Below are positions 1-48,229 of a DNA stretch of 48,229 bases, one piece after another. The translations under genes were made by a program, and so were the position numbers. The stretch is from Spirochaetales bacterium (lineage in GTDB: Bacteria; Spirochaetota; Spirochaetia; Sphaerochaetales; Sphaerochaetaceae). Each line of letters starts with the position of its first letter. Positions within the stretch are counted from its first letter, which is position 1. The notes under the pieces were generated by a model. It did no database searches. It was not told the origin of the DNA and saw only the letters and a program-made list of their open reading frames with translations. The stretch lies in assembly GCA_017478205.1 (NCBI GenBank), contig JAFVDZ010000019.1, positions 1-48,229 of the forward strand, given 5' to 3'.

Positions 1-486
1 AGCAATTTCACTTCTGTATTCACCATAATCTCTAAGCTCAGTTGCAAGTTTGACAGCAAGATAATAGTGTTCATAGCCAGCATCACGAATGAAGATACCG
101 CTAAGAACTTCCTTTATCTCTTCTCTTGTTGGATTTGGTTTATGCTCCAAAAGCCAGGTGAGTATCAATGCAGCAGCTGGTGCATTGTATGCACTCTGGA
201 CAACACCAGAGCTGACCATCGCTTTCTGGACATAATTGAGTTCACGTCCATTGAGGAGCGATTCAGCAGTCCTAATTTCAGCACCCTCTGCCTGATAGAA
301 CAATATTAGGTTCGAGTAGCGGAGCTTTCCGTTGAAGATAATGGTATCAGAGCCAGCAAAGCCCTCTGCATCATCACTATCCCTTACACTGTTATAGCCA
401 TAAAGGAAGAGAACATCTCTGAGTCTTGCACATTCATCTGCACACAGTGTTACATTCTCACCATTGATTCTACATCTGATGTTCAT
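1..486 (-). CDS. xdhD: XdhD-like molybdenum hydroxylase, N-terminal part (cut by window edge)
   Basis: The visible 162 residues, starting at an ATG at 486, match the N-terminal ferredoxin-like region of E. coli XdhD (YgfN), a putative selenium-dependent hypoxanthine/xanthine hydroxylase. The segment around residues 34-53 (VRDSDDAEGFAGSDTIIFNG) aligns almost position by position with XdhD as I remember it. The usual plant-type 2Fe-2S cysteines are absent: where xanthine dehydrogenases read QCGFC, this reads VVQSAYNAP, and no CRC motif follows. The domain therefore probably keeps the fold but not the clusters, as in XdhD. The catalytic molybdenum domain should lie beyond the left edge. The start overlaps the stop of the preceding ygfM-like gene by four bases (ATGA), implying translational coupling. 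The role is inferred from family and neighbours. Confidence 0.85.
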   Translation of the reverse strand, partial: MNIRCRINGENVTLCADECARLRDVLFLYGYNSVRDSDDAEGFAGSDTIIFNGKLRYSNLILFYQAEGAEIRTAESLLNGRELNYVQKAMVSSGVVQSAYNAPAAALILTWLLEHKPNPTREEIKEVLSGIFIRDAGYEHYYLAVKLATELRDYGEYRSEIA

Positions 487-1187
487 TTGGCCTCCTTCAG
501 CGTAAATACTGTACTTGCAAGATATCTCTTATATTCAGCACTTCCTTCGAGTGTGTCCTTGTAATCAACATCCTTGTAGATATCAGGAGTATTGCCACAA
601 ACAAGGTTAGAACCCTTGACTGAGAGTGCATATCTCTTTCCCACTCTTGCAGCAATTACTGCAGCGTGTGTGTTTGCTGTAATACCAAAACGATGGACAT
701 AGCCCTTGGTATCAGGATCGATGAGGAAGTATTCAATGAGTCGCTTGCAGTGAGTATTTGCATATTCACTTACACTCTTCAGCTCTTCTCCATGTGGAGT
801 TATGGACATGAAGGAAACATCAGCAGCAGCAAGTGCTGCGATAAGATAGCTATCATCTCTTCTTGCACCTACATTGCCTCCGATTGTTGCGGCATTTCTC
901 TTCTCGAACGAGGAGCAGAAACGACAGGCAGTCTTGAAGTATTCAGGTATCAGATCACTCTCGATCATCTCCTGAAGAGTTACAAGAGCACCTACCTTGA
1001 TTAATCCATCTTCTCTCTTCTCGATTGTAGAAGGAACTAGACCATTGATATCTATGAGCTCAGTTGCCTCGCCCATTGGACCATTCAGTCTAAGATCCTC
1101 TGTTCCACCGGCAAGATAGAGGGCATCCTCTCTCTCCTTTTTCAACATAACGGCATCAAGTGGGGTCCTTGGATGATGAATGACCAT
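483..1187 (-). CDS. ygfM: YgfM-like FAD-binding subunit
   Basis: A 234-residue FAD-binding subunit of the molybdopterin-dehydrogenase FAD_binding_5 family. The N-terminal LAGGTEDLRL and the central NAATIGGNVGARRDDSYLIAAL correspond to the two FAD-contacting loops (AGGTD and TIGGN in xanthine dehydrogenases). In YgfM the second reads STIGGEIAARQEES, and the DDS/EES feature is shared. The C-terminal SAEYKRYLAS also matches YgfM (SVAYKRYITG). It sits 11 bases after the xdhB-like gene and overlaps xdhD by four bases, so it should pass electrons to or from the XdhD-type subunit. Its presence next to a second FAD subunit shows that two molybdenum hydroxylases are encoded in one operon. A GGAGAA sequence lies just upstream of the start. 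Confidence 0.85.
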   Translation of the reverse strand: MVIHHPRTPLDAVMLKKEREDALYLAGGTEDLRLNGPMGEATELIDINGLVPSTIEKREDGLIKVGALVTLQEMIESDLIPEYFKTACRFCSSFEKRNAATIGGNVGARRDDSYLIAALAAADVSFMSITPHGEELKSVSEYANTHCKRLIEYFLIDPDTKGYVHRFGITANTHAAVIAARVGKRYALSVKGSNLVCGNTPDIYKDVDYKDTLEGSAEYKRYLASTVFTLKEAK

Positions 1188-1198
1188 ATTCTCTCCTT

Positions 1199-2062
1199 TT
1201 ATTCAATAATTCCGCTCTTTGGCAGCTTCGCACACTCTAAGAGGAAGTACCTGAGCATGTTCTTTGTCGTAGCACGTCTGAATTCAGGCATTGCATGAGG
1301 GGAAATGACGCCATCCCAAGCATCGACGAAGTCTTCGACAAGACTTGGAAGGTCGAAGACTAGTTTTCCAATGAGTAGTTTTTCAACCTCTCGGCTTCTT
1401 GCAACCTTAGGGCCTGCAGCACCCGAGGAGGCTCTGAAGTCCTTGATTACACCAGACTCGACCTTCATGATTGCAGAAAGTGTGAGCTTACTGATCGCAT
1501 TGGCCTTTCTTGTTCCAATCTTTCTAAAGTATCCGTAAGTGTAATCAGGTTTTGGGATTCTTATTTCTGTGATGATCTCATCATCGTTAAGGCGGTTCTT
1601 CTTTGCCTTGATGATGAATTCATCAACAGTCATCTCTCTCTTTTTATCAATGCTCTGAAGAACAACAGTTGCATCAAGAAGAATAAGAGGCTGAGGAAGA
1701 TCACCCTTAGGAGAAGAGTTTCCAATGTTTCCACCGATAGTTGCAGTGTTTCTGAGAGAGACAGCACCCATCTTAGATGCAGCCATTCTCACAAAGTATG
1801 GAACTCTCTCATCTCTAGCGATCTCAACACTTGTTGTGAGAGCACCGATTACAACTGTACCATCCTCTTCTACTCTTATTCCCTTCAGCTCATCTAGATG
1901 TGTGACTATCATCACAGGAAAAGGAAAGATAGGTGTAATTCCAACACCTCTCTTGTAAGCGACCATGAGGTCAGTGCCACCAGCAAGAGGAACTGCCTTC
2001 TTTTCCTTTCTCAAAACAAGAGCCTCTTCAAGAGTCTTTGGGATATAGCATGTGTTTACCAT
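1199..2062 (-). CDS. xdhB: Xanthine dehydrogenase-type FAD-binding subunit
   Basis: A 287-residue FAD subunit of a three-part xanthine dehydrogenase or related purine hydroxylase. The FAD loops are visible as VPLAGGTDLMVAYKRG (about residues 24-39) and LRNTATIGGNIGNSSPKGDLP (about 102-122). The C-terminal CO_dehydrogenase flavoprotein domain ends with RRATTKNMLRYFL. Length is typical for XdhB (about 290). The start overlaps the end of the 2Fe-2S subunit gene by seven bases and the Mo subunit gene is just upstream, giving the order Mo, FeS, FAD. It carries electrons from the 2Fe-2S subunit to NAD+ or another acceptor. The exact purine substrate cannot be read from sequence. Confidence 0.88.
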   Translation of the reverse strand: MVNTCYIPKTLEEALVLRKEKKAVPLAGGTDLMVAYKRGVGITPIFPFPVMIVTHLDELKGIRVEEDGTVVIGALTTSVEIARDERVPYFVRMAASKMGAVSLRNTATIGGNIGNSSPKGDLPQPLILLDATVVLQSIDKKREMTVDEFIIKAKKNRLNDDEIITEIRIPKPDYTYGYFRKIGTRKANAISKLTLSAIMKVESGVIKDFRASSGAAGPKVARSREVEKLLIGKLVFDLPSLVEDFVDAWDGVISPHAMPEFRRATTKNMLRYFLLECAKLPKSGIIE

Positions 2063-2529
2063 AGGCCTTCTCCTTTCCTGCTAGCTAGAAGAATGGATTC
2101 GACTATGAGATCGTAGCCTGTGCAACGGCAGAGGTTTCCGCTTATTGCAACTCTGATATCATCCTCTGTTGGGTGTGGATTTGTAAGCAAGAGTGCCTGA
2201 GATGCCATAACCATACCTGGGATACAGAAACCACACTGGACAGCACCGCCTTCGGCAAAGGAATCGATAATACATTTTCCCTGCTCAGTTTCCCTAAGCC
2301 CTTCGATGGTGACTATCTCGTCTCCACCAACAGATCCAACAGGAATTATACAGGAGGTGACCAACTTTCCGTTCTTCAGAACAGAACATGCACCACACTC
2401 ACCTTCTCCACAGCCTTCCTTTGTTCCGGTAAGCTGAAAGCCCTCTCTGAGGACATCGACCAATCTTCTAAGTGGGTCGCCATCATAGACGACATTTTTT
2501 CCATTCAAGGTAAATTCAATCTTGCTCAT
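2056..2529 (-). CDS. xdhC: Xanthine dehydrogenase-type 2Fe-2S subunit
   Basis: A 157-residue protein with both 2Fe-2S centres of the xanthine oxidase family. The plant-ferredoxin motif is CGEGECGACSVLKNGKLVTSC (first C at about residue 40), and the helical [2Fe-2S]-binding domain has QCGFCIPG and CRCTGY. It relays electrons from the molybdenum site to the FAD subunit in the cytoplasm. It overlaps the Mo-subunit stop by four bases (ATGA) and the xdhB start by seven, so the three subunits are translationally coupled. All eight cluster cysteines are present, unlike the degenerate domain of the XdhD-like protein in the same operon. Confidence 0.93.
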   Translation of the reverse strand: MSKIEFTLNGKNVVYDGDPLRRLVDVLREGFQLTGTKEGCGEGECGACSVLKNGKLVTSCIIPVGSVGGDEIVTIEGLRETEQGKCIIDSFAEGGAVQCGFCIPGMVMASQALLLTNPHPTEDDIRVAISGNLCRCTGYDLIVESILLASRKGEGLW

Positions 2530-4661
2530 TTTCTATCTACTACCCCCTGAATATCTTCTGGTGGCATTGGAATCTTGAAGGTGTCCCTACCTATAGCTCT
2601 CTCCACGGCACCCATGTAGGCAGAATCTGCACCATTGAATACCAGCTCTCCCATGCCCTTGGCACCATATGGTCCCCATGGATATGGATTATCTACAAAG
2701 AAGTATTCCTGATGAGGGAAGTCCATACTGGTTGGGATGATATAGGATGAAATACTTCTTTGCTTGAAGCGTCCATCCTTGCATTCCAGCTTTTCAAGAG
2801 CAGCATAACCTAGAGACTGGATGATACCACCATTGACCTGGCCGTGTACGATAAGCTCATCGATAGGTCTTCCGATATCATGGCTCGACCAGATACCCTT
2901 TGTCGTAACCTCTTTAGTCAGCTTATCGACTTCTACTTCGACAACACATGCGCCCCATCCATAGCCAAGATATGCATCTCCTCTGAAGGTTGTCTGATCC
3001 CAAGGATGACCCTCTGGATGCTCATATTGCTTTATAACTTCGAAGTCTCCCTCGTTCCATCTTTCCTTCATTTCCTTTGCTGCCTTCTCACAGAGGAAGC
3101 CAACTACCATCGTAGAACGGCTTGCAGCAGTAGGACCCGAGTCTACTACCTTTGAAGTATCTGGATTGTCGTAGAAGACATTATCGATATCGATGCCGAC
3201 TGTATCGGAGACGATCTTTCTCATGATAGATCTGAAGCCCTGACCCATTTCGGTAGAACCACAGAGGATGGAGACCTTCTCTCCTTCCTTCTTCAGCTTG
3301 AGCTTTGCCTTGATGATCGCCTGCTCACCATTTCCAGTGAAGGCACCACCGTGGTTATAGAAGCTAATTCCGATACCCTTTCCAGAACCAATCGCATATT
3401 CCTTGACCTTTCTGTAGTAGTCGGAAGCATCAGTAATCTGCTTCATCATCTCTTCAAGCATTACCTTTTCGACGATGTGTCCCTGAGTGATAGTTTCTTC
3501 ACCCTGCTTGAGGAAATACTTTTTCTTGTACTCTGCTGGGTCGTATCCGAACTTTCTTGCAATGTGGTCCAGATGCATCTCTATAGCGTAAAGAGTCTGA
3601 GGCGCACCGAATCCTCTGAATGCACAGGTTGGGAAGCAGTTGGTTGCAACGCCAAAGCCCCAAGCCCTTGCGCCTGGGAAGCGGTATACACCAGTTGAAT
3701 GGAACACACCACGCTGCAATACAACATATGAACTTGTAAGATATGCGCCAACATTGTAGTAGATCTTTATATCAGTACCAAGGATGTTACCGTCCTTGTC
3801 GAGACCTGTTCTGAATACAGTTCTCGATGGGTGTCTCTTTACACTGAACTCCATGTCTTCTTCTCTATCGAAGATCATGAAGATTGGCTTTCTGATCTTG
3901 TTGCAGGCAACGATGAGTGGACCTGCAATGACATCTGGGAAGTGCTCCTTTCCACCGAAGGCACCACCAGTAGTCATCTGACGGACGATGATATCATCAC
4001 TCTTTATGCCCATCGTGCAAGCAATTGAAGTCCTGATATAGAATGGACACTGAGCAGAGGCGTAGATGACGAACTTCCCATCCTCGTATGCACAAGCAAC
4101 AGAGTTGGTCTCAAGATGTACATGCTCCTGATAGCCAGTTTCAAATGTCTCCTCGATGATGCTGTCAGCCTTGCTGAGCACCTCATCAACATTCTCGCCC
4201 ATCTCACATTCGAGCTTGCACATTATATTGTCTTCGCCACTGATAATAGCCTTCTTCTCAAGCGCATCATCGATTGTGGTTACAGCAGGAAGTTCCTCAT
4301 AGGTGACCTCAACCATCTTCTCAAGCTCATAGAGTACTCCTCTATCGCTGCCGACCAGGATACCGATCGTCTCACCAATGAATTTGACATCTCCATCAGC
4401 AAAGCACCTGTAATCCTCAGCAATCATATGAAGAGCATTCTTTCCACCTTCAGGAATATCCTTTGCAGATATGAAATAGTAACCATCAGGTAGCTCTGGC
4501 AAATTGATGGAAAGTATGTTTCCTCTAGGAATTGTGGAACGGACCATCCTTGCATACAGCATTCCAGGGAGGTGGAAATCACAAAGGTATTTTGCTTCAC
4601 CTCTGGCCTTTTCATATGCATCCACACGCTTCATCTTATCAGTAATGTGAGTAACTGCCAT
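2526..4661 (-). CDS. xdhA: Xanthine dehydrogenase-type molybdopterin-binding subunit
   Basis: The catalytic molybdenum subunit, 711 residues from the ATG at 4661. This start is chosen over an in-frame one seven codons upstream because GGAGG lies four bases before it. Visible family motifs are the a/b hammerhead N-terminus, GGAFGGKEHFPD (Mo-pterin contact), AFRGFGAPQ, GSTEMGQGF, and near the C-terminus GPYGAKGMGE. The Glu of that last motif is the catalytic base in xanthine oxidoreductases. The enzyme hydroxylates a purine or related N-heterocycle using water. It starts a transcription unit after a hairpin behind ssnA, and its upstream region shares a phased CAACA repeat with ygfK, suggesting co-regulation. 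Substrate specificity is not assignable from sequence. Confidence 0.9.
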   Translation of the reverse strand: MAVTHITDKMKRVDAYEKARGEAKYLCDFHLPGMLYARMVRSTIPRGNILSINLPELPDGYYFISAKDIPEGGKNALHMIAEDYRCFADGDVKFIGETIGILVGSDRGVLYELEKMVEVTYEELPAVTTIDDALEKKAIISGEDNIMCKLECEMGENVDEVLSKADSIIEETFETGYQEHVHLETNSVACAYEDGKFVIYASAQCPFYIRTSIACTMGIKSDDIIVRQMTTGGAFGGKEHFPDVIAGPLIVACNKIRKPIFMIFDREEDMEFSVKRHPSRTVFRTGLDKDGNILGTDIKIYYNVGAYLTSSYVVLQRGVFHSTGVYRFPGARAWGFGVATNCFPTCAFRGFGAPQTLYAIEMHLDHIARKFGYDPAEYKKKYFLKQGEETITQGHIVEKVMLEEMMKQITDASDYYRKVKEYAIGSGKGIGISFYNHGGAFTGNGEQAIIKAKLKLKKEGEKVSILCGSTEMGQGFRSIMRKIVSDTVGIDIDNVFYDNPDTSKVVDSGPTAASRSTMVVGFLCEKAAKEMKERWNEGDFEVIKQYEHPEGHPWDQTTFRGDAYLGYGWGACVVEVEVDKLTKEVTTKGIWSSHDIGRPIDELIVHGQVNGGIIQSLGYAALEKLECKDGRFKQRSISSYIIPTSMDFPHQEYFFVDNPYPWGPYGAKGMGELVFNGADSAYMGAVERAIGRDTFKIPMPPEDIQGVVDRK

Positions 4662-4680
4662 AAATCCTCCGCAACACACC

Positions 4681-4733
4681 ATTATATAAGGAATTAAATA
4701 ATGGTGCAGAGCTTAATAATCAACCTTAGTATA
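4681..4733 (-). promoter_or_regulatory. Candidate xdhA promoter region
   Basis: Two -10-like boxes are present on the minus strand: TATACT at 4733-4728 and TATAAT at 4686-4681. Neither has a good -35 box at 16-18 bases (GTTTTT and CTGCAC respectively). This would fit an activator-dependent promoter. The phased CAACA repeat lies about 50-65 bases upstream of the start point predicted from the TATACT box. Confidence 0.4.
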
Positions 4734-4773
4734 CACCAAAATGTGCTTGGAAAAACGAAAACTTGTCTAATTC

Positions 4774-4788
4774 TGTTGCATTTTGTTG
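4774..4788 (-). promoter_or_regulatory. Phased CAACA direct repeat upstream of xdhA (candidate activator site)
   Basis: Read on the minus strand, two CAACA words (4788-4784 and 4778-4774) lie exactly 10 bases apart in ACAACAAAATGCAACAG. The same arrangement, CAACAAATTGCAACA, occurs upstream of ygfK. One-helical-turn spacing and occurrence before both transcription units of the cluster suggest a shared regulator. The regulator itself is not in the window. Confidence 0.45.
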
Positions 4789-4827
4789 TAAAGAAACAGG
4801 AGATAAAAAACTATCCCACTCTCAAGT

Positions 4828-4857
4828 AAAGGAGCTCAAAATAGCTTGAGCCCCTTT
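4828..4857 (-). terminator. Hairpin after ssnA
   Basis: On the minus strand AAAGGGGCTCAA pairs with TTGAGCTCCTTT around a 6-base loop. The 12-bp stem is complete with one G-U pair, whereas the plus strand has an A-C mismatch. A T6 run follows only about 19 bases later, so this may be an inefficient terminator or an mRNA-stabilising hairpin. Confidence 0.5.
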
Positions 4858-4874
4858 AAGCCAAACAAGATAAG

Positions 4875-6218
4875 TTATGCCTTGATCTTGTCAACGATAG
4901 TCCAAACTCGCTGAGCAATTTCTGAGGCCTTCTTGTAGACAGCATCGACATCGATTCCAGGGAAAACTCTATCTTCCATGATAACCTTTCCATCGACAAG
5001 AACTGTGTCGACATGGCCACTTGCCATACCCCAGACAAAGTGTCCAGCAGCATTCTCCTTCTTCAGTGGTGTTGGATTGTGGTAGTTGAGAAGAACAAGG
5101 TCAGCTGTATAACCCTTTTCTACTCTTCCCCACTTCCTGCCATCTCCAAAGCAGGTTTCAACAAGTCTATTGCCTCTATTGAGGGCCTTTACATAATCAG
5201 CAGGCCAGAATGGAAGGTGTTCATCCTTATGCTTGAAGAATGCAATCTTAAGCTCTTCGAACATATTGCCACCGCAACCATCAGTTCCGATTACAAGCTT
5301 CTCAACGTCACAGATTCTCTTTAAGTATCCAACACCATTGTTCATATTGGATCTTCCATTGTGAGCAAAGAAACACTTGTTATCGTTGACTGTCCTGATT
5401 TCATCATCATTCAAAAAGAGTCCATGGACTATCAAGGTCTTGTCAGAAAGTAGCTCCTTCTCTTCAAGTCGCTTCATGATATCCTTGCCGTAGATGTGAT
5501 GTGAATGGATTACATCATACTTGTCTTCAGCACAGTGAAGATGCATTCCTCTGCCAGTTTCCTTGACAGCCTTGCTCATCATTTCAAGTCCTTCATCAGG
5601 AATTGTGAATGGAGCATGACCACCAATCATCGCTTCACAGAGAACACGCTCTCCTCTCTTTCTTTTCGCATCGACTTCCTTGGCAAAGCGGACATTCTCT
5701 TCAACACCCTCTTCAACTTCCTTAAGACCACCATTTCTATCAGTGACCTCATAGCAGGTTGCACCTCTGACTCCGACCTCTTCCATTCCTTTGGCTATGG
5801 TCGAAAGGGAACCCTTTATGTAATAAGGAGATGCATGATGGTCGATACAGGTTGTCGTGCCTGCAGCAATTGCATCGAGGGAGCAGATAAGTGATGAGTA
5901 GTAGCAGGCCTCTTCATCAAGGCCTCTATCAAGACGCCACCACCATTCCTTTAGAACCTGGATGAAATCAGTCTGTGGACCTGCGCTGATGAGCATACCT
6001 CTAGCAAGACCCGAGTAGTAGTGATGATGGGAGCAGACATTGCCTGGAATCAGGACTCTATTCTTTCCCTCGATCACCTTGTCAGATCTTATATCACCAG
6101 CGATACCTTTTCCAACACCTGTGATCATATCATCAGTGATGACAACATCTACGCCCTCAAGCACCTCGAAAGGTGGTTCAGTCTGCATCACTCTGACATT
6201 TTTAATTACAGTTATCAT
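4875..6218 (-). CDS. ssnA: Putative aminohydrolase SsnA
   Basis: A 447-residue amidohydrolase-superfamily protein of the SsnA family, which clusters with YgfK and XdhD in bacteria with selenium-dependent molybdenum hydroxylases. Metal-binding motifs are HHH at residues 64-66 (PGNVCSHHHYYSG), the MHLHCAEDKYD histidines, IVHGLFLND, and VIGTDGCGGNMFEE with the metal-ligand Asp. Relatives deaminate purines or pyrimidines, so a role in purine breakdown with the neighbouring hydroxylases is likely. The gene begins 13 bases after the ygfK stop, and those bases are a G9 run plus AGA, which must act as the ribosome-binding region. A hairpin follows the stop. Confidence 0.9.
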   Translation of the reverse strand: MITVIKNVRVMQTEPPFEVLEGVDVVITDDMITGVGKGIAGDIRSDKVIEGKNRVLIPGNVCSHHHYYSGLARGMLISAGPQTDFIQVLKEWWWRLDRGLDEEACYYSSLICSLDAIAAGTTTCIDHHASPYYIKGSLSTIAKGMEEVGVRGATCYEVTDRNGGLKEVEEGVEENVRFAKEVDAKRKRGERVLCEAMIGGHAPFTIPDEGLEMMSKAVKETGRGMHLHCAEDKYDVIHSHHIYGKDIMKRLEEKELLSDKTLIVHGLFLNDDEIRTVNDNKCFFAHNGRSNMNNGVGYLKRICDVEKLVIGTDGCGGNMFEELKIAFFKHKDEHLPFWPADYVKALNRGNRLVETCFGDGRKWGRVEKGYTADLVLLNYHNPTPLKKENAAGHFVWGMASGHVDTVLVDGKVIMEDRVFPGIDVDAVYKKASEIAQRVWTIVDKIKA

Positions 6219-6221
6219 TCT

Positions 6222-6230
6222 CCCCCCCCC
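6222..6230 (-). repeat. G9 homopolymer in the ssnA ribosome-binding region
   Basis: Nine C on the plus strand (G9 on the coding strand) fill nearly the whole gap between the ygfK stop and the ssnA ATG (G9-AGA-ATG). Slippage would change the spacing and strength of the purine-rich ribosome-binding site without altering either protein. Poly-G tracts drive phase variation in treponemes; here that is inference. Confidence 0.85.
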
Positions 6231-9200
6231 TTATTCGTCTACCTTGTTAAGAAGATATGAGTAAGAAACGAATACTTCGTTGATCAGAGCCAGGATCTCA
6301 TTTGGAGCATCAAGCTCTATTGCATTGTTCTTGATCGAACCCTTGCTCACCTTTCCATCCAGACGGAGAATGATCTGCTCTCCATCCTTCAAGAATCCAG
6401 AGTTGGTACTGTTCTCAAAGTCATCCTGTCTTGAGAAGAGTGTGAACTTCTTGAGGTATGGGCCACCATCGTGAGGACAGAAAGCTTCACAGTTTCCACA
6501 TTCATTACAATATGCATCGATGTGCAGAATCTGGTATGGGTTCTCGAAGAAGCCATAATTTCTTACATCAACAGCTACATTGGCTCTGTTTGGACAGACT
6601 TCAGTACACTTGTTGCAAAGGTATGAACACTCGAGACATCTCTTTGCTTCTCTCTTCAAAAGCTCATCACCACAAGGAGTATTACAGCTTGTACAGATGT
6701 GATGCTTCTTTTCTCTGAGTTCTCTGAAGTAGAGGTTTTCAGCCTTTGTAAGTTCATCAAGTTCGCTTTCGCTGAGTTCGGTAATCTCCTCTTCTGTGTT
6801 ATCTTCAACCTCTTCGTTGATGGAAGCGATACACTCATCGACAGCCTTTCTAGCACTTGCCATACAGCGAACGACTGTAGATGGGCCAGATGCCATATCA
6901 CCGACGACGTAGATACCTCTCGATTCATCACCAAGTGGATATCCCTTTTCATTGAGGACAAGGCCGAGAGCTGAAAGTCTTTCACCATGAGGCATTTCAC
7001 CTACAGCAGCAACAACTGCATCGCAAGGGATCGTTTCTTTTCCCCCTGTCTCTACAGGTCTTCTTCTACCAGATGAATCCTTCTCACCAAGAGCCATCTT
7101 GTCTACTGTGAGAATGCCATCGGTCAAGTCTGATGGATTTGCAAGGAACATGAACTTGACGCCCTCATTCTTTGCAAGCTTGTACTCTTCCTTGTCTGCA
7201 GGCATTTCAGAGACACTTCTTCTGTAGATATCGGTTACATTCTTGCCACTCTTTAAAAGTGCTCTAGCTGCATCCATTGCTGTGTTACCACCGCCTACAA
7301 CTACTACATTTTTGCCAAGCTTGAGATCCTCTCCCTTCTTTAAAGATGCAAGATATTCAATAGCATCGACTACTTTTCCGTTACCAGTAAGCTTGAGGCC
7401 TCTCTCCTTTTCTGCACCTGTTGCATAGAAGAGATAATCAAAACCAGCTTTCTTCAAAGCATCTACTGTAGTCTCTTCAGCCTTTGCTCCAAAGTGAGTC
7501 TTTACACCGTGAGAAAGGATGAAGTCGACATCTCTCTGCACGATCTCTTCTGGGATTCTGAATTCAGGAATTACCTGTCTTACAACACCGCCTGCAGTCT
7601 TTTCTCTTTCAAAGAGTGTTACATCGAAACCTGCACGAGCAAGGAACAGACAGGAAGCAAGACCTGCAGGACCTGCTCCTATTACAGCTGCCTTTATCTC
7701 AGTTGGCTCTTCAGGCTTTTCCCAGATCGTAGAAAGATACTCTTCTCTGCCCTCTTCGGCTGCAAGTCTCTTTACTTCTCTGATGTGGATAGCTCCCTCA
7801 TAGTCCATTCTGGTACAGTGAAGCTGACACTGATGATCACAGATCCAACCTGTTATATTAGGAAGAGCATTCTTTTCCAATATCACAGAAAGAGCTTCTG
7901 CCTTGGCTCCAGCACCCATGAGCTGGATGTATTCAGGGATATCCTGATGAATTGGACAAGCCACAACACAAGGAGCAACATAACAGTCGATGAGAGAAAG
8001 AGGTGTTCCAATCTTTGCTCTATCGGTTCCTCTGAAATCTTTGTTAGTAATGTATTCAGGGTCCCTTGCCTTGTCATTCAGCTTATCGAGCTTATCAAGG
8101 TCGATTATATTCATATCCCAGGCATCGCTTCCATTCAAGATGTCAGCAAGCTGAGTAAGTCTTGAATATCCACCTGGCTTGAGCATATCGGTTGCAAGTG
8201 TAATAGGTCTGATACCAGTTTCGAAAAGATCCTTCACTGTGAGAGCTGTTGCACCACCAGAATAGGAAATTGGCAAGAGTCCACCAAATTCATGTGAAAG
8301 CTTTCTTGCAACTGTAGTTGAGATAGGAAGCAGTGTCCTTCCGGACATATACATCTCTTCTCCTGGAAGCTGTCCCTGGTCATTTACACTTCCAAGTGTA
8401 TTGGTAAGCTTTACGCCAAAGACCTTCTTCTCTTTCTTTCCAAGCGCAATGAGCCTTGTCAGCATGCTAACTGCATCTGGATATTGCAAATCTTTTGTAA
8501 AGGTATCTCTCCTGAGACCTACATAGTTAAATCCGAGGTCGTCGAGGATTCCTCTCACTGTATCGTAGCCCAAGAGTGTTGGGTTGAGTTTGACGAAGGT
8601 ATCGAGGTGCTTTTCAGTAAGCATGTAAGTACAGATTGCCTCGATTTCCTTTGGGGGACAGCCATGCATTGTCGAAATAGTGACATTTGGACTGATGTGT
8701 GGAGAAATGAGTGGAAGCATTGCCTTAACTTTCTCTTCAAGTCCATCATAAGGAGTTCCTGAAAGAAGTCCCTTGTCCAGAAGTTCACACAATTCATTCT
8801 TATACTTTTCAAAGGTTGGGACCTTTGAGCAGTCAATCATAGAATCGATATACCATTGCATCCTCTCCTGCTTTATGCCTTCGAGGTTGTAACCAACAGA
8901 CATATTGAAGATGAATGATGGACTTGTGAATTCTCCATTCTGCTGACAGCACTGGAGCATGTGTACTACGATCCAAGCCTTGAGGTACTCATCGAAAGCC
9001 TTTGGAATAGTATACTCAGTAGACCACTCGACGTTGTAGCCTTCGTCTCGTGCATCGATACAAGGCTTTTCAATTTCAAGAGTGTCCATGATCTGGACAG
9101 TCTTGAGTTCGATGAATCTCGAACCAACTAGGTAGCTGGTGATTATATTCTGAGCTAATTGTGTGTGTGGTCCAGCTGCAGGACCAAGAGGCATAGTGCA

Positions 9201-9350
9201 GTATTGATTGAATACAGGTACTTTGTGTTTACCCTCATCATGATAGAATTCATCATAGTGGATTCCAAATATGGATTTCTGATTTTTTAATTCCCCTATC
9301 ACTCTCTCTACTAGATTCCCGAAAGGAATCGGTCGCATGATATCTGCCAT
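6231..9350 (-). CDS. ygfK: YgfK-type multidomain Fe-S flavoprotein (putative selenate reductase family)
   Basis: A 1039-residue protein with YgfK architecture. Residues about 50-430 are a dihydroorotate-dehydrogenase-like barrel (MPLGPAAGPHTQLAQNI, TISTMHGCPPKEIE). Residues about 456-515 are a GltD-like Fe-S region (CYVAPCVVACPIHQD, CDHQCQLHC). At 554-600 is an FAD-binding motif (AVIGAGPAGLASCLF), and at 682-705 an NAD(P)H-binding motif (VVVVGGGNTAMDAA). The C-terminus (886-965) is cysteine-rich and ferredoxin-like, including CNECGNCEAFCP. Despite the 'selenate reductase' name, a role in electron transfer for purine catabolism beside ssnA and xdh is considered more likely. The start has AAGGAG upstream and a strong promoter with phased repeats. 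Confidence 0.92.
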   Translation of the reverse strand: MADIMRPIPFGNLVERVIGELKNQKSIFGIHYDEFYHDEGKHKVPVFNQYCTMPLGPAAGPHTQLAQNIITSYLVGSRFIELKTVQIMDTLEIEKPCIDARDEGYNVEWSTEYTIPKAFDEYLKAWIVVHMLQCCQQNGEFTSPSFIFNMSVGYNLEGIKQERMQWYIDSMIDCSKVPTFEKYKNELCELLDKGLLSGTPYDGLEEKVKAMLPLISPHISPNVTISTMHGCPPKEIEAICTYMLTEKHLDTFVKLNPTLLGYDTVRGILDDLGFNYVGLRRDTFTKDLQYPDAVSMLTRLIALGKKEKKVFGVKLTNTLGSVNDQGQLPGEEMYMSGRTLLPISTTVARKLSHEFGGLLPISYSGGATALTVKDLFETGIRPITLATDMLKPGGYSRLTQLADILNGSDAWDMNIIDLDKLDKLNDKARDPEYITNKDFRGTDRAKIGTPLSLIDCYVAPCVVACPIHQDIPEYIQLMGAGAKAEALSVILEKNALPNITGWICDHQCQLHCTRMDYEGAIHIREVKRLAAEEGREEYLSTIWEKPEEPTEIKAAVIGAGPAGLASCLFLARAGFDVTLFEREKTAGGVVRQVIPEFRIPEEIVQRDVDFILSHGVKTHFGAKAEETTVDALKKAGFDYLFYATGAEKERGLKLTGNGKVVDAIEYLASLKKGEDLKLGKNVVVVGGGNTAMDAARALLKSGKNVTDIYRRSVSEMPADKEEYKLAKNEGVKFMFLANPSDLTDGILTVDKMALGEKDSSGRRRPVETGGKETIPCDAVVAAVGEMPHGERLSALGLVLNEKGYPLGDESRGIYVVGDMASGPSTVVRCMASARKAVDECIASINEEVEDNTEEEITELSESELDELTKAENLYFRELREKKHHICTSCNTPCGDELLKREAKRCLECSYLCNKCTEVCPNRANVAVDVRNYGFFENPYQILHIDAYCNECGNCEAFCPHDGGPYLKKFTLFSRQDDFENSTNSGFLKDGEQIILRLDGKVSKGSIKNNAIELDAPNEILALINEVFVSYSYLLNKVDE

Positions 9351-9390
9351 AGCCTGCTCCTTTTTTAACGAAAAAGTTGTTGTTCACTTA

Positions 9391-9419
9391 ATTATCAAGC
9401 CGAAATAGTGATAAGTCAA
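9391..9419 (-). promoter_or_regulatory. ygfK promoter
   Basis: On the minus strand, TTGACT (9419-9414), a 17-base spacer and GATAAT (9396-9391). The leader is about 34 bases and has an AAGGAG ribosome-binding site before ygfK. CAACA/TGTTG repeats sit immediately upstream of the -35 box. Confidence 0.75.
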
Positions 9420-9428
9420 AGGATTTTG

Positions 9429-9463
9429 CAACAAATTGCAACAATATTGGATCTCGAGCAACA
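9429..9463 (+). promoter_or_regulatory. Three helically phased CAACA repeats upstream of ygfK
   Basis: GCAACA occurs at 9428, 9438 and 9458, so copies are spaced 10 and 20 bases apart on the same DNA face. The second and third copies extend their similarity (TGCAACAATATTGG and AGCAACAATTCTGG). The block ends about 10 bases upstream of the -35 box of the ygfK promoter, the usual position for an activator. A two-copy version lies upstream of xdhA. The 9351-9708 gap also holds the glyA terminator and a nested palindrome (9479-9515); the rest is AT-rich with no gene seen. Confidence 0.5.
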
Positions 9464-9478
9464 ATTCTGGGAGCAAAA

Positions 9479-9515
9479 TCTGCAATATAGAACAAAATTC
9501 TATTGAAAATGCAGA
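9479..9515. repeat. Nested inverted repeats upstream of ygfK
   Basis: An outer pair TCTGCA (9479-9484) / TGCAGA (9510-9515) encloses an inner pair ATAGAA (9487-9492) / TTCTAT (9498-9503). The element is about 60 bases upstream of the ygfK -35 box. It could be an operator or chance AT-rich symmetry; no function can be assigned. Confidence 0.3.
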
Positions 9516-9660
9516 ATTATTCACTAAACAAAAGAAAATTTTAGGTAATTAAAAAATCATTGATATCGGTATTATTTTCCTTATCCTTCATCTTTGTTTG
9601 CATCAAGTTGGAGAATGATAGTACATTCATGGATTTCGATATCAAGACACTAAGAAAAGT

Positions 9661-9693
9661 AAAGCGTCCCGAGAAAAAGACTTGGGACGCTTT
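9661..9693 (-). terminator. glyA terminator
   Basis: AAAGCGTCCC (9661-9670) pairs perfectly with GGGACGCTTT (9684-9693) around a 13-base loop, 16 bases past the glyA stop. On the minus strand a T-rich stretch (TTTACTTTTC) follows. Confidence 0.8.
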
Positions 9694-9708
9694 CTTGTTC
9701 TATGCCTC

Positions 9709-11217
9709 TTATAGGAATTCTTCCTTGATAAAATCGAGGTCAAGTTCTGGATAGAGAGGGAACTTCTTTAATAGCTCACGAACTCTCAAGTTGGCTTCCC
9801 TGATCACTTCCTCATGGCACTCAGCCTTGTTCTTGCTCAGCTTTCCTGCATTCTCACCTTTTGTAAGCAGTTTTGGCTTACTGTTCTTTAGAACGACAGC
9901 GATGATAGAAGCAATCTGCTTCATCTCATTTTGTCCCATACCCAATGTAGTGACTGCAGGAGTTCCGATTCTGAGTCCAGAAGTATACCAAGGACCATTC
10001 TTGTCAAATGGAAGTGCATTTCTATTCAGTGTGATCCCACACTCTCTCAAGATGCTCTCTGCCTGACGGCCATTTAGGCCAAAGCCAGTTACATCGATAA
10101 GCATCAGATGGTTATCAGTTCCATCGGTTGCAACAGGAATGTGCTCCTCTGCAAAGGCATTGGCCATCGCCTTGGAGTTTTCAACTATCCTTCTTGCGTA
10201 ATCTTTATATTTATCAGAAAGTGCCTCTTCGAATGCAATTGCCTTTGCTGCGATTACATGAGGAAGTGGGCCACCGATCACCAGTGGACACCCCTTATCA
10301 ACAGCATCTGCAAATTCACTCTTACATAGTATCATGCCACCTCTAGGTCCACGAAGAGTCTTGTGAGTGGTCGTAGTTACTACATCTGCCCAGAGGACAG
10401 GGTTGTATTCATCAACAAAGACACCTCCTGCAACAAGACCTGCAAAGTGTGCCATGTCGACCATGAAGACTGCGCCAACAGAGTGTGCAATTTCAGCCAT
10501 TCTCCTAAAGTCGAGCTTTCTTGGGTAAGCTGAATATCCAGCAAGCAGAATTAGAGGTCTAACTTCCTCTGCCTGTCTCTGTAACTCATCGTAATCGATC
10601 AGGCCAGTCTCTCTATCAACTGTATATGAGTAGGATTCGAAAAGCTGTGCAGAGATATTCTGTCTGTAGCCGTGAGTCAAATGGCCACCTGAATAATAAT
10701 CGAGACCCATAAGACGCTGGTTGTGACAAAGCTCTCTGATCTTGGTCCAATCCTCCTGGCTCATATTGGAAACATTCGTCACTCCCATTGCTTCCAAGGC
10801 TGGCATCTCAACCCTCTGCGAGAGGATTGCCCAATATGCACACAGATTTGCATCTGCACCCGAGTGCGGCTGGACATATGCATGCTCTGCACCAAAGAGC
10901 TTGCATGCAAGATGGCAGGCTCTCTCTTCTATTGCATCGACATTGTCGCACCCCGCATAGAAGCGGTGCATTGGATAACCTTCTGCATATTTATCTGTAA
11001 GCAGGTTGCCCATGGCACTCTGGCAAGCGATAGAAGAAAAGTTCTCACTGGCAATAAGTTTGAGATACTCAGTTCTCTGATCTGAAAGTTCACGCACTAT
11101 ATTGCTTGCAATTTCAGGAGATACTTTCCTGATGTTCTCAAGTGCACCAAGATACATTGCCATTTCGGCATTTATTCTTCCACCATTCTTCTCAATATAC
11201 TTTGTTAACGAATCCAT
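9709..11217 (-). CDS. glyA: Serine hydroxymethyltransferase
   Basis: A PLP enzyme converting serine and tetrahydrofolate to glycine and 5,10-methylene-tetrahydrofolate. Clear motifs are KLIASENFSS, AYVQPHSGADAN, MVDMAHFAGLVAGG and TTTTHKTLRGPRGGMI with the PLP lysine. At about 502 residues it is longer than the common 415-430 aa bacterial form. The extra residues lie mainly after the HSGADAN motif, as I recall for spirochaete and chlamydial GlyA. Two ATGs are in frame, at 11223 and 11217. There is no Shine-Dalgarno sequence, and the -10 box of a good promoter ends six bases before the second ATG, so the start at 11217 is preferred on a leaderless transcript. It is divergent from the sensor kinase gene. 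Confidence 0.95.
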   Translation of the reverse strand: MDSLTKYIEKNGGRINAEMAMYLGALENIRKVSPEIASNIVRELSDQRTEYLKLIASENFSSIACQSAMGNLLTDKYAEGYPMHRFYAGCDNVDAIEERACHLACKLFGAEHAYVQPHSGADANLCAYWAILSQRVEMPALEAMGVTNVSNMSQEDWTKIRELCHNQRLMGLDYYSGGHLTHGYRQNISAQLFESYSYTVDRETGLIDYDELQRQAEEVRPLILLAGYSAYPRKLDFRRMAEIAHSVGAVFMVDMAHFAGLVAGGVFVDEYNPVLWADVVTTTTHKTLRGPRGGMILCKSEFADAVDKGCPLVIGGPLPHVIAAKAIAFEEALSDKYKDYARRIVENSKAMANAFAEEHIPVATDGTDNHLMLIDVTGFGLNGRQAESILRECGITLNRNALPFDKNGPWYTSGLRIGTPAVTTLGMGQNEMKQIASIIAVVLKNSKPKLLTKGENAGKLSKNKAECHEEVIREANLRVRELLKKFPLYPELDLDFIKEEFL

Positions 11218-11223
11218 GGGCAT

Positions 11224-11252
11224 AGAGTATGCCTATTTTGGTTTCATATCAA
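11224..11252 (-). promoter_or_regulatory. glyA promoter, predicted leaderless
   Basis: TTGATA (11252-11247), a 17-base spacer, TACTCT (11229-11224), then six bases and the ATG at 11217. The predicted transcription start is the A of that ATG. Confidence 0.6.
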
Positions 11253-11253
11253 G

Positions 11254-11283
11254 TTGGCAGAGCTAATTCCACTATGGTAAACT
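11254..11283 (+). promoter_or_regulatory. Sensor kinase promoter, predicted leaderless
   Basis: TTGGCA (11254-11259), an 18-base spacer, TAAACT (11278-11283), then six bases and the second of two consecutive ATGs (11290). Its -35 box is one base away from the divergent glyA -35 box, so the two promoters probably compete for polymerase. Confidence 0.5.
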
Positions 11284-11286
11284 GAA

Positions 11287-12999
11287 ATGATGAGAAAACC
11301 GAAGACAAGTATCTTTACACGCCTTCTATCCTACTTCCTGTTAATTCTCATATTTCCAACCTTTTCGCTTACCGTCTATAACGTTATAGCGAGAGAGAAC
11401 AGGCTGAGAGATGACCTGAGCCACCAGGCAGCACTCAGGCTGGAAACAGATAGAGACACAATAATGGAAGCGATGGATACATATAGGCACAAAGCCTATG
11501 TCATCTCATCATCTGAAAATATTCTCTCAATTCTTGAAGGCAAGGAATCAAACCTTTCTGATGTGTATGCAACACTGTTCGATGTGATGAAGGGAGATAC
11601 ATACCTTGCCGATGCATATGTAATATCAAAAGATGGTTCGATAAGGATTTCGACCAGTATCTTCCCTGAAAGTTATGATATCAGGGTACATAACAACGAC
11701 AGAGAACAGGGAAATGTTCTCAGTGAAGTTATGGGACAAAACAAAGATCCGAGATCTTCGATAATTACACTAGGACAGAATAGGATTTCATATAGAGGCT
11801 ACAGAGTTCTATTTTCGATCTTGAGAAGCATCTTGGACAAGAATTCCAATCTACTTGGATATACAATCATCGATGTATACTCTGAAGCGGTCATTCCAAA
11901 ACTCAAGGGCAGCGAGCTCTTTGCTGACGAAATTCTAATGGACAAGAACAGTTATCTTGGCTATTCACTGCTCCACACTGACCTTGCAGGCACCATGGAC
12001 AAGTTCCCTGATATAGATGATAAGAATATGGTCGTCTCGAAGCTCGACTTCAACTCCTTCTCCCTCATTTCTGTAATAAACCCTGAACCTTTCAGGAACA
12101 CAGGAAAGACCATATACAAGGCACTTTCCATCACACTTGTCTTTGGAGTCCTCATATCTGTCATATTCACGCTGATCTTCTCCAACTCGATCTCAAAGCG
12201 CCTCAACAAGATGATCATGACGATGAGAAGGATTGAAAATGGAGAGCTTGATCTTACACTTGAAAAGGAAACCGGAATTACCGAATTCGACACTCTAGCT
12301 GGCTCCTTCAATTTGATGGTTGGCAGGATATCTCACCTGATCGAAGCAAGGTCAGAGGAGGAAAGGAAACTCAGGGAGGCAGAAAGAAAGGCATTCGAAA
12401 GCCAGTTAAATCCTCACTTCATCTTCAATACACTCTCGACCATCAAGTCCCTTGCGAGACTAGATGGAGAGGACAAGATATATACAATCAGCGTGGAGCT
12501 TGGAAGATTGCTCCGCTCCTCGCTTACAAACACATCACCAGAGAGCACAGTAAGGGAAGCACTCAAGCTCTGTGAGGGATGGCTGAAGATACAGAAAATC
12601 CGTTTCGAGGATACATTGGATTATAAGATCGATGCAGATGAAGAAACTCTTGATCTGACGATACCTAAACTTATCATACAGCCACTAGTTGAAAATGCAG
12701 TAATCCACGGGCTTGAAGAATCCCTATCTCAAGGGTGCGTCACCATATCAGTCAAGAAACATGATGGCAAACTCGAAATTGTCGTTCTAGATGATGGAAA
12801 AGGACTTGATAACCCAGAGCTTTTCAAAGATTTTTCAAAACTTGAAAACTCTGGCCATGTCGGTATCTACAATATCTATATGCGCCTCAAACTCAAATAT
12901 GGTGACAATTTCGAGTTCTCTATCCAGAATGGAGACAAAGGCACAATATCAAGAATTGTTCTTCCAGCTGAGAAAAAAGGAGATGAAAACCATGAGTGA
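11287..12999 (+). CDS. YesM-family sensor histidine kinase
   Basis: A 570-residue membrane kinase. It has an N-terminal transmembrane helix (about 11-33), an extracytoplasmic sensor region (about 35-275, probably Cache-like), a second helix (about 278-300), a HAMP linker (SKRLNKMIMTMRRIENGELDL), a His_kinase domain with the phospho-acceptor H377 in QLNPHFIFNTL, and a HATPase_c domain (LVENAVIHGLEE, DDGKGL). The LNPHFIFN box is typical of YesM/LytS-type kinases that partner AraC-type regulators, and such a regulator gene overlaps its stop by eight bases. These systems usually sense carbohydrates, often with ABC importers. Start: ATG-ATG at 11287/11290 without a ribosome-binding site; 11290 fits a leaderless mRNA. 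Confidence 0.9.
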   Translation: MMRKPKTSIFTRLLSYFLLILIFPTFSLTVYNVIARENRLRDDLSHQAALRLETDRDTIMEAMDTYRHKAYVISSSENILSILEGKESNLSDVYATLFDVMKGDTYLADAYVISKDGSIRISTSIFPESYDIRVHNNDREQGNVLSEVMGQNKDPRSSIITLGQNRISYRGYRVLFSILRSILDKNSNLLGYTIIDVYSEAVIPKLKGSELFADEILMDKNSYLGYSLLHTDLAGTMDKFPDIDDKNMVVSKLDFNSFSLISVINPEPFRNTGKTIYKALSITLVFGVLISVIFTLIFSNSISKRLNKMIMTMRRIENGELDLTLEKETGITEFDTLAGSFNLMVGRISHLIEARSEEERKLREAERKAFESQLNPHFIFNTLSTIKSLARLDGEDKIYTISVELGRLLRSSLTNTSPESTVREALKLCEGWLKIQKIRFEDTLDYKIDADEETLDLTIPKLIIQPLVENAVIHGLEESLSQGCVTISVKKHDGKLEIVVLDDGKGLDNPELFKDFSKLENSGHVGIYNIYMRLKLKYGDNFEFSIQNGDKGTISRIVLPAEKKGDENHE

Positions 13000-13765
13000 G
13001 CAAGAAAAACTGTCGTTGATAATAGTTGAAGATGAAAAGATCCTGCTCAGGGAGCTTATGAATACTATCTCCTGGAATGAGCTCGGTATCATGGTAACAG
13101 CGACTGCCACCGATGGAGAGGAAGGAGAAAGACTTATCAAGGAGACTGCTCCAGATATCGTAATTACTGATATAAAGCTGCCAAAGAAGGATGGCCTTGA
13201 GATGATCGCAGATTGCAATCTTCTCTATCAGAATGTCATTGTCCTCTCTGGCTATACAGATTTCAAATACACAAGAAAGGCGATCCAGCTCGGAATCTAC
13301 GACTACCTTGAAAAGCCTGTAGACGATGAAGAACTAGAAAATATATTGAAAAAGCTCTCAAAAAGAATCAGAGAGGAACATGAGAAGGAAAGCTCGATGC
13401 GGACAGGAGGCACAGGTGAAGCAATAAAGCTACCTCGAACTGTCAACAACCATCAGGTCAATTGTGTAATTGGCTTCATCAGAGAAAACTATGCATCTCC
13501 AATTGGTCTTTCAGATGCAGCAGAATTTGCAAAGTTATCTGAAAACCACCTTTCTACCCTATTCAGGGAAGAATCAGGGATAAACTTCCTGCAATATCTC
13601 AACGCATACAGGATCAACAAGGCTGTTGAACTTATGAAAAAGGAAGGTATAAACATCAGCGAGATCGCAACCAGCTGTGGCTTTCCGACCCCTGGTTACT
13701 TTGCCAAGATATTCAAACGTTTCTTGGGACAGTCCCCTACTCAGTTCAGAGATTCCCGCTTCTGA
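12992..13765 (+). CDS. YesN-type response regulator with AraC DNA-binding domain
   Basis: A 257-residue response regulator. The receiver domain (1-125) has VEDEK acidic residues, phospho-acceptor D60 (VITDIKLPKKDG) and the K of EKPVDD. The C-terminal AraC domain (about 155-257) shows LSENHLSTLFREESG, INISEIATSCGFPTPGYFAKIFKRFLGQSP. The start overlaps the kinase stop by eight bases, with GGAG nine bases upstream, so kinase and regulator are coupled. The 3' end overlaps the convergent solute-binding-protein gene by 25 bases. The obvious target is that neighbouring binding-protein gene, but this is inference. Confidence 0.92.
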   Translation: MSEQEKLSLIIVEDEKILLRELMNTISWNELGIMVTATATDGEEGERLIKETAPDIVITDIKLPKKDGLEMIADCNLLYQNVIVLSGYTDFKYTRKAIQLGIYDYLEKPVDDEELENILKKLSKRIREEHEKESSMRTGGTGEAIKLPRTVNNHQVNCVIGFIRENYASPIGLSDAAEFAKLSENHLSTLFREESGINFLQYLNAYRINKAVELMKKEGINISEIATSCGFPTPGYFAKIFKRFLGQSPTQFRDSRF

Positions 13766-15063
13766 TTCTCATCAAGGAGTTCCTGTGCGCTACTTTTAAG
13801 GAAGATATATGCAGTCTCTGGCTCCACACCTTGAAGCATTACCGATTCAACCGCATCGCCAATAAGCTTTTGCAGTGCATTGGAATTTGGAGAACTGTAA
13901 AGTGCATGACTCTTTCGCATGTCATCAGCAAAGACCTTCGAGTATGGAATATTTTGATACGTACTTGACCCTATGAGCTCATGGGTCGGCTGAACAAGAT
14001 TAACTCTTTCAAGGTATTCAACTGAATGAGAGAGCATATAGCCAATAAATTCCCACGCAAGACGCTGTGTCTTTTCACTCTTTGATGAATTTACCATGAA
14101 ATACTGCCCATAGTAGCAGGCTGCTACATCCCTTACGCTATCCTTGAAACGTGGAAAAGGTACAACCATCCAGTCATCACTGATATAGAATTCCGGGTTT
14201 TCACTCTTGATTCTTGCTTCCTGATATAATCCAGTATTTGCCATAGCAACCTGTCCATCATTCAAATTGAAAAGATACCTGGCATTCTTGTAAGTTGGAG
14301 ATCCAAGATTTAAACCGAACGGACCCCAATCTCTCATGAATGTAAGCCACTTTACCCAAGCTTCCTTTCCAACAATCGCTTCTTTTCCATCTTCACTGAT
14401 CAGACTTCCTCCAAGCTGTTCGACCATTGGAATCATAGCTTCAAGATAGTATGGATATCTGAAATCGAAACCACGGCGTACTATGATTCCATTTGTATCC
14501 CTTACTACCAGTCTCTTTGATAGTTCCACCATATCTTCCCAGGTCCTTGGATACTCTGTCTCAGGATCGATTCCGGCTTCTCTGAAAACTCTCTTGTTTA
14601 TGAAAATGGACCAATTGGTCATTTCAAGAGGAAGACCATATGGCTTTCCCTCAAACATGCATGGCTCAAGAGAGCCTGGGATGTATGCATCTTCAAGCGC
14701 CTTAAGACTTGAATACCCTACACTCTTGTAGTCGACAGGAGATACCTTTTCTGCATCAATGAATTGATATGCTTCGACACTGGAGAGATTGAAAATTGTA
14801 GGACCTGCTCCTGCAATAAAGGCATTGCGGACCAAGGAAAGCATCTTGAAAGAAGAAAACCTCTTTATGTCTATGAAAACATTGGGGTGCATCTGCATGA
14901 ACTCTTTGGCATACCTATCCTCAAGAACCTGTCTGTTTACATCATCATGTGTCCAATATTCGATGACAATCTTCTCCTCTTCCATCGAGCCTCTGGCAAA
15001 TAGAGATAAAAGGAGAACTTGAAGAAAAATGATGATAAAGAGTTTTCTCATGTTGTTATCCAT
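13741..15063 (-). CDS. Orphan ABC solute-binding protein (family 1, sugar-type)
   Basis: About 440 residues with an N-terminal signal peptide (IIIFLQVLLLSLFARG) but no lipobox cysteine, followed by a family 1 sugar-binding fold (EYWTHDDVNRQVLEDRYAKEF, LEMTNWSIFINKRVFREAGIDP, TWEDMVELSKRL, GQVAMANTG). No permease genes are adjacent. It faces a YesM/YesN two-component system and overlaps the regulator gene by 25 bases tail to tail, so it may serve as the periplasmic ligand receptor for that kinase or work with permeases elsewhere. Start: ATG at 15063, chosen because a TTGAAA-N16-TAAAAT promoter ends seven bases before it and there is no ribosome-binding site; a GTG one codon upstream is possible. 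Confidence 0.85.
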   Translation of the reverse strand: MDNNMRKLFIIIFLQVLLLSLFARGSMEEEKIVIEYWTHDDVNRQVLEDRYAKEFMQMHPNVFIDIKRFSSFKMLSLVRNAFIAGAGPTIFNLSSVEAYQFIDAEKVSPVDYKSVGYSSLKALEDAYIPGSLEPCMFEGKPYGLPLEMTNWSIFINKRVFREAGIDPETEYPRTWEDMVELSKRLVVRDTNGIIVRRGFDFRYPYYLEAMIPMVEQLGGSLISEDGKEAIVGKEAWVKWLTFMRDWGPFGLNLGSPTYKNARYLFNLNDGQVAMANTGLYQEARIKSENPEFYISDDWMVVPFPRFKDSVRDVAACYYGQYFMVNSSKSEKTQRLAWEFIGYMLSHSVEYLERVNLVQPTHELIGSSTYQNIPYSKVFADDMRKSHALYSSPNSNALQKLIGDAVESVMLQGVEPETAYIFLKSSAQELLDENQKRESLN

Positions 15064-15070
15064 CACAGAA

Positions 15071-15098
15071 ATTTTACACGATGTTTTTCACTTTTCAA
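15071..15098 (-). promoter_or_regulatory. Solute-binding protein promoter, predicted leaderless
   Basis: TTGAAA (15098-15093), a 16-base spacer, TAAAAT (15076-15071), then seven bases to the ATG at 15063. Confidence 0.6.
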
Positions 15099-15114
15099 GC
15101 CAAATAGAGAATTC

Positions 15115-15144
15115 TTGACAGCGTAGGATTATAAAATCTATACT
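15115..15144 (+). promoter_or_regulatory. infA promoter
   Basis: TTGACA (15115-15120, consensus -35), an 18-base spacer, TATACT (15139-15144). The predicted start at about 15151 leaves a 35-base leader with GGAGG before the GTG of infA. Confidence 0.8.
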
Positions 15145-15185
15145 CATTAAGGACTTTTATAAAAAGTAATTATTTCGGAGGAAAT

Positions 15186-15404
15186 GTGGCTAAAGAAGAA
15201 GCTATAGAAGTAGAAGGAGTTGTCAAAGAAGCTCTCCCTAACACAAAATTTCGCGTAGAGCTTACAAACAAGCTCGTTATCATCGCACACCTTTCAGGAA
15301 AGATGAGAAAGCATTATATCAGAATCGTACCTGGCGACATCGTCAAGGTAGAGCTTTCACCATATGATCTTTCCAAGGGTCGCATCGTTTATAGAGAGCG
15401 CTAA
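15186..15404 (+). CDS. infA: Translation initiation factor IF-1
   Basis: A 72-residue S1/OB-fold protein with the standard IF-1 sequence: [45 protein letters not shown], and a C-terminal [17 protein letters not shown]-1 binds the 30S A site and helps IF-2 and IF-3 in initiation. The start is GTG at 15186 with GGAGG five bases upstream. It is a single-gene unit with its own near-consensus promoter and is followed by two hairpins, fitting high constitutive expression. Confidence 0.97.
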
Positions 15405-15417
15405 TGAGAAAGACTCT

Positions 15418-15440
15418 CTTCACTTAAGGGTAAAGTGAAG
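15418..15440 (+). terminator. Hairpin after infA
   Basis: CTTCACTT (15418-15425) pairs with AAGTGAAG (15433-15440) around a 7-base loop, 13 bases past the infA stop. There is no T run directly after it; it may protect the mRNA end rather than terminate. Confidence 0.45.
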
Positions 15441-15460
15441 CTAATTCTGAAAACAGAGAA

Positions 15461-15491
15461 AACACGCAGGAGAAGAAACCTCTCGCGTGTT
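15461..15491. terminator. Bidirectional terminator between infA and the Smr gene
   Basis: AACACGC (15461-15467) pairs with GCGTGTT (15485-15491), with a further GAG/CTC pairing inside. T-rich sequence flanks it on both strands (TTATTTTATC on plus, TTTTCTCTGTTTT on minus), so it can end transcripts from either convergent gene. Confidence 0.7.
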
Positions 15492-15522
15492 ATTTTATCT
15501 CAAAATTACATTTAAATTTGTT

Positions 15523-17214
15523 CTACTGTGTTTTCAGAATTACCCAGAGAACCCCATCCCCACCATACATTTCCTTTGGTGCATATAGCTCTCTGACGCA
15601 TTCCTTGCTTTCAAGCACACGAAGAGCAAGAGCTTTCATGACACCATGACCATCTTCCGAGTGAAGACCCTTACCATGGATTATGGAAACCTTCTCAAAA
15701 CCCTCCTTGATTGCTTCATCAAGGAAATTGGAAAGTTCACGCTCTGCTTCATCCTGCTTCATTCCATGAAGATCGATGAAAACCTCAGGCAGCATGCACC
15801 TAAGTTCTGTTATCGTTCTCTTCTTTTTCTTCTTCTCAAGCTCGCCCTTTTCTTTGAAAAGTTCTTCAAAGCTCTTGTTTTCGATTGCCGAGACAGATGA
15901 TTTGAAAAGCTTTGACTCTATAGCCTTCTCATTGTGTCTTGGAGCATTTGTCGTCTCAGGCTCAGTCTCTTTCTTTTCCTCTGCCTTTCGCTCTATAGGT
16001 TTGTTGTTTCCATAAATGGACCATGCAACATTTTCAGGACGCTCATCAGATTCATCCATCTTCTTGAAAAACGATGCCTTGTCAGCCTTCTCTTCCTTCT
16101 TTGGCAAAGTTGCAAGTTCTGGTGATTTTTCACTCTTGGCATACTCATTGAGAATTTCAGCAAAAACCTTCTTGGGTTCATACTTTGGACTCTTTCTCTC
16201 GTATGGAACCTTCTCTTCATCCTCTCTTTCGACTTCAGGAGAGACTTCCTTTCTCTCGATTTCCTTGTTGTCACCAAAGATAGACCAAGCAACGTTTTCT
16301 GCTCGTTCATCATCTTCTTCCATCTTTTTAAAGAAGGTTGGCTTCTCGACCTTCTCTTCTTCCTTCTTATCTGGAACAACAACTTCTGGAGCCTTTTCTC
16401 TCTTAGAATACTCATTGAGGATCTCAGCAAAGTCCTTCTTTGGTTCGTACTTAGGACTTACTCTTTCATACTTGGACTTCTCTTCCTCTGAGTCTATCTT
16501 TACTTCCTTTCGCTCAACTTTTTTATTGTCACCAAAGACAGACCATGCGACAGATTCAGGTCTCTCATCATCTTCTTCCATCTCCTTGAAGAATGTAGTC
16601 TTTTCAACCTGCTTCCTATCAGGTTTTACGAAGTTCTTCTTCTCTTCATAGCTCGATAGGATTTCACCAAAGCTTATACTGCCTTCATACTTTTCGCTCT
16701 GTCTCTTGTAAGGAGTCTGGCTTACCGGTTTTTGTATCTTTTCTTCTTCTTTATGCTGTGATCCTTTACCTTCATATTGAGAGAGAATATCCTCAAAACT
16801 CTTCTTTGGTTTATATGGTTCACTCTCTCTCTTCACTTCACCACTATGGGTTTTCTTGGGCGCACTCTTGCCTTCCCAGGCTGCAAAGATTTCAGCAAAG
16901 CTCGTCTGGCTCTTCTTTATCTCTTCTGCTCTCTTTCTGTCAGGAAGAGCATATGGATTTCCTGTTGTCTCCCAGGATGCAAGGATATCGGCAAAGTTTG
17001 CATTAGGGTTGTACCCCTGAACAATTTCACTCGGTTTTTTCTGAACAGGAGCCTTGGCACCTTTACTTTTAGAAGGTGTCTCTTTCTTTTCTTTCAGCAC
17101 TATGTTCTTGAATGGAGATTCTTCCTTTATCTCCTTCTCTTCTGCTCTCTGTCTTCTCTTTTCCTCAAAGATGCTATCCTGCTGTGAGAATCCTTTCTTT
17201 TTCTTCTTTCCCAT
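15523..17214 (-). CDS. Smr-domain protein with repeated short linear motifs
   Basis: A 563-residue, very charged protein. Only the C-terminus (about 475-563) is a recognisable Smr domain (DLHGMKQDEAERELSNFLDEA, SIIHGKGLHSEDGHGVMK), a putative nuclease or RNA-binding fold found in MutS2 and in ribosome-collision factors. The first 460 residues look disordered and carry seven copies of a motif like S-F-x-E-I-L-x-x-Y-E, beginning near residues 73, 105, 139, 181, 261, 350 and 448. A second repeat of about 24 residues, FFKKMEEDDERxENVAWS-like, starts near 207, 293 and 380. The start overlaps the CBS/ACT stop in TAATG, so the two are co-translated. The motifs suggest multivalent binding to an unknown partner. 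Confidence 0.85.
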   Translation of the reverse strand: MGKKKKKGFSQQDSIFEEKRRQRAEEKEIKEESPFKNIVLKEKKETPSKSKGAKAPVQKKPSEIVQGYNPNANFADILASWETTGNPYALPDRKRAEEIKKSQTSFAEIFAAWEGKSAPKKTHSGEVKRESEPYKPKKSFEDILSQYEGKGSQHKEEEKIQKPVSQTPYKRQSEKYEGSISFGEILSSYEEKKNFVKPDRKQVEKTTFFKEMEEDDERPESVAWSVFGDNKKVERKEVKIDSEEEKSKYERVSPKYEPKKDFAEILNEYSKREKAPEVVVPDKKEEEKVEKPTFFKKMEEDDERAENVAWSIFGDNKEIERKEVSPEVEREDEEKVPYERKSPKYEPKKVFAEILNEYAKSEKSPELATLPKKEEKADKASFFKKMDESDERPENVAWSIYGNNKPIERKAEEKKETEPETTNAPRHNEKAIESKLFKSSVSAIENKSFEELFKEKGELEKKKKKRTITELRCMLPEVFIDLHGMKQDEAERELSNFLDEAIKEGFEKVSIIHGKGLHSEDGHGVMKALALRVLESKECVRELYAPKEMYGGDGVLWVILKTQ

Positions 17215-17816
17215 TAGGCTTCCCTTATATCGAGAATCTCACGGCAAAGACTGGATAGGACTTCCTTGAGCTCATCAGGTGTGCACCCTTCAACCTTTAT
17301 GGTACAGAGAGCAGAAGCGGGATCATTACCTTGGAAGGTTCCAAAGGAGATGATATCCCAGCCCATGATCGCAATTGAATGAGCGAGAGTTGCAATCATA
17401 CCTGGACGGTTTTCAACGATACACTCGACTCTGACACCAAAGTGGCGCGCACCAAAGAGTTCAAGGATGATATTGAAAAGGTCACTCTTTGTGATTAGAC
17501 CAATTAGTTTTCCATTATCCATTACTGGGAGCGTAGAGATCTCCTGGTCGATCATTATTCTTGCTGCATCCTCACAAGGAGTCTGCCTATCGACAGTTAC
17601 AAGCTCCGTGGTCATCAGATCCTTTACAAGATATTGTGTAAGGGATGGGACCTTCAGAAGGTCTCTCTCGCAAAGTAGACCGACAAGATTCTTCCTCATA
17701 TCAAGAACAGGGAAACGACGCACCTTCTCCTTCTTCATGAGCTCAAAAGCTTCCTGTGCTCTGAGTTCAGGAGAGACTGTTATAGGATTTCTTGCCATTC
17801 TTCTTTCAAGCAGCAT
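17214..17816 (-). CDS. Tandem CBS-domain plus ACT-domain protein
   Basis: A 200-residue cytoplasmic sensor-like protein. Residues about 1-55 and 65-120 are two CBS domains (MARNPITVSPELRAQEAFELMKKEKVRRFPVLD, LMTTELVTVDRQTPCEDAARI, LPVMDNGKLIGLITKSDL). Residues about 125-200 form an ACT domain (RVECIVENRPGMIATLAHSIAIMGWDIISF). CBS pairs bind adenosine ligands and ACT domains bind amino acids; the AcuB family has this arrangement, but the function here is unknown. The start has GGAGG four bases upstream and a good promoter. The downstream Smr gene is translationally coupled. Confidence 0.85.
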   Translation of the reverse strand: MLLERRMARNPITVSPELRAQEAFELMKKEKVRRFPVLDMRKNLVGLLCERDLLKVPSLTQYLVKDLMTTELVTVDRQTPCEDAARIMIDQEISTLPVMDNGKLIGLITKSDLFNIILELFGARHFGVRVECIVENRPGMIATLAHSIAIMGWDIISFGTFQGNDPASALCTIKVEGCTPDELKEVLSSLCREILDIREA

Positions 17817-17834
17817 ACGACCTCCAGATAATTC

Positions 17835-17863
17835 ATTCTACAGTTTTAACACCAATTTTCCAA
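17835..17863 (-). promoter_or_regulatory. Promoter of the CBS/ACT-Smr operon
   Basis: TTGGAA (17863-17858), a 17-base spacer, TAGAAT (17840-17835), followed by a short leader (about 12 bases) with GGAGG before the ATG at 17816. It lies in the 48-base gap after the hydrolase stop, so the CBS/ACT gene need not depend on upstream transcription. Confidence 0.7.
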
Positions 17864-17864
17864 C

Positions 17865-18716
17865 TTATTCGGTGTAATCAAATTGGGTAAAGAGCCATCT
17901 TGTGGCAATTTCTATCCACTCGCTGTCATAGGATATTTTAGTCCCTACTTCCTTAGTTGCAGTTGCAAAGCCATGAGCGCCCTCAGGATAGATGTGCATC
18001 TCAAAAGGAACCTTATATCTTGAAAGAGCACTTGCAAGCATCAATGAGTTTTCGACAGGAACAGAAGGATCGTTGGCAGCATGCACCAGAAATACTGGCA
18101 TCATCTTTTCATTCACTCTATTTTCAAGCGAATAGAACTCCCTCTCCTCCTCTGTTTCACAAAGGTTGTCGAAAGAGCCCTTGTGAGCATACTTTCCCGA
18201 TGTGACAACAGGATAAATGAGAAGTGCTGCATCAGGGCGGCACTTAGGATATGAAGATAGGATACTCTCACAGCTCAAGGCAGCAACACTCAAAGCAAGG
18301 TGTCCACCTGCAGAGAAACCAAGAACAGCGACCTTGTTTTCATCTACAGAGAATTCCTCAGCTCTTTCTCTTATCTTGCACATGGCCTCGGCAGCTTCAA
18401 AGATTGGCTTTGATGCTTTTATATTATCGGCAACAGAATACTTCAAGAGAAACACATTGATGCCATGTGCAAAGAATTTCATTGCAACAGGATCTGATTC
18501 CCTCAAACTTATACGTTCATAGCCACCACCTGCGATAAGAAGCACTGCAGGACGAAGTGCATTAGTCTCACAGATTCCTACCAAGCTATCATGAAGATAA
18601 CATATTACTTTTGCGCCTATCTTACCGACATTGAATTCTTCGATTTTCATACCTATGTTTGTTTCTTCACTCCAGTGTGCTGAAGCGTCCTCTTTTTCAA
18701 TTATATTCCTATCCAA
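17865..18716 (-). CDS. Alpha/beta hydrolase, esterase/lipase-like
   Basis: Up to 283 residues of a cytoplasmic alpha/beta hydrolase of the BD-FAE/acetyl-esterase type. It shows the oxyanion segment IAGGGYERISLRESD, nucleophile elbow GFSAGGHLALSVAA (Ser), acid residue in HAANDPSVP (Asp) and the catalytic His in EGAHGFATA. The substrate is probably a small acyl or acetyl ester, such as an acetylated sugar. The long reading needs a TTG start at 18716; the first ATG at 18650 would give 261 residues and still keeps the whole fold, so the start is uncertain. No clear ribosome-binding site or promoter was found for either. Confidence 0.82.
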   Translation of the reverse strand: MDRNIIEKEDASAHWSEETNIGMKIEEFNVGKIGAKVICYLHDSLVGICETNALRPAVLLIAGGGYERISLRESDPVAMKFFAHGINVFLLKYSVADNIKASKPIFEAAEAMCKIRERAEEFSVDENKVAVLGFSAGGHLALSVAALSCESILSSYPKCRPDAALLIYPVVTSGKYAHKGSFDNLCETEEEREFYSLENRVNEKMMPVFLVHAANDPSVPVENSLMLASALSRYKVPFEMHIYPEGAHGFATATKEVGTKISYDSEWIEIATRWLFTQFDYTE

Positions 18717-18820
18717 CGCTTAGGAAAAAAGCTTTACGGACAAATGAATTTATACATATCACACTCTTTTCTGCATATGTTGAATAACAATACATAGAAA
18801 TCTAATCCATCTTTTGATTG

Positions 18821-18849
18821 TTGCAAATATGTTGATGAGAAATTACCAT
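18821..18849 (+). promoter_or_regulatory. yfcE promoter, predicted leaderless
   Basis: TTGCAA (18821-18826), a 17-base spacer, TACCAT (18844-18849), six bases, then the ATG at 18856. Confidence 0.6.
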
Positions 18850-18855
18850 CACAAT

Positions 18856-19395
18856 ATGAGATTTCTTATTGCATCCGACATTCACGGCTCCCAAGCAGCC
18901 GCCAATAGAGTCAAGGAACTCTTTGAAATGGAAAAGGCTGACAAGCTACTGCTTCTTGGTGACATCCTCTACCATGGCCCAAGAAACGATCTTCCACAAT
19001 CTTATGCGCCAAAGAGTGTTATCGAGATAATGAACTCTCTATCTGACAAGATAATTGCTGTCAGAGGAAACTGTGAAGCAGAGGTAGATCAGATGGTACT
19101 CGCATTCCCTTGCCTATCTACAACTGCCATTGTCTTCGATGGAAAGGCAGAGATGATAATGAGTCATGGCCACATATATAACGAAGAGAATCTTCCACCT
19201 GGAAATGGATGCTTTTTATATGGACACACTCATATTCCAGTTGCCAAGAAATTGAACGGAAGAGTTATATTCAACCCGGGCTCGACAACGATACCAAAGA
19301 ATGGTTTTCCTGCATCCTATGGAATCTACGAGGATGGAGTCTTTACTGTAAAGAGACTGAAAGACCAAGAAGAGATGATGAGTATCGATATCTAA
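18856..19395 (+). CDS. yfcE: YfcE-family metallophosphodiesterase
   Basis: A 179-residue calcineurin-like phosphodiesterase. All metal-site motifs are present: MRFLIASDIHG, LLLGDILYHGPRN, AVRGNCEAEVDQM, MSHGHIY and YGHTHIPVA. The sequence follows E. coli YfcE (184 aa) closely, including LPQSYAPKSVIE and FNPGSTTIPKNGFPASYG. YfcE hydrolyses model phosphodiesters; its physiological substrate is not established. The ATG at 18856 is chosen because the family begins just before the first metal motif and the -10 box ends six bases upstream; no ribosome-binding site exists. Confidence 0.93.
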   Translation: MRFLIASDIHGSQAAANRVKELFEMEKADKLLLLGDILYHGPRNDLPQSYAPKSVIEIMNSLSDKIIAVRGNCEAEVDQMVLAFPCLSTTAIVFDGKAEMIMSHGHIYNEENLPPGNGCFLYGHTHIPVAKKLNGRVIFNPGSTTIPKNGFPASYGIYEDGVFTVKRLKDQEEMMSIDI

Positions 19396-19400
19396 TGTTT

Positions 19401-19424
19401 GAAGGCTTCCACATGGAAGCCTTC
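19401..19424. terminator. Bidirectional terminator between yfcE and sensor kinase
   Basis: A perfect 10-bp stem GAAGGCTTCC / GGAAGCCTTC with a 4-base loop lies 5 bases after the yfcE stop and 6 bases after the kinase stop on the other strand. T runs are weak on both sides, but the position is that of a shared terminator. Confidence 0.7.
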
Positions 19425-19430
19425 TGCTAT

Positions 19431-20915
19431 CTAAAGTTTATCGATCTTGAAATCAAGAACTACGACTACAGCTCCGTCAGTTTCACTGATAGAAGCAGAT
19501 CCTCCGTGCAGCTCCATGATCTTTCCTGTGATAGGGAGTCCCATTCCCGAACCGCCTTCATGTCTTGAAAGATCGCCACGAGACCATGGTTCGAAGAATT
19601 GAGGAACAGAGGAAGGAAGCTTTCCTGGGTTCTTTATTGTTATCACAGCGCCATGAGATGAGATCACAATTGGCCCATCAGGTGCTTCATGAAGCGCATT
19701 GGCAACAACTTCCTTGATTGCTCTTTCAACTAGCTTCTGGTCAACATTCAGAACGCACCCTTCTTCGATATCTAGCTTGATGACACCACTCTTTACCTTC
19801 AAAGAGGAAAGTGCATCATCGACAAGATCAAAGAGTCCTATCTCGCTTCTTTCAACCACAAGGTCTGGGTCTGAAATGAATGAATAATATCTTATCGAGT
19901 CGATTCTGGAAGAAAGGACCTTGCATTCATCAGAAATGGAATCGACAAGTTTCTCATCCACTTTGAAAATTCCATCTCTAGCACCATCCAAAAGCAGGTT
20001 CATGCTAGTTATTGGAGTATTGAGATCGTGTCCGATACTCCTTACCCACTCCTGACGGTTCTTTCTATTTGTCTCAAGTGTGTGCGCTAGCGAAGAAAGA
20101 GAGTCGCTGATCTCATCAAGCTCATATACACCTGTCTTCTTGAATTCGACATCGAACTTTCCGTGACTCAATGCAGAAACTGTATTCTTTATTGCATCGA
20201 TCTTTCTGGTGTTTCTCCTTGAATAGAGGAATGAGGAGACCATTGCAACAACAATTGCAACCAGAAGGACCGATATAATGGATGTGACCATGTGGTCCAA
20301 GAAGAACCTAGTTGGTCCATAGAAACCAAGTGTCGATACCAGAACCTCTATGATTACACTCTCGCTATTGTTGTAGCTGATGATGATTCTTCCAGAAACA
20401 TCATTTGGGTTCATACCCTGAGGAACCCTGATCTCTCTGTTCTCATACATGAGTTCATCGTAATAAACCAGGTTTATCGCATCCTCGCTTTCATATATAT
20501 CATAGGTCGCTATATAGATATTCTTATAGCCACTGTTGAGGTTATTTGGATTCAAGCCTGCATAGCTTCTGAGCTGAGAGACACCAGAAATATCATTTCC
20601 CTTCAAGTCTCCCTTTGGTGTCGTACCAAAGAATACAACCTTGCTGTAGTCAGGAGCATGGAGGATCAAGCCAGAAACCTGCCCATCAACAGCATCTCCT
20701 GCTATATCCATTATCATCTCGGGTGTAATGGCTTCAGTCTCGATAATCTTTTCCTTGATCGCCGCCATGTAATCACGGGTAACATACTTAGGCCACGAAT
20801 GGCTCGTTATGAAACCTGCAGCTAAAAGACCTGCAATCTGGAAAAGAAGAATTACGAGCGCAATACCAAGTACGGTCGTGAAGGTCCTTATGAATTGCCT
20901 TCTTGAAAGAATCAT
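19431..20915 (-). CDS. Sensor histidine kinase (EnvZ/PhoR type)
   Basis: A 494-residue membrane kinase: transmembrane helix about 13-36, extracytoplasmic region about 37-205, second helix about 208-231, HAMP-like linker (NTRKIDAIKNTVSALSHGKFDVEF), HisKA with phospho-acceptor H296 (VRSIGHDLNTPITSM), and an ATPase domain with N-box EVVANALHEAP and G2 box GGSGMGLPITGKIMELHGG. It is encoded one base after its cognate OmpR-type regulator and has an AGAGGG ribosome-binding site. The stimulus is unknown; the sensor region has no family I recognise. Confidence 0.93.
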   Translation of the reverse strand: MILSRRQFIRTFTTVLGIALVILLFQIAGLLAAGFITSHSWPKYVTRDYMAAIKEKIIETEAITPEMIMDIAGDAVDGQVSGLILHAPDYSKVVFFGTTPKGDLKGNDISGVSQLRSYAGLNPNNLNSGYKNIYIATYDIYESEDAINLVYYDELMYENREIRVPQGMNPNDVSGRIIISYNNSESVIIEVLVSTLGFYGPTRFFLDHMVTSIISVLLVAIVVAMVSSFLYSRRNTRKIDAIKNTVSALSHGKFDVEFKKTGVYELDEISDSLSSLAHTLETNRKNRQEWVRSIGHDLNTPITSMNLLLDGARDGIFKVDEKLVDSISDECKVLSSRIDSIRYYSFISDPDLVVERSEIGLFDLVDDALSSLKVKSGVIKLDIEEGCVLNVDQKLVERAIKEVVANALHEAPDGPIVISSHGAVITIKNPGKLPSSVPQFFEPWSRGDLSRHEGGSGMGLPITGKIMELHGGSASISETDGAVVVVLDFKIDKL

Positions 20916-20916
20916 C

Positions 20917-21612
20917 CTATACCCTCTTACCTACAAACTTGTAGCCATAACCTCTAACTGTTTCAATCCAGCTACCTGGTCTCAGTTTGGCTCTTATATT
21001 CTTGATATGGGTATCGACAACTCTCTCGTAGCTTTCAAAGGAGTAGTCAAAGCATTCCTCAAGTATCTTGTTCCTGACAACTAGCTCACCTGCATTTTTA
21101 GAGAGAGTCAGGAGAATTCTCCATTCTGCTGCAGTAAGAGAGATTTCACCCTCATCGATCCGGATCAGGTGCTGACCTTCATCGATTGAGAGTCTGTTTC
21201 CCTCCTCGCTTGCATAAACAGGGTTATCACTACTGCTTTCTATAGGAGAATCGAGTCTTCTGAAAAGCGCCTGGACTCTCAAGACCAGCTCTTTTGGAGA
21301 GAAAGGTTTCGAGATATAGTCATCGGCTCCAAGTTCAAAGCCTAGGATTCGATCACTTTCTTCAGTTCTCGCAGTCATGAATATTACAGGAAGATTTGGA
21401 TAATCCTTCTTCAGATTCTTTATGAAAACAAAGCCATCGCCGTCTGGAAGCATGACATCCTGGATGATGAGATCGGGAAGACGATCCTTGATTGCTTCCT
21501 TAGCCTGTGCAAGATTTGCCTGCCCCTTTACCTCAAATCCTGAGAGCTCAAGGTACTGGCTCACGCCGTTTCTAATGACATCGTGATCTTCAACAATGTA
21601 AATCAACTTCAT
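20917..21612 (-). CDS. OmpR/PhoB-family response regulator
   Basis: 231 residues from the ATG at 21612. The receiver domain has acidic residues in YIVEDHD, phospho-acceptor D52 (LIIQDVMLPDGDGF), T in FMTART and K in SKPFSPKEL. A winged-helix domain follows (LTAAEWRILLTLSKNAGELVVRNKIL, RVVDTHIKNIRAKL, IETVRGYGYKF). It is co-transcribed with the downstream histidine kinase. Longer readings (TTG at 21648, ATG at 21642) exist, but the family begins at MKLIYIVED, and a TTGATA-N17-TAAATA promoter ends seven bases before 21612, so a leaderless start is preferred. Confidence 0.93.
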   Translation of the reverse strand: MKLIYIVEDHDVIRNGVSQYLELSGFEVKGQANLAQAKEAIKDRLPDLIIQDVMLPDGDGFVFIKNLKKDYPNLPVIFMTARTEESDRILGFELGADDYISKPFSPKELVLRVQALFRRLDSPIESSSDNPVYASEEGNRLSIDEGQHLIRIDEGEISLTAAEWRILLTLSKNAGELVVRNKILEECFDYSFESYERVVDTHIKNIRAKLRPGSWIETVRGYGYKFVGKRV

Positions 21613-21619
21613 AAGTTGA

Positions 21620-21648
21620 TATTTAACATCACCAATTTCCATTATCAA
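21620..21648 (-). promoter_or_regulatory. Response-regulator promoter, predicted leaderless
   Basis: TTGATA (21648-21643), a 17-base spacer, TAAATA (21625-21620), seven bases, then the ATG at 21612. There is no Shine-Dalgarno sequence. Confidence 0.6.
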
Positions 21649-21733
21649 TAAAATATCTCATAACTTCACAGAATCTACATTAACGCCGTGCCGATGCTAC
21701 TTTTTTCTCTTCCTTCGTGCTACAGTTGAACGT

Positions 21734-22081
21734 ATGAAAATCTCAAAGACAGAACTTTTCTTCATCGTTCTACTACTATTTGCATCCCTTTTCACTGTGT
21801 TCTTACAGAGGCAAAAGGGCGGGACTGTCAGAATTGAGACCGATAGTCAGAGCTATCGATATTCCCTTTCCGAGGACAGGTCACTCTCATTCGAGGGGCC
21901 CCTTGGAATAACCGAAGTAGAAATCCGCAACGGCAGGGCCTACATAACAAAGAGCCCCTGCCCCAACCATACCTGCTACCACGGGTATGTCGAAGCATAC
22001 CCCGACACGATAGTATGCCTTCCAAATCACGTCTCACTCTATGCAGAGGGAAAAGGAGAGATAGATGCAACAAGCTTCTAA
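21734..22081 (+). CDS. NusG domain II protein, membrane-anchored
   Basis: A 115-residue protein with one N-terminal transmembrane segment (about 9-25, FFIVLLLFASLFTVFL) and a NusG_II-type domain. The hallmark is the cysteine pattern CPNHTC...G...IVCLPNHV (about residues 74-100). This family is normally encoded next to Gx-type transporter genes, as here, where the next gene overlaps by 17 bases. It may act as a lipid- or electron-linked partner of that transporter, but its function is not established. No ribosome-binding site is visible: TACAGT ends seven bases before the ATG, but the -35 match (TACTTT) is weak. Confidence 0.82.
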   Translation: MKISKTELFFIVLLLFASLFTVFLQRQKGGTVRIETDSQSYRYSLSEDRSLSFEGPLGITEVEIRNGRAYITKSPCPNHTCYHGYVEAYPDTIVCLPNHVSLYAEGKGEIDATSF

Positions 22082-23114
22082 GAAAGACTATATAATCTAC
22101 CTCACAGCCCTATGTCTGCTTCTGAGCGTCATCGAAAACACTCTGCCAAGACCTGTACCATTTTTCCGTCTTGGGTTTGCAAACCTTCCACTACTGTGGG
22201 CACTTACGAGCCTAACATTTCCTGAATACCTACTTTTGGCAACCGGGAAATGGATCTGTGGTTCATTTGTTTCGGGAACCCTTCTCTCCCCATTTGCATT
22301 GATGGGAGCAGGAAACACATTCTCATCAGCCATTTTGATGTATCTTGTCTACAAGATTTCAAAAGGGAAAGTTTCGCGATATCTGATAAGTCAGCTCGGT
22401 GCAATGATAAGCGCCATAGTTCAGCTATATATCGCATCGATAATATTGAAAAACAGCGTTTTGAGACTGCTTCCATTGATGCTTGTGATAAACGAACTAT
22501 CTGGCCTTCTGGTTGCACATCTCTCATACGTTTTCAAACCAAGAGAGGATATAACACTTGAATTTGAAGAGACGGAGGAAAAGAGCAAGAGCAATCTTTT
22601 TATAATGATTGTCTATCTTGCTGCAATCATCTCGATCTTCCTTCTTCCTTCCCCGCTCTTCCTTCTTATAAGTTTTGCACTCTCCTTGATTCTCTGCTTG
22701 ATTGCAAAACGAAAGATCATGTGGTCAATCTACATAATCACAATACTTGCAGTCACCTTCTTTGGACTTCTAGTCCCTGAGGGAAAGGTACTTTTCGTGT
22801 TCGTAACAGAAGAGGCTCTGGAAGAAAGCCTTACAAGAGCGTTACGCCTTGTTTCATTAACTGCAATATCACAGAGTTTTTCGAACCTTGAAATTATTAC
22901 AAAGGGCTTCATCGGAAAGGTTCTTTCCCTGTCATCTGGCATGATAACGACATTCTATGAAAGCAAAGGTGGCTTGATGAAGAGGATTGAGACAACTCTT
23001 ATATCAGATCCAAGTGTAAAGGACAGGAAGAAAAGAAGCTACAACAGAGTAGCTCTCATCTTCACTCTACTCTTGATAATTCTTCTACCAGTTCTTTCGG
23101 AAGTTCTTGTGTAA
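22065..23114 (+). CDS. Gx transporter family protein with ECF T-like C-terminal half
   Basis: A 349-residue membrane protein. Residues about 1-170 match the Gx / heptaprenyl-diphosphate-synthase component I family (ENTLPRPVPFFRLGFANLPLLWAL, GTLLSPFALMGAGNTFSSAILMYLVYK), which resembles ECF transporter S components. Residues about 195-345 hold further helices and a segment like the EcfT coupling protein (EEALEESLTRALRLVSLTAISQSF), ending in a basic loop and a last helix. The S-plus-T reading of the second half is my inference. The gene overlaps the NusG_II gene by 17 bases, and its 3' end overlaps the convergent small gene by 53 bases. Confidence 0.8.
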   Translation: MQQASKKDYIIYLTALCLLLSVIENTLPRPVPFFRLGFANLPLLWALTSLTFPEYLLLATGKWICGSFVSGTLLSPFALMGAGNTFSSAILMYLVYKISKGKVSRYLISQLGAMISAIVQLYIASIILKNSVLRLLPLMLVINELSGLLVAHLSYVFKPREDITLEFEETEEKSKSNLFIMIVYLAAIISIFLLPSPLFLLISFALSLILCLIAKRKIMWSIYIITILAVTFFGLLVPEGKVLFVFVTEEALEESLTRALRLVSLTAISQSFSNLEIITKGFIGKVLSLSSGMITTFYESKGGLMKRIETTLISDPSVKDRKKRSYNRVALIFTLLLIILLPVLSEVLV

Positions 23115-23343
23115 ACAGATGTTCGGAAAGGGACACGAGAAGGGACCTTGTTTCATTATCAAGATCCATGATCGAAAGGCGGTCATCCAATTCTGGTCCA
23201 GAATATGGGACCGTCTCATTTTTCACAAGATAGAAGTTATCAAAGTAGTTGAGATAGAGCGTGAGAGAAAGAATAGATGGTCTATCCTTATCCCACACAA
23301 TCTTGACTGCCCTGTTTCCTCTTTCATAATTAATTGAAAACAT
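23062..23343 (-). CDS. Small conserved-looking protein of unknown function
   Basis: A 93-residue cytoplasmic protein (MFSINYERGNRAVKIVW...) with no family I recognise. Acidic C-terminal helices (LLVSLSEHLFTQELPKELVEELS) follow a likely beta-rich N-terminus. Support for a real gene is its promoter: TTGCAC-N17-TACAAT ends seven bases before the ATG, the same leaderless layout as other genes here. It fills the gap between the Gx gene, whose tail it overlaps by 53 bases, and hisS, from which it diverges. Longer in-frame starts up to 23409 would run through this promoter and are not preferred. Confidence 0.6.
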   Translation of the reverse strand: MFSINYERGNRAVKIVWDKDRPSILSLTLYLNYFDNFYLVKNETVPYSGPELDDRLSIMDLDNETRSLLVSLSEHLFTQELPKELVEELSRVE

Positions 23344-23350
23344 GCTACAA

Positions 23351-23379
23351 ATTGTACTGTGCCAAAATATTTGGTGCAA
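23351..23379 (-). promoter_or_regulatory. Promoter of the small gene, predicted leaderless
   Basis: TTGCAC (23379-23374), a 17-base spacer, TACAAT (23356-23351), seven bases, then the ATG at 23343. The spacer contains the palindrome CCAAAATATTTGG (23362-23374), which also lies in the hisS leader region and could be an operator. Confidence 0.55.
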
Positions 23380-23390
23380 CTGGAGTTTAT

Positions 23391-24686
23391 ATGAGCTTGA
23401 TAGAACCAATTGTGCTCAAAGGATTCAGAGATAGCCTTCCTGAGCAAGAAATTCCAAAGAAGAAGATTATGAGAGCACTGGAAGATCAATTCCAGTCCTA
23501 TGGCTTTGTACCTATAGATACACCTGCACTTGAATATACCTCCGTACTGCTTGGCAAGGGTGGCGGAGAGACTGACAAGCAGATATTCCACTTCACAGAC
23601 AATGGTGGCAGAGAGGTTGCAATGAGATTCGATCTCACTGTTCCATTCGCTCGCTTCCTTGCAGCCCACAATGCAAACCTCGCCCTCCCCTTCAAAAGAT
23701 ATCACATCAACAAGGTATGGAGAGGAGAGAACCCTCAGAAGGGTCGCTATAGAGAGTTCATCCAGTGCGATTTCGATATCGTAGGCGCAGACAATGCTGA
23801 ATCCGATTTCGAGATTCTCTCCTTGATGGACTCCTCATTCAAGATGCTTCAGGTCGGTGGCTATACATTCCATGTAGCACACAGAGGTCTTTTCAACGCC
23901 TTCCTTGAATTCAATGGAATCAAGGAGCACAGTGTCGAGATTCTCCGCACTGTCGACAAACTCAGGAAGATTGGAAAGGATGCTGTTATCGAGCAGCTTA
24001 CTGAAATTACTTCATCAAAGGAAAAGGCAGAGAGAATCTGTGAGTATATCGAGAGGCCGGAAAATGAGACCTTCGAAGAGGGAATCAAGCGACTTGAAGC
24101 ACTAGCTGGTGGAGAAAATGAAGCATCAATTCGCCTTACTGAGATCCACGATCTCTTGAAGGCACTTGGAATCGACGAGCACTTCATACTCGACCCATCA
24201 ATTACCCGTGGCCTCGATTACTACACAGGTATCGTCTATGAGACATTCCTTACCGACTGTCCTCAGATCGGAAGTGTCTGCTCTGGTGGAAGATATAACA
24301 ATCTAGCATCCCTCTATACAAAAGAGCACCTTCCTGGAGTTGGCTCCTCAATCGGTCTTGATAGACTTCTTGCAGCTCTTGAAGAGCTCAAGAGCCCACT
24401 GCTTGCTGACAGCTCCTCTGCAGATATCGTAATCCTCCACCGCCCAGGTGAAGAGAAGAATGCCATGAAAGTGGCAAGAGAATTGAGAGAGAAAGGTATC
24501 AAGGTCGATGTCTATCTCACACCTGAAAAGAAGGCAAAGCAGCAATATGATTACGCTGCGAAGAATAGAATCCGCTATGCTCTCTCTTTCAAGGAGGATG
24601 GCTCATACAGTCTCAAGAATCTTGAGACAAGAGAGATTACAAACACTACCTCAGTTAGTGATATCTGTAGTCAAATTGCCCGATAA
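23391..24686 (+). CDS. hisS: Histidyl-tRNA synthetase
   Basis: A 431-residue class II aminoacyl-tRNA synthetase that charges tRNA-His. Visible motifs are the N-terminal GFRDSLPEQEI, MRFDLTVPFARFLA, RGENPQKGRYREFIQCDFDIVG (motif 2), the histidine-specific RGLDYYTGIVYE, and GSVCSGGRYNNL with GIGLDRLL-like SSIGLDRLLAAL (motif 3). The C-terminal anticodon-binding domain starts near SADIVILHRPGE. The start is ATG at 23391, with GGAG eight bases upstream. A strong terminator follows. Confidence 0.97.
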   Translation: MSLIEPIVLKGFRDSLPEQEIPKKKIMRALEDQFQSYGFVPIDTPALEYTSVLLGKGGGETDKQIFHFTDNGGREVAMRFDLTVPFARFLAAHNANLALPFKRYHINKVWRGENPQKGRYREFIQCDFDIVGADNAESDFEILSLMDSSFKMLQVGGYTFHVAHRGLFNAFLEFNGIKEHSVEILRTVDKLRKIGKDAVIEQLTEITSSKEKAERICEYIERPENETFEEGIKRLEALAGGENEASIRLTEIHDLLKALGIDEHFILDPSITRGLDYYTGIVYETFLTDCPQIGSVCSGGRYNNLASLYTKEHLPGVGSSIGLDRLLAALEELKSPLLADSSSADIVILHRPGEEKNAMKVARELREKGIKVDVYLTPEKKAKQQYDYAAKNRIRYALSFKEDGSYSLKNLETREITNTTSVSDICSQIAR

Positions 24687-24700
24687 TGGCCTATAATTTA

Positions 24701-24730
24701 GGGGAGGAGCTATTCCTCCCCAAAATTTTT
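24701..24730 (+). terminator. hisS terminator
   Basis: GGGGAGGA (24701-24708) pairs with TCCTCCCC (24714-24721) around a 5-base loop, followed by AAAATTTTT. It sits 15 bases after the hisS stop and just before the helicase gene. Confidence 0.85.
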
Positions 24731-24743
24731 CACGGAGTACTAT

Positions 24744-27239
24744 TTGAAGGATTTCAAATCTCTACCTGTATATCGTCACAAGGACGAAATACTCAAAAGC
24801 TTACAGGAAAACCAAGTAATTATTGTCGAAAGCCCTACTGGCTCTGGTAAGACAACCCAGATTCCTCTGATCTTGAAGGAAGCTGGATACGACAATAGTG
24901 GAATCATTGGCGTAACACAGCCAAGAAGAATTGCTGCCCTATCCATCTGCGAATTCATAAAGAAACAACTTGAGATCACAGACAACTACTGCGCATACAC
25001 AATGCGCTTTGACGACACAAGTGATGAAAACACCAGAATAAAGATAATGACTGATGGAATTCTGCTTCAGGAATGCAAGGCTGACCACTATCTTTCCCGC
25101 TACTCTGTAATCATGGTAGATGAAGCGCATGAGAGAAGTTTGAATATCGACTTCATCCTAGGACTTTTGAAGGACATCATAGCAGTAAGAAAGGACCTCA
25201 AGGTCATTATAAGCAGTGCGACGATAAACACACAGAGCTTTTCGGACTTCTTTGACGGAGCCAAGATTGTAAGCATCGATGCGAAAGTTTTCCCTATCGA
25301 CATCAAATACCTCCCACCAAGTGGAAAGCGAGACTTTGAAGAAGAGCTCTATGACAGCATAAACAAGATAGTCACATATCAAGCAAGAAAGAAGCTTGGC
25401 GACATACTAATCTTCCTTCCTGGCGAATATGATATCAAGCAGACAGAAGCTGAGCTCAAGAGTCTGCCAATTGCCTCCTCTCTTGAAATCTATCCACTCT
25501 ATGGAAGACTCAGCAAGGAAGAGCAGGAGAGAGTCTTCACTCCAACAGGAGAAGGAAAGACAAAGGTCGTCATAAGCACCAATATCGCTGAGACAAGTAT
25601 CACTATCGATGGAATAACATGTGTAATCGACTCAGGGCTATGCAAGATGAATTTCTACAACCAGAGAGATTTCACATCCTCCCTCGTTCCTCTTCCAATA
25701 AGCAAGGCAAGCTGCAGACAGAGAGCAGGTAGAGCTGGTAGAACACAGCCAGGCACCTGCTATCGCCTCTACAGTGAAGAAAATCTCCAGGCGCGACCTG
25801 ACTTTAGCATGGAGGAAATCCTGCGTTCAGATCTTGCAGAAGTTGCGCTCAGGATGAGTGACCTCGGAATCTACGACTATGACAGATTCCCTTTCATTAC
25901 GAAGCCTAAGAAGAATGCACTGTTATCTGCTGAGCAGACACTCAAGTTCATCCAGGCAATTGATGAAAATAGGCATCTGACAAAGATTGGTGAAAAGATG
26001 GTCCTCTTCCCTCTTCTTCCTCGACTTTCAAGAATAATTGTCGAAGCAATATTGAATTATCCAGAAGTAATCGAGGAAGTCCTTATCGCAGTTTCATTTC
26101 TGTCCACAAAGGGACCATTCTTGCTTCCTCAGGGAGAGGAGGCACTTGCTCATGAACGCCAACAGGCTTTCCAAGATCAGACATATGGGGACTTCGTCGG
26201 ATACTTAAGACTTTTCAAGATGTATGAAAAGAATGCAGAGCTAGGACAGAAGAGCCAGGAGAAGTTCTGCAAGAAGTACTTCCTCGATTTCCAGACAATG
26301 AACGAGATATTGCACATCGATGAACAGATGAGTGAAATCGTCTCGGGAATGGGCCTTCCTCTCTCGGGTGGTGGCCCTGTCAGTGACTACCTCACCTGTC
26401 TTTCTGCAGGATTGTTGCAATATGTCTGCTACAACTACAGCAAGAACGCATACCGCTCACTCACAGCAGACCAGATATACATCCACCCAGGCTCTGCCTG
26501 GTTCAGAAACCTTCCAAAGTTCATTCTTGCAGGTGAAATCGTACAGACTAGCAGAATGTTTGCACGAACTGTCTCCCCTCTGAAGCCCGAGTGGCTTGAT
26601 AGAATCGACCCTGAGCTCAGAAGCAGGCTGCTTCACAAGAGTAGGCCAAAGAAAGAGGAGAATGAAGAAAAACAGACAGGAAAGCGCCTTGCTCTGAATG
26701 TCATCACAATTTTTGACCGTGACTATCCAACAAGAACCTACAAGGCTGGAAAGCTTGTAGCCATCGTTCCTGTCACAGACATACCGTTCATCATAAAGAA
26801 GGGTTACGAGAGAGGCTCAGTCAAGAAAGGTGTCAAGATACTTCTGAAACACAAGGATGCCTTGCTAGATACTCCGATTTCTCTCAAGGAGCTCGTACAG
26901 GAAGGTGGTATCCTCAACATAAAAAGTGGAACCATAGACTGGCCAAGGGATAAAAGCATCGATATTTCTCATGAGAAGGGAATAAATGAGCTTGAAAGAA
27001 ATATTTCAAAACTTTTCAATATTTCACACTACAAAAACAAGCTCCGCTTCCTAGGTCTCATGAGCCACGGTGGAAATGGTGATAGATATAGCATCAGGAG
27101 TTTCAATTCACTCTCTGCATCTATCGACTCAACCTATGCAGCACTCTTTGAGATAAAGACAAACAAGAAGCTTAACAAGTCTCTCCTTAGCAAGATAGAT
27201 ACATATATCAAGAGAATTGAGGAGCTTGAGGATTTCTGA
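24744..27239 (+). CDS. hrpA: DEAH-box RNA helicase (HrpA-like)
   Basis: An 831-residue DEAH helicase. It has motif I PTGSGKTTQ (31-39), motif Ia TQPRRIAA, motif II DEAH (126-129), motif III SATI, motif V STNIAETSITI, and motif VI QRAGRAGRTQPGTCYRLY. Winged-helix, ratchet (HA2) and OB-fold regions follow (DLGIYDYDRFPFITKP; FARTVSPLKPEWLDRI). The C-terminal 180 residues are divergent. It is shorter than E. coli HrpA (about 1300), closer in size to HrpB, but the motifs are of the general DEAH/HrpA-DHX type; the role is probably in ribosome or mRNA remodelling. The start is TTG at 24744 with GGAG seven bases upstream. Confidence 0.88.
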   Translation: MKDFKSLPVYRHKDEILKSLQENQVIIVESPTGSGKTTQIPLILKEAGYDNSGIIGVTQPRRIAALSICEFIKKQLEITDNYCAYTMRFDDTSDENTRIKIMTDGILLQECKADHYLSRYSVIMVDEAHERSLNIDFILGLLKDIIAVRKDLKVIISSATINTQSFSDFFDGAKIVSIDAKVFPIDIKYLPPSGKRDFEEELYDSINKIVTYQARKKLGDILIFLPGEYDIKQTEAELKSLPIASSLEIYPLYGRLSKEEQERVFTPTGEGKTKVVISTNIAETSITIDGITCVIDSGLCKMNFYNQRDFTSSLVPLPISKASCRQRAGRAGRTQPGTCYRLYSEENLQARPDFSMEEILRSDLAEVALRMSDLGIYDYDRFPFITKPKKNALLSAEQTLKFIQAIDENRHLTKIGEKMVLFPLLPRLSRIIVEAILNYPEVIEEVLIAVSFLSTKGPFLLPQGEEALAHERQQAFQDQTYGDFVGYLRLFKMYEKNAELGQKSQEKFCKKYFLDFQTMNEILHIDEQMSEIVSGMGLPLSGGGPVSDYLTCLSAGLLQYVCYNYSKNAYRSLTADQIYIHPGSAWFRNLPKFILAGEIVQTSRMFARTVSPLKPEWLDRIDPELRSRLLHKSRPKKEENEEKQTGKRLALNVITIFDRDYPTRTYKAGKLVAIVPVTDIPFIIKKGYERGSVKKGVKILLKHKDALLDTPISLKELVQEGGILNIKSGTIDWPRDKSIDISHEKGINELERNISKLFNISHYKNKLRFLGLMSHGGNGDRYSIRSFNSLSASIDSTYAALFEIKTNKKLNKSLLSKIDTYIKRIEELEDF

Positions 27240-27242
27240 TAA

Positions 27243-27280
27243 AAAAGCAAGAAGACTTGTATGAGTGCCTTCTTGCTTTT
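27243..27280. terminator. Bidirectional terminator between helicase and psiE
   Basis: AAAAGCAAGAAG (27243-27254) pairs perfectly with CTTCTTGCTTTT (27269-27280), with a 14-base loop. T runs occur on both strands (CTTTTACTTT on plus, CTTTTTTATC on minus). It begins four bases after the helicase stop and ends 20 bases beyond the psiE stop. Confidence 0.9.
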
Positions 27281-27300
27281 ACTTTAGAGAATTCTTTCTC

Positions 27301-27684
27301 TCATTCTTCTTTCTTTATCAGGTACTTCTTGATCGCAAAGAGTGCTGCAATACAGACTACACCAATTAAAAGTTCCCACATCGGGCGCTCTGTGATGATG
27401 AGCTCCCTGACAATTGCAAATGAAAGGATTTCGATGATATTGGAAAAACTCTGAGTGATGATGAGACGAATCAACTCGATTGCGATGATCATCGATGCTA
27501 CATAGTTGATTATGTAATGCAAATTCTTCGTCACAGCAGTGAATTTGATTACTTCAGTAGACTGATAGAGCTGAACTGCAATTCCGGCAACCAATATGAA
27601 ACACAAGATGCATTCGATCAGCAGTGTTATCTTCTCTACTGCCGATCCCATAAATTCATGTGCCTTATTCTTATCTTCACTCAT
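27301..27684 (-). CDS. psiE: PsiE-like membrane protein
   Basis: A 127-residue protein with about four transmembrane helices (near 18-42, 58-78, 84-98 and 101-120). It resembles the phosphate-starvation-inducible PsiE family, most clearly in the last third (IIEILSFAIVRELIITERPMWELLIGVVCIAALFAIKKYL). PsiE has no established biochemical role. It has a good promoter and a GGGAG ribosome-binding site, is transcribed alone, and shares a bidirectional terminator with the helicase gene. No Pho box was recognised upstream. Confidence 0.65.
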   Translation of the reverse strand: MSEDKNKAHEFMGSAVEKITLLIECILCFILVAGIAVQLYQSTEVIKFTAVTKNLHYIINYVASMIIAIELIRLIITQSFSNIIEILSFAIVRELIITERPMWELLIGVVCIAALFAIKKYLIKKEE

Positions 27685-27717
27685 TTTATGTATCTCCCAG
27701 GAGTGTATTTAACAATA

Positions 27718-27746
27718 ATTATAATGGCCTTTTTTTATGCGTCCAA
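27718..27746 (-). promoter_or_regulatory. psiE promoter
   Basis: TTGGAC (27746-27741), a 17-base spacer, TATAAT (27723-27718, consensus -10). The leader is about 27 bases and contains GGGAG. The rest of the 280-base gap to lrgA is AT-rich; I see no other gene, only a short inverted repeat TTAAC/GTTAA at 27790-27805. Confidence 0.75.
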
Positions 27747-27964
27747 CAAAAACCTGTACATTTTTCAAACCAAAAACCAAAAAGAGGGTTTAACTTACCT
27801 GTTAACTGAAACTACGTTCATATACATTCGCCCGCACACATAAAAGAGATGTTGAAATCTGAAAATGGACACTCCTTTTTGCATTCTCGAAAAACAGAAA
27901 AAAGGAAAGCTAGCCCTATGATATTTTGTTTCTTTGTTTCTCTTTTCATGGTAATTTGTGTTTT

Positions 27965-28336
27965 ATGAAAGCTTTCAAGGAACTTGCCATCATAATTGGT
28001 ATATGTCTTTTCGGAGAAATTTCAGCACAATTGCTGCCATTCCCCTTCCCCTCTTCTGTCCTCAGCATGCTCATACTGCTTGCACTCTTCTTCACCCCGC
28101 TTCTAAAGCCTGAAAGCATCGAGGGTGTTTCCTCCTTGATGCTTGGCAACATGGTACTTTTCTTCATCCCTTCAGGCGTGCAGATAATAAAATATGCTTC
28201 TGTCATGAAGGATAGCTGGTGGAAGCTAGTTCTCATCTGTCTCATCTCCATGGTCCTGACCTTCTTTGTCACTGGGTTTTCAGTAATACTTACGATCAAA
28301 TTGATAAAAGGAGGAAAGAAGAATGGAAATAATTGA
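27965..28336 (+). CDS. lrgA: LrgA/CidA-family membrane protein
   Basis: A 123-residue, four-helix holin-like protein. The family pattern is clear: IIGICLFGEISAQLLPFPFPSSVLSMLILLALFF, a central loop LLKPESIEGVSSLMLGNMVLFFIPSGVQII, and a basic C-terminus. LrgA/CidA proteins work with LrgB and influence autolysis and pyruvate or small-acid transport. The start is ATG at 27965; TAATTT ends seven bases upstream and no ribosome-binding site or good -35 box is seen. The stop overlaps lrgB by 14 bases. Confidence 0.9.
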   Translation: MKAFKELAIIIGICLFGEISAQLLPFPFPSSVLSMLILLALFFTPLLKPESIEGVSSLMLGNMVLFFIPSGVQIIKYASVMKDSWWKLVLICLISMVLTFFVTGFSVILTIKLIKGGKKNGNN

Positions 28337-29015
28337 AACTGTAACAAGGTCACCACTTTTTGGAGTATTCCTCACATTGCTTGCATATATAATCGGGACA
28401 TACATCAACAAGAAAACAGGCAAGGTATATCTTAACAATCTACTTATTGCATACATAATTGTTATTGGCACACTACTTATCTTCAAGATTCCTGTAGAGA
28501 ACTACAACAATGGCGCAAATATCATCACAAGTTGTCTTGGACCTGTGACTGCAGTACTTGCGATTTCGATCTACAACCAGAGAAAGAAGGTAAAGGAAAA
28601 CCTCCTTCCTATCATAATCGGAACCTTGGCAGGTTCTATCACTTCAATTGGCAGCGTTATAGTGCTTGCAAAACTCTTTGGCCTCGATTGGCCAACAACA
28701 GCTTCTGTAATCCCAAAGAGCGTAACTACAGCAATCGCACTGGCAATTTCCGACTCCTTGGGTGGCTACATTGCCATTACAGCAATCTGTGTTGTTATCA
28801 CAGGGTGCTCAGGCAACATTCTCTCTCCATACCTGATAAAGCTCTTTAGGTTCACAGATCCAGTTGCAGAAGGCCTTGCGATCGGAACTGCAAGCCATGC
28901 ACTTGGAACTAGCAAGGCCATAGAGCTAGGTGAGATTCAGGGAGCCTTCTCCTCTATCGCAATAACCTTTGCAGGTCTAATTACAGTAGTTATCACACTG
29001 CTCATGGTAATATGA
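28323..29015 (+). CDS. lrgB: LrgB-family membrane protein
   Basis: A 230-residue polytopic membrane protein with LrgB hallmarks: GPVTAVLAISIYNQRKKVKENL, VIPKSVTTAIALAISDSLGG, GCSGNILSPYL and GLAIGTASHALGTSKAIELGE. It forms the lrgAB pair with the overlapping upstream gene; a GGAGG ribosome-binding site for it lies inside the lrgA 3' end. The product probably acts with LrgA in the cell membrane. It ends seven bases from the convergent aroB stop, and no terminator is visible between them. Confidence 0.95.
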   Translation: MEIIETVTRSPLFGVFLTLLAYIIGTYINKKTGKVYLNNLLIAYIIVIGTLLIFKIPVENYNNGANIITSCLGPVTAVLAISIYNQRKKVKENLLPIIIGTLAGSITSIGSVIVLAKLFGLDWPTTASVIPKSVTTAIALAISDSLGGYIAITAICVVITGCSGNILSPYLIKLFRFTDPVAEGLAIGTASHALGTSKAIELGEIQGAFSSIAITFAGLITVVITLLMVI

Positions 29016-29022
29016 CAGGTGG

Positions 29023-30084
29023 TCATCTATAATAGGTAATAACAACCTTCTTCAAAAGAGAGACATCTACTGGAGTAAGGAAAGGTTCGCCCTGTCCCTT
29101 CATAAGGACAAACTTGACTTCACCAGAAAGCTTCTTCTTGTCCTTGTTAAGTGCCTGATAGAAGCTTATCCAATCACCTCTACCAATTCTGTAGTTGATA
29201 TCGAACTTATAGGACTTGAGAAGTGCATCACACTTTTCTCTGTAGCTTTGGTCTGTCACTTTCATCAAGACTCCAAGCTCGAGAGCGCGCGAAACACCCC
29301 AGGCAACGGCCTTACCATGTGAGAATGAAGAGAAGTTGCCAGAAGATTCAAGTGCATGAGCAAATGTATGCCCCAGATTCAAAAAGCTCCTTATCCCCTT
29401 TTTCTCTGTTGGATCTTTTTCTATGAAACTAGCCTTTATAGCGATAGACAGCTCGACCATCTTGGCAACTGTCACTCTATCTCGTGCCATTATCTTATCT
29501 CTGTTTTCCATCAAGAAGTCATATAGATCATCATTCTTGGTCAAGAAGGCATGCTTTACAACCTCTCCAAGTCCACTTCTATATTCATTTTCAGGGAGGG
29601 TTCGAAGAGTATCAGTGCAGATGAGGACCTCTTCCGCAGGATAGAAGGAGCCGATCAAGTTCTTTGCATTGGCAAAATCGATTGCTGTCTTTCCTCCGAC
29701 CGAGGCATCGACCATACAGAGCAAGGTAGTAGGAACAAGCACAAGGCGCGCACCCCGCATATAAAGAGAGGAAGCCAAGGCTGTCATGTCACAGATGACT
29801 CCACCACCGAAGCCGATAAATATGCTGTCTCTAGCAAGGCCATATTCGACTGCAGCAGAGAGTATTATCTCAATACTTCTCCACCCCTTATGAATCTCGC
29901 CAGGTTCGAGTACTACACTCGTCTCTGGCAGAGATGTAAAAAGAGATGCCGAATTTCTATCGAACACCCAAAGTACGTTGTTGCCATAGGCAGAGAGGTG
30001 ACGTGAAAGATCCTTTATATCCTTTGCAACGAGGACGTTTGTCTTCTTTCCATCCTGTAGCTTAACTTCCAATGCTTTTTCCAT
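29023..30084 (-). CDS. aroB: 3-Dehydroquinate synthase
   Basis: A 353-residue cytoplasmic enzyme making 3-dehydroquinate from DAHP, step two of the shikimate pathway. Motifs are FIGFGGGVICDMTA (NAD-binding), PTTLLCMVDASVGGKTAID, and NLIGSFY. The metal ligands are in GLGEVVKHA (Glu), LNLGHTFAHALE (His) and FSHGKAVAWG (His). No other aro gene is in the window. There is no ribosome-binding site: the -10 box TATTAT ends seven bases before the ATG at 30084, so a leaderless mRNA is predicted. It diverges from the cysteine desulfurase gene. Confidence 0.95.
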   Translation of the reverse strand: MEKALEVKLQDGKKTNVLVAKDIKDLSRHLSAYGNNVLWVFDRNSASLFTSLPETSVVLEPGEIHKGWRSIEIILSAAVEYGLARDSIFIGFGGGVICDMTALASSLYMRGARLVLVPTTLLCMVDASVGGKTAIDFANAKNLIGSFYPAEEVLICTDTLRTLPENEYRSGLGEVVKHAFLTKNDDLYDFLMENRDKIMARDRVTVAKMVELSIAIKASFIEKDPTEKKGIRSFLNLGHTFAHALESSGNFSSFSHGKAVAWGVSRALELGVLMKVTDQSYREKCDALLKSYKFDINYRIGRGDWISFYQALNKDKKKLSGEVKFVLMKGQGEPFLTPVDVSLLKKVVITYYR

Positions 30085-30091
30085 AATCGAA

Positions 30092-30121
30092 ATAATACAT
30101 AAACGAATAACCTAAAAGCAA
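30092..30121 (-). promoter_or_regulatory. aroB promoter, predicted leaderless
   Basis: TTGCTT (30121-30116), an 18-base spacer, TATTAT (30097-30092), seven bases, then the ATG at 30084. Confidence 0.55.
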
Positions 30122-30134
30122 GGTACATATGTAG

Positions 30135-30163
30135 TTGCAATTAACGAATAAAAATAACAAAAT
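30135..30163 (+). promoter_or_regulatory. Cysteine desulfurase promoter, predicted near-leaderless
   Basis: TTGCAA (30135-30140), a 17-base spacer, CAAAAT (30158-30163), eight bases, then the ATG at 30172. A CTTAGC/GCTAAG palindrome surrounds the start codon (30165-30179). Confidence 0.45.
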
Positions 30164-30171
30164 GCTTAGCT

Positions 30172-31296
30172 ATGCTAAGTGAGTTCTATTTTGACAATGC
30201 TGCAACTACCATAATTAGCCCTGAGGCACTGAAATCATATTCAGAGTGTGCCCTAGAATATATGGGAAACCCTTCTGCAAACCACAGAGAGGGTCAGAGG
30301 GCACATGAGAAACTTGAAGAAGAAAGAAGACTTTTTGCATCCAAGCTAAAAGTAAAACCAGAACAGCTCTTCTTCACAAGTGGTGCAACAGAATCAATAC
30401 AGATAGTTCTTTCATCCCTTTTGTGGGCAAAGAGTCCAGGAGAAGTGATAATAAGCAAGATAGAACATGAAGCAGTCTCTTCCTGGAGTGGAATACTCAA
30501 AGAAAAGGGATGGGCCGTAAAGACACTCAAGGCAAAAGGTGGCTTTGTCTCGCCTGAGGAACTTGAAGAGAGCATCACAGAAAAAACCAGGCTTGTTGCC
30601 ATCATGATGGTAAACAACGTAACTGGTGCGATCCAGGATATCGACACACTTGTAAAGGTGACAAGAAGAAAGGAAAAGGAGTTTGGAAGAAAGATATTCT
30701 TCTTCAGTGACTGCGTTCAGGCTCTTGGCAAGATTCCTTTCTCTCTTGCAAGCCTCGATATCGATGGAGCCTGCTTTTCATCTCATAAGATAGCTGGGGC
30801 AAGAGGAATCGGTGCCCTATATCTCAAAAAGGGCGAAATCCAGACTCTTGCAAAGGCAGGAGGACAGGAGAAAGGAGTCAGGGGAGGAACTGAAAATCTT
30901 CCTTCAATTGCCGCCTTCACTTCAGCATATCTATCATGTCCTGAAGACATGAGCGACATCGAAGAAATCTATAATGAAACAAGGAAGATTTTTCAGGAAA
31001 ATGGCATAAAGATACTGAGTCCTGAAACTAACACTTCCCCATTCATTCTTTCAATAACAACACCACTTCCTTCCGAGGTCCTTACCAGGATGCTCATAGA
31101 CAAGGGCTGGTGTGTCTCGTCAGGCTCTGCCTGCTCTAACAACGCGAAGGGCAAGGGAGAGGGAATACTGCAAGCAATGGGCTTTTCTGCAAAGGATTCA
31201 AGGGGTGCGATAAGAATATCATTCTTCCACTACTCCTCCATTTTAAGAGCAAAGGAGCTTGCAGAGGAAATCATAAAAATCGTAAGGGAGTTCTAA
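30172..31296 (+). CDS. Cysteine desulfurase (NifS/IscS family), ThiI partner
   Basis: A 374-residue PLP enzyme that removes sulfur from cysteine. It has YFDNAATT at the N-terminus, FTSGATESIQ, the PLP lysine K206 in SSHKIAGARG, GGTENLPSIAA, and the persulfide cysteine C321 in SSGSACSNN. The thiI gene starts one base after its stop, as in Bacillus, where a dedicated desulfurase (NifZ) feeds ThiI for 4-thiouridine in tRNA; the same job is inferred here. The start ATG sits in the loop of a 6-bp palindrome and has no ribosome-binding site. Confidence 0.93.
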   Translation: MLSEFYFDNAATTIISPEALKSYSECALEYMGNPSANHREGQRAHEKLEEERRLFASKLKVKPEQLFFTSGATESIQIVLSSLLWAKSPGEVIISKIEHEAVSSWSGILKEKGWAVKTLKAKGGFVSPEELEESITEKTRLVAIMMVNNVTGAIQDIDTLVKVTRRKEKEFGRKIFFFSDCVQALGKIPFSLASLDIDGACFSSHKIAGARGIGALYLKKGEIQTLAKAGGQEKGVRGGTENLPSIAAFTSAYLSCPEDMSDIEEIYNETRKIFQENGIKILSPETNTSPFILSITTPLPSEVLTRMLIDKGWCVSSGSACSNNAKGKGEGILQAMGFSAKDSRGAIRISFFHYSSILRAKELAEEIIKIVREF

Positions 31297-31297
31297 A

Positions 31298-32515
31298 GTG
31301 GCAAAGCAACTATATCTTGTAAAGCTTGGAGAAATATCACTCAAGGGTCTGAACAGACCACTTTTTGAAAAGCGTCTGAGGAACAATATAAAGGACAAGC
31401 TGAGACCTTATCACTCAAGCTGTACAAAGAGAAAGGGTCGTCTTTTCTTCTACATCGATGAAGAGTGCCCAGAAGAAAGGATAATAAAGGCCATGAGCAC
31501 AACCTTTGGTGTTGCTGGCTTTGCCAAGGCAATTGTCTGTGACAAGAATATGGAATCCTGTCTTCAGAGAGCAAAGGAACTTCTCTCAGGTATAGACCTT
31601 TCTAAATACTCATCCTTCAAGATCGACACAAGGAGAGAGGACAAGCAGTTTCCACTCTCAAGCTACGATATCTCCTGTGAGCTTGCATCCGTAGTATTTT
31701 CTTTCAAGAATGACTTCAAGGTCGATCTGAAACACCCAGATTTTGCACTCCATTGTGAAGTCAGAGACCAGATATACCTCTACACATCCAGCCAGATGGG
31801 TCCAGGAGGACTTCCTACAGGTACTGCAGGTAAGGGACTTCTGCTGCTCTCTGGTGGAATAGACAGCCCCGTTGCAGGTGTCGAGATCGCAAAGCGTGGC
31901 TGCAAGCTTGATTGCCTCTATTTCCACGCCTACCCTTACACATCAGAGCTTGCTCTTGAGAAGGTAAAGACCCTCACCTCCCTTATCGCACCATATCTTG
32001 GAGGAACACGCCTCTTTGTTGTTCCATTCACAGAGCAACAGCTCTATCTCAGGGATAATGCATACGAAGATGAGACAACCTTGATGTTCAGAGCGTGCAT
32101 GATGCAGACAGCCGAAAGGCTATGTAAACAAAAGGGTCTTGAAGTCATAGTCACTGGCGAAGCCCTTTCCCAGGTTGCATCACAGACACTAAAGGCAATG
32201 AGCTTCACAGACAGCATGACAGATTACCTTGTTCTCAGACCACTTGTTGGCATGGACAAGGAGGAGATCATAAGAAGATCCAAGGAGATCGGAACCTACG
32301 AAACTAGTATTCTTCCTTACGAAGATTGCTGCGTAATCTTCTCTCCAAAGCACCCATTGACCAGCCCTATCAAAGAGGTTGCAAGAAAACATTTTGATGA
32401 ACTTAAAATGGACGAACTCCTTGATAAGGCGGTAAAGGAAACAGCTGTTTACTTCTTCAATCCAAATGGAGAAGAGTATTTTCCGGAAAGTGCCTCTCAA
32501 TCTGTCTCAGAATGA
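31298..32515 (+). CDS. thiI: tRNA 4-thiouridine synthase ThiI (no rhodanese domain)
   Basis: A 405-residue enzyme with an N-terminal ferredoxin-like/THUMP region (about 1-165) and a PP-loop ATPase domain (LLLLSGGIDSPVAG, 181-194; TGEALSQVASQTL; RPLVGMDKEEI). It adenylates U8 in tRNA and accepts sulfur, making s4U; some ThiI proteins also serve thiamine synthesis. The C-terminal rhodanese domain of E. coli ThiI is missing, so sulfur must come directly from the adjacent desulfurase. GTG start at 31298, with GGGAG ten bases upstream overlapping the end of the desulfurase gene. Confidence 0.94.
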   Translation: MAKQLYLVKLGEISLKGLNRPLFEKRLRNNIKDKLRPYHSSCTKRKGRLFFYIDEECPEERIIKAMSTTFGVAGFAKAIVCDKNMESCLQRAKELLSGIDLSKYSSFKIDTRREDKQFPLSSYDISCELASVVFSFKNDFKVDLKHPDFALHCEVRDQIYLYTSSQMGPGGLPTGTAGKGLLLLSGGIDSPVAGVEIAKRGCKLDCLYFHAYPYTSELALEKVKTLTSLIAPYLGGTRLFVVPFTEQQLYLRDNAYEDETTLMFRACMMQTAERLCKQKGLEVIVTGEALSQVASQTLKAMSFTDSMTDYLVLRPLVGMDKEEIIRRSKEIGTYETSILPYEDCCVIFSPKHPLTSPIKEVARKHFDELKMDELLDKAVKETAVYFFNPNGEEYFPESASQSVSE

Positions 32516-32534
32516 ATAAGTTGTGAGCATAAAG

Positions 32535-32563
32535 TTGCTCTAAACAACAAAAAAATGTACATT
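32535..32563 (+). promoter_or_regulatory. Dehydratase-activator promoter, predicted near-leaderless
   Basis: TTGCTC (32535-32540), a 17-base spacer, TACATT (32558-32563), eight bases, then the ATG at 32572. It lies in the 56-base gap after thiI, in which no terminator is visible. Confidence 0.45.
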
Positions 32564-32571
32564 TTACTCAC

Positions 32572-35472
32572 ATGAATCACGTAGGCATAGACATCGGCTC
32601 GACAACTATAAAAGTTGTCGTTCTAAACGATGAGGGGGATCTTCTTTTCAGTGCTTACGAGCGTCATTACTCGGAAATCGTCAAAAAATCCGAAGAAATG
32701 CTCACTCGCATAATTCCACTCATCAAAAATGAAAAAATTACACTGGCGATCAGTGGATCTGCAGGCATGGGAATGGCCCAGGCCTGTGATATCCCGTTCA
32801 TTCAGGAAGTTTATGCAACAAGAGTAGCAGTCCAGAGATATATACCTGATATCGATGCCGTAATTGAGCTAGGAGGAGAGGATGCAAAGATCCTTTTCCT
32901 GACAAATGGTCTAGAAGTCAGGATGAATGGTTCCTGCGCAGGTGGCACAGGTGCATTCATCGACCAGATGGCCACACTTTTGGGAGTCGGTAGAGACGAT
33001 ATAGATTATTTTGCACAGCGAGCAACTAAACTCTATACAATTGCATCCCGCTGTGGTGTATTTGCAAAGACAGATGTCCAGCCCCTTATAAATCAGGGCG
33101 CCAAGACAGAAGACATTGCAGCTAGTATTCTCCAGGCTGTTGTAAACCAGACCGTAGCAGGCCTTTCACAGGGAAGAAAGATCAAGGGCAATGTCGTCTA
33201 CCTTGGTGGACCTCTCACCTTCGTCTCCACTCTAAGAAAGCAATTCGATGAGACACTAGATACAACTGGCATCCTACCAGAAAACTCACTCTACTATGTT
33301 GCAATGGGAACTGCCCTTTCCAAGACAGGAAAGACATTCCTGCTTTCTGAAGCAATCGAAAGCCTCAAGAACAATAGAGGAAAGGGAAACTATGTTACCC
33401 TTCCACCTCTATTCGAGAATGAGGCAGAGTATCAAGAGTTCATACAGAGACACAGCGAAACAAGAGTAAAGGCAACTGACCCAAGGGCCTACCATGGCAA
33501 GGCTTATTTCGGTGTCGATGCAGGCTCGACCACGATAAAGGTCTGTCTTATCGATGAGGATGGAAACGTCCTTTTGACACGCTATGGCACAAACAATGGA
33601 AATCCTATACAGGCAGTCAAATCCTTCCTCAATGAATTCTATGAGGAGTTTCCATATATCCAGATTGCAGGATCTGCCTCTACAGGTTATGGAGAAGAGC
33701 TACTGAAGTCAGCATTCCGCCTCGATTGGGGCCTTGTAGAGACCCAAGCACACTTCAAGGGAGCAAGGTTCTTCCTTCCTGATGTCGATTTCATCATCGA
33801 TATCGGAGGACAGGATATGAAGTGCTTCTGTATCCGTGATGGTGCAATCGACGATATATTCCTCAATGAAGCTTGCTCTTCGGGCTGTGGCTCATTTTTA
33901 CAGACATTCGCAAATGCATTGGGTAAGGGTGTTTCCGAGTTTGCAGAACTCGCGCTCAAAGCAAAGGCACCTGTAGATCTTGGTTCAAGATGTACTGTAT
34001 TCATGAACTCCTCTGTAAAGCAGGCACAGAAAGATGGTGCCTCTGTTGAGGATATCTCAGCAGGACTGGCAATATCTGTTGTAAAGAATGCTCTCTACAA
34101 GGTAATAAGAGTCTCAAGTGCAGAAAGCCTTGGCAGGAACATCGTTGTCCAGGGTGGCACATTCATGAACAATGCTGTTCTCAGAGCCTTTGAAAAGGAG
34201 ATGGGAGTAAATGTGATCAGACCTGACATCGCAGGTATAATGGGTGCATTTGGAGCAGCCCTTTATGCACGCGAGAAAGCAAAGAAGCTAGGTCAGGAAA
34301 AGAGCACTATACTTTCACAAGGTGAAGTACAGGAGCTTAGACACAAGGTTTCAACAACAAATTGTGGACTCTGTACAAACCACTGTCTTTTAACAATAAA
34401 CACCTTCGATGGAAATAGAAGACTCATCAGCGGAAACCGCTGTGAGCGCCCTCTTGCAAAGAAAGTGAGAGTCAGCGAAGAAGAGAATATCTACGCTTTC
34501 AAGCAGAAGTATTTCGACTCCATCATGGCTGATGAGGGAGAGGATATAAATGGCACCATAGGAATTCCTATGGCTCTTGGCATGTATGAGCTTTTGCCAT
34601 TCTGGCATACATTCTTCAGAGAACTTGGCTACAAGGTAGTCTGTTCCGGAAATTCAACAAGACGCCTCTATGTATCAGGACAGGGAAGCATCCCATCAGA
34701 TACTGCATGCTTTCCTGCAAAGCTTGCGCATGGCCATATAGAAGCTCTGCTTGATAAAGGTGTAAAGAAGATCTGGCTCCCCTGCTCTTCATACAATGTC
34801 GATGAAAAAAAGGGAAACAACCACTTCAATTGTCCTGTAGTAGCTTACTATGGTGAAGTTATCAGAGCAAATCAGGACCTGAGAGGTGCCGAGATCCTCG
34901 ATCCGTTCCTCTCACTTGAATTTCCTCGTTACCTTGAAAAAAGACTCTCTGAAGCATTGGGCATTCCAAGAAGAAAACTTAGAGGCCCAATCAAGAAGGC
35001 ATATGAGAGCCTCGATAGATATCACAAGGCTGTGATAGATAAGGGCAAAGAGATAATTGCTGGTGCAAATGATCGACCTATAATAGTTCTGTCCGGTAGA
35101 CCATACCATATCGACCAGGAGACAAATCATGGAATTGACCGACTGGTTGCAGGTCTTGGTGCACTTGTAATCAGCGAAGATTGTCTCAGCTACCTTGAAA
35201 GCAAGAAGTCTGTAGAGGTCCTGAACCAATGGACATACCACGCAAGACTTTATGATGCAGCAAGATATGTAACTGAACACGAGAACATGAACCTTGTTCA
35301 GTTCGTTTCCTTTGGCTGTGGACTTGATGCTGTCACTACCGATGAAGTTAGAAGTATATTGAAGGAAAAGGACAAGATTTACACACAGATCAAGATCGAT
35401 GAGATCACAAATGTGGGAGCCGTCAATATCCGTCTAAGAAGCCTCTTTGCAGCACTGGAGGAGCGACAATGA
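32572..35472 (+). CDS. Double-headed 2-hydroxyacyl-CoA dehydratase activator-type ATPase
   Basis: A 966-residue protein with two BadF/BcrA-type ASKHA ATPase domains (about 1-270 and 310-595) and a C-terminal CoA-activase-related domain of the DUF2229 type (about 655-966; SFGCGLDAVTTDEVRSIL). Each ATPase domain starts with GIDIGSTTIK or GVDAGSTTIK and has a pair of cysteines 39 residues apart (C122/C161, and the first C of ACSSGCG with SRCTVF). In HgdC-type activators, which I recall with the same spacing, these hold one [4Fe-4S] cluster between two subunits. Here one chain could form the whole pseudo-dimer. It would drive ATP-dependent low-potential electron transfer to the overlapping downstream partner. 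Substrate unknown. Confidence 0.88.
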   Translation: MNHVGIDIGSTTIKVVVLNDEGDLLFSAYERHYSEIVKKSEEMLTRIIPLIKNEKITLAISGSAGMGMAQACDIPFIQEVYATRVAVQRYIPDIDAVIELGGEDAKILFLTNGLEVRMNGSCAGGTGAFIDQMATLLGVGRDDIDYFAQRATKLYTIASRCGVFAKTDVQPLINQGAKTEDIAASILQAVVNQTVAGLSQGRKIKGNVVYLGGPLTFVSTLRKQFDETLDTTGILPENSLYYVAMGTALSKTGKTFLLSEAIESLKNNRGKGNYVTLPPLFENEAEYQEFIQRHSETRVKATDPRAYHGKAYFGVDAGSTTIKVCLIDEDGNVLLTRYGTNNGNPIQAVKSFLNEFYEEFPYIQIAGSASTGYGEELLKSAFRLDWGLVETQAHFKGARFFLPDVDFIIDIGGQDMKCFCIRDGAIDDIFLNEACSSGCGSFLQTFANALGKGVSEFAELALKAKAPVDLGSRCTVFMNSSVKQAQKDGASVEDISAGLAISVVKNALYKVIRVSSAESLGRNIVVQGGTFMNNAVLRAFEKEMGVNVIRPDIAGIMGAFGAALYAREKAKKLGQEKSTILSQGEVQELRHKVSTTNCGLCTNHCLLTINTFDGNRRLISGNRCERPLAKKVRVSEEENIYAFKQKYFDSIMADEGEDINGTIGIPMALGMYELLPFWHTFFRELGYKVVCSGNSTRRLYVSGQGSIPSDTACFPAKLAHGHIEALLDKGVKKIWLPCSSYNVDEKKGNNHFNCPVVAYYGEVIRANQDLRGAEILDPFLSLEFPRYLEKRLSEALGIPRRKLRGPIKKAYESLDRYHKAVIDKGKEIIAGANDRPIIVLSGRPYHIDQETNHGIDRLVAGLGALVISEDCLSYLESKKSVEVLNQWTYHARLYDAARYVTEHENMNLVQFVSFGCGLDAVTTDEVRSILKEKDKIYTQIKIDEITNVGAVNIRLRSLFAALEERQ

Positions 35473-36725
35473 GCGATATACCGTTCACAAAAGAGATGAA
35501 GAAGGATTACACAATTCTTCTTCCTAACATGTCTCCTATCCATTTCGATCTTATGATTGAAGCTGCGAGACTAAATGGCTACAAGGCACTTCTGCTTGAC
35601 AATTCAGGGCCTCAGGTAATCCAAGAGGGACTGAAGTATGTCCACAACGACATGTGCTACCCTGCTCTCATCGTCATCGGTCAGATGATCGATTACATAA
35701 AATCAGGGAAAGTAGATGCCAACAAGTGTGCAGTAGGTATCACACAGACAGGTGGTGGCTGCAGAGCCTCAAACTATTACTATCTTCTCAAGAAAGCCCT
35801 GGAGAGAGCTGGATACCCTCAGATTCCTGTAATATCACTGAACTTGAAGGGAATGAACACAAACCCAGGCCTTGCAATTACACCTACTCTTATCTTCCAG
35901 CTTCTATCAGGACTCATCTATGGTGACCTTCTCATGACTCTTTCACATCAGGTAAGACCTTATGAGATCAACAAGGGAGACACAGATGCTGTTGTAAAGA
36001 AGTGGTCTGACTATCTCAAGAATTGCTACAGAAATAACAAGGGATACTTCTGGAGCCATATGGACAAGAACCTTGCTTCCATCAGCGATGACTTTGCAAA
36101 CATTCCTGTAAACAGAGAAGAAAAGCATGTAAAGGTTGGCGTAGTTGGCGAAATCTACATGAAGTATGCTCCTGTTGGGAACAACAACCTAGAGAAATTC
36201 CTTGAAAACGAAGGGTGCGAGGTCATGATGCCTCCATTCCTTGGCTTCATCCTCTATGGCATCTCGAATGGCATAAGGGACTATGAATTCTATGGTGGTT
36301 TCAAGAGACACATGTACCACGCATTTGCAACAAAGATACTTATGCCAGTACTTAAGAAATTCGAGAAGAAAATTGACAAGGCAATCAAGCGACATGAGGA
36401 GTTTATCGCACCTGCTTCGATCGATGAACTTGAAGAACTTGGCAAGTTGGTAATCAACACAGGATGCAAAATGGGCGAAGGCTGGCTTCTGACAGCCGAG
36501 ATGATAGAACTCATAAAGAAAGGCTATGGAAATATAGTTTGCACACAACCTTTTGGCTGTCTTCCAAACCATATCGTTGCAAAAGGAATGGTCCGTCCGA
36601 TAAAGGAACTCTATCCTGAGTCAAATATCGTACCAATAGACTATGATCCATCAGCAACAAAGGTAAACCAGGAAAATAGAATAAAACTCATGCTTGCTGT
36701 TGCAAGAGAGAACCTAGAAAATTAA
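35469..36725 (+). CDS. 2-Hydroxyacyl-CoA dehydratase D-like Fe-S protein
   Basis: A 418-residue protein of the HGD-D family. Likely cluster cysteines are in MCYPALIVIGQ, TQTGGGCRASNYYYLL, NTGCKMGEGWLL and VCTQPFGCLPNHI. Its ATG overlaps the stop of the ATPase gene by four bases (ATGA). In many bacteria the two are fused in one protein of about 1400 residues, so they almost certainly form one complex. No CoA-transferase or other fermentation gene is adjacent, and known relatives include proteins with double-cubane [8Fe-9S] clusters that reduce small molecules, so a classical dehydratase role should not be assumed. Confidence 0.85.
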   Translation: MSDIPFTKEMKKDYTILLPNMSPIHFDLMIEAARLNGYKALLLDNSGPQVIQEGLKYVHNDMCYPALIVIGQMIDYIKSGKVDANKCAVGITQTGGGCRASNYYYLLKKALERAGYPQIPVISLNLKGMNTNPGLAITPTLIFQLLSGLIYGDLLMTLSHQVRPYEINKGDTDAVVKKWSDYLKNCYRNNKGYFWSHMDKNLASISDDFANIPVNREEKHVKVGVVGEIYMKYAPVGNNNLEKFLENEGCEVMMPPFLGFILYGISNGIRDYEFYGGFKRHMYHAFATKILMPVLKKFEKKIDKAIKRHEEFIAPASIDELEELGKLVINTGCKMGEGWLLTAEMIELIKKGYGNIVCTQPFGCLPNHIVAKGMVRPIKELYPESNIVPIDYDPSATKVNQENRIKLMLAVARENLEN

Positions 36726-36737
36726 ATTTTTAATTTC

Positions 36738-36766
36738 TTGACGTATTGAAATTTAGGCTTGATACT
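36738..36766 (+). promoter_or_regulatory. Promoter of a candidate small RNA
   Basis: TTGACG (36738-36743), a 17-base spacer, GATACT (36761-36766), beginning 13 bases after the upstream stop codon. The predicted start is near 36773. Confidence 0.6.
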
Positions 36767-36772
36767 TTAACT

Positions 36773-36845
36773 GTAATTCCTGTAAACCCGATTTGGTTTG
36801 CACCTCCTTTGGCCAGACATTGTAGGTAGTGTCTGGCCTTTCGTA
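36773..36845 (+). ncRNA. Candidate small RNA with an anti-Shine-Dalgarno segment
   Basis: Between a good promoter and a strong terminator lies a unit of about 70 bases with no open reading frame. It contains a short hairpin (AAACC/GGTTT at 36784-36799) and then CACCTCCTTT (36801-36810), identical to the conserved 3' end of 16S rRNA, directly before the terminator stem. Such a CU-rich single strand could pair with ribosome-binding sites. The downstream DTW gene has its own -10 box (TATACT, 36872-36877), so this is not needed as its leader. Alternatives are a 3' UTR of the preceding operon or a DTW attenuator. Confidence 0.45.
36811..36843 (+). terminator. Terminator before the DTW gene
   Basis: GGCCAGACA (36811-36819) pairs perfectly with TGTCTGGCC (36830-36838) around a 10-base loop, followed by TTTCGT. 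It would end both the candidate small RNA and read-through from the dehydratase-like operon. Confidence 0.8.
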
Positions 36846-36900
36846 TATATACCCAAGGTGATTATTTCATGTATACTTTCCACATCATGAGGATTAACCA

Positions 36901-37548
36901 ATGAGTGGAATCTGCTATCGCTGCTTTAAATCAAAGGAAGCCTGTCTATGTTCCTACATCAAGGAACTTGATACAGGTGTCAAGTTTGTAATCCTCATCC
37001 ATCCTCGTGAAGCAAGGCTAATGAAGACAGGAACTGGCCGCATTGCGCACCTCTCTCTGAAGGACAGTGAACTCATTCAAGGATGCAGTTTCAATGAAAA
37101 TGAAAGAGTCGTCAAACTTCTGTCAGACCCTACCTATCATCCATTCCTTCTCTACCCTGGAAATGGTGCAATTACAACTGACAGCAAGGCATTTAAAGAG
37201 AAGATAAGTGGCAAAATTCCTATGATCATAATCCTTGATGGGACCTGGTCACAGGCAAAGAAAATGCTAAAATATTCCCCTAACCTTCAGTCTATAGACC
37301 GCCTAAGCTTCAACAAAGGCTACTCCTCCAGATTCATCTTCAAGAGAGAGCCTACTCCTGATGCAATATCTACAATCGAAGCATGCTACTACACTATAAA
37401 GGAAATGGGTGAACTAGGCCTTGCTTTTTCTGATGGTGCTGATAACTTGATCTCTGTTTTTGATAGAATGGTTTCATTCCAACTTGAGTGTGAAAGAAAA
37501 CGAAGAGAACTAAATGCACCAGAAAGAGTGCCATTGCAGATAAATTGA
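36901..37548 (+). CDS. DTW-domain tRNA-uridine aminocarboxypropyltransferase
   Basis: A 215-residue protein of the DTW family (TapT/TuaA-like), which adds the 3-amino-3-carboxypropyl group of S-adenosylmethionine to uridine (acp3U) in tRNA. It has an N-terminal zinc-type CYRCFKSKEACLC, HPREARLMKTGTGRIAHL, and the family-naming LDGTWSQAKKML (about residues 116-127). The C-terminus has FKREPTPDAISTIEACYY. It has a GAGGA ribosome-binding site and a -10 box at 36872, with a weak -35 box. Transcribed alone toward the convergent ABC operon terminator. Confidence 0.9.
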   Translation: MSGICYRCFKSKEACLCSYIKELDTGVKFVILIHPREARLMKTGTGRIAHLSLKDSELIQGCSFNENERVVKLLSDPTYHPFLLYPGNGAITTDSKAFKEKISGKIPMIIILDGTWSQAKKMLKYSPNLQSIDRLSFNKGYSSRFIFKREPTPDAISTIEACYYTIKEMGELGLAFSDGADNLISVFDRMVSFQLECERKRRELNAPERVPLQIN

Positions 37549-37585
37549 TCAATCCATTTCTATTTGGATGTAGGATATCAAAAAG

Positions 37586-37605
37586 GCAGCCCATTTCTGG
37601 GCTGC
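37586..37605 (-). terminator. Terminator of the ABC importer operon
   Basis: On the minus strand GCAGCCC pairs with GGGCTGC around a 6-base loop, followed by CTTTTTGAT. It lies about 20 bases after the ATPase stop; on the plus strand it also follows the DTW gene but lacks a T run. Confidence 0.8.
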
Positions 37606-37625
37606 ACGACCAAATGAAATAAAGA

Positions 37626-39242
37626 TTATACGAATTCGACAGAGCCAGTTGTTATGAGTTTTCCTGAAACTCTATCGAAGAGCATTATTCTATCGCTATC
37701 GACAGAAAGCTTTACCTTGGAGCCAATCTTCAAGCTGAGGTTACCGAAGATAACACCAGTGAGGAGAAGATCATTTACTCTGACCTTGATTGTAGATTCC
37801 ATACCAGTAGGCATGGAGCCGTAGATTTCACCATCAAGCTTACCATTCTCATCGATGTTGATTAAATCAGGTCTGATACCGAGGACGAAGTCACCGTTTA
37901 CTGGTGTATACTCCTTCTCAATTTCATTCTCGTTGATCTTGGCAATGTGATACTTGAAGATTTCATCCTTGTTGGACTTCTCGACATATCCCTTCTGCTG
38001 TCTCTTTTCTTCTTCAAGCTCTTCAGCCTTTTTCTTCTCTTCATCACGATTCTTGAACCATGCATCAAGATCGAGTTTATTGACTGGCTTGAATATAGCC
38101 TTCTTGTCAAAGAGAGTGATTTCAATGCCATCCCCTTTCTGAGAGCCACTTGCTTCAGCAAAGTTGATGGATGGGTTTCCTACGAAGTCAGCAACAAAAA
38201 GGTTGTTTGGCTTATCATAAACTGTGAGAGGAGCATCATATTGCTGCAAGAGACCGTTGTTGATAAGACAGATCTGAGTTGCCAAGGTCATAGCTTCCAT
38301 CTGGTCATGAGTTACATAGACGAATGTAGAGCCAGTCTCTACATGAAGTCTCTGAAGCTCATATCTCATCTCGAGTCTCAGCTTTGCATCGAGGTTTGAA
38401 AGAGGTTCATCCATGAAGAGAACAGATGGTTCTGGAGCCAATGTTCTTGCAATTGCAACTCTCTGCTGTTGTCCACCAGAAAGCTCTGCAGGATAGCGAT
38501 CCATGAAAGGTCCAATCTTTACAAGACGGCTGACTCTTCTAACAGAAAGGTCGATCTCTTCCTTTGAAAGCTTTCTTTCCTCTCTGACAACTTTGCCATC
38601 CTTTGTGAATCGGAATGCATCATCGAGCTTGAAACCCTTTGATTCAGCATCCTTCTTTGCCTGTTCGACAACTGCTTCACACTCCTGTCTATACTTCTCA
38701 GCGTTATCAAGATCCATCTGGAGAAGTCTCTTTGCACTCATCATTGATAGAGTGAAGGAGTCGATGAGATTCAAAAGAGCTCTCTTTTCATCCACCTTAC
38801 CCTTCTTGTCGACAGAATCAGCAATAACCTTCTTTACTGCAGATGGATTTGACAATACTTCAGCAAGACGAGCATTGACTCTTGCATCGAAATCGATCTT
38901 GTCCATCTCTTCCTTCACATTTGTAAGTCCAAATGAGATATTCTGATAGACTGTCATGTTTGGCCAGAGAGCGTAGTTCTGGAAGAGGAATCCAACCTTT
39001 CTCTTGTTTGCAGGGATGTTGATTCCCTTCTCTGAGTCGAATACTACCCTATCACCAATTGTGATCCTACCAGAAGTAGGAGTCTCAAGACCTGCAATCT
39101 GTCTCAGTGTTGTAGTCTTACCACAACCTGAAGGACCTAGGAGAGTGACGAATGAATTATCTTCGATAACTAGATTGAGGTTGTCTACACCGTAGAACTT
39201 ACCCCAGCGTTTTGTAATATTTTCAAGTACGATTTTTGGCAT
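37626..39242 (-). CDS. ABC importer ATPase with large helical-domain insertion
   Basis: A 538-residue MalK/FbpC-type ATPase. Walker A is GPSGCGKTTT (36-45), Q-loop FLFQNYALWPNM (86-96), signature LSGGQQQR (254-261), Walker B LFMDEP (275-280), H-loop THDQ, and a C-terminal TOBE region (LGIRPDLINID). In ordinary members the signature is near residue 135. Here about 115 extra residues (roughly 110-230, helical and charged, ending KLSKEEIDLSVRRV) separate Q-loop and signature. A second Lys/Glu-rich insertion (about 395-440) splits the TOBE region. It begins four bases after the permease stop and energises import by that permease. Confidence 0.9.
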   Translation of the reverse strand: MPKIVLENITKRWGKFYGVDNLNLVIEDNSFVTLLGPSGCGKTTTLRQIAGLETPTSGRITIGDRVVFDSEKGINIPANKRKVGFLFQNYALWPNMTVYQNISFGLTNVKEEMDKIDFDARVNARLAEVLSNPSAVKKVIADSVDKKGKVDEKRALLNLIDSFTLSMMSAKRLLQMDLDNAEKYRQECEAVVEQAKKDAESKGFKLDDAFRFTKDGKVVREERKLSKEEIDLSVRRVSRLVKIGPFMDRYPAELSGGQQQRVAIARTLAPEPSVLFMDEPLSNLDAKLRLEMRYELQRLHVETGSTFVYVTHDQMEAMTLATQICLINNGLLQQYDAPLTVYDKPNNLFVADFVGNPSINFAEASGSQKGDGIEITLFDKKAIFKPVNKLDLDAWFKNRDEEKKKAEELEEEKRQQKGYVEKSNKDEIFKYHIAKINENEIEKEYTPVNGDFVLGIRPDLINIDENGKLDGEIYGSMPTGMESTIKVRVNDLLLTGVIFGNLSLKIGSKVKLSVDSDRIMLFDRVSGKLITTGSVEFV

Positions 39243-39246
39243 GTTT

Positions 39247-41070
39247 TCAACCTCCGATGCCAGAATCTAGGCTGGCACCTGTAACCTTGTTGACAATTGT
39301 GTTACAGATAAGAATTGTTATGATGAGTATCAAGTTGATACCTGATGAGAATGCGTAAAGACCCATTTCATCGAAGTAGTCCAGTGTAGTTGCAAGAATG
39401 AAGCCCTGTACACAGAGGAGCATGAAGAGAGACAGCTCTCTTAGACAGGTCATGAATGGCATGAGATAGCCACTTATGATCGAGGACTTCTGGATTGGAA
39501 TAATGATTTTGGTCATTCGCTTTACCCATGGGATGTCCTGAATGATTGCAGACTCTTCAATCTCTCCAGAAAGCTGGAGCATTGAATTGAGTGCACTTCT
39601 ACTTGCAAATGGAATGTACTTGACAGTACCTACTATGATCAACAGCGTATAGGTATTGAAAAGGTTGATCTTTTCACCCGAGAAGAGGATGAAGAATGCA
39701 GCACCTACAGCTACTGATGGCATCAGGTAAGGCAGGAAGGCAACGCTGTTTACGTAGTTTGCGCCCTTGCTTCTTCTATTCTTGCTTACTGCATAGCCAA
39801 TCATTGTACCAAGGGTACCTGCTATGATCGAACACATGAAGGCAGTATAGATAGTACCAACAAAAGCGTGCCATATGGTCTTGTTGTGAAGGATACCGAG
39901 CTGTCCATAGAGACCATTTTCAGCTGTCGGATCACTTGCTGTCCACCACTTTGTAGTGAGGTTACTTGCATTGCCTGTATACAGGAAGCTATAGTCACCA
40001 GGGTTAGGAAGGAAGGTCTCGAAACCGAAGGAGACAATTGGGAAGATACTTGTGAAGAATGTCAGGATGACAAAGATAAGTGCGATGATGTACTTACCTC
40101 TCTTTCCAAGGTTGATCTTGGAAATCTGACCACTCTTTCCAGTAACTGTTGTATAGTTCTTTCTGCTCTTGAGTGACAACTGGTTCACGAACATGATTGC
40201 GACACCGAAGAGCATCATTATGATTGCCAATATAGAAGCCTCACCCTTGTACTTTACATTCAATGAAACATACTTGGTAGAAAGTGTTACGAGGTTCAGA
40301 TAATGTGGTACAGGATAAGAGCCCATTGCGCCACCGAATACCAGAAGGATGGTAGATAGGATTGCTGGGCGCACCATCGGAAGTGTTACACGGAACATTA
40401 TCTTATGCTTTGGTGTGTCAAGAATGGTTGCAGCCTCCTCAAGGTTTGCATCCATATTCTTGAAGATACCGCCAACGAGGATGTATGCAAATGGAGCATA
40501 ATGGAGACCCAGTACAACTATACTTGGGAAAAGTCCCATGCACCACCACCTTGGCATAAGGATACCCATACTGGCCAGAAGGCCATCAGATGTACCCGTT
40601 ATGACGTTGGATGAGAAGACATGCTGCCATACAACAGCCAGCGTCCACTGTGGCATGATATATGGGAAGATAAAGATTGAAGAAAGATACTTCTTCCATG
40701 CCAGATTGGTCCTTGTGACAAGGAATGCAAAGATTCCACCAAATAGGATGGATACAACACAGGAACCAATAGCCAGAATAATTGTATTCAAGAGAGGAAT
40801 CCAAAGATTCTGCTTGGCAAGTCTAGATGTGAAGAGATCTGTATAGTTTACAAGTGAATAACCAGAGCTCTTCTTTGTGATGTAAGCATCTATCGTGCCA
40901 GGATGAATTTTGATCGTATCATGCACGATAGCTATGATTGGAGCTACTGTACTGACTGTAAGGATTATACCCAAAAGCAACAGAATTACATTCTGAGGCT
41001 TCGACAGGAAGGTCTTTACATGATTCAGCAGCAATGCTCCCTTTGATATCGAAGTAGTTTGTTGTTTCAT
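39247..41070 (-). CDS. Fused two-domain ABC permease (FbpB type)
   Basis: A 607-residue inner-membrane protein with two BPD_transp_1 halves of about six helices each, joined near residue 310. Each half has its EAA loop: EEAATILDTPKHKIMFRVTLPM and EESAIIQDIPWVKRMTKIIIP, the sites that dock the ATPase. This fused form is typical of Fe(III), thiamine, phosphonate and similar importers rather than sugar importers. It lies between the binding protein (a strong hairpin in the gap) and the ATPase. There is no obvious ribosome-binding site just before the ATG at 41070; the 71-base gap may carry one further upstream. Confidence 0.9.
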   Translation of the reverse strand: MKQQTTSISKGALLLNHVKTFLSKPQNVILLLLGIILTVSTVAPIIAIVHDTIKIHPGTIDAYITKKSSGYSLVNYTDLFTSRLAKQNLWIPLLNTIILAIGSCVVSILFGGIFAFLVTRTNLAWKKYLSSIFIFPYIMPQWTLAVVWQHVFSSNVITGTSDGLLASMGILMPRWWCMGLFPSIVVLGLHYAPFAYILVGGIFKNMDANLEEAATILDTPKHKIMFRVTLPMVRPAILSTILLVFGGAMGSYPVPHYLNLVTLSTKYVSLNVKYKGEASILAIIMMLFGVAIMFVNQLSLKSRKNYTTVTGKSGQISKINLGKRGKYIIALIFVILTFFTSIFPIVSFGFETFLPNPGDYSFLYTGNASNLTTKWWTASDPTAENGLYGQLGILHNKTIWHAFVGTIYTAFMCSIIAGTLGTMIGYAVSKNRRSKGANYVNSVAFLPYLMPSVAVGAAFFILFSGEKINLFNTYTLLIIVGTVKYIPFASRSALNSMLQLSGEIEESAIIQDIPWVKRMTKIIIPIQKSSIISGYLMPFMTCLRELSLFMLLCVQGFILATTLDYFDEMGLYAFSSGINLILIITILICNTIVNKVTGASLDSGIGG

Positions 41071-41098
41071 TTGGTCTATTAAAATTATCTAAATCCAA

Positions 41099-41127
41099 GA
41101 ATGCCCCTCTAAATTGGAGGGGCATTC
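41099..41127 (-). terminator. Intercistronic hairpin between binding protein and permease
   Basis: A perfect 11-bp stem GAATGCCCCTC / GAGGGGCATTC with a 7-base loop, 15 bases past the binding-protein stop. No T run follows at once, so it probably stabilises the upstream mRNA or gives partial termination, making more binding protein than permease. Confidence 0.7.
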
Positions 41128-41141
41128 AACTAAAAGCTAAA

Positions 41142-42482
41142 TTACTTGCGAAGGCCTTCAATCCAAGTTCCGACTGTGAATGCTACGCTTGCGCAGTATT
41201 CAGGATCTTCAACTACGAGACCACCTTCATTGAGCCACCAGTCAAGACCCTTATCATTGAGAGCCTTGAACTTGACAGTGACGCCATCTTCAGCCATACC
41301 GCTGACACTGTGGTGATGTCTGTCTTCGTTTGCTTTAGCAACTTCTGGGTTGGATGAATAGCCGCCGATATCCTTGCCCCAAGCATTGAAACCATTCTGT
41401 GTACATGTCATATAAGCGATGAATGCACATGATGTCCAAGGAAGTGGGGAGTTGTCGGTGAGGAAGAGGTAATGGCAGTAGCCATAGCCACCAAAGCCCT
41501 TATATCCATCTTCATAAGCTGCAACCTTGATGTTGTTCTTGGAAACGCTATCGGATTCCTGGACACTTCTAAGCTTGGAGTATACGAGGAGACCGAACTG
41601 ATCAGTTGCGGATGATGATACGAGAGTGTTACAGATAGGACCATCATCGGTCTGTTCGTTGTAGCTGGTTACCCAGAGCTTGATCCATGCAAGACCATAA
41701 GCACCATTCTTTCCAAGACCAAATTCCTTAGCTTCCTTAGAAAGAGCCTTTACTTCCTTCTCTACGATAGCCTTCTTGTCCTTTGGAAGAGCATCACAAG
41801 CTTCCTTGAGAGCATCAGCATACTTGTCTGCTGTGAGCATATAGAGGAAGTTTACGCCTACTGGCTCAGAGTGGATACCCATGAAGAGACCATGCTCGCC
41901 TGGCATTACGAAATCCCAAACATTGGTATATGTCTTCTTACCTGTGCAGTTGTACATAAATACCTTGTTGAGGGTCTGGAGTGGGAGATAGCCTTCAACC
42001 TTGTCAGCTGTTGTACCGTTTGCCTTTGCCCATTCGAGTGGGATAAAGCGATCAAGAAGTCCAGTCTGGACCATCTTGGACTCGATCTGGTTACCATCCT
42101 GGATGAGAGTCATAGAGAATGTTCCCTGAGCTTTCTTGGAGTCTGCATCGAGCATTTCAAAGATAGAGTTGTTCTTTGGCTGCTGCCATTCGAACTTTAG
42201 ATTGTAGCTTGGGTCGATGGACTTGAGATAATCGATAAAGAGAGGAAGAGCACTCTTACCACGAGAGGAGTTACCAACACCATAGAAGGTAGCACCATTG
42301 GATTCAGCAATTGCCTTCTTGGCAAGCTCTTCCATAGTCATTCCTTCAGCTTCCTTGATAATCTTCTGAACTGCTGTGAGTTCCTTAACTGGTTCTGCTT
42401 TCTTTGTCTCAGCCTGGCCACCTGCAAAAAGGAAAGAACAAGCCATGAGAACAATGAGCATTACAGATAGAATTTTTTTCAT
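41142..42482 (-). CDS. ABC solute-binding protein
   Basis: A 446-residue exported protein and the first gene of the importer operon. The signal peptide (LSVMLIVLMACSFLFAGGQAE) probably ends LFA|GGQ; the LMAC is followed by more hydrophobic residues, so lipid modification is uncertain. The mature part is a periplasmic binding protein (FYGVGNSSRGKSALPLFIDYLKSIDPSYNLKFE, IPLEWAKANG, LVSSSATDQFG) of the group used by Fe(III), spermidine or phosphonate importers; the ligand is not assigned. A strong GGAGAA ribosome-binding site precedes the ATG. Confidence 0.85.
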   Translation of the reverse strand: MKKILSVMLIVLMACSFLFAGGQAETKKAEPVKELTAVQKIIKEAEGMTMEELAKKAIAESNGATFYGVGNSSRGKSALPLFIDYLKSIDPSYNLKFEWQQPKNNSIFEMLDADSKKAQGTFSMTLIQDGNQIESKMVQTGLLDRFIPLEWAKANGTTADKVEGYLPLQTLNKVFMYNCTGKKTYTNVWDFVMPGEHGLFMGIHSEPVGVNFLYMLTADKYADALKEACDALPKDKKAIVEKEVKALSKEAKEFGLGKNGAYGLAWIKLWVTSYNEQTDDGPICNTLVSSSATDQFGLLVYSKLRSVQESDSVSKNNIKVAAYEDGYKGFGGYGYCHYLFLTDNSPLPWTSCAFIAYMTCTQNGFNAWGKDIGGYSSNPEVAKANEDRHHHSVSGMAEDGVTVKFKALNDKGLDWWLNEGGLVVEDPEYCASVAFTVGTWIEGLRK

Positions 42483-42497
42483 AAATTTCTCCTTTTT

Positions 42498-42514
42498 GAA
42501 ATTATTACAATTTC
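42498..42514. promoter_or_regulatory. Inverted repeat upstream of the importer operon
   Basis: GAAATT-ATTAC-AATTTC is a perfect inverted repeat with a 5-base spacer, ending just before the ribosome-binding site of the binding-protein gene and downstream of a weak promoter candidate (TTTACT-N18-TAGACT on minus). It could be an operator or a small leader hairpin. Confidence 0.35.
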
Positions 42515-42611
42515 AGTCTAGTTGCGTGATTTTCAAAAAGTAAAGGAAAAAATTTTCAATCTAAATTTAGGTCAACAAATAGTAATTTTGGACAAAACAG
42601 AGATATAAGAG

Positions 42612-42633
42612 AACCCTCTGATTTGAGAGGGTT
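42612..42633 (-). terminator. Terminator of the ileS-lipoprotein-fmdB unit
   Basis: AACCCTCT (42612-42619) pairs perfectly with AGAGGGTT (42626-42633) around a 6-base loop, about 100 bases after the fmdB stop, followed on the minus strand by TCTCTTATAT. The stretch 42634-42736 before it holds nothing I can identify. Confidence 0.6.
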
Positions 42634-42736
42634 ACATATCACATAATATTTCTACCACTGACTAAAAAAAGACTCAGGGCTCACCTATAGTCCGATATTC
42701 TACCCTTCTGATCATTGATTAACTGTGACTAAGTTA

Positions 42737-42955
42737 TTACTTCTTACAGGAAGCACAATTGCAACCTGCTGAATGCTTATTGTCTGTTGAATAGAATCCA
42801 GATCCCTTGAAAAGGACAGCAGCTGGAGCAAAGACCTTTTTCAAGGCATTCTTTGCGTTGCATTCAGGACAATCGGTCAGGACGTCCTCACTAAAGCTCT
42901 GGGATACATCCATAGTTCTTCCACAGGAGTTGCAATGATATGTATATATTGGCAT
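42737..42955 (-). CDS. FmdB-family zinc ribbon protein
   Basis: A 72-residue protein beginning MPIYTYHCNSCGRTMDVSQSFSE with a second CPEC pair at about residue 34, forming the zinc-ribbon of the FmdB/CxxC_CxxC_SSSS family. The C-terminus is GSGFYSTDN and a further CNCASC cluster, which is also usual for the family. These small regulatory-looking proteins are widespread and mostly uncharacterised. It follows the lipoprotein gene by ten bases, with AGGAAT before the start. Confidence 0.9.
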   Translation of the reverse strand: MPIYTYHCNSCGRTMDVSQSFSEDVLTDCPECNAKNALKKVFAPAAVLFKGSGFYSTDNKHSAGCNCASCKK

Positions 42956-42965
42956 TCTATTCCTC

Positions 42966-43832
42966 TTATTTTGTGACAGGTCGTGTCAACTTTGAGAGAG
43001 TCTCTTTTGTGAGTGTATGGTTTCTCACTTTCACGCTATCTCCCTCATAGTAGTATTTTTTAGAAAGTTCTTGGATATCTGGTCTCTTTCCCATCTTTCT
43101 GAAATTGAAAAGCACCCAGTTTCTCAAAAGAGTTGTCATAGTCCTTGCACTACTCTCATTTTCCATTGTGATATCAGCATTCAAGCTAAGATCACTACCA
43201 TCCTCCAGGATGTATACTATCGCTTCTCTCATCTTCTGTATGACAGGCTGTGGAAGATCAAAGCCAAGATCGATAATGGTTTTTGGGTCTTTCAGATAGA
43301 GTCCGATAACACTGTCCCCAAGACGACTTGCAATGGTTGGATCGATATAGATTTCTCTATTCTTTACAGTCTTTTGGTATGCAGAAGGATAGTCATCACT
43401 TGAAAACACCAAAAGCCCACCTCTTGGAACCTTTGCTTCGACCAAGTCGCTTCTGTAGAAGCTGATGCCATCAGATTCTACCTCTTCAAAGTCCTTGTTG
43501 AAACGAAGTGCATTGTTTACAACCAGCGGGCCGTAGTTTCCTTCAAGTCCACCATAGTAACTGTAATCAGAAAACTGGCTTGGATAGTTTTCAGTATCGG
43601 TATGGAAGGCTATATTTACTCTTTCACTCCTCTTTATCAGTTCCTTAAGGAGTGGATCGTCATAACCAATAAGATAGCCGCCGTCCTTCAAACGGTCAGC
43701 ATCCATTGTAATTATGATTTCAGAATCCTCTCCCATTGCCTGGAAAAAATACTCCTTATCATACGGGCTGTGATGAACACAGCCTGTAAGAAATAGAAGG
43801 AAAACCAAGCAAAAGAGAAGAATCTTCTTCAT
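42966..43832 (-). CDS. Lipoprotein of unknown function
   Basis: A 288-residue protein with a lipoprotein signal peptide (FCLVFLLFLTGC; lipobox LTGC with Cys18), so probably membrane-anchored and facing the periplasm. The rest has no family I recognise; it looks globular, with alternating strands (SEIIITMDADRL, LLVFSSDDYP, VIGLYLKDPKTIIDLGFDLPQ). It is two bases downstream of ileS and ten upstream of fmdB. An unrelated passenger gene or an envelope protein specific to this lineage are both possible. Confidence 0.8.
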   Translation of the reverse strand: MKKILLFCLVFLLFLTGCVHHSPYDKEYFFQAMGEDSEIIITMDADRLKDGGYLIGYDDPLLKELIKRSERVNIAFHTDTENYPSQFSDYSYYGGLEGNYGPLVVNNALRFNKDFEEVESDGISFYRSDLVEAKVPRGGLLVFSSDDYPSAYQKTVKNREIYIDPTIASRLGDSVIGLYLKDPKTIIDLGFDLPQPVIQKMREAIVYILEDGSDLSLNADITMENESSARTMTTLLRNWVLFNFRKMGKRPDIQELSKKYYYEGDSVKVRNHTLTKETLSKLTRPVTK

Positions 43833-43834
43833 GT

Positions 43835-46800
43835 TCAGGCCTTTGAGACAGTGACTGTCACTTCCTCTTCTCCTGCCTCACCCTTTATGCCATCGTTTTC
43901 TGCGATAGTAAGATCATCAGCAAGAGTTTCGCCTGCAATATAGTCACTAAATGCTTCAACAGCCTTGTTGACGAAATCAGAGCCGTAGATTGTCAGCTTG
44001 ATGTGGTCGGCAACTTCAAGTCCGATATCCTTTCTTGTAGTCTGAACAAGACGGACAACGTCTCTTGCGATACCTTCCTGAGCAAGCTCTGGTGTGATTT
44101 CAGTATCATAACCAACTGTCATGTCACCTTCGTTGAGGACCTTTACATTCTCAGCTTCGGTTCTCTGGATTACGATATCCTCCTCACCTATATCAATTGT
44201 GCCCTCAGAGAAGTCAATGCGAGCCTTTGCATTCTCGAGTAGTTTAGCAATCTGTGCAGAGTGGAAGGCCTGGATCTTTGCGGCAACTTCCTTCATGTTC
44301 TTGCCAAGCTTCTTGCCAAGCACCTTGAAGTTAGCCTTTGCAGAGTAGCTTACGAGCTCTGATTCATCTGCCTGGAGAGAAACATTCTTTACGTTGAGCT
44401 CCTCACGGATGATCTCGAGATTCTGCATCAAGATTCTCCTGTGCTCCTCAAGACGGTCAACGATGATGTACTTTGAAAGAGGCTGGCGAACCTTGAGCTT
44501 GGAGTTAGCTCTGAGGCTTCTTCCAAGTGCAACAGCCTTCATGATTACGCTCATCTCGTTTTCAAGAGCGAGGTCTCGCTCTCCTGCCTCTGGCCAATTG
44601 CAGAGGTGTACAGATTCTGGCATCTTATCATTTCTGAGGTTCTGATAGATCTCTTCAGTTACGAAAGGAATCATAGGAGCAGCTACTGTTACGTAAGTAA
44701 TGAGTACCTTGTAGAGGGTATCATAAGCCTGCTTCTTGTCTCCATCATTCTCACTCTTCCAGAATCTTCTTCTAGAACGGCGGATATACCAATTGTTGAG
44801 GTCGTCAACAAAGTTGATCAAAGCTGTACATACACCCTGGACATCGTATTCATCGAATGCCTTTCCTACCTCCTCTATGAGGCGGTTGGATGCAGAGATG
44901 ATCCACTTATCCATAGGATTCTTCAGACTCTTGAATGCAGTTTCACTTGGTTCGTAACCATCGATATTTGCATATGTGACGAAGAAGGAGTATGCGTTCC
45001 AGATTGGCAAAAGCAAGCTCTTTATTGCCTCGTTGACAGTGCTATCACTGAACTTGAGGTCATCAGCTCTTACAACACCGGAATTGAGAAGTGCAACTCT
45101 TGTTGCGTCAGCTCCAAACTGCTTTACGACATCCATTGGGTCTGTATAGTTTCTCAGACTCTTGGACATCTTTCTTCCATCCTCTGCAAGAACGATACCG
45201 GAAACTACACAGTTCTTGAAAGCTGGCTTGTCAAAGAGGACAGCAGCGATGATCGTAAGTGTGTAGAACCAGCCTCTTGTCTGGTCAAGACCTTCGTTGA
45301 TGAAGTCAGCTGGGAAGTTGTTCTCGAATCTTTCCTTGTTCTCGAATGGATAGTGCATCTGAGCATAAGGCATTGAGCCAGATTCGAACCAGCAATCAAG
45401 GACATCTGGGATTCTTCTCATTGTGCCCTTTCCATCTGGGCTTGGCCAGGTGATCTCATCGACAAACTCCTTATGCAGGTCATCGACTTTGTGGCCACAC
45501 TTTGCTTCGAGCTCACTGACAGAGCCGATTACTTCAATGTGATCAGAGCCATCGCACTTCCAGACTGGAATTGGATTACCCCAGAATCTATTTCTTGAAA
45601 TTGCCCATTCGCGTGCACCTTCGAGCCACTTTCCAAAGCGACCATACTTGATGTGACCAGGTACCCAGTTGATCTGGTCATTGCACTTGAGCATCTCTTC
45701 CTTGATCTTAGGAACATCAACGAACCAGCAGCTCATTGCTCTGTAGATCAGAGGAGCACCTGTTCTCCAGCAGAATGGATATGAGTGTCTATACATCTCC
45801 TTCTTTACCAGAAGGCCTCTCTCCTTGAGATACTTTATTACAAGAGGATCTGCATCCTTTACAAAGAGTCCCTTGAAGTCGCTTACCTCATCTGTGAAGC
45901 AGCATTCCTCATCTATTGGACAGACAACTGGCAGATTGAGGTGCTTGAGAGCCTTGTAGTCATCCTCACCGAAGCCAGATGCACAGTGAACGATACCACA
46001 ACCATCGGTGGTGGTTACGTAATCAGCTGTTATTACCTGGAAAGAGCCAAGCTTCTTGTGGTCAGCAAAATATGAGAATAGAGGCTCATAGGTCTTGCCT
46101 GCAAGCTCAGTTCCCTTCATTTCAGAAACGATTGTGCAACCCTTTCCTTCCTTGTAGTACTTCTTGATGAGTTCCTTGGCAAGATAATAGTATTCACCAC
46201 TCTCATCATCCTTTACCTTTACATAGTCGATATCTGGACCAACGATCAGAGCCTGGTTGGATGGAAGTGTCCATGGAGTTGTTGTCCAAGCAAGGAAATA
46301 GGTGTTCTCTTCGCCATCTACCTTGAAGCGAACAGTTACTGCAGGATCCTCGACATCTCTATAGCCACCTAAGTTTACCTCCATGTTAGAAAGAGGACAT
46401 GCGAGCTTTGGAGAGTATGGGAGGATATTGAATCCTTCATAGATATACCCCTTGTCATACATGCTCTTGAATACCCACCAGATGGACTCCATATAGTTCT
46501 TGTCCATGGTTCTGTAGCCGTTATCGAAATCGACCCAACGCCCCATTCTGGTTACAGCATACTTCCACTCATTGGTGTACTTGAGTACAGAGGCACGGCA
46601 CTTTGCATTGAAATTGGCTACCCCATACTCGACAATATCTTTGTGTCCAGAAATACCGAGTTCTTTCTGGATAAGGGATTCGACAGGAAGACCATGGCAG
46701 TCCCAACCGAAGCCACGGACTACTCTCTTGCCCTTCATTGTCTGATAACGAGGAATTGCATCCTTGATTGTTCCAGGAACAAGATGTCCGAAGTGAGGAA

Positions 46801-46957
46801 GGCCAGTAGCAAATGGAGGGCCATCGTAGAAGACATACTCGTTGTCAGCTGGTCTCTGTTCAATTGATTTCTTGAAGGTATCATTCTTCTTCCAGAACTC
46901 GAGGATTCCCTCTTCCATCTGGGCAAAATTGACCTTGTTATTTACAGGTTTAAACAT
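43835..46957 (-). CDS. ileS: Isoleucyl-tRNA synthetase, eukaryote-like (type 2)
   Basis: A 1040-residue class I synthetase charging tRNA-Ile. The HIGH motif appears as LPHFGH (53-58), the KMSKS as GRKMSKSLRNY, with an editing (CP1) domain between (TTTPWTLPSNQALIVGPD). GWDCHGLPVE and CWFESGSMPYAQMHYPFE are typical. Length, the N-terminal sequence and the C-terminal extension (about 880-1040) match the eukaryote-like IleRS type found in spirochaetes, which includes enzymes naturally tolerant to mupirocin. A GGAG ribosome-binding site and own promoter precede it. It leads the ileS-lipoprotein-fmdB unit. Confidence 0.96.
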   Translation of the reverse strand: MFKPVNNKVNFAQMEEGILEFWKKNDTFKKSIEQRPADNEYVFYDGPPFATGLPHFGHLVPGTIKDAIPRYQTMKGKRVVRGFGWDCHGLPVESLIQKELGISGHKDIVEYGVANFNAKCRASVLKYTNEWKYAVTRMGRWVDFDNGYRTMDKNYMESIWWVFKSMYDKGYIYEGFNILPYSPKLACPLSNMEVNLGGYRDVEDPAVTVRFKVDGEENTYFLAWTTTPWTLPSNQALIVGPDIDYVKVKDDESGEYYYLAKELIKKYYKEGKGCTIVSEMKGTELAGKTYEPLFSYFADHKKLGSFQVITADYVTTTDGCGIVHCASGFGEDDYKALKHLNLPVVCPIDEECCFTDEVSDFKGLFVKDADPLVIKYLKERGLLVKKEMYRHSYPFCWRTGAPLIYRAMSCWFVDVPKIKEEMLKCNDQINWVPGHIKYGRFGKWLEGAREWAISRNRFWGNPIPVWKCDGSDHIEVIGSVSELEAKCGHKVDDLHKEFVDEITWPSPDGKGTMRRIPDVLDCWFESGSMPYAQMHYPFENKERFENNFPADFINEGLDQTRGWFYTLTIIAAVLFDKPAFKNCVVSGIVLAEDGRKMSKSLRNYTDPMDVVKQFGADATRVALLNSGVVRADDLKFSDSTVNEAIKSLLLPIWNAYSFFVTYANIDGYEPSETAFKSLKNPMDKWIISASNRLIEEVGKAFDEYDVQGVCTALINFVDDLNNWYIRRSRRRFWKSENDGDKKQAYDTLYKVLITYVTVAAPMIPFVTEEIYQNLRNDKMPESVHLCNWPEAGERDLALENEMSVIMKAVALGRSLRANSKLKVRQPLSKYIIVDRLEEHRRILMQNLEIIREELNVKNVSLQADESELVSYSAKANFKVLGKKLGKNMKEVAAKIQAFHSAQIAKLLENAKARIDFSEGTIDIGEEDIVIQRTEAENVKVLNEGDMTVGYDTEITPELAQEGIARDVVRLVQTTRKDIGLEVADHIKLTIYGSDFVNKAVEAFSDYIAGETLADDLTIAENDGIKGEAGEEEVTVTVSKA

Positions 46958-46987
46958 TGATAAACTCCTAAATATCGAATCAGAGTC

Positions 46988-47016
46988 ATTTTATAAAATC
47001 AAACTCCTTTATACAA
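46988..47016 (-). promoter_or_regulatory. ileS promoter
   Basis: TTGTAT (47016-47011), a 17-base spacer, TAAAAT (46993-46988), then a leader of about 24 bases with GGAG before the ATG at 46957. I see no T-box structure: the leader is too short for one. Confidence 0.6.
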
Positions 47017-47026
47017 GGGTAGGCAG

Positions 47027-47055
47027 TTGTTTTACCATAAAGCCTTTGATAGAAT
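47027..47055 (+). promoter_or_regulatory. cca promoter, predicted leaderless
   Basis: TTGTTT (47027-47032), a 17-base spacer, TAGAAT (47050-47055), six bases, then the ATG at 47062. It diverges from the ileS promoter. Confidence 0.6.
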
Positions 47056-47061
47056 GTGGCC

Positions 47062-48229
47062 ATGGCAAAATATCCTCTTACTGACAACATAAAGGCACTA
47101 TCAAAACCCTTCATAAAGGCAGGCTTTTCCCTTTATCTTGTCGGAGGAGCAGTAAGAGACTTCCTTCTTTCTAAAAGAAACGATGATTATGACTTCACGA
47201 CAGATGCAACTCCAGATGAGATCATGGAACTTTTTAAAGGTCATACAATCCCAACAGGCATCAAGCATGGAACAGTCACAGTCCGTTTCAGAGGTGAAAG
47301 CTATGAGATCACAACATTCAGAGCCGATGGCGACTACTCAGATGGAAGACACCCTGACAAAGTAGAGTTTGTCCGCAACCTTGAAAGTGATCTTGAAAGA
47401 CGCGATTTCACTATCAACGCCTTTGCTGTCTCGATTCAGAGTGGAGAAATCCTCGATTACCACAATGGAAGAGCAGACCTTGAAAAGGGTCTCATAAGAG
47501 CAATAGGCACTCCGAAGAAGAGGTTCGACGAAGATGCTCTCAGGTTAATCAGAGCCTGTCGCTTTGCATCCAAGCTCGACTTTGAAATCGAAGAGGAGAC
47601 AAAGAAGGCAATAATTGAAGATGCATCGAATATCACAAAAGTATCAGCTGAGAGAATTCGCGAAGAACTTTTCAAGATACTCTCTTCAGACCACCCTGCT
47701 AAGGGTCTTGAGCTCATGAGAGAGACTGGACTCATGAAATATATTCTTCCTGAGCTGCTTGAAGGCTATGGCATGGAGCAGAAGGGACTGCATAAATATG
47801 ATGTCTACTATCACATCATCAATTCACTTCAAGCTGCAGCTGATGACAATGCACCATTTCCTGTCCGCCTTGCACTACTCTTTCATGATATTGGTAAGCC
47901 AAGGAGTATGAAGATAAGGGATGGTGAAGTGACATTCTACTCTCATGAAAAGATAAGCGAAAATCTCGCACATGAGATACTCAGCCGCCTTAAGTGCTCG
48001 AATGAAGAGATAGCACTCACATGTCTTCTTGTCAGAAATCATATGTTCCACTACCAGAGAGAATGGACAGACAGCGCAGTGAGACGCTTTTTATTGAAGG
48101 TTGGAAAAGAGAACCTCGATCTACTATTTGCAGTGAGAAGAGCTGACCGTCTTGCTATCGATGGCAATGTGGATGAAGAGAAGATTTCTGATTTGAGAGA
48201 GAGGATTGAAAAGGAAATTCAAAGAGGCT
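47062..48229 (+). CDS. cca: CCA tRNA nucleotidyltransferase with HD domain (cut by window edge)
   Basis: The first 389 residues of a class II nucleotidyltransferase; the 3' end lies outside the window. The N-terminal catalytic head has YLVGGAVRDFLL and DDYDFTTDATPDE (the metal Asp pair), then RRDFTINAFAV and RFDEDALRLIRACRFASKLDF (nucleotide-recognition region). A C-terminal HD domain follows (RLALLFHDIGKP, LVRNHMFHY). It adds or repairs CCA at tRNA 3' ends; a poly(A) polymerase is less likely given the HD domain. There is no ribosome-binding site; the -10 box ends six bases before the ATG. Confidence 0.93.
   Translation, partial: MAKYPLTDNIKALSKPFIKAGFSLYLVGGAVRDFLLSKRNDDYDFTTDATPDEIMELFKGHTIPTGIKHGTVTVRFRGESYEITTFRADGDYSDGRHPDKVEFVRNLESDLERRDFTINAFAVSIQSGEILDYHNGRADLEKGLIRAIGTPKKRFDEDALRLIRACRFASKLDFEIEEETKKAIIEDASNITKVSAERIREELFKILSSDHPAKGLELMRETGLMKYILPELLEGYGMEQKGLHKYDVYYHIINSLQAAADDNAPFPVRLALLFHDIGKPRSMKIRDGEVTFYSHEKISENLAHEILSRLKCSNEEIALTCLLVRNHMFHYQREWTDSAVRRFLLKVGKENLDLLFAVRRADRLAIDGNVDEEKISDLRERIEKEIQRG

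Follow-up and report, generated by a model that had tools for sequence, protein, structure and literature searches.

The window analysed here, a 48,229-nt stretch of DNA from a genome of the gut spirochaete genus Bullifex, carries a short locus that, by computation, is independent of its neighbouring genes, structured, conserved throughout the genus, invariant in an unpaired anti-Shine-Dalgarno (anti-SD) linker, and devoid of coding capacity. The locus is likely, in our view, to encode a trans-acting antisense small RNA of about 70-80 nt, probably Hfq-independent and equipped with its own promoter and terminator, that would act by blocking Shine-Dalgarno (SD) sequences. Mechanistically, a short hairpin and the terminator would hold a CCUCCUU linker open between them, the linker would base-pair with AAGGAGG-type SD sequences, and this pairing would prevent 30S subunits from loading onto selected mRNAs, probably with no need of Hfq. 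Transcription, SD pairing in the cell and translational repression are steps that we infer from the sequence of the locus and its relatives.

Architecture and conservation of the locus

Structurally, the locus runs along the forward strand at 36738-36838 in the order -35 box, 8-bp hairpin, unpaired CCUCCUUU and terminator. The -35 element CTTGAC (36737-36742) lies 34-36 nt 5′ of a conserved TGTA in 16/16 genomes and, as the first-pass annotation had proposed, TTGACG-N17-GATACT is present at 36738-36766, with GATACT (36761-36766) forming a -10-like element at a spacer of 17 from the -35 box. This second element is the less well defined of the two boxes, since other Bullifex species have TATAACAAT, CAAGAAT or CAAATAAT at this position. 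The predicted small RNA, about 70-75 nt long (36769-36838, forward strand; fold z of −5.0 versus shuffles), would have its 5′ end at about 36772-36774 and is found as a single copy in all 16 genomes of the genus. Fold prediction and comparison give it an 8-pair hairpin, UGUAAACC-CGAUUU-GGUUUGCA (36781-36802), in which 36781-36788 is predicted to pair with 36795-36802, followed by the single-stranded anti-SD segment CCUCCUUU (36803-36810), whose CCUCCUU is invariant in 16/16 genomes, and by a Rho-independent terminator stem-loop (36811-36838). The anti-SD motif CACCTCCTTT does stand directly before the terminator, at 36801-36810, as originally noticed, and two structural details of that earlier description had to be amended: the terminator is where it had been placed, but its predicted stem has 12 pairs around a 4-nt loop, not 9, and of the CACCTCC taken to be unpaired, the CCTCC part is open whereas CA forms the end of the upstream hairpin, leaving CCUCCUUU as the open part. 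A G+C-rich terminator stem-loop is found in 16/16 Bullifex genomes; most of them have a T-run, which in the clade of the window is short (TTTCG).

Taken from the window alone, the evidence for a small RNA is weak. CACCTCC occurs 131 times in the 1.9-Mb genome versus 138 times for its reversed control, so that chance alone would supply a few copies of an anti-SD 10-mer such as this, and promoter-like sites are no more frequent in the window than in shuffles. The locus rises above chance because it is conserved in 16/16 members of the genus, a set that includes B. porci (NZ_VUNN01000003.1), ‘Candidatus Aphodenecus’ and other Spirochaetales MAGs, and whose 16 rows of comparison share ancestry.

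A DNA search of relatives recovered the segment in 13/16 Bullifex genomes, and a covariance model built on its 48-nt core gave one match each in 16/16, whereas the 123 further genomes searched in the same order had none; a wider RNA model had no matches outside Bullifex in a sample of 393 genomes across the phylum (6 Bullifex and 387 others). Four pattern matches outside the genus, in MAGs or genomes of Clostridia, Acidobacteria, Sphingorhabdus and Rugamonas, fell within or beside open frames, had no neighbours in common and were regarded as chance. Between the window and its relatives, 30-37 of 38 nt of a core segment are identical, and the last 15 nt of this core, GGUUUGCACCUCCUU, are unchanged in all 16 genomes; in the same comparison, the adjacent gene has only 38-56% identity at its third codon positions. 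The first-pass annotation had held that a conserved terminator beside a non-conserved segment would point to a simple 3′ UTR, and the opposite was found: the hairpin and CCUCCUU are conserved, and the terminator changes its sequence between clades with its pairing retained (GGCCAGACA..UGUCUGGCC; GGCUGG..CCAGCC).

Across the genus, the hairpin has an invariant 3′ arm, a variable loop, and a 5′ arm whose only substitutions exchange G-U and A-U pairs; as each of these alters one side of a pair (G-U to A-U), there is no formal covariation. Genomes of the B. porci group (G003, G006 and G010) have a different 5′ tail and loop and, in a 5′ arm that still pairs, UGUAGACC in place of UGUGAACC; their 3′ arm and linker are unchanged. 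That the 3′ arm is invariant suggests recognition of more than the SD itself; perhaps the arm joins the duplex once the weak hairpin opens, or a protein reads it. The terminator loop is CCCC(C) in 10 species (L005, L021-L028, L031, L032), and not in the window's or the B. porci clade; such a loop is a possible second SD-pairing site.

Neighbouring genes and coding capacity

The small RNA lies 3′ of an hgdB-like gene, on the same strand and at a distance of about 50-160 nt, in 12 or 13 of the 16 genomes, where it presumably also ends transcription that runs on from that gene. On this view it could be no more than the gene's 3′ UTR and terminator, or else the leader of the downstream DTW gene, with a chance likeness to an anti-SD sequence. 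We regard this reading as very improbable, contradicted as it already is by synteny, by the pattern of conservation and by the TTGAC box. In G001, G009 and G012 there is no hgdB-like gene and the small RNA is nevertheless kept, with a RidA gene diverging from it on one side and rnc converging on it from the other, so that in these three genomes it needs its own promoter. The DTW-domain gene (PF03942, E 1.8e-48; 36901-37548) adjoins the small RNA in only 3/16 genomes (G000, G004 and G013), the part of the RNA outside the terminator is the most conserved, and its own TTGAC is found in 16/16. Since three-genome synteny, the rarity of the DTW gene and the TTGAC box all speak against a 3′ UTR or a leader, we take the locus to be, as predicted from these comparisons, a stand-alone small RNA gene independent of both neighbours. 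The independent transcription unit proposed on first pass thus agrees with synteny in the three genomes and the genus-wide TTGAC, whereas its further proposal, a downstream DTW gene with a -10 box and ribosome-binding site of its own, held for the identity of the gene (the PF03942 match) and was not confirmed as regards a separate promoter.

As to the surroundings, three other genomes carry both the HgdB-like gene and rnc at the locus, which makes the origin of the RidA/rnc gene order visible. Upstream of the small RNA, the window (32572-36722) contains a BcrAD/BadFG-DUF2229 CoA-enzyme activase gene and then the HgdB-like gene, which is related to 2-hydroxyacyl-CoA dehydratases with Pfam scores below cut-off; this pair is kept in most Bullifex species and is missing at this place in three with otherwise common neighbours. 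The DTW-domain gene is found in the 3/16 Bullifex genomes and in two other genomes among the 61 relatives searched.

A coding role is excluded by the comparison of reading frames. The 9-codon frame GTG AAC CCC GTT TGG TTT GCA CCT CCT TAG, present in 8/16 genomes, would make the product a micropeptide or leader peptide (GUG-NPVWFAPP-stop) instead of a base-pairing RNA, and Pro-Pro ahead of a stop codon can stall ribosomes. This is, however, the least probable of the readings considered and is already contradicted by the genus, in which the frame is broken or without a start in 5/16 genomes: it has no start codon in G000, G003 and G006, is shifted in G008, and has no following stop in G014. Moreover, no SD precedes the GTG, the nucleotides are invariant even where the frame is lost, and there is no common downstream gene for a leader peptide to control. 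On the minus strand, AAGGAGGTG was considered as the SD of a small ORF and rejected, the sequence common to all genomes lacking a start codon at a downstream distance of 3-15 nt, and a minus-strand ATG in the B. porci clade opens a differing frame that is not common to the others. Rfam 15 returned no families over the window at the gathering threshold, and only chance-level matches at a relaxed threshold.

Predicted pairing with Shine-Dalgarno sequences

The use of SD sequences in the genus is visible as a G-rich peak at -9. We sampled 447 kb of G000 and 797 kb of G011, two samples that gave 348 + 602 gene starts; about 55% of the sampled window-genome genes have an SD match of 5 nt or more, a share to be read with the gene caller's SD-favouring choice of starts in mind. 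In 16/16 genomes, the unpaired linker complements AAGGAGG exactly, and selective pairing is possible because this 7-nt complement precedes just 16 of the 348 sampled window-genome genes. When the RNA was cofolded with 348 gene starts versus 348 coding stretches, 37 versus 9 sites reached −9 kcal/mol or better. The excess was gone in a linker mutant (CCUCC to CUCUC; 16 versus 15), and another C-rich order, UCCUUCC, gave 29 versus 8, nearly equal to the real linker, so that affinity for SDs is easy to reach. From this preference for gene starts, we read the RNA as a probable antisense RNA covering strong SDs, with SD blocking as its inferred mode of action. Such pairing would be Hfq-independent, because no match to Hfq (PF17209) was detected in the 16 Bullifex genomes by a search in which the controls matched and a divergent Hfq would be missed.

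Searches for particular targets returned no shared mRNA. Extended, wobble-tolerant complements of the invariant 15-mer numbered 39 non-self sites in the 16 genomes versus 55 for the reversed control, that is, without enrichment, and the perfect 15-nt complement occurs solely in the small RNA itself. Near-complements carrying 1-2 mismatches lie mainly within coding regions and vary from species to species (for example, a FeoB-like frame in G006), with one at a real SD, that of a gene for a putative FeMo-cofactor-type protein in G008. Cofolding of the 348 + 602 gene starts gave no conserved target, the top sites being simply strong SDs, and predicted pairing of orthologous gene starts between the two partial genomes agreed weakly (rho 0.28, 65 pairs).

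The lack of a conserved extended mRNA target in these searches, an invariant block composed of hairpin 3′ arm plus linker, and the likeness of a hairpin followed by CACCUCCUUU to helix 45 and the tail at the 16S rRNA 3′ end would all fit a CCUCC that is read by the translation machinery or by an RNA-binding protein and not by particular mRNAs, with the RNA serving as a decoy or generally modulating either initiation or rRNA-processing factors. We think this unlikely, since GAUCA separates helix and tail in 16S rRNA whereas here the hairpin abuts CCUCC, and since the likeness to the 16S tail is short (a 10-mer), the 16S 3′ end itself being found in none of the 16 Bullifex assemblies. A genus-wide global regulator that imitates the 16S 3′ end (hairpin plus CACCUCCUUU) and tunes translation initiation on all strongly SD-dependent mRNAs at once, instead of on a few targets, seems to us more doubtful still. 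About on a par with the decoy is a non-coding RNA whose conserved part pairs elsewhere than at SDs, be it in coding regions or with an RNA as sponge target: at 15 nt, the invariant segment is longer than an SD match requires, but its unpaired part is the exact SD complement in 16/16 genomes, and gene starts are preferred over coding DNA. SD blocking by an antisense RNA thus remains the reading that we favour.

Relation to known C-rich regulatory RNAs

In its layout, the proposed SD-blocking RNA resembles LhrC of Listeria monocytogenes, which consists of a stem-loop, a single-stranded C/U-rich stretch and a terminator, has experimentally shown SD pairing, and does not need Hfq for the regulation of lapB (PMC4132741). 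Both have a hairpin, a single-stranded C/U stretch and a terminator whose loop can be C-rich. LhrC, however, carries CUCCC(..)UUUU in three places and is present in five copies per genome, whereas the Bullifex RNA has one copy, CCUCCUU in the linker only, a first loop that is not C-rich, and a CCCC(C) terminator loop in 10/16 genomes. The 2-3 copies of CUCCC/UCCC plus U-run that mark LhrC (loop A, linker and terminator loop) are thus not found, the window clade being C-rich in the linker only, and no sequence kinship to LhrC was seen with Rfam.

A second likeness is to the alpha-r14/NfeR1 and CcsR ‘cuckoo’ RNAs of Alphaproteobacteria, for which SD blocking has likewise been shown by experiment (PMC10746234) and which possess an ultraconserved unpaired anti-SD motif (PMC10746234, PMC10253847): in these RNAs as in ours, the motif is unpaired and conserved while stem sequences drift. 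Their motif is CCUCCUCCC, usually repeated and located in unpaired regions of hairpins, an arrangement not found in Bullifex, where a single CCUCCUU(U/A) stands between two hairpins. In addition, CcsR RNAs share an operon with the gene of a DUF1127 protein and undergo RNase E processing, whereas the Bullifex RNA has a predicted promoter of its own and no such gene adjoining. Among Firmicutes, RsaE/RoxS, FsrA, SprD and other UCCC-motif small RNAs cover the SD with a C-rich unpaired motif (PMC4132741); RsaE/RoxS, FsrA and SprD have this UCCC motif in other structures, and the Bullifex RNA has no Rfam match to any of them. The conserved, unpaired SD-complementary motif that defines the C-rich, SD-blocking class is present (CCUCCUU, which prefers gene starts), and the Hfq that an Hfq-dependent small RNA would require was not matched in the 16 genomes (PF17209). 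By analogy, the best reading is a new family of a known kind, that of putative C-rich, SD-blocking small RNAs.

No regulatory small RNA in this branch of spirochaetes is described in the open literature that we searched. If our reading is true, the C-rich, SD-blocking solution of Firmicutes and Alphaproteobacteria would also exist in Spirochaetota, where it would probably have arisen independently, and the genus, in which Hfq is undetectable, would offer a small system for learning how so short and general a seed gains specificity.
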